Of a stretch of 64,000 bases of DNA, positions 1-64,000 are shown one piece after another. How positions within the stretch are numbered: position 1 is the stretch's first letter; every line of letters starts with the position of its first letter. The translations under genes and the position numbers were made by a program. Location of the stretch: NCBI RefSeq assembly GCF_031624395.1, contig NZ_JAMQON010000001.1, positions 62,001-126,000 on the forward strand. Reading direction: 5' to 3'. Below the pieces are notes generated by a model. The model searched no databases. It was given only the letters and a program-made list of their open reading frames with translations, and was not told where the DNA came from. The DNA comes from Halomicroarcula saliterrae. Its GTDB lineage: Archaea; Halobacteriota; Halobacteria; Halobacteriales; Haloarculaceae.

Positions 1-1274
1 AGGCCGTGGCCGACGAGATGGACGAGCTCGAAGCCGACATCGAGACGGCCAACGAGGCTATCGCCGACATCGAGGCCGACATCGAGGAACTCGAATCGGA
101 GGTCCAGGACTCCGAGCTACCCGCCCTCACCGACGAGCGCGAGGCGATTCGCGACGACATCGACGCGCTGGAGTCACGCGAGGACGACCTCGACGCGAAG
201 CTGAACGAACTGCAACTGGAGAAACAGTACGCCGAGGACGCTATCGAGGAGCTTCACGACGACATCGAGGCCACGCAGAACCGCAAGGCCGAGAAGGAGG
301 AGCGAATCGCGGAACTGGAGACGCGAGTCGCCGAGAAACGCGAGCGCAAAGCCGAGAAGGAGGCGTCCGTCGCCGACCTCGAAGAAGAGCTCGCCGAGCT
401 CAAAGGCGAGCGCGAGGAGCTGCGCGAGGAGCTCCAGAGCGCAAAGGAGGCCCGCGACGAGCAGCAGTCACTGGTCACCGACGTCGAACGCGACCTCGAA
501 GACGAGCGCGAAGACCGCGACCGGCTGGACTGGGAGATCGACGAACTCGAAGCCCAGGTCGGCGACTACGACCCCGAGGACGTGCCCGACCACGACACGG
601 TCGAGTCCGAAATCGAACGGCTCACCGGCGAGATGGAGGCGCTCGAACCGGTCAACATGCGCGCGATAGAGGAGTACGACCGCGTGGCCGACGACCTCGC
701 TGACCTAGAAGAGAAGAAGGGGACGCTCGTCGAGGAGGCCGACGGCATCCGCGAGCGCATCGACAGCTACGAACAGAAGAAGAAGGCGACGTTCATGGCG
801 TCGTTCGACGAGATAAACGAGCAGTTCCAGGACATCTTCGAGCGGCTGTCGAACGGCACCGGCCACCTCCACCTGGAAGACGAGGACGACCCGTTCGAGG
901 GCGGGCTGACGATGAAGGCCCAGCCCGGCGACAAGCCCATCCAGCGGCTGGCCGCGATGTCGGGCGGGGAGAAGTCACTGACCGCGCTCGCCTTCATCTT
1001 CGCCATCCAGCGCCACAACCCGGCGCCGTTCTACGCGCTCGACGAGGTCGACGCCTTCCTCGACGCGAAAAACGCCGACCTCGTGGGCGAGCTGGTCGAC
1101 GAACTGGCCGGCGACGCCCAGTTCGTCGTCGTCTCCCACCGCTCGGCGCTGCTGGAACGCTCCGAGCGGGCCATCGGGGTTATGATGCAGGGCGACAACG
1201 TCTCGGCCGTGACCGGTATCGACCTCTCCGGGGACGGCCCCGACGAAGAGGACGAAGTGGTGGCAGACGACTGA
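1..1274 (+). CDS. smc: Chromosome segregation ATPase SMC, C-terminal part (5' end outside window)
   Basis: Only the C-terminal part is present; the reading frame is open to the window edge (codons in phase with base 3), so the apparent GTG at 6 is internal. The first ~180 codons are heptad-like, Glu/Arg-rich coiled coil. The ATPase head half follows: ABC signature MSGGEKS near nt 957, Walker B/D-loop FYALDEVDAFLD near nt 1030, then a switch His in VVVSHRS. SMC dimers organise and segregate chromosomes together with a kleisin. The stop codon overlaps the ATG of scpA by one base (TGATG), so the two subunits are translationally coupled. Identification is firm. Confidence 0.95.
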   Translation, partial: AVADEMDELEADIETANEAIADIEADIEELESEVQDSELPALTDEREAIRDDIDALESREDDLDAKLNELQLEKQYAEDAIEELHDDIEATQNRKAEKEERIAELETRVAEKRERKAEKEASVADLEEELAELKGEREELREELQSAKEARDEQQSLVTDVERDLEDEREDRDRLDWEIDELEAQVGDYDPEDVPDHDTVESEIERLTGEMEALEPVNMRAIEEYDRVADDLADLEEKKGTLVEEADGIRERIDSYEQKKKATFMASFDEINEQFQDIFERLSNGTGHLHLEDEDDPFEGGLTMKAQPGDKPIQRLAAMSGGEKSLTALAFIFAIQRHNPAPFYALDEVDAFLDAKNADLVGELVDELAGDAQFVVVSHRSALLERSERAIGVMMQGDNVSAVTGIDLSGDGPDEEDEVVADD

Positions 1275-2233
1275 TGCCAGACATGACCGACGACATCCCG
1301 CTCGATATCACGGGCCACGAAGACCGCGAACGACCCGCCGAACAGTCCGACGTGGACCTGCTCACCGGTGACGCGGGTGTCGACGGGGCCGAGAGTGGCG
1401 CCGTACCCGGCTCCAGCGGAAGCGACGCCGCCACTGGGGACGGCGAGGACGACGACGCGCCCGAGCCGGTCGAGGTGCTGGTCCAGCTGGCCGACGACGG
1501 CGAGATAGACCCGTGGGACATCGACGTGGTGCAGGTGACCGACAAGTTCCTCGACGCTATCGACGGGAGCGACCTGCGCACCTCGGGTCGGGCGCTGTTT
1601 TACGCCTCCGTGCTCGTCCGGATGAAAAGCGACGCGATGCTGGGCACCGACGAGCCCGAGGAGGAGGCCGTCGAGCCGTGGGAGCGGGCGATGTCCGGCG
1701 ACGACCCCATCGACGAGCCGGACCCGTTCGCGGCGCTGGAGTCGGAGATGGACCGCCGGCTGGAACGCCGCCGGGCCCGGGGGATGCCACAGACGCTCGA
1801 CGAACTGGTCCGGGACCTGCGGGAGGCCGAGCGGGACAACTGGTGGAAGGAGTCCCGCGAGTACGACACCAGCGGCTCCCCGACGGGGTTCCAGCGCGGG
1901 ACACAGGAGCTCGACTATCGGGGGGCCGACGACATGCGGCTGGACGACGAGCCCTCGGCGGCCGACGTGACCGGCACCGCCCACGGCGAGCAGATAGACG
2001 AGATAATCGAGGCCGTCTTCGCCGCGGTGCGAGAGCAGTACGACAAGGGCCGAGAGGAAGTGCTCTACCGCGAGGTCGAGGCCGCCGGCGGCTCGCGGGT
2101 GGAGACGTTCCTCGGCCTGCTCTTTCTGGCTCACCGCGGCCGCGTGGTCCTCCAGCAGGACGACCTCTTTGGCGACCTCTGGATACAGGACCCCGCCGCG
2201 GCGGGCGGCTCCGAGGAAGCGCTCGCGGACTGA
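1274..2233 (+). CDS. scpA: Kleisin subunit ScpA of the SMC complex
   Basis: A 319-residue acidic protein that bridges SMC heads in the prokaryotic condensin. The N-terminal ~65 residues are low-complexity and acidic; the ScpA family block EVLVQLADDGEIDPWDIDVV follows, then a Lys/Arg-rich middle and a C-terminal winged-helix-like part (REEVLYREVEAAGG ... VVLQQDDLFGDLWIQ). The start overlaps the smc stop. A second ATG four codons downstream (MTDD) is an alternative start. No scpB is visible next to it, as is usual in haloarchaea where ScpB is encoded elsewhere or absent. Confidence 0.9.
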   Translation: MPDMTDDIPLDITGHEDRERPAEQSDVDLLTGDAGVDGAESGAVPGSSGSDAATGDGEDDDAPEPVEVLVQLADDGEIDPWDIDVVQVTDKFLDAIDGSDLRTSGRALFYASVLVRMKSDAMLGTDEPEEEAVEPWERAMSGDDPIDEPDPFAALESEMDRRLERRRARGMPQTLDELVRDLREAERDNWWKESREYDTSGSPTGFQRGTQELDYRGADDMRLDDEPSAADVTGTAHGEQIDEIIEAVFAAVREQYDKGREEVLYREVEAAGGSRVETFLGLLFLAHRGRVVLQQDDLFGDLWIQDPAAAGGSEEALAD

Positions 2234-2283
2234 CTGTCTCCGTCGCAAACAGGTTGAAAACGCTCGGGGCCGTACGTCACGGC

Positions 2284-3387
2284 ATGTCGCAGCAGCCGAG
2301 TCAGTCGGAGCCGCCGGGCCCCGAGCGGCTCGCCGACGCCTTCAGCGTCCGTGACATCGACCTCACCGAGGCCGGTGTCCGGTACTACGGCGACCCCGTG
2401 GCCGACACCACGGAGGTCCTCCGGCAGGTCGGGCCGCGGTTCCGGCAGGAGGGCTACCGCGTCAGGCTGCGGGCCGAGTCAGACGAGCACGTGCTCGTGG
2501 CGACCGAGCGCTCGCTGGGCGTCGACGGCGTCCCCTGGACCAACGTCGTGCTCGCGCTGGCGACGCTCGTCTCGACGCTGTACGCGGGGACCCGGTGGTA
2601 CGACCTCTCGGTGGCCGCCGACCCCGGCGTCCTGTTGCGGGCGTGGCCCTTCGCGGCCGCCGTCCTGGGTATCCTCGCCGTCCACGAGTTCGGCCACTAC
2701 GCGCTCTCGCGGTACCACCAGGTGCAGGCCAGCCTGCCCTACTTCATCCCGCTGCCGTTCAACGTCATCGGGACGCTGGGTGCGGTGATCAAGATGCAGG
2801 ACAACATCCCCGACCGGCGGGCGCTGTTCGATATCGGCGTCGCCGGGCCGCTGGCGGGGCTGGTCGCTACCGTCGCCGTCACGGCCGTCGGCGTGACGCT
2901 GGACCCGATACGCGTCAGCGGCGGCATCATCACGAAACTCGAACTGGGCTACCCGCTGTTGATACGGGGAATCGCCGCCGCGCTGGGCGAGCCCCTTGCC
3001 TACAGCGACCCGAACCTGCTCCCGAACCCGGTGGTCATCGGCGGCTGGGTCGGCGCCTTCGTCACCTTCCTCAACCTCATTCCGGTGGGCCAGCTCGACG
3101 GGGCCCACATCAGCCGCTCGCTCGTCGGCGAGCGCATGGACGCCGTGCAGGTGGTCGTCCCGGTCCTGCTCTTTTGTCTCGCGGGCTACCTGTTCATGTT
3201 CGAGGGCGGCCGCGGCGCCCCGCTGTGGGGGTTCTGGGGCATCCTCGCGGTGGTGTTTGCCCGAGCGGGCACGGCGACGCCGCTCGTGGAGGCCCCGCTT
3301 GGCCCCCGTCGGCGCGCGCTCGGCGTCCTGACGCTCGTGCTGGGCGCGCTCTGTTTCGTTCCGGTTCCCATCGCGGTCTCGATGTGA
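2284..3387 (+). CDS. Site-2 protease family (M50) membrane metalloprotease
   Basis: A 367-residue multi-spanning intramembrane zinc protease. The zinc motif is HEFGH (His134, Glu135, His138), and the third ligand lies in the NLIPVGQLDGAH block (Asp272). Hydrophobic segments surround both motifs, so the active site is inside the membrane. The soluble N-terminal ~80 residues precede the first membrane span. The frame is open far upstream through scpA, but the ATG at 2284 is the first start after the scpA stop and gives the usual family N-terminus. Substrate is unknown; the family cleaves membrane-anchored regulators or processes membrane proteins. Confidence 0.9.
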   Translation: MSQQPSQSEPPGPERLADAFSVRDIDLTEAGVRYYGDPVADTTEVLRQVGPRFRQEGYRVRLRAESDEHVLVATERSLGVDGVPWTNVVLALATLVSTLYAGTRWYDLSVAADPGVLLRAWPFAAAVLGILAVHEFGHYALSRYHQVQASLPYFIPLPFNVIGTLGAVIKMQDNIPDRRALFDIGVAGPLAGLVATVAVTAVGVTLDPIRVSGGIITKLELGYPLLIRGIAAALGEPLAYSDPNLLPNPVVIGGWVGAFVTFLNLIPVGQLDGAHISRSLVGERMDAVQVVVPVLLFCLAGYLFMFEGGRGAPLWGFWGILAVVFARAGTATPLVEAPLGPRRRALGVLTLVLGALCFVPVPIAVSM

Positions 3388-3444
3388 CGACGCCGGCGTC
3401 TCGGCGGGGAAACAAAGAGATAGGTGGAGCCGTAACCCGACTGT

Positions 3445-3723
3445 ATGAGCCAGTCAACGGGGATGCCCGAACCGGACGTCGACGAACTGCAGACAGCCGT
3501 CGAACGGCTGCTCGACGAGACCGTCGACCGCGAGGACTCGCTCGACGTCGCCGTCGAGGACTTGGAGGTGGATATCCCGATTTACTTCGGCGAGGACTCC
3601 CCGCGGGCGAAGTGGCGGTTCAACGGCGACGTGACCGTCACGGTCGACGGGATTCGGGCCCCCCTCAGAGAGTGGTTCGACCTCCACGGCGAACAGCCCA
3701 CCTCCTCGGGTGACGGCGACTGA
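3445..3723 (+). CDS. Small acidic hypothetical protein
   Basis: A 92-residue acidic protein with no membrane segment and no cysteine. Residues 10-45 are predicted helical (DELQTAVERLLDETVDR) and are followed by beta-prone stretches ending in a tryptophan-containing segment. I do not recognise the family. It starts 57 nt after the site-2 protease and has haloarchaeal codon use throughout, so it is very probably real and perhaps co-transcribed with the protease. Confidence 0.65.
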   Translation: MSQSTGMPEPDVDELQTAVERLLDETVDREDSLDVAVEDLEVDIPIYFGEDSPRAKWRFNGDVTVTVDGIRAPLREWFDLHGEQPTSSGDGD

Positions 3724-3810
3724 GACGGCGGCTGGCATCCAGTCGGTGAGCAGACGGTCGTACGTCGTGATAGAACCTATGGGTGAGGGTGCCGTGTGTT
3801 CACACGAGAC

Positions 3811-3927
3811 ATGACACCGACGAAAATCCGCGAACGGCTGGCGGAATCCGGCGACAGCGTCGACGTCGAGCAGTTCGTCGCCGCGCTGGAGTACGTCCGC
3901 GACGACGGCCGGTCGAAAGAGCGATAG
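3811..3927 (+). CDS. Very small hypothetical protein (38 aa)
   Basis: ATG at 3811 opens a 38-codon frame ending in TAG, starting MTPTKIRERLAESGDS and ending DDGRSKER. It has strong GC3 bias and acidic/basic helix-like composition with no hydrophobic segment. It could be a small helical protein; no family is recognised. The coding call rests on composition and a plausible leaderless start only. Confidence 0.4.
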   Translation: MTPTKIRERLAESGDSVDVEQFVAALEYVRDDGRSKER

Positions 3928-3969
3928 GCGCGTTCGAGCCGGCAGCTGTAGTGACCTTCTGGGTCGCCC

Positions 3970-4013
3970 GAAGACGCCGCGCGTCTTCCGTCCCTCGTGG
4001 AGCCTGCGGCTCC
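3970..4013 (+). repeat. Two adjacent perfect hairpins in the intergenic region
   Basis: Hairpin A has 8-nt arms GAAGACGC / GCGTCTTC around CGC (3970-3988). Hairpin B has 6-nt arms GGAGCC / GGCTCC around TGC (3999-4013). The remainder of 3928-4158 holds no gene I can support. The pair resembles the short hairpin elements found in other gaps of this window (12440-12590, 26567-26579) and may be RNA 3' ends or dispersed intergenic palindromes. Confidence 0.5.
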
Positions 4014-4158
4014 GTTCAGTCCCACCCTGCGCTGTTTGGCTACCCGGCTATGGGCGGGGCGTTCCGGCTGTCGAAACTGCTGCCGATAGCCGTCGCGCCG
4101 GTCTCTCGTCCTGCTAGCTCGGGTAACTGTTAACCGGCGGGTCCCACAACACGGTGCC

Positions 4159-5064
4159 ATGGAAACACGGGACGTGCTGCTCGTCGACGCCTTTGCCGCG
4201 GAACCGATGGCGGGGAACCCGGCGGGGGTCGTGCTTGACGCCGACGGATTGAGCGACGACCAGATGGCGGCCATCGCCGGGGAACTGGGCGCGAGCGCGA
4301 CGGCCTTCGTCTGCGAGAGCGAGACGGCCGACCGGCGCCTGCGCTTTTTCGCGCCGACCGAGGAGGTCGCCCGGAGCGACCACGCGACCGTCGCGGCCCA
4401 CGCGGCGCTCGCCGAGCGCGGCGCGCTCGCGGACGGGGAGTACACGATGGAGACAATCGGACGGACCCGCGACGTGGAGGTCATGGCGGACGGGACGGTG
4501 TGGCTCGAACAGGGGACGGCGGATATCGAGGCGGTGAGTCTGGGACACGACGAGGTGGCCGACGCGCTCGGCATCGACGTGGCGACGCTGCGGGACGTGG
4601 GCGCGGACCTGCCGATGGCCGTCGCCGACACGAGCGAGCCGTGGCTGGTGGTGCCGGTCAACTACTTCGAGCACCTCAGCAACCTCGACCCGGACATGCC
4701 GGCTGTCCGGGAACTGTGTGCGCGCGTCGGCGCGGTCGGGCTGTACGTGTTCACGTTCGACACCATCGGCGGTGAGGCGACGCTTCACGGCCGGGCGTTC
4801 GCCCCGGGTCGCGGCGTCGGCGAGGACCCAGTCACCGGCACCGCGGCGGGCGCCTGTGCGGCCCACGTCCGCCGCGAGGGCGCCCTCGACGACACCATCG
4901 AGCAGGTCGTCGTCGAGCAGGGCCACTTCCTCGACCGGCCCGGCACTGTCCGGGTCGACACCGACGGCCTCGAATCGTGGGTCGGCGGGCGGGCGGTGAC
5001 GACGATGGACGGGTCGATGACCGTTCCCGACGCCGCCGAGGACGACGACATCATCGAGATCTAG
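4159..5064 (+). CDS. PhzF-family isomerase-fold protein with altered catalytic site
   Basis: A 301-residue member of the PhzF/DAP-epimerase-fold superfamily. Family landmarks are the N-terminal NPAGVVLD block (residues 20-27), ATAFV (47-51), HATVAAHAAL, and the C-terminal GEDPVTGTAAGAC block. In characterised PhzF proteins the general acid/base glutamate sits in an ETAFV-type motif; here that position is Ala47. The usual G before HAT is Asp. The second catalytic region with Asp in GEDPVTG is intact. Function is therefore uncertain: a divergent isomerase or a catalytically silent fold. It is a single gene upstream of ppsA. Confidence 0.85.
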   Translation: METRDVLLVDAFAAEPMAGNPAGVVLDADGLSDDQMAAIAGELGASATAFVCESETADRRLRFFAPTEEVARSDHATVAAHAALAERGALADGEYTMETIGRTRDVEVMADGTVWLEQGTADIEAVSLGHDEVADALGIDVATLRDVGADLPMAVADTSEPWLVVPVNYFEHLSNLDPDMPAVRELCARVGAVGLYVFTFDTIGGEATLHGRAFAPGRGVGEDPVTGTAAGACAAHVRREGALDDTIEQVVVEQGHFLDRPGTVRVDTDGLESWVGGRAVTTMDGSMTVPDAAEDDDIIEI

Positions 5065-5130
5065 GCGGTGATTACCGACGGGTAGACCGCAAGGAACATA
5101 ATGGTCGTTAATGAAAGAACAGACGAGTCC

Positions 5131-7404
5131 ATGCACACACTGTGGCTCGCGGAGATCGGTGCCGACGACCTCGAACTGGTCGGCGGCAAGGCGGCGTCCC
5201 TCGGAGAACTGACCGGAGCGGGGCTGCCTGTTCCCTCGGCGTTCGTGGTGACCGCCGGGACCTACCGGTCGTTCATCGAGGAAACGGGCATCGAGGAGGC
5301 GCTGTTCGAGGCCGTCGACGTCGACAGCGACGACTCGGGAGCGCTGGCCGAAGCGGCCGAGCGCGCCCAGGAACTGATTCTCTCGACCGAGGTACCTGCG
5401 TCGGTGCGGGAAGACGTCCTCGCGGCGTACGACGAACTGGGGGATGGCGCGGTAGCGGTCCGCTCGTCGGCGACGGCGGAGGACCTCCCCGACGCCTCCT
5501 TTGCCGGCCAGCAGGACACGTATCTCAACGTCTCGCGGACGGACCTGCTCGACCGGGTCAAGGAGTGCTGGGCCTCGCTGTTCACCCAGCGGGCCATCTA
5601 CTACCGAACGGAGCAGGGCTTTGCCCACGACGCGGTCGACATCGCCGTCGTCGTCCAGGAGATGGTCGACGCCGAGAAATCGGGCGTCTGCTTCACCAGC
5701 CACCCCTCGACGGGCGCGCCGACGGCTATCGTCGAGGCCGCGTGGGGGCTGGGCGAAGCGGTCGTCTCGGGCACGGTCTCGCCGGATAACTACGTCATCG
5801 ACCGCGAGAGCGGCGAGGTCGACGACGTGACCGTCGCCGAGAAGCGAGTGATGTGCGTCCGCGGCGAGGACGGCCGGACCGTCGAGCGCTCGGTGCCCGA
5901 CGAGAAGCGCGACGAACAGGTGCTCGACGAGGACGAACTCCGGCGGCTCGTCGACCTCGGCGAGGCCGTCGAGGCCCACTACGACTGCCCGCAGGACGTG
6001 GAGTGGGCACTCCGCGACGACGAGGTGTATCTCCTCCAGTCGCGGCCAATCACGACCATCGACGACGCCGTCGCGGGCGGGGCCAGCGGGGCGACCGCCG
6101 ACGGCGGCGCGATGCAGAGCCAGACCGACGACGTGCGCCTCTCGGGCATCGGCTCCAGCCCGGGCACGGCGTCCGGCGCGGTCCGAATCGTCCGGAAGCT
6201 CGACAACCTCGACAAGGTCGAGCAAGGCGACATCATCGTCACGGAGATGACCACGCCGGACATGGTGCCGGCGATGAAACGCGCCGCGGGTATCGTCACC
6301 GACCAGGGCGGGATGACCAGCCACGCAGCCATCGTCTCCCGCGAGCTGGGCGTCCCCGCTGTCGTCGGAACCGACGACGCCACCGGCCGGCTCCGTGACG
6401 GCCAGCCGGTGACTATCGACGGGGACATGGGAACCGTCGAGGTGGGCGAACCCGACGAGTCGGCGGCGGAGCCGGCGGAGTCGTCCGAACCGGCCGAGCC
6501 GGCGAGCCCGGTCAAGCCGATGACCGGCACCGAGGTGAAGGTCAACGTCTCCATCCCGGAGGCCGCCGAGCGCGCGGCGGCGACCGGCGCCGACGGCGTC
6601 GGCCTGTTGCGCATCGAGCACATGATTCTCTCGACGGACAAGACGCCGACGCGCTACGTCGAAGACCACGGTGAGCGCGCCTACGTCGAGGAGATAGTCG
6701 AGGGCGTCCGCGGCGTCGCGGAGGCGTTCTACCCCCGACCGGTGCGGGTCCGGACCCTCGATGCGCCCTCCGACGAGTTCCGCCAGCTCCAGGGCGGCGA
6801 GGACGAGCCCGCCGAGCACAACCCGATGCTTGGCTACCGGGGTGTGCGGCGGTCGCTCGACCGCCCCGACGAGTTCGAGCTCGAGCTCCGGGCCTTCGCC
6901 CGGCTGTACGAACTGGGCTACGACAACGTCGAGCTGATGATTCCGCTCGTGACCGACGCGGAGGACGTGTTGCGAGCGAAGTCGCTGATGCAGGCGGCGG
7001 GTATCGACCCGGAGAAGCGCGACTGGGGCGTGATGGTCGAGACCCCCGCGAGCGCACTCTGTATCGAAGAGCTCTGTGACACCGGCATCGACTTCGCCTC
7101 CTTCGGGACGAACGACCTCACCCAGTACACGCTGGCGGTGGACCGCAACAACACCAACGTCGCGGGCCGCTTCGACGAGCTCCACCCCGCCGTGCTCGAC
7201 CTGATGGCCCGCGTCATCGGGACCTGTCGGGAACGCGGCGTGGCGACGAGCATCTGCGGGCAGGCGGCCTCGAAACCGGAGATGGTCCAGTTCCTCGTCG
7301 ACGAGGGCGTCAGCTCCATCTCGGCCAACATCGATGCGGTGCGCGACGTGCAACACGAGGTCAAGCGGGTCGAACAGCGGTTGCTGCTCGAATCGGTTCG
7401 GTAG
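5131..7404 (+). CDS. ppsA: Phosphoenolpyruvate synthase
   Basis: A 757-residue enzyme converting pyruvate, ATP and water to PEP, AMP and phosphate, the entry to gluconeogenesis. The N-terminal ATP-grasp-like domain has VGGKAASLGEL and AVRSSATAEDLPDASFAGQ. The swivelling domain carries the phospho-histidine His398 in GGMTSHAAIVSRELGVPAVVG. A Pro/Glu-rich linker follows, then the C-terminal PEP/pyruvate TIM barrel with catalytic Cys709 in TSICGQAASKPE. An in-frame ATG 10 codons upstream (5101) exists, but homologues begin at the HTLWLAEI block, so 5131 is preferred. Confidence 0.95.
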   Translation: MHTLWLAEIGADDLELVGGKAASLGELTGAGLPVPSAFVVTAGTYRSFIEETGIEEALFEAVDVDSDDSGALAEAAERAQELILSTEVPASVREDVLAAYDELGDGAVAVRSSATAEDLPDASFAGQQDTYLNVSRTDLLDRVKECWASLFTQRAIYYRTEQGFAHDAVDIAVVVQEMVDAEKSGVCFTSHPSTGAPTAIVEAAWGLGEAVVSGTVSPDNYVIDRESGEVDDVTVAEKRVMCVRGEDGRTVERSVPDEKRDEQVLDEDELRRLVDLGEAVEAHYDCPQDVEWALRDDEVYLLQSRPITTIDDAVAGGASGATADGGAMQSQTDDVRLSGIGSSPGTASGAVRIVRKLDNLDKVEQGDIIVTEMTTPDMVPAMKRAAGIVTDQGGMTSHAAIVSRELGVPAVVGTDDATGRLRDGQPVTIDGDMGTVEVGEPDESAAEPAESSEPAEPASPVKPMTGTEVKVNVSIPEAAERAAATGADGVGLLRIEHMILSTDKTPTRYVEDHGERAYVEEIVEGVRGVAEAFYPRPVRVRTLDAPSDEFRQLQGGEDEPAEHNPMLGYRGVRRSLDRPDEFELELRAFARLYELGYDNVELMIPLVTDAEDVLRAKSLMQAAGIDPEKRDWGVMVETPASALCIEELCDTGIDFASFGTNDLTQYTLAVDRNNTNVAGRFDELHPAVLDLMARVIGTCRERGVATSICGQAASKPEMVQFLVDEGVSSISANIDAVRDVQHEVKRVEQRLLLESVR

Positions 7405-7406
7405 AC

Positions 7407-7423
7407 GGCGGGCCGCCTTTTTT
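7407..7423 (+). terminator. Hairpin plus T6 tract after ppsA
   Basis: GGCGG / CCGCC arms around a single G are followed directly by six T residues. It lies between the ppsA stop and the convergent MDR gene, consistent with a terminator for the plus strand. Archaeal termination mainly needs the T tract. Confidence 0.55.
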
Positions 7424-7464
7424 CAGCGCGGGGAGTCGCACAAACCGCTCTCGACGGACCCGGC

Positions 7465-8505
7465 CTACAGCTCGCTGTCCGGAACGACGACGACCTTTCC
7501 GAACCCCTCGCGCTCCTCGACGAGCCGGTGTGCCTCCGCGATGTCGCTCATCGGGAGCGTCTCGCGGATGCGCGGCTCGAAGGTCCCGTCCCACACCAGG
7601 TCGAGCGCCGCTTCTGCCTGTCCCGGGGTGGCCATCGTCGACCCGATGACCCGGAGCTGGTTCCAGAAGATGCGGTTGAGGTCCGTCTCCGGATTCCCGC
7701 CGGTCGTCGCCCCGCAGGTGACGACGCGGCCCCCTTTCACGAGGCTCTTGAGCGAGTCCCGCCAGGTCTGTGCGCCGATGTGGTCGACCACCATGTCGAC
7801 GCCGCGGCCGCCGGTCAGCGACCGAATCTCGCTCGCGAAGTCCTCCTCGGCGTAGTTTATCGTCCGGTCGGCACCGAGTTCCGCTGCGTAGGTGAGCTTC
7901 TCGTCGGTGCTGGCCGTTGCGAACACCTCGGCGCCGGCCTCGGCGGCCACCTGCACCGCCGCGTGGCCGACCCCGCCCGACGCCCCGAGGACGAGCACCG
8001 ACTCGCCGACCTGTAGCTCTCCCCGGTCACGGAGCATCCGCCAGGCGGTCTGGAAGACGAGCGGCGCGGCGGCCGCCGTCTCCCAGTCCACTCCCTCCGG
8101 GACGGGTGCGAGGTTCGCCTCGGGAATCGCGGCGAACTCGCTGTGGACGCCCCTGACGTGTTCGCCGATGATGTGGAAGTCGGGAGCCAGTGTCGGGTCG
8201 CCCTTGCGGCTGAACTCGTCGTCCCCGCCGCTCTTGCCGGCCAACAGCGCGACGCGGTCGCCGGCTTCGAACCGCGTGACGTCGTCCCCGACTTCGGTCA
8301 CGACCCCGGCCGCGTCGCTCCCCGGAACGTGTGGCATGTCGAGGTCGATACCCGGCAATCCCCGCCGTGTGTGGACGTCGAGGTGGTTCAGCGAGGCCGC
8401 TTTGATATCGACCAGGGCCTCCCGAGGCCCACACTCCGGGTCCGGAAAATCGCCGTACGTGAGCACGTCTCTGTCGCCGTGGCTGTCGAACTGGACTGCT
8501 TGCAT
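7465..8505 (-). CDS. Medium-chain dehydrogenase/reductase, quinone oxidoreductase-like
   Basis: A 346-residue MDR superfamily enzyme. The GroES-like N-terminal half contains the conserved SLNHLDVHTRRGLPG and HVPGSDAAGVV blocks; the Rossmann half has the nucleotide motif GASGGVGHAAVQ and a GRVVTCGATTGG block. It lacks the cluster of four cysteines that binds structural zinc in alcohol dehydrogenases, which points to the quinone-oxidoreductase branch using NAD(P)H. It converges on ppsA and diverges from the peroxiredoxin. An AT-rich stretch just upstream of the ATG (8520-8540, minus strand) is the likely promoter. Substrate unknown. Confidence 0.88.
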   Translation of the reverse strand: MQAVQFDSHGDRDVLTYGDFPDPECGPREALVDIKAASLNHLDVHTRRGLPGIDLDMPHVPGSDAAGVVTEVGDDVTRFEAGDRVALLAGKSGGDDEFSRKGDPTLAPDFHIIGEHVRGVHSEFAAIPEANLAPVPEGVDWETAAAAPLVFQTAWRMLRDRGELQVGESVLVLGASGGVGHAAVQVAAEAGAEVFATASTDEKLTYAAELGADRTINYAEEDFASEIRSLTGGRGVDMVVDHIGAQTWRDSLKSLVKGGRVVTCGATTGGNPETDLNRIFWNQLRVIGSTMATPGQAEAALDLVWDGTFEPRIRETLPMSDIAEAHRLVEEREGFGKVVVVPDSEL

Positions 8506-8639
8506 CGTCTATCACATCGGCCCAAAATCATAATAGTCTATTGTGAACTTCTCGCGGGCGGCGGATTCGGTTCCGTCCAGTCGCCGCCCATACTATTTGG
8601 GTGTTACATTCATTACCCGATAGCGGGCAGTACTTTCCG

Positions 8640-9119
8640 ATGGTAGAGACGGGGGATATCGCACCTGATTTCACGCTCCGCGGGACTGACGGCCAGTTGC
8701 TCTCACAGTACACGCTCTCGGACTACGTCGCGGACGGCTACGTTATCCTCTCGTTCTACATGAACGACTTCTCGCCGGTCTGCTCGGAGCAGATGTGCGA
8801 CCTCGACGACATCGACCTGTTCCAGTTCGAGGCTGACGTCTCGATGTTCGGCATCTCGCCCGACTACGTCTACTCCCACCGGGAGTACAGCCGACAGAAG
8901 GGGATCACCTTCCCGCTGCTCTCGGACACGCAGTTCGAGGTCTCGAAGGCCTACGGCGTCTACGACCCCGAGCTGGAGTCGGGCGTCCGCCGGGCGCTGT
9001 TTCTCGTCGACAGCGACCGGCGAATCCGGCACAGCTGGGTCGCGACGGACAACTGGGAGGCGTGGGACCACAGCACGACCGAGGCGCTGAAAGCCGCCCT
9101 CGACACGCTCCGGATCTGA
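8640..9119 (+). CDS. Peroxiredoxin (AhpC/TSA, BCP-like)
   Basis: A 159-residue thioredoxin-fold peroxidase. The segment FYMNDFSPVCSEQMCDL carries the peroxidatic Cys48 and a second Cys53, the spacing seen in atypical two-cysteine BCP/PrxQ enzymes, suggesting an intramolecular disulfide. IAPDFTLRGTDG at the N-terminus is the usual redoxin opening. The open frame begins earlier (8601) but MVETGDIAPDF is the family start. It probably reduces hydrogen or organic peroxides with thioredoxin-type electron donors. It stands alone, followed by a convergent gene. Confidence 0.88.
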   Translation: MVETGDIAPDFTLRGTDGQLLSQYTLSDYVADGYVILSFYMNDFSPVCSEQMCDLDDIDLFQFEADVSMFGISPDYVYSHREYSRQKGITFPLLSDTQFEVSKAYGVYDPELESGVRRALFLVDSDRRIRHSWVATDNWEAWDHSTTEALKAALDTLRI

Positions 9120-9129
9120 CGCCGCCGTC

Positions 9130-10356
9130 CTAGTGCTCAGGTCCGACGCCGGCCTCGCGCATGTACTCGTCCAGCGTCTCGGCGAGCAGCTCTGCGAAGG
9201 CGCCGTCGTTGATATCCGCCTCTCGTTCGAGGAGTTCCACGTTCTCGTCGAGACGGTCCCGTATCGCATCGAACAGTTCGGCGTCGGCCTCGGGGTCGTA
9301 GAACTCCTCCCCCTCGACGTCGAGCATGGAGACGCCGCCGAGCGGGAGGACAATCGCCGTTGGCCCGGTCGCGCCGTTGAGCTTTTCGGCGAGTATAGCG
9401 CCCAGGTCGGCGTTCTCCTCGGGCGTCGTCCGCATCAGCGTCACCTGTGGGTTGTGGACGTGGAATTGCCCCCCCTCGAACTCCTCGGGCACCGAGTCCC
9501 GCGGGCCGAAGTTCACCATGTCGAGCGCACCGGTCGAGACCACTTGTGGAATCCCCGCCTCGCCGGCCGCCTCCAGTCGGTCAGGGCCAGCGGTGAGCGT
9601 CCCGCCGACGAGCTCGTCCGCCCACTCGGTCGTCGTCACGTCGAGGACGCCGTCGATGACGCCCTCCTCGACGAGCGACTCCATCGCTCGTCCGCCCGTG
9701 CCCGTCGCGTGGAAGACGATGGTCTCGTAGCCCCGGTCTTCGAGCACCTCGCGGGCCCGCTGGACGCACGGGGTCGTGACGCCGAACATCGTGATGCCGA
9801 CAGTGGGTCGGTCTTCGACCTCGACGTCGGGCTCGTTGGCGACCATCCCGACCATCGCCAGTGCGGCGTTGCCGATGACCCGCCGGGAGAGCTGGTTCAG
9901 CCCCTCGATGTCGGCGACGGAGTACAGCATGGCGATGTCGCGCGAACCGACGTAGGGCTCCGTGTCGCCCGAGGCCATCGTCGACACCATGAACTTGGGG
10001 ACGCCCACCGGGAGCGCCCGCATCGCCGTCGTCGCGATGGAGGTGTTGCCGGAGCCGCCGAGCCCGAGCACGCCGTCGAGTGTCCCTTCGGTGTAGAGCC
10101 CCTCGGCGACCGTGGCCGCGCCCTCGCCCATCGCTTCCATCGCTTCGCCGCGGTCGCCGCCCTCGCGGAGCGCGTCGAGCGTCGTCCCCGCGGCCTCGGC
10201 GACCGCTCCGGCCGCCGTGTCCGGCTCGACCTCGGGCTCGCCCATCACGCCCACGTCGACGAGGTGGGTGTCGACGCCCTGTGACTCGATGACCGCCCGG
10301 GCGAAATCTATCTCCTCGCCTTTCGTGTCGAGCGTCCCGATGACGACGACGGCCAT
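9130..10356 (-). CDS. Tm-1-like ATP-binding domain protein (UPF0261)
   Basis: A 408-residue homologue of the N-terminal domain of the tomato Tm-1 protein and of the UPF0261 family. It begins VVVIGTLDTKGEE, typical of the family, and has a nucleotide-binding-like GVLGLGGSGNTSIAT and a conserved HATGTGGRAMESLV block. The family has an ATP-binding two-lobed fold; its cellular reaction is unknown to me. The ATG overlaps the TGA of the preceding gene by one base, so both are one translational unit. Confidence 0.88.
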   Translation of the reverse strand: MAVVVIGTLDTKGEEIDFARAVIESQGVDTHLVDVGVMGEPEVEPDTAAGAVAEAAGTTLDALREGGDRGEAMEAMGEGAATVAEGLYTEGTLDGVLGLGGSGNTSIATTAMRALPVGVPKFMVSTMASGDTEPYVGSRDIAMLYSVADIEGLNQLSRRVIGNAALAMVGMVANEPDVEVEDRPTVGITMFGVTTPCVQRAREVLEDRGYETIVFHATGTGGRAMESLVEEGVIDGVLDVTTTEWADELVGGTLTAGPDRLEAAGEAGIPQVVSTGALDMVNFGPRDSVPEEFEGGQFHVHNPQVTLMRTTPEENADLGAILAEKLNGATGPTAIVLPLGGVSMLDVEGEEFYDPEADAELFDAIRDRLDENVELLEREADINDGAFAELLAETLDEYMREAGVGPEH

Positions 10357-11189
10357 CAGAACTCTATCCCCTTGAACTCGCGAGCTTGATTTTGAATGGC
10401 CTCCTCGGTCGGGAGCCGTTCGATGCTGGAGGCGCCGAAGAAGCCGACGACGCCCTCCGTGTTGTTCAGGACGTACTCGGCGTCGTCGGGCCAGGCGATG
10501 GGGCCGCCGTGGCAGATGACCATGACGTCGTCGTCGACGTCTTTCGCGGCGTCGTGGTGGGCCTGGACGCGCTCGGCGGCCGTTTCGAGGTCCAGTGCGG
10601 TCTCCGCGCCGATGTCGCCCGACGTGGTCAGTCCCATGTGCGAGACGATGACGTCCGCGCCGGCCTCGGCCATCTCGCGGGCGTGAGCCTCGGTGAAGAC
10701 GTACGGACAGGTGAGCATTCCCCGGTCGGCGGCCTCCCGGATCATCTCTATCTCCTCGTCGTAGCCCATCCCGGTCTCCTCCAGATTCCGCCGGAAGGAG
10801 CTGTCCTCGTCGATGAGGCCGACTGTCGGGAAGTTCTGGACGCCCGAAAAGCCCCGCCGCTTCAGGTCCTCGATGAACACGTCCATCTGTCGGAACGGGT
10901 CGGTCCCGTTGACGCCGGCCAGAACGGGGGTGTCCTCGACGACCGGGAGCACCTCGTGACCCATCTCGACGACGATCTCGTTCGCGTCGCCGTAGGGCAA
11001 CAGCCCGGCCAGCGACCCGCGGCCGTTCATCCGGTATCGCCCGGAGTTGTAGATGATGAGCAGGTCGACCCCGCCCCGCTCGGCGAACTTCGCCGAGATA
11101 CCGGTCCCCGCGCCGGCGCCGATGACGGGTTCGCCGTTCGAGACTACCGATTCCAGCCGTTCGAGTGACTCCGCATGCGAGAACTGCAT
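10356..11189 (-). CDS. PEP-hydrolase-like TIM-barrel protein (Tm-1 C-terminal domain family)
   Basis: A 277-residue protein of the TIM_br_sig_trns family. Landmarks are GEPVIGAGAGTGISAKFAERGG near the start, LLIIYNSGRYRMNGRGSLAG, GVQNFPTVGLIDE, VSHMGLTTSG and CHGGPIAWP. The family is annotated as phosphoenolpyruvate hydrolase-like; biochemical evidence is thin. In eukaryotic Tm-1-type proteins this domain is fused C-terminal to the UPF0261 domain; here it is a separate upstream gene overlapping it. The ATG at 11189 is the family N-terminus (MQFSHAES); the frame is open further upstream but without supporting similarity. Confidence 0.87.
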   Translation of the reverse strand: MQFSHAESLERLESVVSNGEPVIGAGAGTGISAKFAERGGVDLLIIYNSGRYRMNGRGSLAGLLPYGDANEIVVEMGHEVLPVVEDTPVLAGVNGTDPFRQMDVFIEDLKRRGFSGVQNFPTVGLIDEDSSFRRNLEETGMGYDEEIEMIREAADRGMLTCPYVFTEAHAREMAEAGADVIVSHMGLTTSGDIGAETALDLETAAERVQAHHDAAKDVDDDVMVICHGGPIAWPDDAEYVLNNTEGVVGFFGASSIERLPTEEAIQNQAREFKGIEF

Positions 11190-11385
11190 GCGAGAGCGTA
11201 GCTGTGCTATCGCCTTGGAAATTGTTACCAGTTGATATGTCCCGCGGATAGTGACAGCCGACGGGGTTCCGGGCGAAGCCCGCGAGGAAAATCGGGCCGT
11301 CGAACTGGCAGCACCGTCGGCTGTGCGGACGTGACTCTCGCCGAACAAAACGGCTAAACCGGTCGACCCCGAGGCTTGGGGTAGG

Positions 11386-12438
11386 ATGCTCCAGCGGGCC
11401 GAGCCACAGGACTTCGAACGGGTGCTCTCCTCGATGTGTACCGTTCCACACCCGTCGGCCCGCAAGGCGGCGGAGCGCTTTCTCGCGACCAACCCCGGCG
11501 ACCCCGGCACCTACGAGACCGTCGCCGACCTCGAAGACGACGCCGTCGACGCGCTGGGGGAACTGACCGGGCTGGCGGAGCCGGCCGGGTATATCGCCTC
11601 CGGCGGCACCGAGGCCAACATTCAGGCGCTGCGCATCGCCCGCAACCGGGCCGACACCGACGACCCCAACGTCGTCGCGCCGGTCCACGCCCACTTCTCC
11701 TTTACCAAGGCCGCGGCCGTGCTGGACGTTGAACTGCGCACCGCGCCGGCCCGGAACCACCGCGCCGACACGGAAGCGATGGCCGAGCTGATAGACGACG
11801 ACACCGTCTGTGTCGTCGGCGTGGCCGGCTCGACGGAGTACGGCTTCGTCGACCCTATCCCCGCGATAGCCGACCTCGCGGGCGACGCCGGCGCGCTGTG
11901 TCACGTCGACGCCGCGTGGGGCGGCTTCTATCTACCTTTCACCGACCACGACTGGCACTTCGGCCACGCCGCCGTGGACACGATGACCATCGACCCACAC
12001 AAGGTCGGGCAGGCCGCCGTCCCCGCCGGCGGACTGCTCGCACGCGAGGAGACACTGCTGGACGACCTGGCCGTCGAGACGCCGTATCTCGAATCGACGA
12101 GCCAGCTCACGCTCACCGGGACCCGCTCGGGCGCCGGCGTCGCGTCGGCCGTCGCGGCGATGGAGGCCCTCTGGCCGGCGGGCTACCGAGAGCAGTACGA
12201 GCGGTCGATGGACAACGCCGAGTGGCTGGCCGACCAGCTCAGCGCCCGGGGCCACGATGTCGTCGGGCCGGAGCTCCCGCTCGTGGCCGCCGACCTCTCG
12301 ATTCCGATGACCGACGAACTGCGCGAGCGGGGCTGTTCGAGGAGCGGTCGCCTCGGCGACCCGACGATGAAAAAGATGGTGGCCCACGTGACGCGGTCGA
12401 TGCTGCGGTCGTTCGTGGCGGATTTGGACTGGTATTAG
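11386..12438 (+). CDS. mfnA: L-aspartate/L-tyrosine decarboxylase MfnA with altered C-terminus
   Basis: A 350-residue PLP-dependent group II decarboxylase. Conserved features are [18 protein letters not shown] (residues 69-78), [12 protein letters not shown] and TIDPHKVG with the PLP lysine Lys206. In haloarchaea it probably supplies beta-alanine for coenzyme A by aspartate decarboxylation. The C-terminal end [17 protein letters not shown] is family-like, but residues 317-333 ([17 protein letters not shown]) do not resemble the usual W-R-x-S ... R-[VI]-V-x-M-P block. That stretch is encoded by a palindromic element repeated downstream at 12561. Length is unchanged, so activity may be altered rather than the gene truncated. 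Confidence 0.88.
12336..12392 (+). repeat. Palindromic repeat copy 1, inside mfnA
   Basis: This 57-nt stretch matches 12561-12617 at 54 of 57 positions by direct comparison. It begins TTCGAGGAGC and contains the inverted repeat GGTCGCC / GGCGACC (12346-12361). It encodes MfnA residues 317-335 and replaces the normally conserved block there. Confidence 0.85.
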
Positions 12439-12439
12439 G

Positions 12440-12524
12440 GTCCGGCGGCTTCGCCGCCGGTTCCCCGGACGCGAAGGTTGCGCGGTCGCTTGCGACCGCG
12501 GGAGACGACGGCGCGACGCGCCGT
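12440..12524 (+). repeat. Array of three perfect GC hairpins downstream of mfnA
   Basis: Three consecutive inverted repeats: CCGGCGGC / GCCGCCGG with loop TTC (12442-12460); CGCGGTCGC / GCGACCGCG with loop TT (12481-12500); ACGGCGCG / CGCGCCGT with loop A (12508-12524). T-rich runs follow at 12544-12548 and 12557-12562, so the array could also be the mfnA transcript end. The region 12439-12718 has no supported gene. Confidence 0.7.
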
Positions 12525-12560
12525 GAGTCAGTGAGCGTCCGGCCTTTTTCACCCCTGTTT

Positions 12561-12617
12561 TTCGAGGAGCGGTCGCCTCGGCGACCCGACGATGACAAAG
12601 ATGGTGGCTCACGGGAC
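12561..12617 (+). repeat. Palindromic repeat copy 2, intergenic
   Basis: Second copy of the 57-nt element found inside mfnA, 225 nt downstream in direct orientation. The inverted repeat GGTCGCC / GGCGACC with loop TC is at 12571-12586. Differences from copy 1 are three single bases near its 3' half. Confidence 0.85.
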
Positions 12618-12652
12618 CACGACGGCCGCTGTCGCCGTTTGTTTCACAACCA

Positions 12653-12700
12653 CTGATAAGTAAACTATCAGCTCAGTATCGCTCCCGAGTGAAAATATCA
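12653..12700 (+). promoter_or_regulatory. Promoter with inverted repeat upstream of VTT-domain gene
   Basis: An AT-rich TATA-like element AAAATATCA lies at 12692-12700, 19-27 nt before the GTG at 12719. Just upstream is CTGATA / TATCAG with a 7-nt spacer (12653-12671), a candidate operator. Confidence 0.5.
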
Positions 12701-12718
12701 AGCTTTAGGACCCACTGA

Positions 12719-13318
12719 GTGATATCGACTGACGTGAGTTGGCCCTTCGCGGTTCCCCTGCCGGTCGCGTTCCTCGCCGAGTGTGGTACCGCCGGCAGTT
12801 CGCTCGCCCTCCTGGAGGAGGCCGTCTGTACAGCGACCGGCCCGACGGGGCTGGCCATCATCGCGGTGTACTCCTTTCTCATCGCCTTCGTGTTGCCGTT
12901 GCCCAGCGAGGTCGTCCTCGTGCCGGCGGAGACGCTCCGGCTCGGGCTCTCGACGCAGGGGAACATCGCCGCCATCATCCTCTTCAGCGCGCTGGGCAAG
13001 GCGCTGGGGAGCCTCTTCGCGTTCCACATCGGACAGGAGGCAAAGGAGTACGGCCCGCTGGTCCGGCGCATCAAGGACTCCCGGTTCGACATCATCGAGT
13101 GGTCCGAGCGCAAGACCATCAAAATCGCACGCAAGTACGGCTACGTCGGCCTCGCGCTGGCGCTGTCGGTCCCCTTCTTCCCCGATACGCTCTCCATCTA
13201 CGCGTTCACGGTGCTGGAGGAGGACTACGTCCGCTTTGGCGCGGCGACGTTCGTGGGCAGCGCGGGTCGCCTGCTCGTGACGCTGGGGCTCGCCGGCGGG
13301 ACGCTGGCGCTGCTGTAG
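12719..13318 (+). CDS. VTT/SNARE-associated (DedA-like) membrane protein
   Basis: A 199-residue polytopic membrane protein. A hydrophobic span (GLAIIAVYSFLIAFVLPLPS) contains the conserved LPLPSE segment of YqaA/DedA-like proteins, followed by ALGKALGSLFAFHIGQ and a C-terminal SVPFFPDTLSIYAF block typical of the VTT domain. The family is implicated in lipid scrambling or small-solute transport; substrate here is unknown. The GTG at 12719 is used; another GTG at 12734 is nearly as good given the TATA position. Confidence 0.8.
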   Translation: MISTDVSWPFAVPLPVAFLAECGTAGSSLALLEEAVCTATGPTGLAIIAVYSFLIAFVLPLPSEVVLVPAETLRLGLSTQGNIAAIILFSALGKALGSLFAFHIGQEAKEYGPLVRRIKDSRFDIIEWSERKTIKIARKYGYVGLALALSVPFFPDTLSIYAFTVLEEDYVRFGAATFVGSAGRLLVTLGLAGGTLALL

Positions 13319-13361
13319 GAAACCAACCCCCTTTTGACCCGTCGGCGGCACACGAACAGGT

Positions 13362-15476
13362 ATGAGTCACGACGAGTTTCCCACGGACCACCCAGCGGTG
13401 GTCACCTGCGGGCTCCCCTACGCCAACGGCGACCTGCACGTCGGCCACCTGCGGACCTACGTCGCCGGCGACGCCCTCTCGCGAGGGCTGCGACGCATCG
13501 GCCAGCAGACCGCCTTCGTCTGCGGCTCGGACATGCACGGGACGCCGGTCGCCGTCAACGCCGCCGAGGAGGGAGTCGAACCCCGCGAGTTCGCGCTGGA
13601 GTACCACGAGAGCTACGCCGAGACGTTCCCGCAGTTCAACGTCGAGTTCGACAACTACGGCCACACGGACGACGAGACGAACACCGAACTCACACAGGAG
13701 TTCGTCCGCTCGTGGGTGGCGGGGGACTACGTCCACGAGAAGGAGATAGAGGTCGCCTGGGACACCGAGGAGGACCAGCCCCTGCCCGACCGGTTCGTCG
13801 AGGGGACCTGCCCCTACTGCGGCGAACAGGCCCGCGGCGACGAGTGCGACGAGGGGTGTCAGCGCCACCTCGAACCCGGCGAAATCGAGGACCCGGTGAG
13901 TACGATCACGGGCAACCCCGCGGAGTACCGCACGCGCGAACACAAGTTCCTCCGGCTGGCGGAGTTCCAGGAGTACCTCCAGGGGTTCCTCGACCGCATC
14001 GAGGGCACGGACAACGCGAAGAACCAGCCCCGCGAGTGGGTCGACGGCGAACTGCAGGACCTCTGTATCACGCGGGATATGGACTGGGGTATCGACTATC
14101 CCGCCGAGGAGGGAGACGGGGCGACGGCCGAGGACCTCGTGCTGTACGTCTGGGTCGACGCTCCTATCGAGTACGTCGCCTCCACGAAGCAGTACTCAGA
14201 GCGCGTCGGCGCCGACGAGTACGACTGGGAGCAGGTCTGGAAGATCGACGGCGATACCGAACACGGCACCGAGTGGGACGACGAGTGGACCGACGAGGGC
14301 GGCGACATCGTCCACGTCATCGGCCGGGACATCATCCAGCACCACGCGGTCTTCTGGCCGGCGATGTTGCGCGGGGCGGGCTACAACGAACCGCGCTCGC
14401 TTCTCGCAACTGGCTTCGTCGGCATCGACGGCAAGGCCCTCTCGACGTCGCGAAACCGTGCGGTGTGGGCCGAGGAGTATCTCGACGCCGGCTTCCACCC
14501 CGACCTGTTCCGGTACTACATCGCGACGGGCGCGGGCTTAGAGACCGACGTGGACTTCTCGTGGGACCGCTTTGCCGAGCGGGTCAACGGCGAACTCGTC
14601 GGGAACGTCGGGAACTTCATCAACCGCGGGCTCCTCTTCGCCCACCGGAACTACGGCGGCACGCCCGAGGTCGACGTCAGCGACGACGTTCGCGAGCGCA
14701 TCGAGACGACGCTCTCGGAGTTCGAGGCGGCCGTCCGGGAGTACGACGTCCGCGCGCTCGCGGAACTGGCGACGGAGCTGTCGGACTACGGGAACGAGTA
14801 CATCCAGCGGACGGAGCCGTGGCACCTCGTCGACGAAGCGCCCGAGGAGGCCGAGCAGGTCATCCGCGACTGCGTCCAGCTGGCGAAGGCCGTCGCCGTC
14901 GTCATGCAGCCGGTGTTGCCCGGCAAGGCCGAGCGGCTGTGGGGCCAGCTAGAGGAGCCCGGGTCGGTCGCCGAGGCGTCGCTCTCCGCCGCGCTGGAGG
15001 CGCCGCCGGCGTCGTTCGGCGAGCCCGAACAGCTGTTCGAGCAGGTCGACGACGACCACATCGCGGTGCTGAACGAGGAGCTACAGGGACGAGTCGAGAG
15101 CGAGGCTTCGGCGGAAGCCCCGGACGACGAGCCCGCCGACCTCGAACCGCTCGCCGACGAGCGCATCAGCTTCGACGACTTCGAGGGGGTCGACATGCGC
15201 GTCGGCGAGATCGTCAGCGCCGAATCGGTCGAGGACGCCGACAAGCTCCTCAAGCTCGAAGTCGACATCGGCCACGAGGTCCGCCAGGTCGTCGCCGGCC
15301 TCGCCGAACTCCACGAGGTCGACGAGCTCCCGGGAACGCGTGTCATACTGCTTGCAAACATGGAGCAGGCGACCATCTTCGGCGTCGAATCGAACGGGAT
15401 GGTGCTGGCAGCCGGCGACGAGGCCGACCTGCTGACCACGCACGGCGACGCCCCGCTGGGCACTCGGGTGCAGTAG
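13362..15476 (+). CDS. metG: Methionyl-tRNA synthetase with C-terminal tRNA-binding domain
   Basis: A 704-residue class I synthetase that charges tRNA-Met. The HIGH motif is HVGH (residues 26-29); the KMSKS loop appears as KALSTSRN. The connective-peptide zinc knuckle is CPYCGEQARGDECDEGC. The anticodon-binding helical domain follows, then an acidic linker and a fused Trbp111/EMAP-type OB domain (about residues 595-704, starting ISFDDFEGVDMRVGEIV), which increases tRNA affinity. In some archaea this OB domain is a separate protein; here it is fused. Monocistronic. Confidence 0.97.
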   Translation: MSHDEFPTDHPAVVTCGLPYANGDLHVGHLRTYVAGDALSRGLRRIGQQTAFVCGSDMHGTPVAVNAAEEGVEPREFALEYHESYAETFPQFNVEFDNYGHTDDETNTELTQEFVRSWVAGDYVHEKEIEVAWDTEEDQPLPDRFVEGTCPYCGEQARGDECDEGCQRHLEPGEIEDPVSTITGNPAEYRTREHKFLRLAEFQEYLQGFLDRIEGTDNAKNQPREWVDGELQDLCITRDMDWGIDYPAEEGDGATAEDLVLYVWVDAPIEYVASTKQYSERVGADEYDWEQVWKIDGDTEHGTEWDDEWTDEGGDIVHVIGRDIIQHHAVFWPAMLRGAGYNEPRSLLATGFVGIDGKALSTSRNRAVWAEEYLDAGFHPDLFRYYIATGAGLETDVDFSWDRFAERVNGELVGNVGNFINRGLLFAHRNYGGTPEVDVSDDVRERIETTLSEFEAAVREYDVRALAELATELSDYGNEYIQRTEPWHLVDEAPEEAEQVIRDCVQLAKAVAVVMQPVLPGKAERLWGQLEEPGSVAEASLSAALEAPPASFGEPEQLFEQVDDDHIAVLNEELQGRVESEASAEAPDDEPADLEPLADERISFDDFEGVDMRVGEIVSAESVEDADKLLKLEVDIGHEVRQVVAGLAELHEVDELPGTRVILLANMEQATIFGVESNGMVLAAGDEADLLTTHGDAPLGTRVQ

Positions 15477-15526
15477 GCGCGTTCGCTCGCCGTCCCTTTT
15501 TGTAGTTCGCCGTCCTAGCGCCGGCT

Positions 15527-15889
15527 ATGTCCACCGACGGGAGCGACGACCGGACCGACGACGAGTTCGTCGCCGAGTACGAGCCCGCGACAGCGGCCGA
15601 TATCATCGACGAGGCCGAGCCCGTGGCGGACGAGGACGCCGACACCGCTCCGGACGACGACGATGGGGCCGTCGCGGGCTCGTTCGCCCCGGACGTGGCG
15701 GTGACCCCGCAGGCACCGGCGCCGGAGAACACGCTGTTCGTAGCGCTTGGCATCTACTTCACCGTTCTCGCACTCGTCGACACGGTAATCGGGCTCACTC
15801 CGGTTCAGGTAGTCGGTATCGCCCTCACTATCGGCGCCGTCACGCTCGTCTCGTATGGGATTCTGGTCCGCACCACCCCCGACACTTAA
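15527..15889 (+). CDS. Small acidic membrane protein, unknown function
   Basis: A 120-residue protein with an Asp/Glu-rich N-terminal half (residues 1-60) and two membrane spans at the C-terminus (NTLFVALGIYFTVLALV and VVGIALTIGAVTLVSYGIL). This layout, acidic tail plus a two-helix hairpin, is common among uncharacterised haloarchaeal proteins. It ends 25 nt before nfeD, so it is likely in the same operon as the NfeD/stomatin pair. No family function is known to me. Confidence 0.75.
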   Translation: MSTDGSDDRTDDEFVAEYEPATAADIIDEAEPVADEDADTAPDDDDGAVAGSFAPDVAVTPQAPAPENTLFVALGIYFTVLALVDTVIGLTPVQVVGIALTIGAVTLVSYGILVRTTPDT

Positions 15890-15914
15890 TCCGTCAGCGG
15901 CCCTATATGCGTGT

Positions 15915-16514
15915 ATGAACGTTTCCGTGGGCTCGCTCGCTCTCGTGCCCGCCCAGCTCGAACCGCTGTTCGGTACGACGGTATCGGTCGTCCTGTTCCT
16001 CGCAGGGGCGGGACTCATCGTCGCCGAAGCGTTCGCGCCGGGCACGCACTTTTTCGTCCTCGGCGTCGCGCTGCTGGTCGCCGGACTGGTCGGCTTCCTG
16101 ATTCCGCCCGGACTCGGCGTTCTCGCGCCCCTCATCCTCGCAGCGGCCGTTCTCGCGACGACAGCGGTGACGCTCTGGGGGTACCGGAAGATAGACTTCT
16201 CGGCGCCCGGCCGGGGACAGTCGCTCTCGTCGAGTTCGCTTCAGGGGCAGTTCGGTACCGTCACGGAGCGGGTCACGACGAGCGCCGGGCAGGTCAAACT
16301 CGAAGACGGCGGCTTCAACCCGTACTACGAGGCCCGCAGCGTCGGCGGCGAGATAGCTGAAGGGACCGAGGTGCTCGTCGTCGACCCCGGCGGCGGCAAC
16401 GTCCTGAAAGTCGAGGCGGCCGCGACTACCGACGACGACATCGACCGGGCCCTCGAACGGGACCGCGAGGAGAACACGTCCGTCGAGCCGGACGCCGAGT
16501 CCGAACACGCGTGA
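15915..16514 (+). CDS. NfeD-family membrane protein
   Basis: A 199-residue protein with three or four membrane spans in the first half (residues 15-90) and a C-terminal soluble OB-like domain containing GQFGTVTERVTTSAGQV and EGTEVLVVDPGGGNVLKVE, typical of NfeD. NfeD proteins pair with stomatin/SPFH proteins in membrane microdomains and quality control; the next gene is indeed an SPFH protein. ATG 15915 is chosen because it opens directly before the first span; the longer frame has no family match. Confidence 0.87.
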   Translation: MNVSVGSLALVPAQLEPLFGTTVSVVLFLAGAGLIVAEAFAPGTHFFVLGVALLVAGLVGFLIPPGLGVLAPLILAAAVLATTAVTLWGYRKIDFSAPGRGQSLSSSSLQGQFGTVTERVTTSAGQVKLEDGGFNPYYEARSVGGEIAEGTEVLVVDPGGGNVLKVEAAATTDDDIDRALERDREENTSVEPDAESEHA

Positions 16515-16557
16515 TCCGGTGTGGATATCGGTAGTTTGTGACAGGGTCACCGAAGGC

Positions 16558-16565
16558 TTTTATTT
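16558..16565 (+). promoter_or_regulatory. TATA element of the SPFH/stomatin gene
   Basis: TTTTATTT ends 25 nt before the ATG at 16590, the spacing expected for a leaderless haloarchaeal transcript. Confidence 0.6.
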
Positions 16566-16589
16566 CGTCCCACCCGAGCTTCAGGTGTC

Positions 16590-17765
16590 ATGTCAACCCC
16601 GCTGGTACCGCTGCAGTCACTGTTCGCCGGTGGCATCTTCGTGTTCGTCACGATGGTGCTTCTCGTGCTGGCGATAGCTGTCGCGTACTCAAGCGTCGTC
16701 ATCATCCGCCCGTATCAGAAAGGTGCGTACACGGTTCTGGGCACCTACCGCGGCATCCTCGACCAGGGGATTCACTTCATCTACCCCTTCGTCTCGGATG
16801 TCACCCGCTTCGACATGCGGACCCAGACCCTCGACGTGCCCCGACAGGAAGCTATCACCCGCGACAACTCGCCCGTGACGGCCGACGCCGTCGTCTACAT
16901 CAAGGTGATGGACCCGAAGAAGGCCTTCCTCGAAGTCGACAACTACGAGCGCGCCGTCTCGAACCTCGCCCAGACCACCCTCCGCGCCGTGCTGGGTGAT
17001 ATGGAGCTCGACGACACGCTCAACAAGCGCCAGGAGATAAACTCCCGCATCCGCCGGGAACTGGACGAACCCACCGACGAGTGGGGTGTCCGTGTCGAGT
17101 CCGTCGAAGTGAGGGAAGTGAACCCCTCGAAGGACGTCCAGCAGGCCATGGAGCAACAGACCTCCGCCGAGCGGAAACGCCGCGCCATGATTCTGGAAGC
17201 CCAGGGTGAACGCCGCTCCGCCATCGAGACCGCGGAGGGTGACAAGCAGTCGAACATCATCCGCGCCCAGGGTGAGAAGCAGAGCCAGATTCTGGAGGCA
17301 CAGGGTGACGCTATCTCGACCGTCCTCCGGGCGAAGTCCGCCGAGTCGATGGGCGAGCGCGCCGTCATCGACAAGGGGATGGAGACGCTGGGCGAGATGG
17401 GCAAGTCCGAATCGACCACCTTCGTGTTGCCCCAGGAGCTCACGTCGCTCGTGGGCCGCTACGGCAAACACCTCCAGGGCTCCGACGTGAAACAGAACGG
17501 CCATGTCCTCGACGCCCTCGACTTCGACGACGAGACCCGGGAGATGCTCGGCCTCGACGACATCGAGGAGATACTCGGCCAGATAGACGAGGAGGCCGAA
17601 GTCGACGTCGAAGCTATGGAGGAGGAAGCCCAGAAGATAAAACGCGGCAAGGACGCCGGTATCGACAACGCCGACGAAGTCATCGAGCAGATGGACGCCG
17701 AAATCGACGACGGCGCCGACATCGCCGGCGGCCCTGAAGACACAGGTAGCGACAGCGACACGTAA
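16590..17765 (+). CDS. SPFH/Band 7 (stomatin-prohibitin) protein
   Basis: A 391-residue membrane-anchored scaffold protein. One N-terminal span (residues 14-35) is followed by the SPFH core with IIRPYQKGAYTVLG, FDMRTQTLDVP and the ALGDM-like LRAVLGDMELDDTL. A long Ala/Glu/Lys/Gln-rich coiled coil (residues 180-260) mediates oligomerisation, and the C-terminus is highly acidic. Related proteins form ring-like assemblies that recruit membrane proteases. It lies 75 nt after nfeD with its own TATA element, so it can be expressed alone or with NfeD. Confidence 0.92.
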   Translation: MSTPLVPLQSLFAGGIFVFVTMVLLVLAIAVAYSSVVIIRPYQKGAYTVLGTYRGILDQGIHFIYPFVSDVTRFDMRTQTLDVPRQEAITRDNSPVTADAVVYIKVMDPKKAFLEVDNYERAVSNLAQTTLRAVLGDMELDDTLNKRQEINSRIRRELDEPTDEWGVRVESVEVREVNPSKDVQQAMEQQTSAERKRRAMILEAQGERRSAIETAEGDKQSNIIRAQGEKQSQILEAQGDAISTVLRAKSAESMGERAVIDKGMETLGEMGKSESTTFVLPQELTSLVGRYGKHLQGSDVKQNGHVLDALDFDDETREMLGLDDIEEILGQIDEEAEVDVEAMEEEAQKIKRGKDAGIDNADEVIEQMDAEIDDGADIAGGPEDTGSDSDT

Positions 17766-17780
17766 CCACAGCCGAAGACC

Positions 17781-17788
17781 TTTTATAG
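17781..17788 (+). promoter_or_regulatory. TATA element of the two-wHTH regulator
   Basis: TTTTATAG begins 31 nt before the ATG at 17812, giving a very short or absent leader. Confidence 0.6.
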
Positions 17789-17811
17789 CAGAACTACTTC
17801 CTGCAAGATAT

Positions 17812-18417
17812 ATGACTGGCGACGAGGGGGTCGACACAGAGAAGCGAGCGACGTTGCGTCGCTTCGCGGCCCTCGGCGCCGCCAGCCCCCTCGTCGGTCT
17901 GGCCAGCGGCGACAGCGATAGCGAGACGCCCGACGCCATCGCAGGCTACGTCTCGGCCCGTCCGGGCACCCACTTCTCGAAGCTCCGGGACGACCTCCAG
18001 CTGGGCACCGGCGAGGCACAGCACCACCTCCACCGACTGGAAAACGACGGCGCCGTCACCTCCCGGAAGGACGGCGACTATCGGCGCTACTTCCCGACCG
18101 AACAGTTCTCGACGTTCGAGCAGGTGGCGCTGGGGTATCTCCGCCGGTCGACACCGCGCGGGATGCTCGTCGCACTGCTCCGGGACCCGACCGTGACGGC
18201 CTCGGAGCTGGCGACACAGCTGTCCGTGTCACGACCGACGATAAGTAAACACGCGGCGGACCTGGAGGCGGCCGGGTTGCTCTCCCGGGAGGACGGCTAC
18301 GCCGTCGCCGAACCGGAGACGGTGTTGACGCTCCTGATTCGGTACGCCGATTCCTTCGGCGACGGCGCCGCACAGCTCGCGGCCGAAGCGGATTCGTTGG
18401 TGCGCTACGACCCCTAG
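17812..18417 (+). CDS. Two-domain winged-helix regulator with twin-arginine-like N-terminus
   Basis: A 201-residue protein with two winged-helix segments: residues ~45-95 (HFSKLRDDLQLGTGEAQHHL ... GDYRRYFPTE) and ~120-165 (ASELATQLSVSRPTISKHAADL), the second a clear HTH. Such tandem wHTH proteins are common haloarchaeal transcription regulators. The N-terminus TLRRFAALGAASPLVGLASG looks like a twin-arginine signal with a short hydrophobic stretch, unusual for a DNA-binding protein; it may be a membrane-proximal segment or a coincidence. The stop codon overlaps the convergent gene through a shared CTAG. Confidence 0.8.
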   Translation: MTGDEGVDTEKRATLRRFAALGAASPLVGLASGDSDSETPDAIAGYVSARPGTHFSKLRDDLQLGTGEAQHHLHRLENDGAVTSRKDGDYRRYFPTEQFSTFEQVALGYLRRSTPRGMLVALLRDPTVTASELATQLSVSRPTISKHAADLEAAGLLSREDGYAVAEPETVLTLLIRYADSFGDGAAQLAAEADSLVRYDP

Positions 18418-18656
18418 GCGTCGACCATCCACGTCGTCGACGAGGAGTACCCCCACTTCTCGACGTCGATGTTGTGGTCCCCCTCCGCGATGGTCGTCAT
18501 GTTCGTCCCAACCTCTTTGGCAGAGAGCCCGAGCTCGTCGCCGATGAGCCGCGATTTGAAGTAGGTCTGCTCGTCCGCGTTCGCCTGCAGGTAGTCGAGG
18601 ATTCGGCGCTGTTTCTCCGAGAGGGGGTTGTCGGCCGTCTGTGCGGTGGCGCTCAT
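18414..18656 (-). CDS. Small conserved haloarchaeal HTH protein (DUF7123-like)
   Basis: An 80-residue protein: LSEKQRRILDYLQ opens a helical domain, SRLIGDELGLSAKEVGTNMTTI is a helix-turn-helix, and KWGYSSSTTWMVDA is the typical C-terminal wing of a widely conserved haloarchaeal family. Probably DNA-binding. Convergent with the tandem-wHTH gene, sharing the last four bases (CTAG). Confidence 0.8.
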   Translation of the reverse strand: MSATAQTADNPLSEKQRRILDYLQANADEQTYFKSRLIGDELGLSAKEVGTNMTTIAEGDHNIDVEKWGYSSSTTWMVDA

Positions 18657-18866
18657 TGTATCCGGTAGTTACAGCGAAACTCCCTTAGGGGGTTTGGTAC
18701 GGTGGGTTAACCGGCCGCTGTCTTGCGGTTTGCTCGTCTTACCGGGCGGGGCACGGGCGTCAGCCGGACTCGGTCGAACCGTGTTGGTACAGCGGGGAAA
18801 CGGTTTCCTGCCGACCGGTCACCCTGTCCGGCAGTTCTTTAATCATGGCCGGATAGTATGGCAAGT

Positions 18867-18872
18867 GGAGGT
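18867..18872 (+). promoter_or_regulatory. Shine-Dalgarno supporting a TTG start
   Basis: GGAGGT lies 8 nt before the TTG at 18881. No ATG or GTG fits the family N-terminus, so this site decides the start. A TATA-like TCTTTAATCA is at about 18835-18845. Confidence 0.6.
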
Positions 18873-18880
18873 CTATCACA

Positions 18881-19282
18881 TTGGAAATCTCGGACGAACT
18901 GCTGTGTCTGTTCAGTGCTGACGTGACGGTCGAGGACGACCGCTATCTCGTCGAAGTGCCACGGCGCGAGGTCGAGACTGGCACCGTCGAGGCCGGTGGG
19001 ACGTACCGCGTCGCGCTCATCTCCGCGGATATCGATGCCAGACCTGACGAGGGTACCGAGACGGAGACACCGCCCGACCAGCCCCAGCCGCCGGTCGAAC
19101 CCGGCGAGACCCGTTACGTCGAAATCGAGGACATCGGCAAGCAGGGCGACGGCATCGCCCGCGTCGAGCGCGGCTACGTCATCATCGTCCCCGGTGCCGA
19201 CATCGGCGAACGGGTGAAAATCGAGGTCACCGAGGTCAAATCGAACTTCGCCGTCGGCGAGATTCTCGACGAAGACCTGTAG
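18881..19282 (+). CDS. TRAM-domain protein
   Basis: A 133-residue protein with a C-terminal TRAM domain (residues ~75-133: RYVEIEDIGKQGDGIARVERG ... IVPGADIGERVKIEVTEV), a small beta-barrel RNA-binding module found alone in many haloarchaea. The N-terminal part (LLCLFSADV ... REVETGTVEAGGTYRVAL) is a haloarchaea-specific extension. Stand-alone TRAM proteins act as RNA chaperone-like factors in some archaea; the role here is inferred. TTG start with a good ribosome binding site. Confidence 0.85.
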   Translation: MEISDELLCLFSADVTVEDDRYLVEVPRREVETGTVEAGGTYRVALISADIDARPDEGTETETPPDQPQPPVEPGETRYVEIEDIGKQGDGIARVERGYVIIVPGADIGERVKIEVTEVKSNFAVGEILDEDL

Positions 19283-19317
19283 CAGACGCCGCCTCTCGAC
19301 GGCCAGGGACACGCAGT

Positions 19318-20046
19318 TCAGCCGTCTCCGAGTTCGGTCCCGTCGGGCCGTTTCTGTCCCTCAGAGTCGTGAACCACGACGCCGTCGGCGTCCGTCGGTT
19401 CGTAGTTCTCTCTGACGCCGATGGCCTCCTGTAGCTCTCTGACCGCTCGCTCTTTCAGCGCCGCGGCCAGTTCCACGGCGTCCTCGCGGGCGATATCCCG
19501 ACCCAGCCCCTCACACTCGTGTGCGCGGACCATCCCCTCGGTGTCGCCGGTTTCACCGGCTTCCAGCGCAACGCTGTCCACCACTTCGCCCATCGGCTGG
19601 CTGGTCCCGCCAAGCGCGACGGAGAACGGGTAGGTCCGGCATATCAGTGGCCGGTCCTCGTGGACCGTACAGGCGCCGACGCCGTCGGACTCGTCGTAGA
19701 ACGTACAGTCACCACACGCGTCGGTCTGGAGTGCCCACTCGAAGGTCTCGCCTCGCTGGCCGTCGGGCGTTTCAGTGAGGCCGTAGGGCATCGGCCGGGC
19801 CACGTCGCGGAAGTCGTAGTCGCCAGTCTCCTGTACCCGGCGGATCTCGTCGGGGAACACCGTGGCCGTATGCGGCTCGCCCTCGCTCTCGTCGGCCGGC
19901 TCCGCGCCGTCCCCACAGCCGCCGTCGTCTGCCTTACAGCAGGCCCCACAGCGCGTACACTCGAAGCCGATACGCTCGATGGCGTCCGCGAGTTCGGCCA
20001 CGTCGAGGTCACGGGCGCGGTCGAGTTCGGTTTCGAGCGAGTCCAT
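19318..20046 (-). CDS. YkgJ-family cysteine cluster protein
   Basis: A 242-residue protein with the YkgJ (Zn/Fe-chelating) cysteine pattern: CTRCGACCKADDGGCG near residue 30, CGDCTFY near 112, and CTVHEDRPLICRTYPF near 129. The cysteines probably bind an iron-sulfur cluster or zinc. The C-terminal third is helical. Families of this type are linked to metal-dependent modification, but no reaction is established. It is monocistronic, convergent with the TRAM gene. Confidence 0.87.
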   Translation of the reverse strand: MDSLETELDRARDLDVAELADAIERIGFECTRCGACCKADDGGCGDGAEPADESEGEPHTATVFPDEIRRVQETGDYDFRDVARPMPYGLTETPDGQRGETFEWALQTDACGDCTFYDESDGVGACTVHEDRPLICRTYPFSVALGGTSQPMGEVVDSVALEAGETGDTEGMVRAHECEGLGRDIAREDAVELAAALKERAVRELQEAIGVRENYEPTDADGVVVHDSEGQKRPDGTELGDG

Positions 20047-20095
20047 AGCCCATTCTGGGTGGGGACGTTCAAAAAGTGTGCGTCAGCGCGTGGGG

Positions 20096-20656
20096 TCAGG
20101 CGTCGGCCAGTCCCGCCCGACGGTGGATGACGGCGCCCACGGCGCCGACGGGAATCGTCAGCCAGAGGGTCAGGAGGACGCCGTAGACGGCATAGGCCAC
20201 GACGAGCGCTACGGGCGTTCCGCTCACCGACACGACGCCGTCCAGCAGCCAGTCGGCCCACATCGCGAACACGGGAAAGAGGACCGTCGTCCCGACGTAG
20301 ACACCGACGCCGACGAACTTCCCCGCGGCCGCCCGCCTGCGGCCCGACAGCCGCCGTATCCGACGCCAGAGGACGGCTCCGGCGAGAAAGGCGACCGGGG
20401 CCGCCACGACGGACGCGCCGACGCTCATCGCCAGCAGTATCTCGAGGAGCTCGTAGTCCGTGCCGGCGAGCGTGAGCCGCTCGCTGAAGAGGAGGGGGAG
20501 CGCGAGGACGGCACTGGCGAGTGCCCCACCGACCACCGCGCTGGTGGCGAAGACACAGCCGGCGCCCACGTCGGCGCGGTCGACACCGGGAAACCGGTGG
20601 GGGCCGTAGCGCTCACAGCGCCGTCGAAGCCATTTCGCCCACGCGGAGTCGCTCAC
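20096..20656 (-). CDS. Hypothetical four-helix membrane protein
   Basis: A 186-residue protein with a basic N-terminus (WLRRRCERYG) and about four hydrophobic spans (residues 30-56, 70-95, 110-132, 145-175) separated by an Arg-rich loop (RRIRRLSGRRR). I do not recognise the family. Its start is a GTG at 20656; the ATG seven bases upstream is out of frame. The AT-rich gap 20660-20737 upstream holds its promoter. Confidence 0.7.
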   Translation of the reverse strand: MSDSAWAKWLRRRCERYGPHRFPGVDRADVGAGCVFATSAVVGGALASAVLALPLLFSERLTLAGTDYELLEILLAMSVGASVVAAPVAFLAGAVLWRRIRRLSGRRRAAAGKFVGVGVYVGTTVLFPVFAMWADWLLDGVVSVSGTPVALVVAYAVYGVLLTLWLTIPVGAVGAVIHRRAGLADA

Positions 20657-20737
20657 GCGGCATCTTTCACTCCCAAAGAAATTAAATTATTAACATTTGT
20701 ATCGAAACACAACTATTTTATCGGCGCCGGTGAGTAG

Positions 20738-21511
20738 TCACAGGGGTTTCGCCCGCTCGCCGTTCCACCGAAGGGCTCCCTCGACGGCCAGTTTTTCGAG
20801 GTGTGCGATTACAGTCGCCCGTGCGAAGTCACGCACGCCGGTCAGGTCCTTCCGGTAGGCCCGGTCGAGTACGTCGTCGGCGGTCTCGGCGCCCGATTCG
20901 ACGGCCGCGTGCACGCGCCTCTCGCGGCGGCGGCGATGTGCGAGGAGCCGCCGACAGACCGCTCGCGGTGCCTCGATCGTGGGCCCGTGACCGGGGTACA
21001 GACTGGTCGGCGTCCGGGCGTGGAGTCTGCGGAGCGAGGAGAAATAGGCCCGCATGTCCCCCTCCGGGGCACCGACGACGACGCTGCCCTCGGCGACGGC
21101 CACGTCGCCGCTGACGACGCCGGCGTCGGTGGCGAAGCCGACGTGTTCCGGGGCGTGGCCGGGCAAATCGACGACGGTGACGCCGTCGGCGGCAGGGATT
21201 GTGGTCCCCTCCGCGAACGTCCGGTCGGGGACGACGCCCGTTGCGGCCTCGAAGTCGTCGGTGCGGCCGCGCCGCGCCCAGACGGTCGCGCCGGTCACCT
21301 CGGCGTAGGCCGCGACGGCACCGACGTGGTCGGGGTGGTGGTGCGTGACTGCGAGGTGTTCCACGTCGGCGGCCGCGACGGCCCCGTCCAGTCGCTCGGT
21401 CCGTCGAGCCGGGTCGGCGAGCAGCGCCGCAGGGCCGTCACTCAGATACGCGGCCGTCTCGCCAGTCGGTGCGCGCGATTCGACGGCCACGTTCACCCGG
21501 TGCCAGCCCAT
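20738..21511 (-). CDS. Metallo-beta-lactamase-fold hydrolase
   Basis: A 257-residue MBL-fold enzyme. The binuclear-metal motif is THHHPDHVG (His57, His59, Asp61, His62), with later ligands in DLPGHAPEHVGF and SLYPGHGPTIE. The C-terminal helical extension (RRRERRVHAAVESG ... ARATVIAHLEKL) is the LACTB2-like domain seen in RNase/hydrolase relatives. Substrate cannot be told; the closest architecture is LACTB2-type proteins. It ends 39 nt from the start side of the HTH gene 21551-21820, same strand. Confidence 0.88.
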   Translation of the reverse strand: MGWHRVNVAVESRAPTGETAAYLSDGPAALLADPARRTERLDGAVAAADVEHLAVTHHHPDHVGAVAAYAEVTGATVWARRGRTDDFEAATGVVPDRTFAEGTTIPAADGVTVVDLPGHAPEHVGFATDAGVVSGDVAVAEGSVVVGAPEGDMRAYFSSLRRLHARTPTSLYPGHGPTIEAPRAVCRRLLAHRRRRERRVHAAVESGAETADDVLDRAYRKDLTGVRDFARATVIAHLEKLAVEGALRWNGERAKPL

Positions 21512-21550
21512 CGGCTGACCGGTCGCGGGCGACGCTGAAAACTCCGGCGG

Positions 21551-21820
21551 CTAGGCGGTGAGGAAGTAGACCTGCTTTCGCGCGTCGGTGAAGCTGTACC
21601 GCGAGTCGACGAGTTCCGACTCCTCCAGTCGGTTCAGCGCGTAGCGCACGGTCCGGTCGGGCAGCAGCGACGTCTCGGCCAGCTGGCCCTGTGACAGCGG
21701 CGCGTCGTCTTCGAGTACCTTCGCGACGAGCTTCGCGCTCGGCGGTAGTTCCCGGAGCCGCTCCCTGAAGTCTTCCTGCGCGAACGGTGAGCCCCCAACG
21801 TCCTCGGTAGTCGTACTCAT
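21551..21820 (-). CDS. MarR/ArsR-like winged-helix regulator
   Basis: An 89-residue single wHTH protein. PPSAKLVAKVLEDDAPLSQGQLAE leads into the recognition helix region LLPDRTVRYALNRLEESELVDSR and a short wing (RKQVYFLTA). This is a widely conserved haloarchaeal small regulator. It reads towards the MBL gene and may share a transcript with it. A 21-bp palindrome lies 72 nt upstream and may be its own operator. Confidence 0.83.
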   Translation of the reverse strand: MSTTTEDVGGSPFAQEDFRERLRELPPSAKLVAKVLEDDAPLSQGQLAETSLLPDRTVRYALNRLEESELVDSRYSFTDARKQVYFLTA

Positions 21821-21891
21821 ACTGACCGTTATTCCACCGCTATTGGTAAAACTTGGCTATATTCATGACCAAACAATACAGATACTATGAT

Positions 21892-21912
21892 GTGTATAAT
21901 GTCTCCTTATAC
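21892..21912. promoter_or_regulatory. 21-bp palindrome, candidate operator
   Basis: Arms TGTATAA / TTATACA flank the spacer TGTCTCC. It sits in an AT-rich island between the divergent HTH gene (start 21820) and methyltransferase gene (start 22026). Confidence 0.5.
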
Positions 21913-21995
21913 AATACCCGATTTCCGAAATTCCCGGTGCCGGAGTCGGCGCTCCCGGTGGCCCGCGGCCCCGCGGAACCGCGATTCCAGTATCG

Positions 21996-22001
21996 TTTTA
22001 T
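21996..22001 (+). promoter_or_regulatory. TATA element of the methyltransferase gene
   Basis: TTTTAT lies 25-30 nt before the GTG at 22026, consistent with a leaderless transcript and supporting the GTG start. Confidence 0.55.
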
Positions 22002-22025
22002 CCCCCCGGCGGGGACAATCGTAGC

Positions 22026-22739
22026 GTGAAAGGGCAGGAGTGGTACCAGACCGACACTGTGGCCGAAGAGTACGAGGCCAAGCGGTTCTCCCGCGGTGGA
22101 CGGATCATCGACCGCCGCGAGAAGGAGGCCGTGCTCGGCGCTATCGGTCCGGTCGAGGACAAGAAGATTCTGGAGGTCGCCTGCGGGACCGGCCGCTTCA
22201 CCGTCATGCTCGCCGAGCGAGACGCCGACATAACCGGTCTGGACATCTCGGGCCCGATGCTACAGCAGGGCCGCGAGAAGGCCCAGGCCACCGGCGTCGA
22301 CGACCACGTCGAGTTCATGCGTGGCGACGCCGCCCGGCTCCCCTTCCCGGACAACCACTTCGACACCGTGCTGGCGATGCGGTTCTTCCATCTGGCGGAC
22401 ACGCCGGCTGCCTTCCTCGCGGAGATGCGCCGGGTCGCCAAGGAGCAGGTCTTCTTCGATACGTTCAACCGCTTTTCGACGCGGTCGCTGTACAACTGGG
22501 CGCTCCCGATGGGATCGCGGCTGTACTCCCGGTGGGAGATCGACCGGCTGCTGGACGGCGCGGACCTCGAACTCGCCGAGGAGTCCCACGACTGGGTGCT
22601 CCCCTACGGCTTCTACCGGAAGATTCCCAACGAACTCGCCTCGTCGTTTCGCTCTATCGATACGGCTATCGGCGCCAGTCCGCTCGGTGACAAGGTCGCG
22701 TCGGTCTCCTACTGGAACACGCGCGTCGGGACGCGGTAG
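22026..22739 (+). CDS. SAM-dependent class I methyltransferase
   Basis: A 237-residue Methyltransf_11-type enzyme. Motif I is LEVACGTGRFT (residues 49-59), motif II includes ITGLDISGPMLQQGR, and the post-motif segment is LPFPDNHFDTVLAMRFFHL. The C-terminal 60 residues contain hydrophobic and aromatic patches. Substrate is unknown: relatives methylate quinones, lipids or small metabolites. It starts with GTG. The next gene is a glycosyltransferase on the same strand but 328 nt away with its own promoter. Confidence 0.88.
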   Translation: MKGQEWYQTDTVAEEYEAKRFSRGGRIIDRREKEAVLGAIGPVEDKKILEVACGTGRFTVMLAERDADITGLDISGPMLQQGREKAQATGVDDHVEFMRGDAARLPFPDNHFDTVLAMRFFHLADTPAAFLAEMRRVAKEQVFFDTFNRFSTRSLYNWALPMGSRLYSRWEIDRLLDGADLELAEESHDWVLPYGFYRKIPNELASSFRSIDTAIGASPLGDKVASVSYWNTRVGTR

Positions 22740-23035
22740 CGACTCTCGGACGTCGATAGCTGGGTAGGCGAGACGCGCGTAGTCTGAGACGATACCCGCC
22801 TCTGAGCGACCGGAGTACGCTCGTCGAGTCGCGAGGACGCTCCTGTGAGTAGCGCGACGACACCGAGGCCGGGGCGCTGGCTTCCCCCTTCGGCCGCGGT
22901 CGTCGCGCCGACTTCTGCCGGTGTGGCTCCCGCCCGTTACCGGGCGGTTCGCCGTCCCCGTGTCAGCCCAGCTACCGTGTCGCGCTGTCCCGAGCGCCAC
23001 GCTGTCCCGCCCCACGCCGCACTGTCGCCCGCGAG
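22740..23035. other. Gene-free region
   Basis: About 300 nt between the methyltransferase and glycosyltransferase. Open frames here are shadows without family-like sequence, and I see no tRNA or strong hairpin. Confidence 0.6.
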
Positions 23036-23041
23036 TTTTAT
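23036..23041 (+). promoter_or_regulatory. TATA element of the glycosyltransferase gene
   Basis: TTTTAT lies 27-32 nt before the ATG at 23068 and fixes that start over the longer open frame from 22921. Confidence 0.6.
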
Positions 23042-23067
23042 GCGCTTCCGGCGTCGAACCGTGGGGT

Positions 23068-23964
23068 ATGGAGCTATCGGTAGTGGTCCCGACACTGAAC
23101 GGCCGGGAGGAACTGGCCGGCTGTCTGGACGCACTCGCCGAGCAGGTCCCCGACGCCGAGGTTATCGTCGTCAACGGACCGTCTGCCGATGGCACGACCG
23201 GGATGGTACGCGACCGGTCGGACGTGGACGTGCTGGTCGAGATCGCGGACCGCTCGGTCACCGTCGCCCGCAACGCCGGGCTGGACCGGTCGACGGGCGA
23301 TATCGTGGCCCTGGTGAGCCACACGCTCTCCGTAGAGGCGGGCTGGGCCGAAGCCGTTCGGTCGGGCACGGAGTCACACGCGGCCGTGACGGGACCGACA
23401 CACGAGCAACTCACCGCCGGCATGACGACCGAGTCCAAGGAGTCACGCACCATCGCCGGCCGGGAGGTGACGTATTTCAACGCCGGCAACGTCGCGTTCC
23501 AGCGGTCGGCGCTGGAGGCGCTCGACGGGTTCGACGAGTACCTCGAAATCGGGAGCTCACGCGACGTAGCCCACCGGCTGGCCGACTGCGGCTACACCGT
23601 CGGGTGGGACAGCGGGATGTGCGTGAGCCGTGAGTTCGAGGCTGACGGCGGCATCCGCGAACGGGACTGGCACTGGAAGTACCGCTCGCTGGCGTACCGG
23701 CTGGTGAAAAACTACGGGGTCCGGCCGACGGTCGCCCGGCGGCTGGTGAGCCACGCCGGTAGCGACGCCGTCGAGGCACTGAAAGGCGTCGCGAGAGGTG
23801 AGACGGCCCCGTCGCAGTGGCTCTCGACCGGACGGGACGTCATCGGCGGCACCGGACTGGGGAGCAAGGACGGACTCGCTGCCCGGTACCCTCGCCGCGA
23901 CCCGAACCCCAACGGCCGCTCGGTCCGCGCCGACCGCGCCGTCGCTGTGTACGACTGGCGCTAG
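23068..23964 (+). CDS. Family 2 glycosyltransferase
   Basis: A 298-residue GT-A fold protein. It begins with the GT2 nucleotide-binding strand LSVVVPTLNGREELAGCLDAL and continues EVIVVNGPSADGT and ARNAGLDRSTGDIVALV. YFNAGNVAFQRSALEALDGF is the conserved acceptor-side block. No membrane span is evident. It transfers a sugar from an activated donor, probably to surface polymers or glycolipids; the acceptor cannot be told. The gene converges on the next one with a shared CTAG stop. Confidence 0.85.
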   Translation: MELSVVVPTLNGREELAGCLDALAEQVPDAEVIVVNGPSADGTTGMVRDRSDVDVLVEIADRSVTVARNAGLDRSTGDIVALVSHTLSVEAGWAEAVRSGTESHAAVTGPTHEQLTAGMTTESKESRTIAGREVTYFNAGNVAFQRSALEALDGFDEYLEIGSSRDVAHRLADCGYTVGWDSGMCVSREFEADGGIRERDWHWKYRSLAYRLVKNYGVRPTVARRLVSHAGSDAVEALKGVARGETAPSQWLSTGRDVIGGTGLGSKDGLAARYPRRDPNPNGRSVRADRAVAVYDWR

Positions 23965-24779
23965 AACTGCCGCGGCGCGAGCGGGTCGACGACCCGGCCC
24001 GCGTTGTTCGAGAACACTTTCTTCATCGCGTCCTCGGGCACGTCCAGCGTGAGAATCTCCATGACGGCCACGTTCGGGTGGGTGTGTGGCGCGCCGCTGC
24101 CAAAGAGGACGCGGTCGGGATGCTCGCGGATGGCCCGCTCCAGCGGGTCACGGTACCGGACGACGCTCGTATCGAGGTAGAGCCGGTCGTGGTCGTCGAG
24201 CAGGGCGATGGCCTCGTCCATCAACTCCACGCGGAGCGGGTGGGCCCCGAAGTGCGAGAGGATGACCGGGACGTCGTAGGAAAGCAGCTCGTCGGCGAGT
24301 GACAGCGGCGGGACCTCCTCGCCGCCGTGGACGAGCACCGGCAGCGACACGTCGGCGAGCCGGGCGAGCACGGGCTCCGTGGGGAGCCCGTCCTTGGCGG
24401 GGTGGAGCTTGAAGCCGTAGAAGCGGTCGTCGTAGGCGTACTGCTCGATGTCTTCGGGGGTGGTCTGGTCCTCGTCACCGCGACTGGTCAGGTTCCGGAG
24501 CCGGGAGCCGGCGCTGCTACCGGGCTCTCGCCCGCCCCTGATTCGGGCAAAGGCAACCAGCGGTCGGCCGACGGACATCCGCGCGACGGCGTTGTTGGCC
24601 TTCAGGTAGCTCCCCTCGCGGGCGTTCGGGTAGACGACGGCCCGGACCACCCCGGCCTGGTGCATCTCGCGTTCGAGCTGTTCGGGGTCTCCCAGGCCGG
24701 GTCGGGGCCGACGCTCTTCGTCGGGTTCCACCCGCGCGTGGACGTCGACCACGCGAAAGCCGTGCTCCAGCTCCAGCAT
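23961..24779 (-). CDS. Amidohydrolase-like (ACMSD-type TIM barrel) protein with altered metal site
   Basis: A 272-residue TIM-barrel protein of the amidohydrolase_2 superfamily: RVVDVHARVEP at the N-terminus, YGFKLHPAKDGL, LPVLVHGGEE, ILSHFGAHP and VLFGSGAPHTHP at the C-terminus. The usual N-terminal H-x-H reads His14-Ala-Arg16, and the usual FGSD-x-P reads FGSG, so one metal ligand and the catalytic aspartate are missing. It may be a non-hydrolytic relative. Convergent with the glycosyltransferase. Confidence 0.8.
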   Translation of the reverse strand: MLELEHGFRVVDVHARVEPDEERRPRPGLGDPEQLEREMHQAGVVRAVVYPNAREGSYLKANNAVARMSVGRPLVAFARIRGGREPGSSAGSRLRNLTSRGDEDQTTPEDIEQYAYDDRFYGFKLHPAKDGLPTEPVLARLADVSLPVLVHGGEEVPPLSLADELLSYDVPVILSHFGAHPLRVELMDEAIALLDDHDRLYLDTSVVRYRDPLERAIREHPDRVLFGSGAPHTHPNVAVMEILTLDVPEDAMKKVFSNNAGRVVDPLAPRQF

Positions 24780-24906
24780 TATCGGACATGCGGGAAAGCC
24801 GATAATAAATCATCGGGCCGTTTCGAGCAGTCGACGCCGGGATTTCGGCGCGTCGCGCTCTCGTCCGTCGGTCGGAGCGGAGCGGTGGGCGACCCCATTC
24901 GTCACT

Positions 24907-24915
24907 TTTATATAG
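24907..24915 (+). promoter_or_regulatory. TATA box of the thermosome gene
   Basis: TTTTATATA, a strong haloarchaeal TATA box, is 37-45 nt before the ATG at 24952, implying a short (about 10-15 nt) leader. Confidence 0.65.
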
Positions 24916-24951
24916 AACCGCTTACGATGGATAAGGTGAGGTTACACATCT

Positions 24952-26532
24952 ATGTCATCTGGCCAGCGACGCATGGGCGGCCAGCCCCTCTTCATTCTCG
25001 ACGAGGACGCCCAGCGCACACACGGTAAGGACGCACAGTCGTCGAACATCTCCGCCGGCAAGGCCGTCAGCGAGGCCGTACGAACGACGCTCGGACCGCG
25101 CGGCATGGACAAGATGCTCGTCTCCGACAGCGGCGACGTCGTCATCACGAACGACGGCGCGACCATCCTCTCGGAGATGGACATCGAACACCCCGCCGCA
25201 CAGATGATCGTCGAGGTCGCCCAGACCCAGGAGGACGAGGTCGGCGACGGGACGACCACGGCCTCGGTCCTGGCCGGCGAGCTGCTCGCGAAGGCCGAGG
25301 ACCTGCTCGACGACGACGTCCATCCGACGACCATCGTCGAGGGGTACCACGAGGCCGCCGGGCTCGCACAGGAGGCGATCGAGGGCGAGGTCCTCGACGT
25401 CGAGCTCGACGACGACACGCTCGTCGAGGTCGCCGAGTCCTCGATGACCGGCAAGGGCACCGGCGACGTCGACGCCGAGCGCCTCGCCGAGGTCATCGTC
25501 GATGCCGTCCGTCACGCCAAGAGCGACAACGGGGTCCGCCGGGACAACATCGAAGTCCACACCCAGACCGGCGCGGCGACCTCCGCGACCGAGCTCGTCG
25601 AGGGCGTCATCATCGACGACACGCCCGTCCACGACAACATGCCCCGCTCGGTGACAGACGCCGATATCGCCGTCCTCGACGCCGAGCTCGACGTCAAGGA
25701 GAGCAACGTCGACGCCCAGTACAACGTCACCAACGTCGACCAGCTCAACGCCGCACTGGACGCCGAGGAGCAGGAGCTGTCGGGCTACGCCGAGGCCATC
25801 GTCGACTCGGGTGCCGACGTGGTCTTCGTCACCGACGACATCGCCGACCGCGTCGCCTCCCAGCTGGCGAAAGCCGGCGTCCTCGCCGTCGAGAGCGTCA
25901 GCTCCTCGACCGCCAAGGACATCGTCGAGACGACCGGCGCCAAGCGCGTCGGCTCCGTCGAAGACCTCGATTCGGACGCGCTCGGCTTCGCCGAGTCCGT
26001 CGGCGTCGAGAAGCACGGCGACGAGGAAGTGACGTTCATTCAGGGCGGCGCGGCCGCCCAGAAAGTGACCGTCTTCGCCCGCGGCTCGACCGAGCACGTC
26101 GTCGACGAGATCGAGCGCGCGCTCAACGACGCGCTCGACGTGACCATCGCCGCGCTCGACGCCGGCGGCGTCGTCCCCGGTGCCGGCGCGACCGAAATCG
26201 CCGCCGCGGACCACATCCGCTCGACCGCGGCGTCCATCGAGGGCCGTAAACAGCTCGCCGTCGAGGCCTTCGCCGACGCGCTCGACGTGCTCCCGCGCAC
26301 GCTCGCGGAGAACACGGGCCTCGACGCCATCGACGCGCTCGTCGACCTGCGCTCGCACCACGAGAGCGAGGGCATCGCCGGCGTCATCAGCGAGGGCCAG
26401 ACGGGCGTCGTCGCCGACCCCGTCGACTACGGTATCCTCGACCCCGCCGCGGTCAAGCGCGAAGCGGTCGACTCGGCCACCGAGGCCGCGACGATGATCG
26501 TCCGCATCGACGACGTCATCTCGTCGAGCTAG
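24952..26532 (+). CDS. cct3: Thermosome (group II chaperonin) subunit, Cct3-like
   Basis: A 526-residue chaperonin subunit of the double-ring ATP-driven folding machine. Conserved signatures: [43 protein letters not shown] and [13 protein letters not shown]. Unlike the main haloarchaeal subunits it lacks the Gly-Met-rich C-terminal tail and stops at RIDDVISSS, which with its length (about 524 aa in Haloferax Cct3) and position near lonB/nadM points to the third, accessory subunit. Likely heat-regulated through its promoter, though I see no specific heat-shock element. Confidence 0.93.
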
Positions 26533-27095
26533 CGAGGTCGCCGACGGAGTGAACGCCCTCGAACGAACGGCGAAGCCGTGAGTTAGCGACCCGAGCGTTT
26601 CGGCGCGAGGGCGTAACTCGACGGAGCGTTCGAGCTCGTCGTAACCGCTAAAACCACGCGTTTTTGGCCGACAGCGCCACGTTCGAGCCAGTTTTCACGC
26701 AGTAGTCGTCTAGCTGTACTTCGAGGGGGAGTATCTGGAGGGGGCGGTCGAGTACCTCGGACCCGACCCGAGTGGGGTTTCCGGACGGTCCGACGCCGAC
26801 GACCGAGCGTGCGCGCCGAGCGACCGGCTAGCGGGGAGACGCGAACGGCAAGAAAGGGACAGACACGAGCTCGGGCTCGTGGTGCGGCGACAGCGTCAGT
26901 CCAGGGGGACCGACGACCCGTGCCCACGGTGAGTCGCCGCGGTAACAGATGGCACCGACTGGGGAGTGTCTCAGGTCGCCGCCGGACCACCTCCTGCGGA
27001 CCGCTCGGTGACCACAGTCCGGCGAGCAGGCTCACTCTGAACCGTCTCACAGCGACGACACGGGGGCCACGACACCTGTTCGTCCGGCATACATT
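26533..27095. other. Gene-poor region downstream of the thermosome gene
   Basis: About 560 nt with no supported gene. It includes a small hairpin ACGGC / GCCGT around GAA (26567-26579). The open frames on both strands are Arg-rich and look like shadows. Confidence 0.55.
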
Positions 27096-27115
27096 GTTTT
27101 AGGCGACCCTAAAAC
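27096..27115. promoter_or_regulatory. Perfect 20-bp palindrome, DtxR/Idr-like operator 1
   Basis: GTTTTAGG / CCTAAAAC arms around CGAC. The TTAGG-N-CCTAA core resembles known haloarchaeal DtxR-family (Idr/SirR) iron- or manganese-responsive sites. Confidence 0.65.
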
Positions 27116-27129
27116 ACAAAAAGCTATCG

Positions 27130-27149
27130 GTTTTCGGCCGGCCTAAAAC
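27130..27149. promoter_or_regulatory. Near-perfect 20-bp palindrome, operator 2
   Basis: GTTTTCGG / CCTAAAAC arms around CCGG: same architecture as the site at 27096 with one mismatch, start-to-start distance 34 bp. Both lie just before the small Cys-protein gene. Confidence 0.6.
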
Positions 27150-27224
27150 GGGCCAAATGTCAACCGATGGGTTAAAACAGCAGCTAGAATCGTTATTTGT
27201 ATCGCTTCTGAAGCCGGAACCGGT

Positions 27225-27422
27225 GTGTCAGCAGAAAGCACTGAGACGAGAGAAGAGTTCGCTGGTGAAATGGCTGTGCTGGTCCTCGGACTGTCAGTCT
27301 GTCTCCCGGTCGGGATATACTATTACTTTGCTAACAAGGAGGAACGACAGGTCTGTCCGGCGTGTCGCGAGACCGCCGACATGACCGCCTCTGCCAGTCC
27401 GAACTGCAGCAACGACCTCTGA
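27225..27422 (+). CDS. Small one-span membrane protein with CxxC motif
   Basis: A 65-residue protein starting at GTG: an acidic N-terminus (ESTETREEFAGE), one membrane span (MAVLVLGLSVCLPVGIYYYF), then CPAC and a further Cys, resembling a truncated zinc ribbon. No ATG is available in this frame; upstream codons are open back to a stop at 27144, so the start is uncertain. A different frame starting at ATG 27157 is also open but has no protein-like character. The gene follows two metal-regulator-like operators. Confidence 0.5.
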   Translation: MSAESTETREEFAGEMAVLVLGLSVCLPVGIYYYFANKEERQVCPACRETADMTASASPNCSNDL

Positions 27423-27430
27423 GCCGGGCG

Positions 27431-27987
27431 ATGGTCGACATCACCGGACGCATCACGCGGGCAATCGACGACCTCGACCCGTTCGTTCTCGCGCACCACC
27501 CGAGCTGTGAGTACTACGCCCACCACACGTTCGAGCTACGCGGCGTCGAGCTGTGTATGGGGTGTTTCGTCGTCTATCCGGTCGGGCTGGTGTCGCTGCT
27601 CGCGCTCTCGGCCTCCATCTGACCGTGCCCGCGGTCGCCACGCTGGACGTGGCTGTGTTCTACGCCGTCGGCGTCGCCGCCGTCGCGCCGATGGTCGGCT
27701 ACAAACTGCTGTATCGTCGGGGCACCCGACTCCTGTACGAACTCATCTACCGGACCAGCGAGCAGTCGCTACGGATTCCCACCAAGGCCGTCCTCGCGGT
27801 GGGGCTGGCCCGTCTGGTCTACCCGGTGGTCTTCCGGCCGGCCGTTCGGCTCCGCGCGCTCGGGCTCTTTCTGGCCCTGCTCGTGCCCTACGTCGCCTAC
27901 AAGGGGCTGACGGCTCTAGACGAGTGCGAGGCGTGCCCGGAACAGCCGGAGTTCCCGGACTGCACCGGGATGGAACTGAACCGATAG
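27431..27987 (+). pseudogene. Frameshifted His/Cys-rich membrane protein gene
   Basis: Two frames join to one family-like protein. The first (from ATG 27431) encodes VDITGRITRAIDDLDPF, the His/Cys motif AHHPSCEYYAHH and ELCMGCFVVYPVGLVSLLAL, stopping at 27622. The second frame continues from about 27600 with LHLTVPAVATLDVAVFYAVG, further membrane spans, and ends CEACPEQPEFPDC. A single-base loss near 27590-27620 would explain this. No function is known; the H-C-H pattern suggests metal binding (DUF2085-like). It is either a genuine pseudogene, a sequencing error, or a recoded gene. Confidence 0.65.
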
Positions 27988-27994
27988 CTGTCCG

Positions 27995-28816
27995 TCACCA
28001 CGACAGCTCGACGCCTTCGCCCGCCGCGACGCCGAAGGCGTCGTCCCCGCGACCCCGATTGACCGCGAGCTCGACGTTGCCGTGGCTCCCGACCGTGACG
28101 AGTCGCTCGCCCGGGGCGAGCTCGGCGTAGGCCCGCCGGACCGGGACCGGCTCGCCGTCGACGGCGACCTGTCCCCCGAAGGCGTCTGCCAGCACCTCGC
28201 CGGGGACGTTGGTGATAGCGTTGCCGAAGTCGTCGACGACGAGTACCTCGCCGGCCGCGCGGTCGGCCTGCACCGCGGGTTCGGGCAACTGCAGGTCGGT
28301 GTAGTCGTCGGTCGGACTCGCACGCGACAGCGTCTCGACCGCCTCGACGCCGGTCTCGTGGACCGTCGCCGCGGCCGGGGCGAACACGTCCCGACCGTGG
28401 AACGTCGAACTCGCGGGGTCGTCGTAGGCCCAGGTGAAAGTCTCGACGGCGTCCTGACGAGCCTGTGAGTCAGGGCTCGCCGAACCGTGCTCGACGGTGT
28501 CCCTCCTCCCGCCGGAAGTCGCCAGTTCCCGCGCGACCGGGAGCAGGACGCCGTTGTCGGGGCCGACGAGGGCGTGCTCGCCGGCCCGGACGACCAGCGC
28601 CGCCCGGTCGGTTCCGACGCCCGGGTCGACGACGACGCAGTGGACCGCCGGCGGGAAGTAGGGGAGCGTCTGGGTCAGCCAGAACGCCGCCGCGCGCACG
28701 TCCTGTCTGGGGAGGTCGTGTGCCACGTCCTCGATTCGAGCCCCGCTCTCCCGGCAGATGACTCCCTTCATCGCCGCCGGGTACGGCGAACCGAAATCGG
28801 AGGCGAGCGTTATCAT
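27995..28816 (-). CDS. S-adenosylmethionine hydrolase (DUF62, SAM hydroxide adenosyltransferase)
   Basis: A 273-residue DUF62 enzyme. The start ITLASDFGSPYPAAMKG contains the conserved SDFG, followed by VVDPGVGT, LVGPDNGVL, and GRDVFAPAAA; the C-terminal domain has VDDFGNAITN. The family hydrolyses SAM to adenosine and methionine (related to fluorinases and chlorinases but without halide specificity). The start overlaps the nadM stop by one base (TGATG), so it is translated with nadM; a role in cofactor/SAM salvage is inferred. Confidence 0.9.
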   Translation of the reverse strand: MITLASDFGSPYPAAMKGVICRESGARIEDVAHDLPRQDVRAAAFWLTQTLPYFPPAVHCVVVDPGVGTDRAALVVRAGEHALVGPDNGVLLPVARELATSGGRRDTVEHGSASPDSQARQDAVETFTWAYDDPASSTFHGRDVFAPAAATVHETGVEAVETLSRASPTDDYTDLQLPEPAVQADRAAGEVLVVDDFGNAITNVPGEVLADAFGGQVAVDGEPVPVRRAYAELAPGERLVTVGSHGNVELAVNRGRGDDAFGVAAGEGVELSW

Positions 28817-29379
28817 CAGTCCTCGCCGATGGTCGGCTCGTCCAGGGACTCGTCTTCGGCCACGTAGCGGGACAGCGAGTCCGTGTCGGCCACGTGCTGG
28901 AGGCGCTGGATGCCGTTTATCTCCTCGATGGTCTCGACGACCGGGTCGGGGACGCGGTCGCGCCAGGACTCGTCGTCTATCATCCGTTCGCGTATCTCGC
29001 TGCCCTCCAGCCGGTCGCGGTCGAACATCGGCGACTGGCGGACCTCGATGCCGCTCTCCTCGAAGAGCCGGACGACGAGGGGGTTGTTCGAGTATGCCAC
29101 GTCGAAATCCGGGCACATACTCTCGACGTGGCTGACCCAGACTGCGTTGCGGTTGATGTCCTCCAGCGGGACGACGTAGGTCTGGAGGTCGAACTCGGCG
29201 ACGGCCTTCGTTATCATCATGATGCGTTCGCCGGCGGTGAAGGGGTCGTGTGTGGTGTGTGAGTCGTCGGCGCTACCGATACCGAGGACGAGTTCGTCCA
29301 CCTCGTCCGCGATGCGCCCGACCATCGCGTGGTGGCCGTCGTGGTAGGGCTGGAACCGACCGATGTAGAACCCGCGCAT
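28816..29379 (-). CDS. nadM: Nicotinamide-nucleotide adenylyltransferase
   Basis: A 187-residue archaeal NMN adenylyltransferase making NAD from NMN and ATP. The nucleotidyl-transferase motif is GFYIGRFQPYHDGHHAMV (H-x-G-H at residues 13-16), and SGIEVRQSPMF plus GSEIRERM match the family. The C-terminal acidic tail (EDESLDEPTIGED) is a haloarchaeal feature. First gene of a two-gene operon with SAM hydrolase, divergent from lonB, the order I remember from Haloferax. Confidence 0.94.
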   Translation of the reverse strand: MRGFYIGRFQPYHDGHHAMVGRIADEVDELVLGIGSADDSHTTHDPFTAGERIMMITKAVAEFDLQTYVVPLEDINRNAVWVSHVESMCPDFDVAYSNNPLVVRLFEESGIEVRQSPMFDRDRLEGSEIRERMIDDESWRDRVPDPVVETIEEINGIQRLQHVADTDSLSRYVAEDESLDEPTIGED

Positions 29380-29550
29380 ACCAGCATGTGTGGTTGGTGG
29401 TCTGATAAAGTCGACGGGCGACCAGCTAGTGCGGAACTACCACCCACAACCGAACTGCTGTCCGGCGATTATGCCGCTGTGGCGACGACGCCAATGGGGA
29501 GAAAGTATATCAGTAGACAGGCCTTCAAAACCGATGTTAACAACGTTTGT

Positions 29551-31638
29551 ATGAGCGACAACACCGACACTGACGCGGCTCCCGACGCCGACCGGGAGGC
29601 GACCGACCCCGAGGAGGAGGCGCCGGCCGACGACCGGCCGTCCGACTCCGAGGGCGAGGCGCCCGACACCGGCGACGGAGCAACGTCGGACACGACTCTC
29701 GGCAGCGACGTCGAGCTTGAGGGTGGGTCCGAGTTCCAGGACGCAGAAGAGCGGCTTCTGGGCGGTCTGGACATCGACTCGACCGAGGAAATCGAAGTCC
29801 CGGACCGGCTCGTGGACCAGGTCATCGGCCAAGACCACGCACGGGACGTAATCAAAAAGGCGGCCAAGCAGCGCCGCCACGTGATGATGATCGGCTCGCC
29901 CGGGACGGGCAAGTCGATGCTCGCGAAGGCGATGAGCCAGCTGTTGCCCCGCGAGGAACTGCAGGACGTTCTCGTCTACCACAACCCGGACGACGGCAAC
30001 GAGCCGAAGGTCCGAACCGTTCCGGGCGGGAAGGGCGAACAGATAGTCGAAGCCCACAAGGAGGAGGCCCGCAAGCGCAACCAGATGCGGACCTTCCTGA
30101 TGTGGATCATCATCGCTATCGTCATCGGCTACTCGCTGATTATCGCCCAGCAGATTCTGCTGGGGATTCTCGCCGCGGGTGTCATCTATCTCGCCTTCCG
30201 CTACAGCTCGCGCGGTAGCGACTCGATGATCCCGAACCTGCTGGTCAACAACGCCAGCCAGAAGACCGCCCCCTTCGAGGACGCGACCGGCGCTCACGCC
30301 GGTGCCCTGCTGGGCGACGTTCGCCACGACCCCTTCCAGTCCGGTGGGATGGAGACGCCGAGCCACGACCGCGTAGAGCCCGGCGCCATCCACAAGGCCA
30401 ACAAGGGCGTGCTGTTCGTCGACGAGATCAACACCCTGGACATCCGCTCTCAGCAGAAGCTGATGACGGCCATCCAGGAGGGCGAGTTCGGTATCACGGG
30501 CCAGTCCGAGCGCTCCTCGGGCGCGATGGTCCAGACCGAACCGGTCCCGACGGACTTCATCATGATCGCGGCGGGGAACCTCGACGCGATGGAGAACATG
30601 CACCCCGCCCTGCGCTCCCGTATCAAGGGCTACGGCTACGAGGTGTACATGGACGACACCATCGAGGACAGCGCAGAGATGCGCCGGAAGTACACCCGCT
30701 TCGTCGCTCAGGAGGTCGAAAACGACGGGCGGCTCCCCCACTTCACCGAGGAGGCCGTCGAGGAGCTCATCCTCGAAGCCCGCCGCCGCGCGGGCCGGAA
30801 GGGCCACCTCACGCTGAAGTTCCGTGACCTCGGCGGGCTGGTCCGCGTCGCGGGCGACATCGCCCGCGCCGAGGACAAGGACCGCACCACCCGCGCGGAC
30901 GTGCTGCAGGCCAAACGGCGCTCCCGGTCCATCGAGCAACAGCTCGCGGACAACTACATCGAGCGCCGCAAGGACTACGAGCTCACCGTCAACGACGGCG
31001 ACGTGGTCGGCCGCGTCAACGGGCTCGCCGTCATGGGGGAGGACAGCGGTATCGTCCTCCCGGTGATGGCCGAGGTCACGCCCTCGCAGGGCCCGGGTCA
31101 GGTCATCGCCACCGGCCAACTGAAGGAGATGGCCGAGGAAGCCGTCCAGAACGTCTCGGCTATCATCAAGAAGTTCTCGGACGAGGACATCTCCGAGAAG
31201 GACGTCCACATCCAGTTCGTGCAGGCCGGTGAGGGCGGCGTCGACGGTGACTCCGCCTCCATCACGGTGGCGACCGCGGTCATCAGCGCGCTGGAGAACG
31301 TCCCCATCGAACAGCACATCGCCATGACCGGCTCCCTGTCGGTGCGCGGTGACGTGCTCCCGGTCGGCGGCGTCACGCACAAGATAGAGGCCGCCGCCAA
31401 ATCGGGGCTGGACACGGTCATCATCCCCGAAGCGAACACGCAGGACGTGATGATAGAGGAGGAGTACGAGGAACAGATCGAGATAATCCCGGTCTCACAC
31501 ATCTCGGAAGTCCTCGAAGTCGCCCTCGCCGGCGAGCCCGAGAAGGACTCGCTGGTCGACCGCCTGAAGTCCATCACGGGCAAGGCGCTCGAACACGAGG
31601 TCGGGCGACAGAGCGGCGGCAGTCCCAGCCCGCAATAG
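29551..31638 (+). CDS. lonB: Membrane-bound ATP-dependent Lon protease (LonB)
   Basis: A 695-residue archaeal LonB. The acidic N-terminus precedes an AAA+ domain with Walker A GSPGTGKS (residues 115-122) and Walker B GVLFVDEIN; two membrane spans (FLMWIIIAIVIGYSLIIAQQ and following) are inserted in the AAA domain, as in all archaeal LonB. The protease domain has the catalytic dyad Ser568 (GDSAS) and Lys611 (VTHKIEA), 43 residues apart as in bacterial Lon. Essential in Haloferax. A TATA-like element GTATATC is at about 29506-29512. The longer open frame from 29329 is not used. Confidence 0.96.
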   Translation: MSDNTDTDAAPDADREATDPEEEAPADDRPSDSEGEAPDTGDGATSDTTLGSDVELEGGSEFQDAEERLLGGLDIDSTEEIEVPDRLVDQVIGQDHARDVIKKAAKQRRHVMMIGSPGTGKSMLAKAMSQLLPREELQDVLVYHNPDDGNEPKVRTVPGGKGEQIVEAHKEEARKRNQMRTFLMWIIIAIVIGYSLIIAQQILLGILAAGVIYLAFRYSSRGSDSMIPNLLVNNASQKTAPFEDATGAHAGALLGDVRHDPFQSGGMETPSHDRVEPGAIHKANKGVLFVDEINTLDIRSQQKLMTAIQEGEFGITGQSERSSGAMVQTEPVPTDFIMIAAGNLDAMENMHPALRSRIKGYGYEVYMDDTIEDSAEMRRKYTRFVAQEVENDGRLPHFTEEAVEELILEARRRAGRKGHLTLKFRDLGGLVRVAGDIARAEDKDRTTRADVLQAKRRSRSIEQQLADNYIERRKDYELTVNDGDVVGRVNGLAVMGEDSGIVLPVMAEVTPSQGPGQVIATGQLKEMAEEAVQNVSAIIKKFSDEDISEKDVHIQFVQAGEGGVDGDSASITVATAVISALENVPIEQHIAMTGSLSVRGDVLPVGGVTHKIEAAAKSGLDTVIIPEANTQDVMIEEEYEEQIEIIPVSHISEVLEVALAGEPEKDSLVDRLKSITGKALEHEVGRQSGGSPSPQ

Positions 31639-32466
31639 ATGCCCCAGTGGGCCGCCTTCGTCGGCCTCACGGGCTTTCTGCTGACGGTGTTACTCGCGCT
31701 TTCCCGACTCTCCCAGCGGTCGCTCTCGGGCGACGCCGGGGGCCTGACCGCCCGGACCGACACCCTCGAACGAGTACAGCCGACCGATTCGACCTACCCG
31801 CGCTTCGAGAGCACGCGGACCGCGCGACAGCGCCAGCACATCGAGGGCCAGCTCTCCCGCGACGGGCTGTCGACGGGCGCGCTGCTCGCGAACGTCGCGC
31901 TCACGCAGGGACTGTTCGGCGTGCTCCTGCTGGGCGGGGCCGTCTTCTTCGAGATACCGCTTTCGGCCCTCGGCGTCACGGCGTCGGCGCTCTCGACGGG
32001 CCTCCCGGCCATCGCCGTCGGCCTCGCCGCCGGCGTCGGCTTCTGGGTCGGAAACGAGCTCGCGGCGGCGGCCGCCGACGGCTTCGGTATCGGCGTCGAC
32101 GAGTCGCTCAGGGAGCTGCTCGCGCCCGACTCCGCCGGGGGGTGGGTCGTCCTGCTTGGGGTGGTGCTACCCGTCATCGCCGTCGTCGAGGAACTGCTCT
32201 TTCGCGCCGCGGCCATCGGGGTCCCCGTCGTGGGACTCGACGCCCCCGCCTGGGCGATGGTGGCCATCTCCTCGGTCGCGTTCGCGCTGGGCCACGGCGC
32301 CCAGGGGCGTGTCGGCGTCGTCGTCACCGGCGCGCTCGGTACGGCACTCGGCGCCCTGTTCGTCCTCACGAACAGCCTGCTGGCCGTCGTCGTCGCGCAC
32401 TACCTGGTCAACGCGCTCGAACTCACCGTCCACGAGGGGCTCGGTGTCGGTCGGCTCGGCTCGTAG
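31639..32466 (+). CDS. CPBP/CAAX-type intramembrane metalloprotease
   Basis: A 275-residue polytopic protein of the Abi/CPBP (Rce1-like) family. Motif 1 is EELLFRA (EExxxR), motif 2 is ALGHG, and the last conserved His is in HYLVNALE. One hydrophobic N-terminal span, a soluble Arg-rich loop, then about six spans. It begins on the base after the lonB stop, so expression is coupled to LonB. The substrate is unknown; a joint membrane proteolysis role is inferred from the coupling only. Confidence 0.88.
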   Translation: MPQWAAFVGLTGFLLTVLLALSRLSQRSLSGDAGGLTARTDTLERVQPTDSTYPRFESTRTARQRQHIEGQLSRDGLSTGALLANVALTQGLFGVLLLGGAVFFEIPLSALGVTASALSTGLPAIAVGLAAGVGFWVGNELAAAAADGFGIGVDESLRELLAPDSAGGWVVLLGVVLPVIAVVEELLFRAAAIGVPVVGLDAPAWAMVAISSVAFALGHGAQGRVGVVVTGALGTALGALFVLTNSLLAVVVAHYLVNALELTVHEGLGVGRLGS

Positions 32467-32937
32467 CTACAGTCCCTCGACGGACCGGAGCTTCTGTTCG
32501 ACTGCCGGCGGGGCGCCGCTGGGGCCGTCCCGGACCCGGTGGTCGGGAACCAACAGCGGGATGGGGTTCGCTGCGAGCGCCTCGCGGACCTGGGTCTGGT
32601 CCTCCTCCTCGTCCGACCCCAGTCCCTGTGTCATCATCACCACCTGTTCGACTGACGCGTCCTCACCGTAGGGGATTCCCTGGACGGCTTCGAGCACGTT
32701 CCGCTGGGTGGTCGGGACAGTCAGCCCGACGTTCACGTCGTCGAACTCATCCTCCGCGCCGCCGAGATACGCCTCGATGCGGTCGAGCAGCGGGTGGCTG
32801 TCGTCGGTGTCGGGGTCGACCTGTGTCGGGAACGACACGGAGATGACTCGGTCGCCCGCCTCGCCGAACTGGACGAACCGGTCGAGATACGTCGACTCGC
32901 GGGCGTAGATGCCGGCGTCTCCCGTTGGCGTTTCCAT
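32467..32937 (-). CDS. MGMT-like protein lacking the active-site cysteine (PDHR)
   Basis: A 156-residue protein with the C-terminal alkyltransferase fold: VLEAVQGIPYGEDASVEQV, then VREALAANPIPLLVPDHRV. In O6-alkylguanine transferases the motif is PCHR; here it is Pro131-Asp132-His133-Arg134, so the alkyl acceptor cysteine is gone. Alkyltransferase-like (ATL) proteins with Trp or Ala there bind damaged bases and recruit repair, so a sensor role is possible. A TTG three codons upstream could extend it slightly. Convergent with the CPBP protease gene, with stop codons abutting. Confidence 0.85.
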   Translation of the reverse strand: METPTGDAGIYARESTYLDRFVQFGEAGDRVISVSFPTQVDPDTDDSHPLLDRIEAYLGGAEDEFDDVNVGLTVPTTQRNVLEAVQGIPYGEDASVEQVVMMTQGLGSDEEEDQTQVREALAANPIPLLVPDHRVRDGPSGAPPAVEQKLRSVEGL

Positions 32938-32972
32938 AGGTGGCAATCGGCCGGTTGCCTCTTCAAGATTTG

Positions 32973-33329
32973 TTATCGGGCGCCCTCCTCAGGGGGCGGC
33001 ACCGTCCGGCGGTCCCGGCTGTATCTGGCCGCGAAGAACAGCCCCGAGCAGACGAACCCGGCCGTCAGCCCGAGAACCAGCGGCGTGGCATAGCCCATGA
33101 CGACCAGACCGACGCCGAACAGGCCCAGAACCACGCTCTGGAGGACGTAGTACCACGAGGCGACCTCGGCGACCACCTCGCTGGCGCCGACCGCCGTGAC
33201 GACGGTCGCAGTGACGAGGAAGGCCAGTAGCGGGCGGGGCTGGCCGGTGGCGACCGCCCAGACTGTCAGTGCGCCCGCGAGCGCCGCCCCCACCAGTATC
33301 GCGGTCCCGGGCCGAGAGTCGGGTGCCAT
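32973..33329 (-). CDS. Small hypothetical membrane protein
   Basis: A 118-residue protein with four hydrophobic stretches (TAILVGAALAGALTVWAVAT, LLAFLVTATVVTAVGA, YYVLQSVVLGLFGVGLVVMG, PLVLGLTAGFVCSGLFF) and a basic/proline-rich C-terminus. No family recognised. It lies just upstream (minus strand) of the MGMT-like gene, 36 nt apart, and diverges from the trp operon. Confidence 0.7.
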   Translation of the reverse strand: MAPDSRPGTAILVGAALAGALTVWAVATGQPRPLLAFLVTATVVTAVGASEVVAEVASWYYVLQSVVLGLFGVGLVVMGYATPLVLGLTAGFVCSGLFFAARYSRDRRTVPPPEEGAR

Positions 33330-33401
33330 CTCGTCTCAGCAGTCGCGCTCGGGCCGCAAAAAGCTCGGCACCGCCCCGGTGTCTGCGACCGGACGACAAC
33401 A

Positions 33402-33421
33402 CTTATGTACACTTCTGTACG
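33402..33421 (+). promoter_or_regulatory. trp promoter region with two TGTAC boxes
   Basis: A TATA-like CTTATGTA (33402-33409) overlaps TGTACA (33406-33411), and TGTACG follows at 33416-33421, exactly 10 bp further. The TGTACA hexamer is the TRP box bound by TrpY in Methanothermobacter. GTACA / TGTAC also form an inverted repeat around CTTC. The TrpC ATG is at 33435. Confidence 0.55.
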
Positions 33422-33434
33422 TTAGTGACCAGTA

Positions 33435-34222
33435 ATGGAATCCGACGGACGAATGGCACCAGCAGTGGAGTCGATACTCGCGGCGGCGCGGGAGCGCGGC
33501 GGCGGCGGCGAGCGCGTCGCTGTCGACCCGCGCTCGCTCACCGCGGCGTTCGAGCGGGCCGAAGCCGACGGGCGGGTCCCGGTCATCGCAGAGGTGAAAC
33601 CGACGAGTCCGACCGCGGACGGCGAGCGGGCCGACGACCCGGTCGAACTCGCAGAAGAGATGGTCGCGGGCGGCGCGGCGGCGCTGTCGGTGCTGACCGA
33701 ACCCGACCACTTCGGCGGTTCGGCGGAGACGCTCGCCGCGGTGCGCGAGGCCGTCGACGTGCCGGTCCTGCGCAAGGACTTCGTCCTCCACGAGAGCCAG
33801 CTCGACGTGGTCGAGAGCGACGTGATACTGCTCATCGTCCGCTTTCTGGAGGCCGACGGGACCGACGACCTCGACGAGCTGCTCGATGCGGCCCGCGAGC
33901 GGGGCTTTCAGGTGCTCGTCGAGGCCCACACCGCCGCGGAGGTCGAGCGGGCCGTCGACGCGGGCGCGGACATCGTCGGCGTGAACAACCGCGACCTGGC
34001 GAAACTGGACGTCGACCTGGACACCTTCCCCGAGGCGGCCACGGCGGCACCCGAAGCCGTCACGCTCATTGCGGAAAGCGGCATAGGCTCACCGGACGAC
34101 GTTCGCCGGATGCGAACGGCCGGCGCCGACGCCCTGCTGGTCGGCTCGGCTATCATGGACCACGGCGGCGACTCGGACGTTCGCGAGAACACGCGACGAC
34201 TGACTGACGCGGAGACACAGAC

Positions 34223-34226
<4 letters not shown>
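33435..34226 (+). CDS. trpC: Indole-3-glycerol-phosphate synthase
   Basis: A 263-residue TIM-barrel enzyme that closes the indole ring from carboxyphenylamino-deoxyribulose phosphate. Conserved blocks: [16 protein letters not shown] (catalytic Lys), [42 protein letters not shown] and the phosphate loop [12 protein letters not shown] ... [12 protein letters not shown]. First gene of trpCBA; its stop overlaps the trpB start by ATGA. A leaderless or short-leader transcript is expected from the promoter boxes at 33402. Confidence 0.95.
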
Positions 34227-35529
<1,303 letters not shown>

Positions 35530-35530
<1 letters not shown>

Positions 35531-36360
35531 TGGGGCTCGAATCGGCCTTCGCGGACGAACCCGCCTTCGTGCCGTATCTCGCCGCCGGGGACCCCAACTA
35601 CGAGGACTCGCTTTCCTACGTCGAGGCGCTCGCCGCGGGCGGGGCCGACGCTATCGAACTCGGCCTCCCCTTCTCCGAGCCCATCGCCGAGGGGACGACC
35701 ATCCAGAACGCCATCGTCCGGTCGCTCGACGCGGGGATGACGCCGGAGCGGTTCTTCGAGTTCGTGAGCGACCTCGACGTCGACGTGCCGCTGGTCTGTA
35801 TGACCTACTACAATCTGCTCTATCAGTACGGGGCCGACGAAGGCCCTCGCCCCTTCGTCGAGAAGGCCGCCGAGGTCGGTGTCGGCGGCTTCGTCGTCCC
35901 CGATTTGCCGGCCGAAGAGGCCGGGCCGCTCCGGGCGGCGTGTGACGAGTTCGGCCTCGACCTCGTCTTCATCGTCGCGCCGACGACGACCCAGTCGCGC
36001 CTCGACCGGATGCGCGAGCAGGTCTCGGGCTACGTCTACGTGCAGGCCCGTCTGGGCGTCACGGGCGCTCGCGACGACGTGGACGACGCGACCGAGGAGT
36101 CACTCGCCCGCATCGCCGACTGGGACGTGCCAAAAGCCGTGGGCTTCGGTATCAAAACCGGCGAGCACGCCGAGCGCATCGTCGCCTCGGGGGCCGACGG
36201 GATCATCGTCGGCTCCGCGCTCGTCGATATCGTCACCGAGGGGTACGAGAACGGTGACCCGACCGGCGAGGTCGCCGACAGACTCGAAGCGCTGGCCCGC
36301 GAGCTCAAGCAGGGCGCTCTGCGGGGCACACAGGAACGGCCGCAACCGGAACGCACATAA
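35530..36360 (+). CDS. trpA: Tryptophan synthase alpha subunit
   Basis: A 276-residue TIM-barrel subunit cleaving indole-glycerol phosphate. The loop [23 protein letters not shown] holds Glu43 (equivalent to the catalytic Glu49 of the bacterial enzyme) and Glu54, where the bacterial enzyme has the catalytic Asp60. [14 protein letters not shown] and [11 protein letters not shown] ... [12 protein letters not shown] complete the phosphate site. I recall the EPIAEG version from other haloarchaea. Last gene of the trpCBA unit; ADTH synthase follows 26 nt later. Confidence 0.94.
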
Positions 36361-36386
36361 TCGTTCTTGCCACAGATTCGCATGAC

Positions 36387-37190
36387 ATGAACACAGGGAC
36401 ACGCGCTCGACTCGACCGCATCGGGACAGACGGCCGGTACGTCGTCGTCCCCATGGACCACGGTATCACACTCGGCGCCACGCAGGGGCTGAAAGAGCTC
36501 GAATCGACCGTCGACGCCATCACGCGCGGGGGGGCCGACGCGGTGCTCACCCAGCGCGGCGTCGCCGACCGCGTCCATCCGAACAAGAACGACGCGGGCT
36601 ACATCGCTCACCTCAACGGTTCGACCGTCATCGGCCCCGACGAGAACGACAAGCGGATGACCGGCACTGTCGAGGACGCCGTCCGCGTCGGCGCCGACGC
36701 CGTCTCTATGCATATCAACGTCGGCAGCGTCCACGAACGCGAACAGATAGAAGACCTCGCGAAGATGACCAGCGAGGCCGAACGCTACGGCCTGCCGGTG
36801 CTTGCGATGACCTACGCCCGCGGGCCAGATATCGACCCCGAGGCCGACGACTACAACCAGGCCGTCGGCCACGCCGTCCGACTCGGCGAAGAACTGGGCG
36901 CCGACGTGGTAAAGACCGGCTACACGGGCGACGCCGAGAGCTTCCAGCACGTCGTGGAGTCGACCAGCCTGCCGGTGGTCATCGCCGGCGGCTCGAAGGG
37001 GACCGACGAGGAGACCCTCTCGATGGTCCGTGGCGCGATGGACGCCGGTGCCTCCGGCGTCTCGATGGGCCGGTCCATCTTCCAGCACGACGAGCCCGAG
37101 AAGATAGCGCGGGCCGTCGCGAGCGTCGTCCACGACGACGCGGAAGCCGATTCGGCCCTTCGTGACGCCGGGCTGGCTGTCGAAGCCTGA
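36387..37190 (+). CDS. 2-amino-3,7-dideoxy-D-threo-hept-6-ulosonate synthase (class I aldolase family)
   Basis: A 267-residue DhnA-like class I aldolase. VVVPMDHGITLGATQGL and the Schiff-base region GADVVKTGYTGDAESF match the archaeal enzyme that makes ADTH from aspartate semialdehyde and a ketose phosphate, the first step of the archaeal DHQ route that avoids DAHP. The partner 3-dehydroquinate synthase II lies 0.5 kb downstream, supporting this over plain fructose-bisphosphate aldolase. It follows trpA closely and is probably in the same transcript. Confidence 0.9.
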   Translation: MNTGTRARLDRIGTDGRYVVVPMDHGITLGATQGLKELESTVDAITRGGADAVLTQRGVADRVHPNKNDAGYIAHLNGSTVIGPDENDKRMTGTVEDAVRVGADAVSMHINVGSVHEREQIEDLAKMTSEAERYGLPVLAMTYARGPDIDPEADDYNQAVGHAVRLGEELGADVVKTGYTGDAESFQHVVESTSLPVVIAGGSKGTDEETLSMVRGAMDAGASGVSMGRSIFQHDEPEKIARAVASVVHDDAEADSALRDAGLAVEA

Positions 37191-37224
37191 CGCCACCCCG
37201 CGACCGCTCCGCGTCTCAGAAACG

Positions 37225-37593
37225 CTACTGACGCCGATACGCCGCCAGCACACATCCCGCGATAATCAGGAGTCCACCGATGGACGGCATGAGCAAACTG
37301 CCTGCGGGACCCTCGTGAACTGCCGTCGACAGCTGATATATCCCTCCCTCGTAAGCCACGTACCCGTCCTCGATACCCGGCGGGTCGCCGGAGCGCTGGT
37401 CCGCTTCGAGTGCCTCGCCGAACAGGGTGCGGTTTTCCTCGGACAGATTCTCGAAGGCGACGACGGGTTCGTCCGCTGGGGGCTCTATCGGACCGCTGAC
37501 GCTGACCGAGTACTGGGGGTCGGGCGGGGCAGTGGCGACGAACAGCGCGCCGACCACGACGAGGGCGACCCACACGACAGTTCCGCGTTTCAT
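37225..37593 (-). CDS. Small two-span membrane protein, unknown
   Basis: A 122-residue protein with an N-terminal span (VVWVALVVVGALFVATAP), an extracytoplasmic middle (residues 25-90, aromatic and acidic) and a C-terminal span (SIGGLLIIAGCVLAAYRRQ). Likely both ends are cytoplasmic with a small outside domain. No function is known. It is inserted on the opposite strand between the two aromatic-pathway genes. Confidence 0.7.
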   Translation of the reverse strand: MKRGTVVWVALVVVGALFVATAPPDPQYSVSVSGPIEPPADEPVVAFENLSEENRTLFGEALEADQRSGDPPGIEDGYVAYEGGIYQLSTAVHEGPAGSLLMPSIGGLLIIAGCVLAAYRRQ

Positions 37594-37715
37594 ACCCCCT
37601 CAAGCAAACAGGTGGTCAAGTGCCTTGCGCCATTGGTCACGCGGCACATCGCGGGATGTCAGGGAGGGCTGCGGGTTCCGCCACGTTCAAGCCCCGCCGT
37701 CGCAATCGTGGGCGT

Positions 37716-38882
37716 ATGACACGAACCGTCTGGCTCAAGGCCGACAGCGCGGTCGGCGACTGGGAGACACGCAGACGACGCATCACCGCCGGTCTGGAGG
37801 CCGGCGTGGACTGGGTGCTGGTCGACAAGAGCGACGTCGAGAAGGTCCGCGAACTGGGACAGGTCAACATCGCCGCGTTCTCCGACGGGGACGTCCACGT
37901 CATGGAGGCCGAGGAGGACGAGAGCGACGCGGACGCCACCATCGTGGGCAAGGACGGCGAGGGCGACGGCACCGTCGACCTCCCGACCGACTTCTCCGGC
38001 TCCGCTGACCTCTCCGTGTTGCGCCAGAACGGTTCGGCGCCGGACGGCGGCTACGTCCGTATCTTCGACGAGGACTACGAGGCGTTCGCCGAGGCCGTCG
38101 CGGCCGAAGCCGACTACACCATCGTCATCGGCGACGACTGGCAGATCATCCCCCTCGAAAATCTCATCGCCCGGGTCGGCGACGAGACCGAACTCATCAC
38201 CGGCGTCCAGACGGCCGAGGACGCCCGCACCGCCTACGAGACGCTGGAGCTCGGCGTCGACGGCGTCCTGCTCGACACCGACGACGTCGACGAGATTCGC
38301 AAGACCGTCGAGGTCCGCGACGAGGCCGGCCGCGAGAGCGTCGAACTGGAGTACGCCACTGTGACGGCCGTCGAGCAGACGGGGTCGGCCGACCGGGTCT
38401 GTATCGACACGGGCAATCTGATGGAACACGACGAGGGGATGCTCGTCGGCTCGATGGCCCGCGGGCTCTTTTTCGTCCACGCCGAGACGGCCGAGTCGCC
38501 ATACGTCGCCTCCCGGCCGTTCCGGGTCAACGCCGGCGCGGTCCACGCCTACGTGCGCACCCCCGACGGCGGCACGAAGTACCTCTCGGAGCTGCAGTCG
38601 GGCGACGAGGTCCAGATAGTGGACGAACAGGGCCACACCCGCGAGGCCATCGTCGGCCGCGCGAAGATAGAGAAACGGCCGATGTTCCGTGTCCAGGCCG
38701 AGACGGCGGAGGGCGACCGCATCGAGACGCTGCTCCAGAACGCGGAGACCATCAAGGTCCACTCCCGGGAGGGGCGCATCGCCGTCACCGATCTCGAAGC
38801 GGGCGACGAGATTCTCGTCCACTACGAGGACACGGCGACACACTTCGGCGAGAAGATCGAAGAGAGCATCATCGAGAAGTAA
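37716..38882 (+). CDS. 3-dehydroquinate synthase II (archaeal type)
   Basis: A 388-residue archaeal enzyme that oxidatively deaminates and cyclises ADTH to 3-dehydroquinate. Family blocks: LKADSAVGDWETRRRRITAGLEAG cut by charged residues, DWQIIPLENLIAR, VCIDTGNLM, EGMLVGSMARGLFFVHAE and PFRVNAGAVHAYV. The C-terminal beta-rich part is RAKIEKRPMFRVQAE ... LVHYEDTATHFGEKIEE. ATG 37716 is the family start; the frame is open 32 codons further without similarity. Works with the ADTH synthase at 36387 and AroD at 43951. Confidence 0.94.
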   Translation: MTRTVWLKADSAVGDWETRRRRITAGLEAGVDWVLVDKSDVEKVRELGQVNIAAFSDGDVHVMEAEEDESDADATIVGKDGEGDGTVDLPTDFSGSADLSVLRQNGSAPDGGYVRIFDEDYEAFAEAVAAEADYTIVIGDDWQIIPLENLIARVGDETELITGVQTAEDARTAYETLELGVDGVLLDTDDVDEIRKTVEVRDEAGRESVELEYATVTAVEQTGSADRVCIDTGNLMEHDEGMLVGSMARGLFFVHAETAESPYVASRPFRVNAGAVHAYVRTPDGGTKYLSELQSGDEVQIVDEQGHTREAIVGRAKIEKRPMFRVQAETAEGDRIETLLQNAETIKVHSREGRIAVTDLEAGDEILVHYEDTATHFGEKIEESIIEK

Positions 38883-38892
38883 GCCCGCCGCC

Positions 38893-39312
38893 CTACTGCT
38901 CGGGGTCGGCGGGGCGGTCCAGCTTCGTCGTACACCAGTGACAGAAGTCGAGGTCCTCTTCCAGCTCCTTCCCGCAGTGGGGGCACTTCATGCCCTCGAC
39001 GACCTCGGTCTCGACGTTCTCGCGGGTCGCCATCCAGTAGGCGTCGACCATGCTCAGGGCGGTGATGGCAAACAGCGCCACCGACGCCTGCAGCGGGATG
39101 TTCTGTGAGACGGCGAGCAGCGCGTCGACGGAGATGCCGCCGTCGAGCGGCGCCATCACCGAGTCCTGAACCAGCAGCGTACTGGTGCTGACGACGAGGC
39201 CGAACCACAGGACCGCTCGCAGCCACTCTCGGAGATAGACGTGTCCCAGTCCGGGGTAGATGAAGGCGAGGACGGCGGCGAGCCACGGCCGCTTTCGCCC
39301 TGTCTCGGTCAT
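38893..39312 (-). CDS. Membrane protein with C-terminal zinc ribbon
   Basis: A 139-residue protein: a small N-terminal basic patch, then hydrophobic segments LAAVLAFIYPGLGHVYL, AVLWFGLVVSTSTLLV, and SVALFAITALSMVDAYWMA, then a zinc ribbon CPHCGKELEEDLDFCHWC. The FxYPGLGH-x-YL opening is the TM2/DUF5683-like motif of haloarchaeal membrane zinc-ribbon proteins (DUF7575 type). Function unknown. The start at 39312 is preferred over the longer frame because the TM2 block follows it directly. Confidence 0.8.
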   Translation of the reverse strand: MTETGRKRPWLAAVLAFIYPGLGHVYLREWLRAVLWFGLVVSTSTLLVQDSVMAPLDGGISVDALLAVSQNIPLQASVALFAITALSMVDAYWMATRENVETEVVEGMKCPHCGKELEEDLDFCHWCTTKLDRPADPEQ

Positions 39313-39404
39313 ACTCCCCGAATCTAGCGGGCACACCCCTATATCTTCCGAACGACGGAGTCCGGGAGACACGCTGATGTGGCTCCCGGCCCTACTGTCG
39401 TCGA

Positions 39405-39722
39405 ATGCTCCGAAACAGCGACGGTGTCACCGTCGACCCGGTCCCCTTCCTCGTCGTCAGCGTCCTCGGGTTCGCCGTCAGCTTCGCCGTCGGCCCCCTG
39501 TACGTGATGGCGCTCGGGGCCTCGCTCCCCGTGGGACTGGCCGTCGCGGGCGCAACCAGCGCCCTGACTGCCGGCGTCGCCTACCACCGCTACGTCTGGA
39601 CCGAGCGGCCGGAGCTCAGAGGCGAGATTCCGGCCGCGGCGCGGTTCGGCCGGCTGGTGTACGGGCTCGTGGCCGGCTTTCTCGCCGTCGCCCTCCTCGC
39701 AGTGCCGCTGCTCGTCCGGTAG
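39405..39722 (+). CDS. Small three-span membrane protein
   Basis: A 105-residue protein with three hydrophobic segments (FLVVSVLGFAVSFAVGPLYV, ASLPVGLAVAGATSALTAGV, LVYGLVAGFLAVALLAVPLL) and a short charged loop. Likely a haloarchaeal small integral membrane protein; family unknown. It diverges from the zinc-ribbon gene by 92 nt. Confidence 0.7.
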   Translation: MLRNSDGVTVDPVPFLVVSVLGFAVSFAVGPLYVMALGASLPVGLAVAGATSALTAGVAYHRYVWTERPELRGEIPAAARFGRLVYGLVAGFLAVALLAVPLLVR

Positions 39723-39869
39723 CGCCCGAACCATCACCAACATTTATGCGCATTTCGGCAGTGGGGGGCGTATGGGCGTCCTGTCAATGGGAAATAAACT
39801 ACTGCGGGTATCGAGCCAGTCGACGCATCGCGGCGACGCACCGGGCACCACCGGCTGTGCCTGCTGACG

Positions 39870-40166
39870 ATGTCGCTTTCCGCCCGCATCTCGGCGTATC
39901 TCGACGCCGTCGAGGAGTGGCTCCACGGGCTCTACCACGGGATGATAGCGCACCCCTCCCACGAGAAAATAGAGAAGGAGGCCGAGGACACCACGGACGT
40001 GTTCCTGTTTGCCTGCTTCGCCGACGCCTTCGGCATCCCGAGTCCGGTGTCGTACTATACCGCCGAACTGCTGCCGTATCTGGCCGAGGAGTTCGTCCAG
40101 TGGGAACGGCGGATGTGGGACCGCGAGTCGCTCGTCGAACGCAAGGGCCAGCAGTACCACTTCTAG
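39870..40166 (+). CDS. Small helical partner protein upstream of ArsA-like ATPase
   Basis: A 98-residue largely helical protein (SARISAYLDAVEEWLHGLYH ... TTDVFLFACFADAFGIPSPV ... ELLPYLAEEFVQWERRMW). It is separated from the ATPase by one base (TAG-C-ATG), so they are surely co-transcribed and translationally coupled. I recall it as conserved next to this ATPase in haloarchaea; function unknown. Upstream 39723-39869 carries the promoter region. Confidence 0.8.
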   Translation: MSLSARISAYLDAVEEWLHGLYHGMIAHPSHEKIEKEAEDTTDVFLFACFADAFGIPSPVSYYTAELLPYLAEEFVQWERRMWDRESLVERKGQQYHF

Positions 40167-40167
40167 C

Positions 40168-41139
40168 ATGGACCGGTTCGTCTTCTTCGGCGGGAAAGGC
40201 GGGGTCGGCAAGACCACCGTAGCCAGTGCCTACGGCGTCCAGTGCGCCCGCGACGGGCTGGAGACGCTGCTGGTCTCGACCGACCCGGCCCACAGCACCT
40301 CGGACGTCTTCGAGCAGCGCTTCGACGACGACCCGGCGCCAGTGGACGGCTACGCCGGGCTCTCGGCGATGGAACTGGACCCCGACGAGGAGGTCGAGCG
40401 CCACATGCGCGACATCAGGCGAGCGATGTCCGACCAGGTGAGCCCGGCCATCGTCAACGAAATCGACCGCCAGATAGAGCTGGCCCACCGGACGCCGGGC
40501 GCCTACGAGGCCGCGCTGTTCGACCGCTTCATCGACGTGATGCGCGAGAGCGACGACTACGACCGCGTCGTCTTCGACACCTCACCGACGGGCGGGACCC
40601 TGCGTCTGCTCGCGCTCCCCGAGTTCCTCCAGTCGTGGGTCGAACGGTTGCGCGAGAAGCGCGCGGCGAGTGTCGACCTCTTCGAGAAGGCCGCTGTCGG
40701 CGGGAGCGAAGCGCGCGCGACGCTCGAGGACGACCCCATCATCCGGCGACTCACCGAGCGCAAGGAGACCTTCGAGTTCGCCGGCCGCGTCCTCGCCGAG
40801 CAGGCGCAGTTCTTCCTCGTGTGCAACCCGGACGACCTCTCTATCGCGGAGTCACACCGCGCGGTCGAGGACCTGCGCGAGGCCGGACTCACCGTCGGTG
40901 GCCTCGTCGTTAACAAGGTCGCGCCGGCGCCCGACGAGGGCGAGACCGGCACGGGCGCGACCTACCTCCGGGAGCGTCACCGAGCCGAGCAAGCGCGGCT
41001 CGACCGCATCCACGCGGAGTTCGACCAGCCCGTCGTCGCGGTGCTCGAACAGCGCGCGGGAGCCGACGGGACCGCCCTGCTAGGGGCGCTCACCGACGAA
41101 CTCGACCTCGACACGGCCGTCGATCCACAGCAAGCCTGA
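40168..41139 (+). CDS. ArsA/GET3-family ATPase
   Basis: A 323-residue single-domain member of the ArsA/Get3 family. It has the deviant Walker A GGKGGVGKTT (residues 8-17), switch I-like DPAHSTSDVF, and switch II DTSPTGGTLRLLALP where Get3 has GHTLRLL. The Get3 zinc CxxC motif and the hydrophobic TRC40 helix are not obvious, so tail-anchored targeting is uncertain; arsenite cysteines are also missing. Its partner gene immediately precedes it. A dimeric ATPase with unknown client. Confidence 0.88.
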   Translation: MDRFVFFGGKGGVGKTTVASAYGVQCARDGLETLLVSTDPAHSTSDVFEQRFDDDPAPVDGYAGLSAMELDPDEEVERHMRDIRRAMSDQVSPAIVNEIDRQIELAHRTPGAYEAALFDRFIDVMRESDDYDRVVFDTSPTGGTLRLLALPEFLQSWVERLREKRAASVDLFEKAAVGGSEARATLEDDPIIRRLTERKETFEFAGRVLAEQAQFFLVCNPDDLSIAESHRAVEDLREAGLTVGGLVVNKVAPAPDEGETGTGATYLRERHRAEQARLDRIHAEFDQPVVAVLEQRAGADGTALLGALTDELDLDTAVDPQQA

Positions 41140-41195
41140 TTGGTACGGGACGGAATCCGCCCGACTCGGTCGTCCCAACCCAAATGTCCATAATA

Positions 41196-41209
41196 ATTAA
41201 ATATATATT
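41196..41209 (+). promoter_or_regulatory. Strong TATA region of cstA
   Basis: An AT-only stretch of 14 nt (ATTAAATATATATT) lies 30-43 nt before the ATG at 41239, one of the most AT-rich promoters in the window, suggesting strong or regulated expression. Confidence 0.65.
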
Positions 41210-41238
41210 CGACGACAGGTATTGTGAGGGACACTGAC

Positions 41239-43068
41239 ATGGTACAGGTACTCTGGCTCGTCGTGGCGACACTGCTCACGTTCAGCGTCGGATACATCGG
41301 GTATTCGAGATACCTCACGCGGTTCGTCGAACTCGACGACGACAACGAGACACCGGCTCACAGGTACGAGGACGGACAGGAGTACGTCCCCTCGAAGAAG
41401 CCGGTGTTGCTGGGCCACCACTACTCCAGCATCGCCGGCGGGGCGCCCATCGTCGGCCCCATCACCGCCGGCGTCGTCTGGGGCTGGGTGCCCGCGCTGC
41501 TGTGGATAGCTATCGGGAACCCGTTGATGGGCGCGGTCCACGACTTCGTCTCGCTGTCGGGGAGCCTGCGCCACGAGGGCAAGTCCATCGGCTACATCAT
41601 CGGCGAGTACGTCGGCGAGCGGGGCAAGAACATGCTGCTCTGGTTCGCCTTCCTCACGATAATCCTCGTCGTCGCGGTGTTCGCACTGGTCGTCGCCATC
41701 GTCTTCGACGCCTATCCGGCGGCCGCGACTGCCAGTTTCGTCTACATCGCGCTGGCGCTCGTTTTCGGCGTCTACCTCTATCAGCTGGACCTCCCCTTCC
41801 TCCTCGGGACTGCCCTCTTCGTCACCGCCGTCTTCGCCGGTGTCTACGTCGGCATCCTGTACCCCATCGCGCTGTTCCCGGCCGCCGAGGCCGGCGCCTA
41901 CCCCGCCGAGACTATCGTTCTCTTCGGTTCGGGGCTGGCGTCACTGGTGCCCGCCGCCGGCACCCTCGGGGCCAACACCGCCGCGTGGATTCCGGTCGTC
42001 CTCCTCTATGCCGCCATCGCCTCGGTGCTCCCGGTCTGGACGCTGCTCCAGCCGCGTGACTTTCTCTCCTCGTTCCTGCTGTACGCCGGCGTCGGCGGGG
42101 CGCTGCTGGCCATCATCGTCGGGACGATATTCGGGACGTCCGCCGAGCCGCTGGCCATCTCGCTCGAACCGTACTACGGCTTCATGGGGACCGCCGGGCT
42201 GCCGCTGTTCCCGCTGCTCTTCGTCACTATCGCCTGTGGGACCATCAGCGGCTTCCACTCGCTGGTCTCCTCCGGGACGACCGCCAAACAGCTGAACAAG
42301 GAGTCGGACGCCCGCGCCATCGGCTACGGCGGGATGCTCGGCGAGGGCCTGCTGGCGACGGTCGCGCTCGGCACCGTCGCTATCGCGGGCGTCACGGCCG
42401 GCAGCGGTATCGGCCGCGCGCTGCCGAACTTCGCCTCCGGCGGGTCGGTGATGCTTACGAGCTTCGGTATCCCGACCCGGTACGGTGCGCCGTTCATGGC
42501 CCTCGTGCTGGTGAGTTTCCTCCTGACCTCGACGGACACGGCGGTCCGGCTGGGTCGCTACATGGCCGAGGAGATCGTCGGGACGCCCGACGCGGCCAGC
42601 GCCCCCGTCGAGACTGTTCAGTCGGTCGGCATCAACCGCTACAGCAACGCCGTCATCCAGTGTCTGGTCGCCTACGCGCTGGTCGCCAGCGGCTCCTGGG
42701 CGAGCCTCTGGCCGCTCTTTGGCGGGGCGAACCAGCTCCTCGCCGCGCTCGCCCTGCTGACCGCGACGGTGTGGCTGGCCAACTGGGACGACGACAAACA
42801 GCTCGTCAGCACCGGCGTCCCGATGGCGCTGATGACCGTCGTCACCGTCTGTGCGCTGCTGTATCTCGCCCTGTATCAGAACCTCTACCAGCAGTTCGTC
42901 CTCGGGGGCTTCGCCGAGGGCGCCGGCCTCGTCGCCCGGGTCTCCGTCGCCGTCCAGATAGTCCTCGCGCTGGTGCTCGTGGGGCTCGCGCTCTCGCTCG
43001 TGGGTATCGGCTACCGGAACATCCGCGACGTGCGCGAGCGGCCCGAGGGGGTGCCCGCCGACGACTAG
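41239..43068 (+). CDS. cstA: Carbon starvation protein CstA (peptide/pyruvate transporter)
   Basis: A 609-residue membrane protein with about sixteen spans, 5TM-C family. Conserved segments: LGHHYSSIAGGAPIVGP, GWVPALLWIAIGNPLMGAVHDF, GFHSLVSSGTTAKQL and FGGANQLLAALALL. The family imports pyruvate or peptides. The GTG at 41224 would extend it by five residues; the TATA position favours the ATG at 41239. It ends with a CTAG shared with the convergent gene. Confidence 0.92.
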   Translation: MVQVLWLVVATLLTFSVGYIGYSRYLTRFVELDDDNETPAHRYEDGQEYVPSKKPVLLGHHYSSIAGGAPIVGPITAGVVWGWVPALLWIAIGNPLMGAVHDFVSLSGSLRHEGKSIGYIIGEYVGERGKNMLLWFAFLTIILVVAVFALVVAIVFDAYPAAATASFVYIALALVFGVYLYQLDLPFLLGTALFVTAVFAGVYVGILYPIALFPAAEAGAYPAETIVLFGSGLASLVPAAGTLGANTAAWIPVVLLYAAIASVLPVWTLLQPRDFLSSFLLYAGVGGALLAIIVGTIFGTSAEPLAISLEPYYGFMGTAGLPLFPLLFVTIACGTISGFHSLVSSGTTAKQLNKESDARAIGYGGMLGEGLLATVALGTVAIAGVTAGSGIGRALPNFASGGSVMLTSFGIPTRYGAPFMALVLVSFLLTSTDTAVRLGRYMAEEIVGTPDAASAPVETVQSVGINRYSNAVIQCLVAYALVASGSWASLWPLFGGANQLLAALALLTATVWLANWDDDKQLVSTGVPMALMTVVTVCALLYLALYQNLYQQFVLGGFAEGAGLVARVSVAVQIVLALVLVGLALSLVGIGYRNIRDVRERPEGVPADD

Positions 43069-43652
43069 CCCAGCCAGCCCCGTACCCGGGCCACCAGCCC
43101 CGGACCTTCGGGGTCGTAGGCGTCCCAGAAGTCGAACGCCGCCGCGGTGTCGGCCTCCCGGCTCGCGACCACCTGCTCGCGCTCGGGCGCGACGACCACG
43201 AGATTCACCTCGTAGTCACCGTAGTAGCCGAACTTCAGTAGCGTCCGGTCGCGGAACCCGGAGACGTGCGAGCGAACGGCCCCGGGAATCGCGGGGACGA
43301 CGAGGACGAACGTGAACTCGGTGCCGCGGTGTTCCTCGTCGGCGTCTATCCACGCCTCGGCCAGTTCGTGGCCCAATTCGACGAGGGCGTCGAGGTCGGC
43401 CCGCGAGACGCCGTCGGTCCGCCGGACGAACAGATGCTCCGCGGTCTCGTAGTTGGCCCAGTTGAGCGACCGGTGGAGGAACTGCTTCTGGCTCTCGACG
43501 GAGAGACAGCCATATAGGTCGAACCGCTCGCCCCGGACCGCGCGGTCGCGTTCGAGGTCGTAAGCGTGTGCCAGTCGCTCACCGACCCGCTGGAGGTAGT
43601 CGTCGTCCCACGTCGGCATCGCGGCCCGTCTCGACTCGTCCGCGTCGCTCAT
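43065..43652 (-). CDS. Conserved soluble haloarchaeal protein, unknown
   Basis: A 195-residue soluble protein. A helical N-terminus (YLQRVGERLAHAYDLERDR ...) is followed by a mixed alpha/beta part with repeated aromatic residues and TFVLVVPAIP, FRDRTLLKFGYYGDYEVNLVVV. I do not recognise the family. It reads away from the divergent small Cys protein. ATG 43652 (MSDADES) is used; the longer frame has no similarity and crosses the promoter region. Confidence 0.7.
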   Translation of the reverse strand: MSDADESRRAAMPTWDDDYLQRVGERLAHAYDLERDRAVRGERFDLYGCLSVESQKQFLHRSLNWANYETAEHLFVRRTDGVSRADLDALVELGHELAEAWIDADEEHRGTEFTFVLVVPAIPGAVRSHVSGFRDRTLLKFGYYGDYEVNLVVVAPEREQVVASREADTAAAFDFWDAYDPEGPGLVARVRGWLG

Positions 43653-43752
43653 ACGAGTGGTATCGCCGCCGACCGACCTAAATGTCCGCATCGCTGTCAG
43701 GTTCCGGCCGGCGCCAACGCTTTTCAGGTGAGCGACCAAACATGTGGGTGAG

Positions 43753-43950
43753 ATGGGCAAACAGACCGAATCCTGTGGCCGCTGTGGCATGACCACCGTC
43801 GTGGACGCCACGGACGGCGCGGGCCCCGACACTGAGGACGCCATCGAGGTGTCCGAGGCCGACGCCCGTCGCGTCTCGCCGGCCGCGTGGTTCGGCGGCG
43901 TGAAGCGCCGGCTGGACGGGCTGGCGACGCGGCTCACCTACGGCCGATAG
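43753..43950 (+). CDS. Small CxxC protein
   Basis: A 65-residue protein starting GKQTESCGRCGMTTVV: CGRC near the N-terminus could hold one half of a metal site or a redox pair, followed by an acidic linker and a basic amphipathic helix (FGGVKRRLDGLATRLTYG). An in-frame GTG nine bases upstream is possible. Its stop codon abuts the aroD stop on the opposite strand. Family unknown to me. Confidence 0.6.
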   Translation: MGKQTESCGRCGMTTVVDATDGAGPDTEDAIEVSEADARRVSPAAWFGGVKRRLDGLATRLTYGR

Positions 43951-44637
43951 TCACTCACTTTCGAGCTGGTCGACCAGCGACCGCAGCGTCGTCAGGTCGT
44001 ACTGGCCGGGGGCGGTCGCCGCCGCGGGGTCGACCGGCGCGTAACCGATGCGCGAGCCATAGAGCGGCGCGACCGCTCGCGAGTGCCGGCCGGCCTCGCC
44101 CATACACATCGTCGCGACCCGCTCGCCTGCCGCGGTGAGTTCCCGCGTCGCGCCGAGCATCGCCAGCACGTCGTCGGGTGACTGCGCGGTCGAGGCCATC
44201 TTTCCCACGTCGCCGTACTCGCAGGCGCGTTCGAGTCGGTCGACGACGGCGTCCCGGTCCGGCGTGCTCTCGAAGTCGTGGGTAGAGACGACGACCGACG
44301 CCCCGTGCTCGCGGGCGTGGTCGGCGACCCGGCCGGCGTCGTGGTCCCCCTCCCCGTCGAGTGCGGCGAGTTCGAGGTCGACGGCGGTGACGGCGTCGTA
44401 GGTCAGGGCCCGTTCCAGCCGGTCGAGCCGGTCGGCGGTGTCCCCGGCCTCGCCGCCCTCCCAGTCGACGCGGTTGGTCACGAGCACCGGCAGGTCGCCG
44501 TCGTAGGCGGCCAGCTGGTCGAGGGGCTGGGCCGCGAAGTCCATCCGCAGTTCGATGCCGTCGGCGTCGGCCCGCGCGTGGGGCTCCATCGCGAGGTCCG
44601 ACCCGGCCGCGAGCAGCCGGAAGGCGCTGAAATCCAT
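43951..44637 (-). CDS. aroD: 3-dehydroquinate dehydratase, type I
   Basis: A 228-residue class I AroD TIM barrel converting 3-dehydroquinate to 3-dehydroshikimate. Catalytic His is in SVVVSTHDFEST, the Schiff-base lysine in GDVGKMASTAQ, and the N-terminal MRVE-like region reads IELRMDF. C-terminal GSRIGYAPVDPAAATAPGQ is the substrate loop. It is the next step after 3-dehydroquinate synthase II at 37716 and lies 5 kb away on the opposite strand. Confidence 0.94.
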   Translation of the reverse strand: MDFSAFRLLAAGSDLAMEPHARADADGIELRMDFAAQPLDQLAAYDGDLPVLVTNRVDWEGGEAGDTADRLDRLERALTYDAVTAVDLELAALDGEGDHDAGRVADHAREHGASVVVSTHDFESTPDRDAVVDRLERACEYGDVGKMASTAQSPDDVLAMLGATRELTAAGERVATMCMGEAGRHSRAVAPLYGSRIGYAPVDPAAATAPGQYDLTTLRSLVDQLESE

Positions 44638-44819
44638 ACCCGCTCTTCTCGGATGCGGACAAAAGGCCCGTCGGTGTCACACTCCGGTTCCGCCGTTCGG
44701 CGGCGTTGCGTACCACTGCATCCCGACATGGAGTCGGATGCGTTTGATTGACCGACCCTATCGCTAGCGTAAGCTCGACCGGACGGACCAACGGTCTCTC
44801 GGGTTTATCAGCGACGTTG

Positions 44820-44834
44820 TGCGAACAGTTCGCA
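44820..44834. promoter_or_regulatory. Palindrome at the likely transcription start of the repeat-protein gene
   Basis: TGCGAAC-A-GTTCGCA (44820-44834). A TATA-like GGTTTATC is at about 44802-44809, about 26 nt before the end of the palindrome. A 30-codon Arg-rich frame starts at the ATG overlapping the last base (44834) and its TGA overlaps the ATG at 44923. The rest of 44638-44922 has no gene. Confidence 0.45.
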
Positions 44835-44922
44835 TGCATCGCCGCCACGCGAACCGCGACCGGACAGTAAAACGACCAGCGAGCTGCCACAGCCGGCACC
44901 GACGACAGCGGAGCGCCGGACG

Positions 44923-46728
44923 ATGACACGGGCGCTCGTACTCGGCGTCGCCGCGTTGCTCGTCTGCAGCGCCGTCGCGCTCCCGGTCGCCGCGAATCCC
45001 GGCCCGCGCCAGGTGGCGGGTCAGAACGGTGACAGCGTGGATTACGACGCACTGAACGACCGACTCGACTCGCTCGCGGCGGTCGATTCGACGGGGAGCG
45101 ACCGGGAGCAGAACCTCTCGCAGGAACAGCGGACCGCCGCCACACAGGGCGCACAGGCCGGTATCAACCTCACCCAGCGCCAGGGTGTCACCGTCACGCA
45201 GGAACAGCGTCAGGCGGCTATCGACGCCGCTCGACTCGCCGCCAGCCAGCGACAGAACGCCTCAGTCGAGCAGGTCCAGGCCGCCGCGACGGGAGCGACC
45301 CACGGCGCGTTACTGCAGAGCCAGTCCGTCAACGCTACCCAGCTCCAGGCAGGCATCTACGCGAGCACCGCCGGCTCGCTCTCGCAGGCACAGTCGGCGG
45401 ACCTCGCCCAGCTGCAGGCGGCGGCCTACGGCGCGGCCCACGGGTCGGTCGCCCAGTCCCAGCAAGCGAACGTCTCGCAGATACAGTACGCCGCCGTCGG
45501 GTCGGCCGCCGGCGCCGCTAGCGGCGCTTCGGGGACTCAGCAGGTGAGCGTCACCCAGGTTCAGGAAGCCGCTCAGGGCGCGGCCTACGGCTCGCTCGCA
45601 CAGACTCAGTCGGTGTCGGTCAGACAGGTACAGGCGGCCGCCTTCGGCGCGGCGGGCGGCGCCACCGACGCGCAACGCGCTCAGGACCCGAAGAAGGTTC
45701 AGGAGGCCGCGCTGGGGGCGGCCACGGGAGCGCTCGTCCAGCAGCAGCAGTCGGTGACTGTCACGCAGATACAGGCGGCCGCCCGCGGCGCCTCTCAGGG
45801 CGCGCTCGCGGCGAGTCAGGAGGTGAGCGTCGTGCAGGTGCAACTGGCCGCGACGAGCGCTGCCTCGGAGGTGATACGGCAGTCCCAGACGCTCTCTGTC
45901 ACACAGATACAGGTGACGGCGTCGGAGCGTGCGAGCGAGGCCGTCTCCCAGCTTCGGAGCCTCGATGCGAGCGTGACTGACCGGACGCTGTCCATCGAGA
46001 ACCCGAACAGCGTCGCGGTGGTCGTCACCGTCAGCGGCGAGAACGAGACGGTACTGCGGGTCCCGGCGGAGTCGGAGCGGACAGTGACGCTCGCGCCGGG
46101 GAGCTACACGGCGACGGCCGTGACCGAGAGTGACGGCCGGTCGGTACTCATCGAAGGCGACCGTGTCTACGAGTTCACGGTGGCTGCGCCGGAGACGCCA
46201 ACGCCGAACGAGACAGCAACGCCGACACCGACGCCCAACGAGACGCCGACGCCGACACCGACGCCGAATGAGACGCCGACGCTGACACCGAACGAGACGC
46301 CGACGCCGACACCGAACGAGACGCCGACGCTGACACCGAACGAGACGCCAACGCCGACACCGACGCCCAACGAGACCCCAATAGAGACTCAGACACCGAC
46401 GCCAACGGACACTGAAACACCGGCACCAGAACCGACGCCCGAACCAGAACCGACGCCCGAACCAGAACCAACGCCTGAACCGGAACCAACGCCTGAACCA
46501 GAGCCAGAGCCAACGCCGGAGCCAGAGCCAGAACCAACGCCTGAACCGGAACCAGAGCCAACGCCGGAGCCAGAGCCAGAACCGACGCCTGAACCGGAGC
46601 CCACACCTGAACCCGAACCAGAGCCAGAGCCGACGCCTGAGCCCGAACCAGAGCCAGAGCCAACGCCTGAACCCGAACCGGCGGACGAGGAGGGGCTGTT
46701 GCAGACGCTCAGGGGGCTCCTGCCGTAG
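44923..46728 (+). CDS. Secreted protein with twelve ~23-residue Gln-rich repeats and Pro/Glu stalk
   Basis: A 601-residue protein. Residues 1-24 are a Sec-type signal ([20 protein letters not shown]). Residues ~66-352 hold twelve repeats of a unit like [20 protein letters not shown] plus VSV; the second Gln of Q-x-Q falls at 69, 95, 119, 142, 165, 188, 214, 237, 260, 284, 307 and 330, so the period is 23 with occasional 24 or 26. A short beta-domain (353-420) follows, then a Thr-Pro/Asn stalk and a Pro-Glu stalk (423-588), ending [10 protein letters not shown] without a membrane anchor or PGF-CTERM motif. Several Asn-x-Ser/Thr sites suggest N-glycosylation. Family unknown. Confidence 0.88.
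46189..46680 (+). repeat. Low-complexity stalk-coding DNA
   Basis: Codons for Thr-Pro-Asn-Glu units (46189-46420) then Pro-Glu-Pro-Thr-Glu units (46421-46680). At DNA level these are imperfect 6- and 12-bp repeats, prone to slippage, so length may differ between strains. Confidence 0.85.
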
Positions 46729-47757
46729 TCACTCGACGGGCGTGTGGGTCACGCGGTACCCGTCACCCGTCCGTTCGAGGGCCTCGACAGCGTAGAAGCG
46801 GATGCGGCGCTCCTGTTTCGTGTTGACCGCGAAGTCGTAGTGTTCGGCCTCGTAGCCGGGTTCTTTCCCGCTCTCGCGGCGTCGTGCGACCCACTCGCGG
46901 TGGTCGTCCAGGCGCTGTCGGGCAATCTGTCGGGAGCGCTCGCCGACGCGGTCGACCCGGTCGTCGAGGGCCGCCAGCATGTCCGCGTCGCGTTCGATAC
47001 CGACGGAGTGACGGCCGGTGACCATCGCCGCGAGGGTCGTCGTGCCGGTACCCAGAAACGGGTCCAGCACGGTGTCGCCCTGCACCGAGAACATCGAGAC
47101 GAGGCGGTGGGGAATCACCAGCGGAAAGGCGCCCGAGCGGTCGCGCAGGCCGTCGTCGATGTCCTGGGCCTCGCCGGGCACGTCCCAGAGGTCCGAGAAC
47201 CACTCGTTGCGCTCCTCCCAGAAGTAGGCGCTCTCGTAGCGTCGGTCGGCGCCGGGCTCCAGCCGCCGGCGCTCGCCGTTGCGGAAGACGAGGATGTGCT
47301 CGTGTTCCAGCGTCGGATAGGCGTTGGGCGGGACCATCCCCGAGCCCATGAACTTCGCGCCGCTGTTGGTGGGCTTGCGCCAGAGGATGTCCGGCAGCGC
47401 GCGGAGCCCGTGGTCGGTCAGCCGGTTCGTTATCTCGGCGTGGTTGGGGTACGAGCGAAAGCCGTCGGACAGCGAGCGGGTCGCGTCGCCGACGTTGATA
47501 CAGGCGATACCGCCCGGCGCGAGCACGCGTTCGAGTTCGGCCCACACGGTATCGAGCACGTCGTGCATGAGCGAGAAAGCGCGGTCGCCGTCGCCGGCGC
47601 CGAGCGCGTCGGCGATAGCGGGCTCTAGGGCACCGAAGATGTCGTCCCACATCTCTATCATCGGATAGGGCGGGGAGGTGACGACGAGTTCGACGCTGTC
47701 ATCGGCCAGTGGTAGCTCGCGGGCATCGCCGGTGATAGCCCGGTGGCGCGTCTCCAT
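46729..47757 (-). CDS. zim: Orphan N4-cytosine-type DNA methyltransferase (Zim-like, candidate CTAG methylase)
   Basis: A 342-residue beta-class methyltransferase: catalytic TSPPYP (residues 27-32) first and the SAM site LDPFLGTGTTTLAAMV in the second half, with the target recognition region between. S-P-P-Y marks amino methylation of cytosine (or adenine). No restriction endonuclease is nearby, so it is an orphan. Position close to aglD and the sequence type match Haloferax Zim (HVO_0794), reported to modify CTAG; the CTAG specificity is inference by synteny. CTAG is visibly rare in this window. Confidence 0.85.
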   Translation of the reverse strand: METRHRAITGDARELPLADDSVELVVTSPPYPMIEMWDDIFGALEPAIADALGAGDGDRAFSLMHDVLDTVWAELERVLAPGGIACINVGDATRSLSDGFRSYPNHAEITNRLTDHGLRALPDILWRKPTNSGAKFMGSGMVPPNAYPTLEHEHILVFRNGERRRLEPGADRRYESAYFWEERNEWFSDLWDVPGEAQDIDDGLRDRSGAFPLVIPHRLVSMFSVQGDTVLDPFLGTGTTTLAAMVTGRHSVGIERDADMLAALDDRVDRVGERSRQIARQRLDDHREWVARRRESGKEPGYEAEHYDFAVNTKQERRIRFYAVEALERTGDGYRVTHTPVE

Positions 47758-47787
47758 AGCGGTCGAAGCAGGGGCCGGGACTTGTGC

Positions 47788-48675
47788 CTACCGCTCGTCG
47801 ACCAGCAGCTGAATCTCGTTTATCTTCGCGGTCTGTTGTTCGTTGGCCGCGGCGATCTCCTCGATCTCGTTTGCGACCTCCTCGGCGTTCTCGGCGGTCA
47901 TGTCGACCATGCTCGCGACCTCCTCGGTGGAGGCGGCCTGCTCGTCGGTGGCCGACGCCACTTCCTCGGCGCCGCGGGCGGCCTCCTTGACGGACCCGTC
48001 GATGTCACGGAGGATCTCGACGGTCTCGGTCACCTGCTCGATGCCCTGCTCGACCTGCTCGTTGGCCTCGTCGATGCTGCCGACGGTGTCCTCGGTGTCG
48101 GCCTTGATGTTCGAGACCAGCTGCTCGATTTCGGTGGCGTTCTGCTGGGACTCCTCGGCCAGCGATTTGACCTCGTCGGCGACGACGGCAAAGCCCTCGC
48201 CGGCTTCGCCAGCGCGGGCGGCCTCGATAGAGGCGTTCAGCGCCAGCATGTTGGTCTGGTCGGCGATGTCGTTGATGACGTCGACGATCTCGTCTATCTC
48301 GTCGATGCGACTCCGGAGCTGTTTCACGTCCTCCGACACCATCTCGTTTGCCGCGTCGACGGACTCCATCGCGTCGATGGCGTCGTCGGCCGCGTCCCGG
48401 CCCCTGTCGGCGAGTTCACGGGCCCGCTCGCTGACCTGCTGGACCTGGTTCGCGCTGGAGGCGACCTCCTCGACGGTCGCCGACAGGTTCGAGACCTCGC
48501 CCGCGACCTCGCGCATGTTGTCGGACTGCTGGTTCGCGAGGTCGCTGATCTCCTGTGAACTCCGCGAGACGTTCTCGGAGGTGTGGAGCAACTCGTCGAT
48601 GGCGCTCCCGAGCTCCGCGTCGGTGTCACCCGAGTCGGCCATATCCTGGCCGCCACTGTCGAAATCCGTAGCCAT
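47788..48675 (-). CDS. Soluble chemotaxis-type signalling domain protein
   Basis: A 295-residue methyl-accepting chemotaxis protein signalling module without membrane spans or sensor domain. The hairpin tip is TNMLALNASIEAARAGEAG then FAVVADEVKSLAEES. N- and C-terminal heptad-rich helices flank it, with Glu/Gln pairs that could be methylated. It looks like a cytoplasmic transducer relaying signals from another receptor, or a truncated transducer. A DNA methyltransferase and TFB flank it, with no chemotaxis genes close by. Confidence 0.88.
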   Translation of the reverse strand: MATDFDSGGQDMADSGDTDAELGSAIDELLHTSENVSRSSQEISDLANQQSDNMREVAGEVSNLSATVEEVASSANQVQQVSERARELADRGRDAADDAIDAMESVDAANEMVSEDVKQLRSRIDEIDEIVDVINDIADQTNMLALNASIEAARAGEAGEGFAVVADEVKSLAEESQQNATEIEQLVSNIKADTEDTVGSIDEANEQVEQGIEQVTETVEILRDIDGSVKEAARGAEEVASATDEQAASTEEVASMVDMTAENAEEVANEIEEIAAANEQQTAKINEIQLLVDER

Positions 48676-48751
48676 GTACGCAACGCGACAGTCCAGCGGA
48701 TTAAACGTATCTCCGTAGTTATCAGCCGTGATTCTCCCCCTGTCGGGGCGC

Positions 48752-49714
48752 TTACGCGACCGGGAGGTCCTGCTCGGCTTCCAGCAGTTCGTGGTAGCGG
48801 TTGCGGATGGTCACTTCGGAGATGTCGGCGACCTCGCTGACGGCGGCCTGCGTGGTCTTCTCGTTGGTCAGCAGCGCCGCGGCGTAGACGGCGGCCGCGG
48901 CGAGTCCGACGGGCGACTTCCCGGAGTGGACGCCCTGCTCTTTGGCGTTCTGGAGGAGCTGACGGGCCCGGTGTTCGGCCTCGTCGGAGAGCTCCAGCGA
49001 GGAGGCGAACCGGGGGACGTAGCTCTCGGGGTCGGCCGGCTTCACTTCGAGGCCGAGCTCGCGGACGACGTAGCGGTAGGTGCGGGCGATTTCGCTCTTT
49101 TCGACCCGGGAGACCTCGGTGATTTCGTCGAGGCTCCGCGGGACGCCGGCCTGTCGCGCTGCGGCGTAGACGGAGGCCGTCGAGACGCCTTCGATGGAGC
49201 GACCCGGAAGCAGGTCTTCGTCGAGCGCTCGGCGGTAGATAACCGAGGCCGTCTCGCGGACGTTCTCGGGCAGACCCAGTGCGGAGGCCATCCGGTCTAT
49301 CTCGCCCAGGGCCTGCTTGAGGTTGCGTTCCTTGGAGTCCCGGGTCCGGAACCGCTCGTTCCACTTGCGCAGGCGCTGCATCTTCTGGCGCTGCTTGCCC
49401 GACAGGGAGTTGCCGTAGGCGTCCTTGTCGCGCCAGTCGATGTTGGTCGACAGCCCCTTGTCGTGCATCATGTTCGTCGTCGGGGCGCCGACGCGGGACT
49501 TCTGGTCTTTCTCGCTCGAATCGAACGCGCGCCACTCGGGCCCGCGGTCGATTTCGTCGGACTCCACGACGAGACCGCAGTCCTCACACACGGTCTCCCC
49601 GTGTTCGTCGTCGATGACCAGCGAGCCGCTACACTCGGGGCAGGCCGTCGATGTCGATTCCGTCGATTCCGTCTCCTCTTCTGTTCGCTTTCGCGTTCGT
49701 GTTTGCTCGTTCAT
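48752..49714 (-). CDS. tfb: Transcription initiation factor IIB (TFB)
   Basis: A 320-residue archaeal TFB. The N-terminal zinc ribbon is CPECSGSL ... VCEDCG; the B-finger/linker contains RGPEWRAFDSSEKDQKSRVG; two cyclin repeats follow (from EIDRMASALGLP and from ASSLELSDEAEHRA). It recruits RNA polymerase to TBP-TATA. The C-terminal helix EVTIRNRYHELLEAEQD is the BRE-recognition region. Haloarchaea carry several TFB paralogues, so this is one of a set. Confidence 0.96.
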   Translation of the reverse strand: MNEQTRTRKRTEEETESTESTSTACPECSGSLVIDDEHGETVCEDCGLVVESDEIDRGPEWRAFDSSEKDQKSRVGAPTTNMMHDKGLSTNIDWRDKDAYGNSLSGKQRQKMQRLRKWNERFRTRDSKERNLKQALGEIDRMASALGLPENVRETASVIYRRALDEDLLPGRSIEGVSTASVYAAARQAGVPRSLDEITEVSRVEKSEIARTYRYVVRELGLEVKPADPESYVPRFASSLELSDEAEHRARQLLQNAKEQGVHSGKSPVGLAAAAVYAAALLTNEKTTQAAVSEVADISEVTIRNRYHELLEAEQDLPVA

Positions 49715-49800
49715 TGTAGCGATGGCGGGCGCTCACCGGGTACAGTGTACTGCTGGAGAACCCGGAGGCAATCGGTAAGACTGAATCCGTCCGAAAGACA

Positions 49801-49808
49801 TTTAAAAA
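49801..49808. promoter_or_regulatory. AT-rich TATA element in the tfb / NTPase divergent gap
   Basis: TTTAAAAA in 49715-49922. On the minus strand it is about 87 nt before the tfb ATG (long leader). A further AT-rich stretch TTCAAATAAC near 49879-49888 is better placed for the plus-strand gene at 49923. Confidence 0.4.
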
Positions 49809-49922
49809 TTGTGGTATGGGTTGGAAGATGCCTGTCTTACGCCACGAAACACCGGTTTGCGTATGGTGGGCATCGCCATTCAAATAACAACCATCATGAA
49901 CCATCCGGTAGTTTCCTCGCCC

Positions 49923-50420
49923 ATGCACGTCGCCATCGGGAGTACGAATCCGGTGAAAGTTGCAGCCGTCGAACGCGTGTTGCCGGACGCCGAGTGCAGC
50001 GCTGTCGCGGTCGATTCGGGCGTTCCCGAACAGCCATGGGGTCGCGCGGAGACGGTTCGGGGCGCTCGAAACCGTGCGGCCGCCGCCCTGTCGGCGACCG
50101 ACGCCCAGTTCGGGGTGGGTATCGAGGGCGGCGTCGCCGCGCGCGACACGCCCGGCGGACTCTGGCTCGTCATGTGGGCCGCCGTCACCGACGGCACCGA
50201 CACCCATCTGGGCGCCGGCCCGTCGATTCGACTGCCCGAGCCAGTCGCCGAGCGGCTGCGGGACGGCGACGAACTCGGCCCCGTGCTCGACGACGAACTG
50301 GGCCGGGAGGAACTCGCCAAACAGGAGGGCGCTATCGGCGTCTACACCGCCGGCCGGGTCAGCCGAACGGACGCGCTGGTCGATGCTGTGGCTGGGGCCT
50401 TCGGGCCGTTCTTGCGGTAG
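49923..50420 (+). CDS. Inosine/xanthosine triphosphatase (DUF84, non-canonical purine NTPase)
   Basis: A 165-residue YjjX/PRRC1-like enzyme. HVAIGSTNPVKVAAVERVL is the family's nucleotide motif, followed by GARNRAAAAL, GVGIEGGVA and LAKQEGAIGVYTAGRVSRTDA. It clears oxidised or deaminated purine nucleotides (ITP, XTP) from the pool. ATG 49923 matches the family start; the open frame upstream is not needed. The stop is followed by the 66-bp repeat array. Confidence 0.9.
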   Translation: MHVAIGSTNPVKVAAVERVLPDAECSAVAVDSGVPEQPWGRAETVRGARNRAAAALSATDAQFGVGIEGGVAARDTPGGLWLVMWAAVTDGTDTHLGAGPSIRLPEPVAERLRDGDELGPVLDDELGREELAKQEGAIGVYTAGRVSRTDALVDAVAGAFGPFLR

Positions 50421-50421
50421 C

Positions 50422-50647
50422 GAGGAATCGACCGAAGGGAGATTCCTCGGAAAAGCGCAGCGGTGACCGGAGGGAACCGCGAGCAGTGCGGTTCTGACCG
50501 ACGGGAGATTCCTCGGAAAAGCGCAGCGGTGACCGGAGGGAACCGCGAGCAGTGCGGTTCCCACCGACGGGAGATTCCTCGGAAAAGCGCAGCGGTGACC
50601 GGAGGGAACCGCGAGCAGTGCGGTTCCCACCGACGGGAGATTCCTCG
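50422..50647 (+). repeat. Tandem 66-bp repeat with nested hairpins (three copies plus partial)
   Basis: GATTCCTCGG begins at 50441, 50507, 50573 and 50639, each exactly 66 bp apart. Each unit includes AACCGC / GCGGTT (7-nt spacer) and starts with GATTCCTC, which is complementary to GAGGAATC at 50422-50429. Copies 2 and 3 are nearly identical; copy 1 differs by a few bases. The array fills the 227-nt gap between two convergent genes and may act as a bidirectional terminator or a dispersed repeat. It is open in one frame (22 residues per unit), but this is unlikely to be a gene. Confidence 0.9.
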
Positions 50648-52465
50648 CTAGTCGTCCGCTTCCGGTTGCATGTCCGTCGCGGACCGCGATTCCTCGACGG
50701 CGGTCGTCAGCGAGACGTTGAGCCAGGCCATCGAGACGACGCCGCCGACGATGGTGACGACGTTCTTGACCGCGTGGTCGACGATAGCGATGCTGAGGGC
50801 GGCCGTGACGCCCACGGGGGTCAGCGGCGCGACGATGATAGTGAAGGCGCCCTCGTACAGGCCGACGCCGCCGGGAGTCAGCGGGAGGACCTTCGCGAGG
50901 TTCCCGACGCTGACGGCGAAGAAGCCGACGGCGACGACGGAGGGCGTTAGTGGCGTGCCGAAAGCGGCAAACACCGCCAGCGCCGTCAGCACGTCCAGCG
51001 ACCAGATAGCGAGGCTCCCGAGACCGACGCGGGCGAAGGCTGGCCCGTCGGCGGTCACCGTCTGCACGTCGGCGACGAACCCCTCGACGATGCCGGCCAC
51101 GTGGTCGGCGTAGGAGTCGTCACTCAGCCGGCCGATGGTGGCCCGGACGAAGTTCGCGTCGGTGCGCGCGCTGGCGACGATGGCGGCGACGGCGCCGATT
51201 GCGGCCAGCCCCACCGCGGCGGCGACGTAGACGGCCGTCTGGCCGCTCTGTGCCGGGTCGCCGCCGACCGCGTCGCCGGTCAGCGCGGCCAACAGGTCGC
51301 CGGCAGAGCCGGTGGCGGCCAGCCCCAGCATGACGGTGCCGGCAAGCAGCGTGATCGTCAGCAGGTCGAAGACGCGCTCGACCGCGAGCGACGCGAAGCC
51401 AGACGGGTACGGGATGGAGCGCCGGGCCTTGACGACGTAGGCGCGCACACCGTCACCGAGTCGGGCCGGGAAGACGAGGTTCCCGGTCTGGCTGATGAAG
51501 ACCGCGCCGGTGAGGAAGTCCCACCGTTCGTGAAAGCCCATCGAGTCGAGTATGTCGCGATAGCGCAGCCCCCGAATCGGCCACGACACCGCGTAGATGA
51601 CGGCGGAAAGCGCCACGAGACCCGGCGCCGCGCCGGCCATCTCGTTCAGTACCGTCCGGGGGTTCAGGTACTGCGTCATCAGGAGCAAGGCGAGGACGAC
51701 GAGCATCGTCCCGGCGCCCAGCGACACCCGGCGAGTGATCCGCGGGCTGACCGAGAGCTCCCAGAACGTCCGGAGAACCTGACTTCCCATACCGAACACG
51801 TCCCGGACGATGTCGACCTTCGAGTCGCCTTTCGGTTCCCAGTCGACGGCGAACTCCTTGACGCGGTACCCCTCGCGCTGGGCCTTCACGAGCAACTCCG
51901 TGTCCCAGAACCAGTGTTCGTCCTCGACTTGCGGCCCGAGCTGCTCGAAGGCCGTTCGCGAGATGGACTTGAAGCCACACTGGTGGTCTCGCAGGTCCGA
52001 GCGGAGGACGGCTCGCACGAGCGCGTTGAACCCGATACTCGGGATGCCGCGCTTGGGCGGCCGGTCGGCCCGGTTCTCGGGCAGCCAGCGCGACCCCGTC
52101 GCCACGTCGTATTCGCCCGAGCGGACGCTCTCGACCAGTTCTTCGAGGTGACGCATGTCCGTCGCGAGGTCGGTGTCGAAGTACACCAGCGTCTCCCCCT
52201 CGGCCCGCTCGAAGGCGAACTCCAGGGCCCCGCCCCGGCCGAGTCGGTCGTCGCTGTGGACGTGTCGGACCCGCTCGTCGGTCTCGGCGAGTCGCGTCGC
52301 GATTTCGGGCGTCCCGTCGTCACAACCGTCCTCCGCGACGATAACCTCGAACGTGCCCGTCGGGAGGAACTCGGCGAGCGCATCGAGTGTGACCACCACC
52401 GTCTGCTCGATGGTGTCCTCCTCGTTGTAGGCGGGGAGGACGACGCTCACCTCGATATCGTTCAT
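50648..52465 (-). CDS. aglD: AglD-like family 2 glycosyltransferase with membrane flippase-type domain
   Basis: A 605-residue two-part protein. The N-terminal half is a DPM1-like GT2 domain: VVLPAYNEEDTIEQTV, AEDGCDDGTPE, VYFDTDLATD (DxD) and HQCGFKSISR. The C-terminal half (residues ~255-605) is a UPF0104/LPG-synthase-like region with about seven spans, including GNLVFPARLGDGVRAYVVK and LPLTPGGVGLYEGAFT. Haloferax AglD, which adds the last sugar of the S-layer N-glycan from dolichol phosphate, has this architecture and lies near zim, as here. A GTG two codons upstream is an alternative start. Confidence 0.85.
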   Translation of the reverse strand: MNDIEVSVVLPAYNEEDTIEQTVVVTLDALAEFLPTGTFEVIVAEDGCDDGTPEIATRLAETDERVRHVHSDDRLGRGGALEFAFERAEGETLVYFDTDLATDMRHLEELVESVRSGEYDVATGSRWLPENRADRPPKRGIPSIGFNALVRAVLRSDLRDHQCGFKSISRTAFEQLGPQVEDEHWFWDTELLVKAQREGYRVKEFAVDWEPKGDSKVDIVRDVFGMGSQVLRTFWELSVSPRITRRVSLGAGTMLVVLALLLMTQYLNPRTVLNEMAGAAPGLVALSAVIYAVSWPIRGLRYRDILDSMGFHERWDFLTGAVFISQTGNLVFPARLGDGVRAYVVKARRSIPYPSGFASLAVERVFDLLTITLLAGTVMLGLAATGSAGDLLAALTGDAVGGDPAQSGQTAVYVAAAVGLAAIGAVAAIVASARTDANFVRATIGRLSDDSYADHVAGIVEGFVADVQTVTADGPAFARVGLGSLAIWSLDVLTALAVFAAFGTPLTPSVVAVGFFAVSVGNLAKVLPLTPGGVGLYEGAFTIIVAPLTPVGVTAALSIAIVDHAVKNVVTIVGGVVSMAWLNVSLTTAVEESRSATDMQPEADD

Positions 52466-52644
52466 TGACACTCTTTGCGCGGTCGAGACAAAAGTAGCTT
52501 CCGTTCGCTCATGCGGGCGTTATACTATGCATACCGGGCATCGAGCCACCGGCGACCACGCCGCTGGAACCGGGCTCTGTCACGGGTCCGACGTTTTCGT
52601 CCGGCTCGGCCGGCGGGCGCCAGCGGCTGGTCGGCCCGGGCCGC

Positions 52645-54360
52645 TCAGTCCGCGCTTTCGGGCGCTCGTGCGGTAATGTACTGCCTAAGGTCCTCGCCGA
52701 CGTCACTGGCCGTCTCGTAGGGTCGGCCAACCACGATGTCGCCCGCCCGGCTCTTGCCCACGCCGGGCACCGTCGCCAGTTCCGCCATGGAGGCGCTGTT
52801 GACGTCGAGCGGGTACGGGACACCGGTGACGGAGCGGTAGCCGTGGTCGGTGATGGCCACGTCGATGGTCCGACCCAGTTCGCGCTCGCCCGGCAGCCCC
52901 ACCAGCAGTGGGTAGGTGCCGAGCTGCCGGCCGAAGGTCTTGCCGTCCTGGTGGTACTCCAGATGCACGTCGGGCAGCACCGTCCCCGGCGGGGCGACCC
53001 GCTGGAGCATCGGGTTGTCGATGGTCTCCCTGACCTCCTGTTTGTACTGCTTGAACAGCTGCTTGTGGTCTTTCGCGATGTCGGCGCCCGTCTCGGCCAT
53101 GTCGGTCCCCTCGAAGGCCATCACCTGTCGGATGTTCACCCGCCGGAGCATCAGCCCCTCGTCGTAGACGCGCTGGAGGAAGTCCTTGTTGTGCTCGAAG
53201 GTCTCCCGGCGCTCGCCTTTCAGCCCGTGGACGAGGTTGATACCGGGCAGCAGCTTCGGGAGCCGGCGGGCCGCGTCGTCACCGAAGTTCGGTGCGGTCT
53301 CGCTGTCGCCGCCGGGCCGAAAGCCGGCCACCTCGTTGACGATCTTCACGGCCTCGAAACACTCGTCGGCGGTGACGTTGAGGTTGTTGTCGCTCATCAC
53401 CTCGGGGTCCGCGGATTCGAGGCCGAACGCGGCCGTGTCGCCGGGGGTGTTGTGCTCGGCGATAATCTCTATCCCCTCGCGGGCCTTCTCCGGCCACTTC
53501 ACGATGGTGATGGGGTTCATGTTGTCCAGATGGAGCGTCTCCAGGTCCGGCGCGACCTCCCGTATCCCGCCGTACAGTCGGCGGAGCGCGTCCGGATTCG
53601 GCGCTTCGCCGTCGCCGCCGTAGGCGAGGATGTCGGCCTGCCGGCCCAGCCGGAAGTGCGCGACGCCGCGGTTGGAGAGGGCGTCCACCTCGTCGACGAC
53701 GCTCTCGGGCGGGCGGAAGTCGGGGTTGCCGTACATCGGTTCGGTACAGAACGAACAGCGGTACGGACAGCCCCGAGACGTCTCCATCTCGCAGATGAGG
53801 TAGTCGGGGTGGTTGGGGTGTTGCTCGACGACGAAGGCGCCGGCGCGAGCCCAGCGGGTCTCCTCCTCGACGTCGCGGTAGCGGTCGTTGAACCCTTCGA
53901 GACCGGAGTCGACGAGGTCGTAGACGGCCGCCTCCACGTCGGCCATCGCGAGGAAATCGAAGTCCAGGTCGTCCCGGGCCGTCTCGCTCGCGCCCTCGTT
54001 GGCCTCGCCGACGCCGAAGCGGACCGGGCCGCCCATGATGGCGGTGCCGTCGGCGGTCCAGGCCAGCTTGCGGACCTCGTCCGGTTCGGCCGGCGTCCCG
54101 CCGACGTACTTGCCGGGGACCGTCATCCCGCCGACGTACACCAGCAGGTCGGCGTCCTCGACGTCGCGCCAGCGGTGCGTGTCCTCGCGCAGTTCGTCGA
54201 TGGTGTGGTAGGTGATCTGCGATTCGGGGACGCCGGCATCGACGAGCGCACCGGCGGCGTATCGGGGGTACGTCGAGATGTACGGCGGGACCCCGAAGTG
54301 GGCGGGCTCGTCGACGTAGCCGTCGACGATAGTCACGTCGAGCGTCGCGGGGTCAGTCAT
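52645..54360 (-). CDS. Radical SAM protein with helix-hairpin-helix C-terminus
   Basis: A 571-residue radical SAM enzyme. The N-terminal ~190 residues form a Rossmann-like (B12-binding-type) domain; the [4Fe-4S] motif CPYRCSFC follows, then GRQADILAYGGDGE and SADPEVMSDNNLN of the barrel. The last ~60 residues contain a helix-hairpin-helix VNSASMAELATVPGVGKSRAGDI, a DNA-binding-type motif. This combined archaeal/bacterial family has no assigned reaction known to me. It is separated from aglD by about 180 nt with no gene (52466-52644). Confidence 0.88.
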   Translation of the reverse strand: MTDPATLDVTIVDGYVDEPAHFGVPPYISTYPRYAAGALVDAGVPESQITYHTIDELREDTHRWRDVEDADLLVYVGGMTVPGKYVGGTPAEPDEVRKLAWTADGTAIMGGPVRFGVGEANEGASETARDDLDFDFLAMADVEAAVYDLVDSGLEGFNDRYRDVEEETRWARAGAFVVEQHPNHPDYLICEMETSRGCPYRCSFCTEPMYGNPDFRPPESVVDEVDALSNRGVAHFRLGRQADILAYGGDGEAPNPDALRRLYGGIREVAPDLETLHLDNMNPITIVKWPEKAREGIEIIAEHNTPGDTAAFGLESADPEVMSDNNLNVTADECFEAVKIVNEVAGFRPGGDSETAPNFGDDAARRLPKLLPGINLVHGLKGERRETFEHNKDFLQRVYDEGLMLRRVNIRQVMAFEGTDMAETGADIAKDHKQLFKQYKQEVRETIDNPMLQRVAPPGTVLPDVHLEYHQDGKTFGRQLGTYPLLVGLPGERELGRTIDVAITDHGYRSVTGVPYPLDVNSASMAELATVPGVGKSRAGDIVVGRPYETASDVGEDLRQYITARAPESAD

Positions 54361-54369
54361 GGACGCTGG

Positions 54370-55710
54370 TTACGGCCCGAAGCCTAAAACGGTGTTTGGT
54401 TGGGGCTGTGGGGTCTGCGGTGTCGGCGCCGTGGCCCGGTCGTAGTCGCGATAGCGGACGGCGACCGTCACGCGCTCGCCGGTCCGCTCGTCGATGGCTC
54501 GGGCGAGCGCGCCGGGCAACTGCTCGTAGGGGCGCTCGCTCGTCCGCGAGAGCGTCACCGTCACCGTCGACGGCTCGAACAGCGGCCCGATGCCGACGTA
54601 CTCCGCGGTGACCGAGACGACGCCCAGCTCGTCGTAGGCGTCCCGCTGGAGCACGTCCGTCGTCGCCGCGTTGACCGACCGCTCGAATGTCACCTGCTGG
54701 TAGGTCCCCACGCCGACGGCCCCGACCACAGCGACGACGACGATGACCGTGGCGGCCAGCGCGGCGGTCTGGCGGACCCCCGAAACGGCGAAGACGCCCC
54801 GGTCGACGGTGTCCGGCTCGTACCCCAGATACTTGAACGTGAGAAAGGCGCCGAGGTTTACCGCGACGATGGTCATCGTCAGCAGGACAGTGCTCCCGAC
54901 GCCGACGGCGGGCCGGCCCCAGGCGAAGCCGATGCCGGCGGCGGCCGCCGTGGGGATGAGCGCCGCGGCGACCATCACGCCGACGATGGTGACCTGACCC
55001 TTGGTGGCGAGGCTGAAAGAGCCGGCCGCACCCGCCGCCAGCCCGACGACGACCGAGAGGAGGCTCGGCGAGAACCGGATGGCTATCAGTTCCACGTTGG
55101 CCACGGCGAGCTCCATGGGGACCGCGAGGACGGATTTGAGCAGCCAGCTGAACGCCGTCGCGCCGACGACGGCCAGCCCCAGCCCGACGCCCTGCATCCG
55201 GATGCTGTCGAACACCATCCGCTGGTCGTCACGGACGAGCCCGACACTCGCTGTCAGCATGGGGCTGACGATAGGGGCGAGCACCATCGAGCCGACGACG
55301 ATAGCCGGCGAGCCGATGAGCAGTCCCGCGGTCGCGATGACCGTCGACAGCGTCATCAGCCACAGATACGACCGCGTGTTGCGCCGCATGTCCTTGGCCT
55401 TCGAGCGCAGCGTGCGCGGGGCGACCCTGTTCGGCGTCTTCGCCCACCGGTTCTGGACCTCGTCGACCCCCTCGTAGGAGGCGAACTCCGTCTCGATTGA
55501 GACGATGTACCACTCGTCGCTGAACCCCACGTCGCGGAGCTCTTCGAGGACGTGCTCGACGGCGTCGGCGGGCACGACGAAGGAGATGAGCGTCCGGTCG
55601 TCCTCGCCGCTGGTCTCCTTCGTGGTCGAGACGCCCAGCTCCTGCTCCCGGAGCGCCGAGACGATGGCGTCCCGTCTCTCGTCGGGGACGACGACCTGCA
55701 CCAGACGCAT
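54370..55710 (-). CDS. DUF389 (TIGR00341-like) membrane protein
   Basis: A 446-residue protein. The N-terminal ferredoxin-like part starts MRLVQVVVPDERRDAIVSAL, followed by about six membrane spans (from LWLMTLSTVIATAGLLIGSP to AATVIVVVAVVGAVGVGTY) and a short C-terminal cytoplasmic or periplasmic domain. The family is widespread; function is unproven. The ATG at 55710 gives the family start; the 53-residue upstream extension is GC-rich noise. It lies 9 nt from the radical SAM start side. Confidence 0.87.
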   Translation of the reverse strand: MRLVQVVVPDERRDAIVSALREQELGVSTTKETSGEDDRTLISFVVPADAVEHVLEELRDVGFSDEWYIVSIETEFASYEGVDEVQNRWAKTPNRVAPRTLRSKAKDMRRNTRSYLWLMTLSTVIATAGLLIGSPAIVVGSMVLAPIVSPMLTASVGLVRDDQRMVFDSIRMQGVGLGLAVVGATAFSWLLKSVLAVPMELAVANVELIAIRFSPSLLSVVVGLAAGAAGSFSLATKGQVTIVGVMVAAALIPTAAAAGIGFAWGRPAVGVGSTVLLTMTIVAVNLGAFLTFKYLGYEPDTVDRGVFAVSGVRQTAALAATVIVVVAVVGAVGVGTYQQVTFERSVNAATTDVLQRDAYDELGVVSVTAEYVGIGPLFEPSTVTVTLSRTSERPYEQLPGALARAIDERTGERVTVAVRYRDYDRATAPTPQTPQPQPNTVLGFGP

Positions 55711-55850
55711 AGGCTGTGCAGTGGCTCGACACCCCCAAAAGTAGCCGTCGGGTATCGGGGCCGGCGGCCGCGTCTCGGGGCGAAAGCTCGGCGTTGGACC
55801 CGCGCCGGCAACGCGCTCCCGGAGTAGGGTCGGCGTAGTCGCCCCGTCAC

Positions 55851-56078
55851 TCACTCGTCGGGAACCCACGGTCGGTTGTCGCCTCGTCGCTGATACAGCT
55901 TGAGTCCGCCGGCGACAGCGAATGCGACCACCAGCAACGCCGCTTCGACACCGGTCCCGAGCTGCGTCTCCAGCACCCCCTCTAGATAGCTCGTCGGTTC
56001 AGTCTGACGTGGCCTGGAAAAGACCAGCACGGCTGTCGACAACAGCACGGAGCCGCCTATCCAGTCGAGCGTCGACAC
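55851..56078 (-). CDS. Small two-span membrane protein
   Basis: A 75-residue protein with two hydrophobic segments (DWIGGSVLLSTAVLVFS and GVEAALLVVAFAVAGGLKLY) and a short acidic/aromatic tail (RRGDNRPWVPDE). No function is known. The gene lies between the ABC exporter and DUF389 protein in the same orientation and may belong to either transcript. Confidence 0.55.
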   Translation of the reverse strand: MSTLDWIGGSVLLSTAVLVFSRPRQTEPTSYLEGVLETQLGTGVEAALLVVAFAVAGGLKLYQRRGDNRPWVPDE

Positions 56079-56116
56079 GGCCGCAGCTATCTGGCGGCCG
56101 GGAATTAACCCGTCCC

Positions 56117-58018
56117 TCAGTCGTCGGCGCTGACCGCCTGTTCGTCGGCCTGTGCCGCCCAGAGGTCGGCGTACTCGCCACCCGCCCCGAGCAGTTCGTC
56201 GTGACTGCCCCGCTCGACGATTCCGCCGTCCTCCATCACGACGATGGTGTCGGCGTCCTGAATAGTCGACAGCCGGTGGGCGATGACGAAGGCGGTGCGG
56301 TCCTCGACGAGGCGCTCGATGCTCGCCTGAATCGCCCGTTCGGTCTCCGTGTCGACGTCGCTTGTCGCCTCGTCGAAGATGATGACCGCGGGGTCGTTCA
56401 GCAGCGCCCGGGCGATGGCGACCCGCTGGCGCTGGCCCCCCGAGAGCTTGATACCGCGCTCCCCGATTTCGGTGTCGTAGCCGTCGGGCAGGTCCCCGAC
56501 GAATTCGTGGGCCTGGGCCGAGCGGGCGGCTTCGCGGACCCGCTCGCGAGCCCCCTCCTCGCCCGCCGCCTCACCGTCGAGTACGTCCCGGTCGCCGTAG
56601 GCGATGTTCTCGGCGACCGTGCCGGAGAACAGGTAAGGGTTCTGCTCGACGACGGCGATGTCGTCGCGCAACGACTGGAGCCCGTACTCGCGGACATCGA
56701 CGCCGTCGACGCGCACAGCACCGGAATTCACGTCGTGGAAGCGCGGAACGAGCTTCAGCAGCGTCGACTTGCCGGCGCCGGTCGCGCCGGCCAGTCCGAC
56801 CGTCGCGCCGGCCGGCACGGCCAGCGAGACGTTTTCGAGGACCGGCTCACCGTCGCCGTAGCCGAAGGTGACGTCCTCGAAGTCGACGGCGCCGTCGATG
56901 TCCTCCGGCGTGTCGGGCTCTTCCGGGTCCGTGATGGCCGGGTCCCGGCCCAGCAGGCCAAAGACCCGCTCGGCGCTGGACTTGGCGAGCTGGTACTTGT
57001 TTGCGGACTTGCCGACCCGTCGCATCGGCGAGTACAGGCGACGGAGATAGAGGAAGAAGAGGGCGAACACGCCACCCCCAGCCAGCATCCGGTTGCTGTC
57101 GGCGGCCGTGATGAAATCGGTCCCCGCCACGTAGAGGATAACGACGAAGACGACGCCGGTCAGCAGCCGCAGTGTGGCGAAAAAGGCGCGGCGGATACGC
57201 AGCGCCGCCACCTTCTCGTCGTGGTAGGTCTGGCTCTGTTCGGTGACTCGGCCGTTCTCGTAGTCGTAACGGTCGAACGCCTTGATGACCGGCACGCCGC
57301 TGAGGTTGTTCTCCAGTCGCGTGTTGAGCCGGGAGACCGTCCGGCGAATCCCCCGATACCGTGGTTCGATCCACTGCAGGAACAGCGCGCTCGCCAGCCC
57401 GATTATCGGGACCGGCGCCAGCGCGATGAGCGCCAGCGTCGGCGAGTACCAGGTGAGAACGGCGGCGATACCGCCGACGGTCGCGACGACGCGGATCACC
57501 TGTCGGAACTCCGTGTTCAGGAACGACTCCAGCCGGTTGATGTCGCTGTTGAGGATGGACATCATCCCGCCGGTCTGGTGGTTGGCGAAGAAGTCCATCG
57601 AGAGGTGCTGGAGGTGATCGTAGGTGTCGTTTCGGAGGTCCCGCTGTATCTTCTGGGCCGAGGACTGGAGCAGATAGCGGGAGGCAAAGCGGGTCGCCGA
57701 CCGGACGAGGTAGGCGACGGCGGCGATGACGACGAGCCGTCTGAGGAAGGCGAGCTTCGCCGCCTCGCCGGTAATCGCGCCCGCGGGCAACAGCCCCGCA
57801 GCGGTCAGCAGCCCCGGCTCGCCGCTGTTGAGGATGACGCGGTCGATGGCGGCGGCGACGATGATCGGCGGGACGAGGCGGGCAAACCGGGTCAGGAAGG
57901 CGGCCAGAACACCGACGCTCAGGCGGAGCCAGTACGGTTTCGCGTAGCCGACGAGCTTCAGTATCGGATTCCCGTCGACGTTCTCGCGGACGCCCTCGAA
58001 ACCGCCGTCGTCGGCCAT
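56117..58018 (-). CDS. ABC exporter, fused permease and ATPase
   Basis: A 633-residue type IV ABC exporter half. Six membrane spans from residue ~35 to ~320 (KLVGYAKPYWLRLSVGVLAAF ...), then a nucleotide-binding domain with Walker A GATGAGKST, Q-loop VVEQNPYLF, signature LSGGQRQ, Walker B VIIFDEAT and switch AHRLST. It works as a homodimer, exporting lipids, drugs or peptides; substrate unknown. ATG 58018 opens the TM domain region; the upstream frame is shadow. Confidence 0.93.
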   Translation of the reverse strand: MADDGGFEGVRENVDGNPILKLVGYAKPYWLRLSVGVLAAFLTRFARLVPPIIVAAAIDRVILNSGEPGLLTAAGLLPAGAITGEAAKLAFLRRLVVIAAVAYLVRSATRFASRYLLQSSAQKIQRDLRNDTYDHLQHLSMDFFANHQTGGMMSILNSDINRLESFLNTEFRQVIRVVATVGGIAAVLTWYSPTLALIALAPVPIIGLASALFLQWIEPRYRGIRRTVSRLNTRLENNLSGVPVIKAFDRYDYENGRVTEQSQTYHDEKVAALRIRRAFFATLRLLTGVVFVVILYVAGTDFITAADSNRMLAGGGVFALFFLYLRRLYSPMRRVGKSANKYQLAKSSAERVFGLLGRDPAITDPEEPDTPEDIDGAVDFEDVTFGYGDGEPVLENVSLAVPAGATVGLAGATGAGKSTLLKLVPRFHDVNSGAVRVDGVDVREYGLQSLRDDIAVVEQNPYLFSGTVAENIAYGDRDVLDGEAAGEEGARERVREAARSAQAHEFVGDLPDGYDTEIGERGIKLSGGQRQRVAIARALLNDPAVIIFDEATSDVDTETERAIQASIERLVEDRTAFVIAHRLSTIQDADTIVVMEDGGIVERGSHDELLGAGGEYADLWAAQADEQAVSADD

Positions 58019-58079
58019 ACCTATCCTTCGACTACGAACTGAAATACTCCGGGCTTCTGGCCAGTTTTGACTCCCCGGC

Positions 58080-58880
58080 TCAGACGTGGATGCAGCCCTC
58101 TTCGCGGGTGCCGGCCGGCGTCGGCCGAGCGCCGTCGTCGACCCGGGCCGCGCTGACGGCCGCGGCCAGCGAGTCCAGCGCGTCGTGGTTCGCCAGATAC
58201 GTCTCGCGGTGGCCCGCCAGCGCGACGCTGCAGTCCTCGATGGCCGCGACGTTGGCCTCGCGGCGGGCCCGTGCACCGTCCGTGTTCTTGTACCCCTCGC
58301 GGTAGGCGCCGAGCCAGCCGAAGGTCGCCGCCGGGTACACCTCACAGACCGATGTCGCCGCCCCGGTCCCGTCTTGCATCGGCACGACGGCAGTGTCCGC
58401 CCGCTCGGCGAGCCGCCCGAGCACGTCCCGGGCGCCGTGGTAGGTCATGCTCCGGACGCGGTTGGTGTAGGGACAGAGCGCGCCCCGTCGGGCGTCGGTC
58501 TCGCGGCGGATATCACGTTTGCCGGCTATCATCTCGGCGGTGTGGCGACACGCGTCCGAGAACGCCGCCGGGTCGGCCGGGCCGCCCTCGCTCGCGACCC
58601 ACGAGAGAAAGCCGCTCCACTCGCCACCGCACTGGGCGTCGAGCAGCGTCTGGGGCAGGCTGAAGGGGAAATCGAGCCCAACCGTGCGAACGTCGGCGGC
58701 CGTGATTCGGTCCACCAGTCCGGCGTGGGCGTCCCCGCGGTCGCGTCCCCACCTATCGGCCGCTCGGTAGCACTCCTCGATGCGTACGCCGACTGGGGTC
58801 TGTGTGGCTTCGGTCACCCAGAGCGCCTCGCCCGCCGCGCTCGCCCCGCTGAAGTCGACACCCAAGACACCGGCACTCAT
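58080..58880 (-). CDS. DUF429 (predicted RNase H-fold nuclease) protein
   Basis: A 266-residue DUF429 protein. It begins GVLGVDFSGASAAGEALWV, the conserved GxDxS start of this RNase H-like fold, followed by VGLDFPFSLP, CRHTAEMIAGK, VCEVYPAATF and a C-terminal HDALDSLAAAVSA segment. Several Asp/Glu residues could form the metal centre. Members are predicted nucleases or regulators; no experimental role is known to me. The ATG at 58880 is preferred to the longer frame. Confidence 0.83.
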   Translation of the reverse strand: MSAGVLGVDFSGASAAGEALWVTEATQTPVGVRIEECYRAADRWGRDRGDAHAGLVDRITAADVRTVGLDFPFSLPQTLLDAQCGGEWSGFLSWVASEGGPADPAAFSDACRHTAEMIAGKRDIRRETDARRGALCPYTNRVRSMTYHGARDVLGRLAERADTAVVPMQDGTGAATSVCEVYPAATFGWLGAYREGYKNTDGARARREANVAAIEDCSVALAGHRETYLANHDALDSLAAAVSAARVDDGARPTPAGTREEGCIHV

Positions 58881-58991
58881 GCACCACCTGTTCGGGGCGA
58901 GTGGCTTCAACCTTCTGACAGCCTCGCCGTCAGCACTGCGTGCCGGATAGATGCCGAAAGCGGTTTGTCCCTCACGGGCCAACGCTATGCT

Positions 58992-59150
58992 ATGCCAGAT
59001 ACGCTGGAAGTCGTCTGTACCGACGACGACTGCACGCTCGACATGTTCGAGCTCCACTACACGTACGACATGCCCGACGATGTCGGTGTGACGGACTTCG
59101 CCTGTCCGTACTGTGGCGGCGTTGACTGTATCGAGGCAATCGAGCTATGA
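58992..59150 (+). CDS. Small zinc-binding protein (DUF7559-like)
   Basis: A 52-residue protein with two Cys pairs: VVCTDDDCTLD and DFACPYCGGVDC, likely a zinc knuckle. It is followed by and overlaps the Hsp20 gene (ATGA), implying coupled translation. The longer open frame that contains it is not supported. Confidence 0.72.
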   Translation: MPDTLEVVCTDDDCTLDMFELHYTYDMPDDVGVTDFACPYCGGVDCIEAIEL

Positions 59151-59599
59151 TGGGTATCGGCGAGTCCATCGGCGACGCCATCTTCGAGAACCTCGGGCGA
59201 GCCGCCGGCCGGGTCCAGGAGAACAAACCGCTGCCGGCGGATTTGCTGGAGTCCGAGGACGCCTATCTCGTCGTCTTCGACGCGCCGGGGGCGACGGCCA
59301 GTGACCTGCAGGTGCGCTACGTCGCGGACCGCGTCGAGGTGCGTCTCGACCGGTTCCGGGAGTTCTACGACGACTACGAGATGAAATACCCGGGCCGGGG
59401 GCTCGCCCTCGACGGGTCGGTGACACTGCCCGAAGACGCCGTCGTCGAGGCCGAGGCCGCCTCGGCGACGCTGAAAGGCGACGGAACGTTGCACGTCCGG
59501 ATTCCGAAAGCCGAGACCGACGACGAACCCGTCGCGGAACAGACGGCCCACGAGGCTGGCGAGGACGCCGACGTCGCGGCCGACGCCGACGAAGAGTAA
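59147..59599 (+). CDS. Small heat-shock protein (Hsp20/alpha-crystallin)
   Basis: A 150-residue alpha-crystallin domain protein (residues ~35-125: YLVVFDAPGATASDLQVRYVADR ... LDGSVTLPEDAVVEAEAASATLKGDGTLHVRIPK cut into blocks). The C-terminal IxI anchor motif is absent; instead an acidic tail ends ADADEE, so oligomerisation may be limited. The start has two ATGs in tandem (59147, 59150). Coupled with the zinc protein upstream. Confidence 0.85.
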   Translation: MMGIGESIGDAIFENLGRAAGRVQENKPLPADLLESEDAYLVVFDAPGATASDLQVRYVADRVEVRLDRFREFYDDYEMKYPGRGLALDGSVTLPEDAVVEAEAASATLKGDGTLHVRIPKAETDDEPVAEQTAHEAGEDADVAADADEE

Positions 59600-59628
59600 C
59601 TTCGCTGTCCCGTCTTCTGACCAGCGTC

Positions 59629-60726
59629 TCACCAGTCAGCCGTCGGGTCTCCCAGCGGGTGGAACTGCTCGTCACCGTCGAAGCGTGTCGGGTCGAACGA
59701 CCCGGAAAGCGGCGCGTCCAGCCGCGGCGACTCCCCGCGGACGCGCTCGGCGAGCCATTCCCCGATAGCCGGCGCGCGCATCAGGCCGTGGCCCTGCCAC
59801 CCGGTCGCGACCCAGAGCCCGTCGGCGACGGGGCCGACGAGCGGGTCCCGGTCGGGCGTCGCCGTACAGCAGCCGGCCCAAGCGCGGGCCACGTCGGGGG
59901 TGAGCGCCGTCGCCGCCTCGATTCGCCCCAGCGTCGTCTCGACGAACTCCGGGTCGGCCTCGGGGTCACAGTCCGCCGGGTCGACAGCGTGGGCACCGTC
60001 GCCGACCAGCAGCCCGTCGTCCCGCGGTCGCCAGTAGTACCCGCGGCTCGCGTCGTACAGCGACGGTAGCCGCCCGTCGAGGGGCCCGGTGACCAGCGCC
60101 TGCGCCCGGTAGCAGTTCAGCGCCAGCCGGACGTCGAGAGGGGCCACGAGGGGCTTCGTCGCCGGACCGGCGGCCACGACGACGGCGTCGAACGACGTGG
60201 TTCCCGCGGCCGTTTCGACGGTCGTCTGAGCGGCCAGTGTGGCGGGGGTTTCGGTGTGGGCGGTCGCCCCTGCCGCCCGCGCTCGCTCGGCCAGGCGGGT
60301 GACCACCGCCTCGGGGTCGAGCGTCCCGGCGGTGCGTGCGACAGCGCAGGCAGTCAGTCCGTCGGTGCCGAGCGCCGGATACCGCTCGCCGAGCGCCGCG
60401 GGGGCGAGTTCCTCGACGTCGAGGCCGAGCGCCCGCATCTCCGCGGCCTGCTCCCGGACCGCCCGCGCGTCCCGCTCGTCGCGGGCGACCCAGACGTACG
60501 GACACGGCGTGAACAGGTCCCACTCGCGGTAGCGCTCTATCGCGCGCGTGGCGACTGCGGCGTCGGTCGGGTCCGCGAAGGCGTCGTAGCAGAGGCCCGC
60601 GGCCCGCCCCGTCGCGCCGCTGCCGAGAGCACCGCGCTCGTACAGCGTGACGTCGGTGCCCCTCGCGGCGAGGTCGCCCGCGACCACGAGCCCCACCGCC
60701 CCGCCGCCGACGACGGCGACCTCCAT
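59629..60726 (-). CDS. FAD-dependent oxidoreductase (DAO family)
   Basis: A 365-residue D-amino-acid-oxidase/glycine-oxidase type flavoenzyme. The dinucleotide motif is VAVVGGGAVGLVVAG (residues 3-17) with DVTLYERG; GLCYDAF, VAAGPATKPLV and a C-terminal GLWVATGWQGHGLMRAPAIGEWLAE block complete the FAD/substrate site. Oxidises an amine or hydroxy acid; substrate unknown. It lies 8 nt from the Nudix gene in the same direction. Confidence 0.9.
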   Translation of the reverse strand: MEVAVVGGGAVGLVVAGDLAARGTDVTLYERGALGSGATGRAAGLCYDAFADPTDAAVATRAIERYREWDLFTPCPYVWVARDERDARAVREQAAEMRALGLDVEELAPAALGERYPALGTDGLTACAVARTAGTLDPEAVVTRLAERARAAGATAHTETPATLAAQTTVETAAGTTSFDAVVVAAGPATKPLVAPLDVRLALNCYRAQALVTGPLDGRLPSLYDASRGYYWRPRDDGLLVGDGAHAVDPADCDPEADPEFVETTLGRIEAATALTPDVARAWAGCCTATPDRDPLVGPVADGLWVATGWQGHGLMRAPAIGEWLAERVRGESPRLDAPLSGSFDPTRFDGDEQFHPLGDPTADW

Positions 60727-60734
60727 CGGTCTCG

Positions 60735-61355
60735 CTACTGCACCTCGTCACGCACCTGTTCGGGCAGCGCGTCGTCGGCGTCGGCGTAGCGGTCCGGCTC
60801 CGCGGGCACCTCCCAGTCGGTCGTCAGTTCGAGCAGCTGGACCAGCATCTGTGCGGTCGCCCCCCAGACGGTGTAGCCGTCCACGTAGAAGAAGTGCAGC
60901 CGAACCTCGCCGTAGTGCGGGTGGTCGCGGTGCTCGGACTCGTAGTTGTCCAGGTCGGTCAGGTCCGACACCGACAGGGTCACCACCTCGGCGACCTCCG
61001 CGTCGCTGGGGCGGTACTCGCGGTCGGGGATACGGCCGACGAACGGGCGCACAGAGTAGCGCGTTATCGTCCGGATATCGTCCAGTCTGCCGACGACGCG
61101 GACCGCGTTGGGCGTCAGACCGATCTCCTCGTCGGCCTCGCGCAGCGCCGTCGCCAGCAGGTCCGCGTCCTCGGGTTCGCGGCCGCCGCCGGGGAACGCC
61201 ATCTGTCCGGGGTGGTCACTCAGGTGGTCGGCGCGCTTCGTGAAGAGAACCCTCGCCTCGTCTGTACGGGTGACCACCGGGACGACGATGGCCGCCTCCC
61301 GCTCCTCGCCCTCGACCGTTACGGGGTCGTGGGCCGTCACCCGGTCGAAGTCCAT
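60735..61355 (-). CDS. Nudix hydrolase, CoA pyrophosphatase-type
   Basis: A 206-residue Nudix enzyme. The Nudix box is GGGREPEDADLLATALREADEEIGL cut as G-x5-E-x7-READEEIG, preceded by the HPGQMAFPGG block that marks the NUDT7/CoA pyrophosphatase subfamily (LLTRRS-like LFTKRADHL). The C-terminus contains HFFYVDGYTVWGATAQML, typical of the same subfamily. It probably cleaves CoA or derivatives. Its ATG at 61355 (MDFDRVTAHDP) is the family start. Probably in an operon with the following gene. Confidence 0.88.
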   Translation of the reverse strand: MDFDRVTAHDPVTVEGEEREAAIVVPVVTRTDEARVLFTKRADHLSDHPGQMAFPGGGREPEDADLLATALREADEEIGLTPNAVRVVGRLDDIRTITRYSVRPFVGRIPDREYRPSDAEVAEVVTLSVSDLTDLDNYESEHRDHPHYGEVRLHFFYVDGYTVWGATAQMLVQLLELTTDWEVPAEPDRYADADDALPEQVRDEVQ

Positions 61356-61380
61356 ACGCCCACAGATGGGGGCGACGCTC

Positions 61381-61857
61381 TTAATTCGCGTGGGTGGCCT
61401 CGTCGAGGTGGCCACGCGCCGTCGCCAGGTCGACCGGGCCCCACGCTTCGAGGTCGTAGCTCACGTCCAGCAGCGTCTCGATGCGTTCGTCGTCGCCGTC
61501 CCGGACCGCCGCCGCGGCGTCCTCGCGGAACCGCGCCTCGGCCGCCCGGGCCATCGCTTCGCGAGCCACCGTCCGTCCGGGCACGTCGAGGATATGCGGG
61601 AGGTCCTCGGCCCCGTCGGGCAGCGCCGGGAAGGCGGTCGGGCCGACGACGACCAGCGCGGCGTCGGGCTCGGCGCCGTGGTCGGCGACCTCGACCAGGT
61701 GGTAGCTCGCGAGCGCCGACTCGACGGCCGCCTCGAACGCCTCGCCCTCTTTGCCCCGTTTGAACGCGAGCTCCCCGCAGGCCCGCACGAGCTCCTCGCG
61801 CGTGACCGGCCCGACGGTATCGACGACCCCGGCGAGCTCGTCCGGTGTCAGCTCCAT
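61381..61857 (-). CDS. Conserved haloarchaeal protein (DUF7109-like)
   Basis: A 158-residue soluble protein: a helical N-terminus with a winged-helix-like LTPDELAGVVDTVGPVTREELVRA, a central ALVVVGPTAFPALPDGAEDLPHIL strand/loop and a helical C-terminus. It sits 25 nt upstream of the Nudix gene. I recall a widely conserved haloarchaeal family of this size; function unknown. Confidence 0.75.
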   Translation of the reverse strand: MELTPDELAGVVDTVGPVTREELVRACGELAFKRGKEGEAFEAAVESALASYHLVEVADHGAEPDAALVVVGPTAFPALPDGAEDLPHILDVPGRTVAREAMARAAEARFREDAAAAVRDGDDERIETLLDVSYDLEAWGPVDLATARGHLDEATHAN

Positions 61858-62027
61858 ACCCCATGGCTCGTGCCCAGCGGCTTCAGCGTTTCCGCCCGGC
61901 GACTGCTGTCGTCCCCACTTCGGGGGACGTAGACCGGCCGCCCCGTTCGGTCACCCGGGCGGGTTCTGAATCGGCCACAGCCGGGTTGCCTGCCCGTCAC
62001 CTCTCGGACTGGTTGTGACCCGCTCGT

Positions 62028-63290
62028 TCACTCTGTCCCCGCCCGCGCCGTCTCGGGGAGCCGACCGTCGGCGTGGAGGACGAGGAGCACGGCCAGCAGC
62101 GCGACCAGCCCGCCGCCCATCCACTCGAAGATGGTGGCGAAGGGGACGCCCGCGTCCCGCAGGAGGCCGACGAGGAGGCTCCCGGGGGCCTGAATGAGCA
62201 TCATCCCCGCGCCGTAGGCCGCGTAGGCGCTGGCCCGGTGGCGGTCCGGGAGCGAGCCCAGCAGGTAGGTGTCGACCGCCGGGAAGATGCTGTGGATGAC
62301 ATAGCCCATGACGACGCTGAGCGCGGCCAGCGGCCAGAACCCGCGGACGGCGGGCAGGAGGAGGATACAGCCGGTGAAGGCCCCGAGGATGGCGAGCAGG
62401 TACGGAACCGCCGGGAGCCGGTCGGCCAGCCGGCCGCTGAGGTAGAAGGCCGGGACGCCGGCCGCGAAGACGACCTGCAGGAGCGTCCGCCCGGCGGTCC
62501 CGTCGATGCCGACCGTGCCCATGTACGTGACGTAGAAGTTGAACACGCCGTTCCAGACCAGCGTCGTCAGGCCGAGCGTGGCGATCGCGGTGAGGACGAT
62601 AGGCCACTGCGCGCGGACCGCTCGGAAAAAGTCCGTGTCCTGCTGACCGGCCTCGGGGAACGTCGTCCGGCGGGCGACGAGCGTGAACACGACGGTCATC
62701 ACCGCCGACCCGACGGCCATCGCCAGCAGCGTCGTCCGCCAGTCGCCGACGGCGAGGGCGACGGTGACGAGACCGGGGGCGGCCACCGCGGCGAGCTGGC
62801 TCGCGACGCCGTGGAGCCCCAGCGCCCGTCCGGGCGACTCGCGGAACAGCTCGCTGATGAGCGGGTTGGCCGCGACGAGGTAGACGCCGCTCGCGGTGCC
62901 CATGACGAACGCGCCCGCGAGCAACAGCCTCGGGTCGCTCGTCAGGGCGGTAGAGGCCGTCCCCAGTGTCAGTATCCCGCCGGAGACGAGAATCGCGCGG
63001 GCTCTGCTCACCCGCGTCAGCAGGAGGCCAGTCGGCAGGCGCGGCACCGCGCTGCCGACCCAGACGAGCGTCGCCAGCAGTCCGAGGGTGGCGTCGCTGG
63101 CGCCGGTAGCGGTTCTGATGGGTTCGATGAGCGGCGCGAACACGACGCGAGCGAGATTGATGACGAATATCAGCCCGAGCAACGAGCCGAACACGGGCCG
63201 TCGGGACACACCGGCCGTTTCGGGGGCGACCGGAAGGCGTTTCCGGAACGTCGCGGCCTTTTTAAGTCCGGCTGTCACACTGTCCCACAT
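62028..63290 (-). CDS. Major facilitator superfamily transporter
   Basis: A 420-residue MFS protein with about twelve spans. LGLLATLVWVGSAVPRLPTGLLLTRVSRARA contains the motif-A-like signature; the first span starts at residue ~35 (VFGSLLGLIFVINLARVVF). The ATG at 63290 shares CATG with the start of the opposite-strand gene, and that gene's TATA box lies inside MFS codons 8-11, so an internal GTG such as codon 28 (63209) may be the real start. Substrate unknown. Confidence 0.87.
   Translation of the reverse strand: MWDSVTAGLKKAATFRKRLPVAPETAGVSRRPVFGSLLGLIFVINLARVVFAPLIEPIRTATGASDATLGLLATLVWVGSAVPRLPTGLLLTRVSRARAILVSGGILTLGTASTALTSDPRLLLAGAFVMGTASGVYLVAANPLISELFRESPGRALGLHGVASQLAAVAAPGLVTVALAVGDWRTTLLAMAVGSAVMTVVFTLVARRTTFPEAGQQDTDFFRAVRAQWPIVLTAIATLGLTTLVWNGVFNFYVTYMGTVGIDGTAGRTLLQVVFAAGVPAFYLSGRLADRLPAVPYLLAILGAFTGCILLLPAVRGFWPLAALSVVMGYVIHSIFPAVDTYLLGSLPDRHRASAYAAYGAGMMLIQAPGSLLVGLLRDAGVPFATIFEWMGGGLVALLAVLLVLHADGRLPETARAGTE
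63259..63265 (+). promoter_or_regulatory. TATA element of the small zinc-finger gene
   Basis: TTTTTAA is 24-30 nt before the ATG at 63289, giving a leaderless transcript. It lies within the N-terminal coding sequence assigned to the opposite-strand transporter. Confidence 0.6.
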
Positions 63291-63459
63291 GGACTCGGTC
63301 AGAAAGGCCCTACGGAGCGGGGATGTCGAGAAAGACAGTTACGGGCGACTCTCCTGTAGTGCCTGCGAGGAGGAGCTGGCGACGGACAACGACCCCGACG
63401 AAATCGGGAAACAGCGGGTCTGTCCGGAGTGTGAGAGCACGTGGACGGAGCTTAGCTGA
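63289..63459 (+). CDS. Small zinc-finger protein (HVO_0649-type)
   Basis: A 56-residue protein with CxxC pairs in SCSACEEEL and CPECESTW, a rubredoxin-like zinc knuckle. Such tiny zinc-finger proteins are abundant in haloarchaea and some regulate biofilm or stress responses. Its start overlaps the start of the divergent MFS gene in a CATG. Confidence 0.8.
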   Translation: MDSVRKALRSGDVEKDSYGRLSCSACEEELATDNDPDEIGKQRVCPECESTWTELS

Positions 63460-63468
63460 CTCGCCCGG

Positions 63469-64000
63469 TCACTCGAAGACGGCATCGAACGCGTCGGCGC
63501 CGAGCGGTTCGTAGCTGCCCGCGGCCACGTTCTCTCGCGCGTGCTCGACGGACCCCGTCCCGACGAGCGAACAGGTCACACCCGGCGCGCTGCGGGCGAA
63601 GTTGATGGCCCGCTGGGCGCGAGTCTCCCCCTCCAGCTTCGCTTCGACGCTGTCCGGCATCTCCGCGGCTAGCCGGCCCTGCATCATCGAGGCGCTCGTG
63701 AACACGTCCAGCCCGGCCTCGTGGGCGAACCACAGCGCCGACTGTGGACCTTCCGGACCCTCGTGTGACTGGACGGTGAACGCGTCGGCCATGAACACGT
63801 TGAACGGCAACTGAATCGCCCGAAAGTGCGTCGCCGTGTTCCCCGCCGACTCGGCCGCTGACCGCGCACGCTCGACGACTTCCGGCAGCGAGAGGTAGCT
63901 GTCGTGGTCCGCTGGCACGCGGAAGGCGTCCCACGTCGCCACGCCGTAGTGGGCGATGTCGCCCTCGTCGGCACGCGCCTCCAGTCGCTCGAACGTCGCT
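63469..64000 (-). CDS. Aldo/keto reductase, partial (5' end outside window)
   Basis: The C-terminal ~177 residues of an aldo/keto-reductase TIM barrel. It includes IAHYGVATWDAF at the window edge, HFRAIQLPFNVFMADAF, FTSASMMQGRLA, and SAPGVTCSLVGTGSVEHARENV, which matches the NADPH-binding C-terminal loop of the family. The N-terminal part with the catalytic Asp/Tyr/Lys is beyond 64000. Confidence 0.87.
   Translation of the reverse strand, partial: ATFERLEARADEGDIAHYGVATWDAFRVPADHDSYLSLPEVVERARSAAESAGNTATHFRAIQLPFNVFMADAFTVQSHEGPEGPQSALWFAHEAGLDVFTSASMMQGRLAAEMPDSVEAKLEGETRAQRAINFARSAPGVTCSLVGTGSVEHARENVAAGSYEPLGADAFDAVFE

Follow-up and report, generated by a model that had tools for sequence, protein, structure and literature searches.

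How can a conserved stretch of an enzyme come to be encoded by a palindromic repeat that also lies just behind the gene, with neither reading frame nor gene length disturbed? This question is raised by a decarboxylase gene in the window, the whole stretch of 64,000 nucleotides analysed here, which belongs to a Haloarcula-like genome of 4.2 Mb available as a draft assembly of 20 contigs (G000). The gene and the parts of its 3' end are as follows, in window coordinates; E denotes the repeated element and B a duplicate of the 3' end of mfnA.

11386 to 12438, + strand: mfnA, 350 aa, pyridoxal-phosphate-dependent decarboxylase of the tyrosine/aspartate decarboxylase family (TIGR03812, PF00282, orthologue identity)
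12329 to 12335, + strand: GGGGCTG, the final native bases, up to the new left joint; the same in G022 and G009, which continue GCGCGTC
12336 to 12384, + strand: 49 nt of E within the coding sequence, encoding most of the 17 swapped residues
12385 to 12438, + strand: mfnA 3' end, collinear with the E-B joint of G009, G004, H. salina, H. vallismortis, G024 and G027

The open reading frame is assigned to MfnA by a TIGR03812 score of 327.4 bits, above the curated cut-off of 299.4, and by an identity of about 84-89% to Haloarcula orthologues. The cofactor lysine motif DPHK (D203, P204, H205, K206) is invariant in the alignment, including the window protein. The window genome yielded no PanD-type aspartate decarboxylase; it holds a distant decarboxylase-like relative at C7:123789 (37% over part). 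Outside the altered segment the gene is placed normally in the Haloarcula tree, with five synonymous and two non-synonymous private changes, and D111A is the sole change at residues that are invariant in the 29 other Haloarcula. Since private changes are few and D111A stands alone, the gene is not visibly decaying; the replacement may be recent.

The segment itself belongs to a 57-nt repeat with copies at 12336-12392 and 12561-12617, identical at 54 of 57 positions (95%) and spaced by 225, a similarity far beyond chance; our repeat search agrees on this with the initial annotation, which had reported the pair. That annotation also held that the upstream copy displaces an expected W-R...MP segment without changing the length of the gene, and the orthologues bear out both points. 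The native segment at the site is WRVSKTGxGEMRVVCMP, and every orthologue from a named record with a readable 3' end shows GWR[VIL]..T..[ED].R[VI]V.MPHV or a close variant (another two loci are interrupted upstream). It is intact in 29/29 other Haloarcula genomes compared, and element-derived residues occur in the window genome only. Positions W317, R318, T322, E326, R328, V330, M332 and P333 are invariant in the native alignment, and the C-terminal W-R...E.R.V.MP, invariant in 26 orthologues, loses this invariance once the window protein is added. Seventeen conserved MfnA residues are swapped for residues encoded by the palindromic element, in frame and at the same length. Identity of the replaced stretch is 16/52 to native DNA and 50/52 to the downstream repeat. 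GGGGCTG and CACGTGAC are separated by precisely 49 nt in all three of the window, G022 and G009, which makes the replacement length-neutral to the base. In structure predictions of low overall confidence, a quality too poor to bear on activity (mean pLDDT 61 for the window protein and 65 for H. rara MfnA), the two ten-residue blocks of residues 311-330 scored 47 and 35 in the window protein against 66 and 58 in H. rara.

Two simpler readings of the segment can be weighed at this point. One is that it is native to a divergent MfnA gained by transfer. The orthologue comparison found the same segment in no orthologue; tree placement of the remaining gene within Haloarcula is normal, and the segment agrees with the downstream repeat at 54/57. 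Nothing was found in favour of this reading, which the comparison rules out and whose probability we regard as negligible. The other is that the assembly has collapsed a repeat or mis-joined it into mfnA, as near-identical 57-nt copies 225 bp apart in a draft of 20 contigs might allow. We consider this quite improbable, because the copies differ at 3/57 positions, in T-run length and in their flanks, an ordinary read is longer than either copy, and the joint lies exactly in frame and register.

The initial annotation was also right that the segment derives from a repeated palindromic element. R1, a covariance model made from 18 copies, has 16 matches in the window genome at an E-value of 1 or less, about 12 of them clear and the weakest few doubtful. 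The coding copy scores 42.9 bits (C1:74328-74379, window 12328-12379). Matches occur in 90/96 genomes and 22/22 genera of the family and in 93/146 genomes of the order, and in a sample of the phylum they are confined to genomes of the same order. E is apparently a previously undescribed structured palindromic hairpin element of about 50-75 nt. Its core is an imperfect hairpin in which a 4-nt arm is followed by GTTTTTCGAGGAGYGG, a variable apical stem and CCCGACGANGAAAAAG, and closed by the complementary arm. Covariation is seen between the arms (CCAC/GTGG, CGAC/GTCG, GAAC/GTTC), which pair fully in 116/133 copies, or at 513/532 positions against a shuffle maximum of 464. Core conservation and pairing are partly a matter of how examples were picked: resemblance to the window guided the choice of the first copies, and arm pairing enters the model's score. 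Pairing does not extend to the adjoining 4 nt on the outside; apical stems vary and the flanking motifs stay constant. E usually sits behind a hairpin and a T-run, the latter within 14 nt upstream in 122/136 copies compared with 1.2% of random places, and it occurs behind unrelated genes. In Rfam 15, the region 11000-13400 of the window has no relevant match, with one sub-threshold hit elsewhere in the stretch. No description of E came up in the open-licence literature searched on palindromic repeats of haloarchaea, long target duplications, REP and template switching, which is not proof of novelty. At L090 and L113 an alternative hairpin module, GGGGGTTGAGCG...CGCGATGCCCCCG, takes the position of E or follows the duplicate, adjoining the same GTTTTT and AAAAAGGTGG motifs.

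Behind mfnA, the window contains the following.

12442 to 12460, + strand: first hairpin after the stop codon (CCGGCGGCTTCGCCGCCGG), read from the sequence
12466 to 12542, + strand: branched hairpin closed by CCGGACGC/GCGTCCGG, read from the sequence
12553 to 12604, + strand: intergenic copy of E with hairpin CCCTGTTTTTCGAGGAG...CCCGACGATGACAAAGATGG (covariance model, C1:74553-74604, 60.8 bits)
12609 to 12618, + strand: TCACGGGACC, probable remnant of B (by-eye comparison)

A T-run at 12545-12549 follows the branched hairpin, and a similar branched module lies upstream of E at C3:445344 (L002). Comparison by eye of TCACGGGACC with GCCCACGTGAC of mfnA and with the B copies of relatives suggests that it is probably a leftover of B, most of which is missing in the window. 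Directly 3' of the element region lies a gene for a VTT-domain membrane protein (12719-13318).

The missing sequence is found in relatives. Six species, G009, G004, G021 (H. salina), G027, G031 (H. vallismortis) and G024, have E followed by B behind an intact mfnA, with a related hairpin in the place of E in G027, and in all six B begins at the same base (A-59). Other Haloarcula have shorter relics or nothing. As the same E-B joint is present in six species that fall in both main clades of the mfnA tree, it would trace back to a single early event followed by losses. Window mfnA is collinear without gaps with the E-B unit of G009 from TTCGAGG up to its stop codon, and the distance from TTCGAGG to the CAC of HVTRSML is 49 nt in both. 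The right joint, where the repeat runs into HVTRSML, is therefore the old E-B joint, and only the left joint, GGGGCTG/TTCGAGG, is new.

The two gene ends also appear to interact in other genomes. G022 now lacks the element, and its mfnA end shares 95% identity with the B of the sister genome G017; within G017 itself, mfnA end and B share only 81%. This pattern is consistent with loss of the element through recombination of the two gene ends. Within genomes, the copies at a SufS-like gene share 97-100% identity, compared with 73% between genera, and they have a TCTC linker in common. These identities and shared linkers support a putative history of repeated homogenization (concerted evolution). 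The homogenization pattern is weak in the mfnA and grpE sets (the names grpE and SufS-like were assigned by eye from translated ends), and in G027 and G031 B is not closest to the genome's own mfnA end, indicating patchy homogenization there.

Gene-end copies next to E extend well beyond mfnA. A direct duplication of upstream sequence lies just behind E in 65/136 distinct copies as opposed to 6/680 random positions taken within those loci, a control that rules out pure chance, although the 65 are not all independent events because orthologous loci of related species were counted apart. Of these duplications, 64/65 start no more than 12 nt from the right arm of E, and their sources start 65-272 nt (median 98) upstream of E. 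Some are near-perfect (L247, 94 nt, 100%; L243, 77 nt, 100%; L196, 67 nt, 100%; L131, 124 nt, 97%), and tandem arrays of E and duplicate occur at L229 (three units 142 nt apart), L210, L269, L108 and L247. The duplicated stretch is often a gene 3' end with its stop codon, and by a rough count many include the stops of long open frames; at L137 and L133 the duplicate covers the start codon region of an opposite-strand gene rather than a gene 3' end. For the gene at L168, whose product ends in EIDYQ, only one gene end and no complete element are present in most of the relatives read, the window genome and G013 have element and duplication with the same joint, and G018 has a truncated element and no duplication. 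The same genes, duplication start and linker recur across species or genera in L113 and L196, in L236 and L266, and in L168, L221 and L277, which suggests old events with homogenized copies.

These duplications may originate as long target-site duplications at insertion or by re-copying of upstream DNA at the hairpin. At L164, L226, L238, L170 and L119 the duplication ends within the 5' arm of the hairpin that precedes E, an endpoint that neither model accounts for in full. At these five loci the 3' arm of the hairpin before E is complementary to the target sequence.

A further reading concerns E itself and is compatible with any account of the mfnA event: E may be immobile and function as a 3'-UTR or terminator RNA structure under selection, with the duplications as side effects of repair at hairpins. 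The covariation of the arms, the varying apical stems between retained motifs, the T-run just upstream and the presence of E at the same genes in different genera would all suit such a role. However, E is missing at many orthologous sites, including most loci of the L168 gene that were read and many Haloarcula mfnA loci, and it sits behind unrelated genes. We regard a purely functional structure as a real possibility that nevertheless falls short of probable.

For the mfnA segment, we consider it on balance probable that the gene's end was converted by B, with the exchange overrunning in register into E. Under this model, E would have come to lie behind mfnA in or close to the common ancestor of Haloarcula, giving the order mfnA, hairpins, E and B, the last a copy of the final ~57 nt of mfnA. 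The two gene ends would then act as long direct repeats that can recombine, with the element lost or the gene ends swapped. In the window lineage, B may have recombined or been converted with the gene's own 3' end, anchored by their homology, and the exchange would have overrun that homology in register by 49 nt into E, joining at GGGGCTG/TTCGAGG. In this way mfnA would have gained E and B for its native segment with length and frame kept, while one copy of E remained downstream, and a later deletion of about 46 nt would have removed most of the downstream B. The exact register of the joint, the restriction of the segment to the window genome and the collinearity of E and B with G009 count for conversion, as do the E family with its flanking duplications, the G022 gene end and the SufS-like copies. 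Against it stand the 49-nt overrun beyond homology, which is unusual, the patchy homogenization at mfnA, and the loss of the downstream B, which we infer from just a 10-base remnant. No intermediate genome was found among the genomes compared. The initial annotation had also suggested a length-preserving conversion, between a mobile palindrome and the gene; conversion stands as the most economical account, but the homology was most likely supplied by the duplicated gene end and not by the palindrome, and the old resident E with its second mfnA 3' end in relatives had gone unnoticed.

Deletion within a tandem E-B array would yield the same final structure, which also weighs against conversion. 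Here unequal recombination would have produced mfnA, E1, B, E2 and C in that order, and a single deletion from GGGGCTG in mfnA to TTCGAGG in E1 would have taken out the native 3' end together with the left portion of E1, leaving B as the gene end and E2 downstream. Tandem E-duplicate arrays exist at five other loci, a gene end can be replaced by a downstream copy (G022), and the CTG in GGGGCTG and CCCCTGTTTTTC could have helped. Yet this route takes three events (array, deletion, loss of C) where conversion takes two (conversion, later loss of B), which favours the latter, and the base-exact length would have to be coincidence or selection. We treat array deletion as the main, though tentative, alternative to conversion.

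E shares features with several classes of short repeat. PATEs and SMRs of Haloquadratum walsbyi are reported without target duplication, and the PATE palindromes resemble IS605-type ends (PMC3119063). Like these, E is a short non-coding haloarchaeal repeat without a transposase gene, and PATEs are also palindromic; the long flanking direct duplication in 65/136 copies nevertheless places E outside PATEs. MITEs carry the terminal repeats of a parent transposon and usually have short target duplications. E resembles them as a short non-autonomous repeat with complementary ends and is set apart by the length of its duplications, which span tens to over a hundred bases. REPs are 20-40 bp long and mostly fall in GTAG- and CGTC-tagged super-families (PMC3733652). 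As in REP and REPIN, copies of E are numerous, intergenic imperfect hairpins behind genes. We know of no REP with a copy of the neighbouring gene end; E often has such a copy behind it, which sets it apart. Rickettsia palindromic elements are in-frame insertions that lengthen the protein. The E copy in mfnA is likewise a palindromic repeat read in frame within a protein gene, but here native residues are replaced one for one.

One clear coding case of E, mfnA, is established; open frames across E are no guide to coding invasion, since GC-rich DNA keeps random frames open as well. A second gene of the window genome, ATP-grasp/RimK-like by eye, was noted at L170 (G000:C4:404765-404833) and L291. 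At L170 its product ends in ...GLIRETAGRPRA with the stop codon inside the E hairpin loop, and the G022 orthologue ends in ...ALIRTTAR.

We tentatively propose, as a possibility rather than the expected outcome, that E is a new class of archaeal mobile structured element that copies the 3' end of its target gene behind itself on moving, so that insertion close to gene ends spares genes and later recombination between the two ends can rewrite C-termini; mfnA would be one case and the ATP-grasp-like gene at C4:404765 possibly another. The locus points to an apparently undescribed, widespread haloarchaeal element tied to gene-end duplications, and to a route by which non-coding palindromes may enter conserved protein sequence without a shift in frame or length. 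If the chimeric MfnA is inactive, the organism would have a testable requirement for beta-alanine, because no PanD was found in the genome. If it works, it would be a natural experiment on the loss of a conserved segment tolerated by an enzyme.
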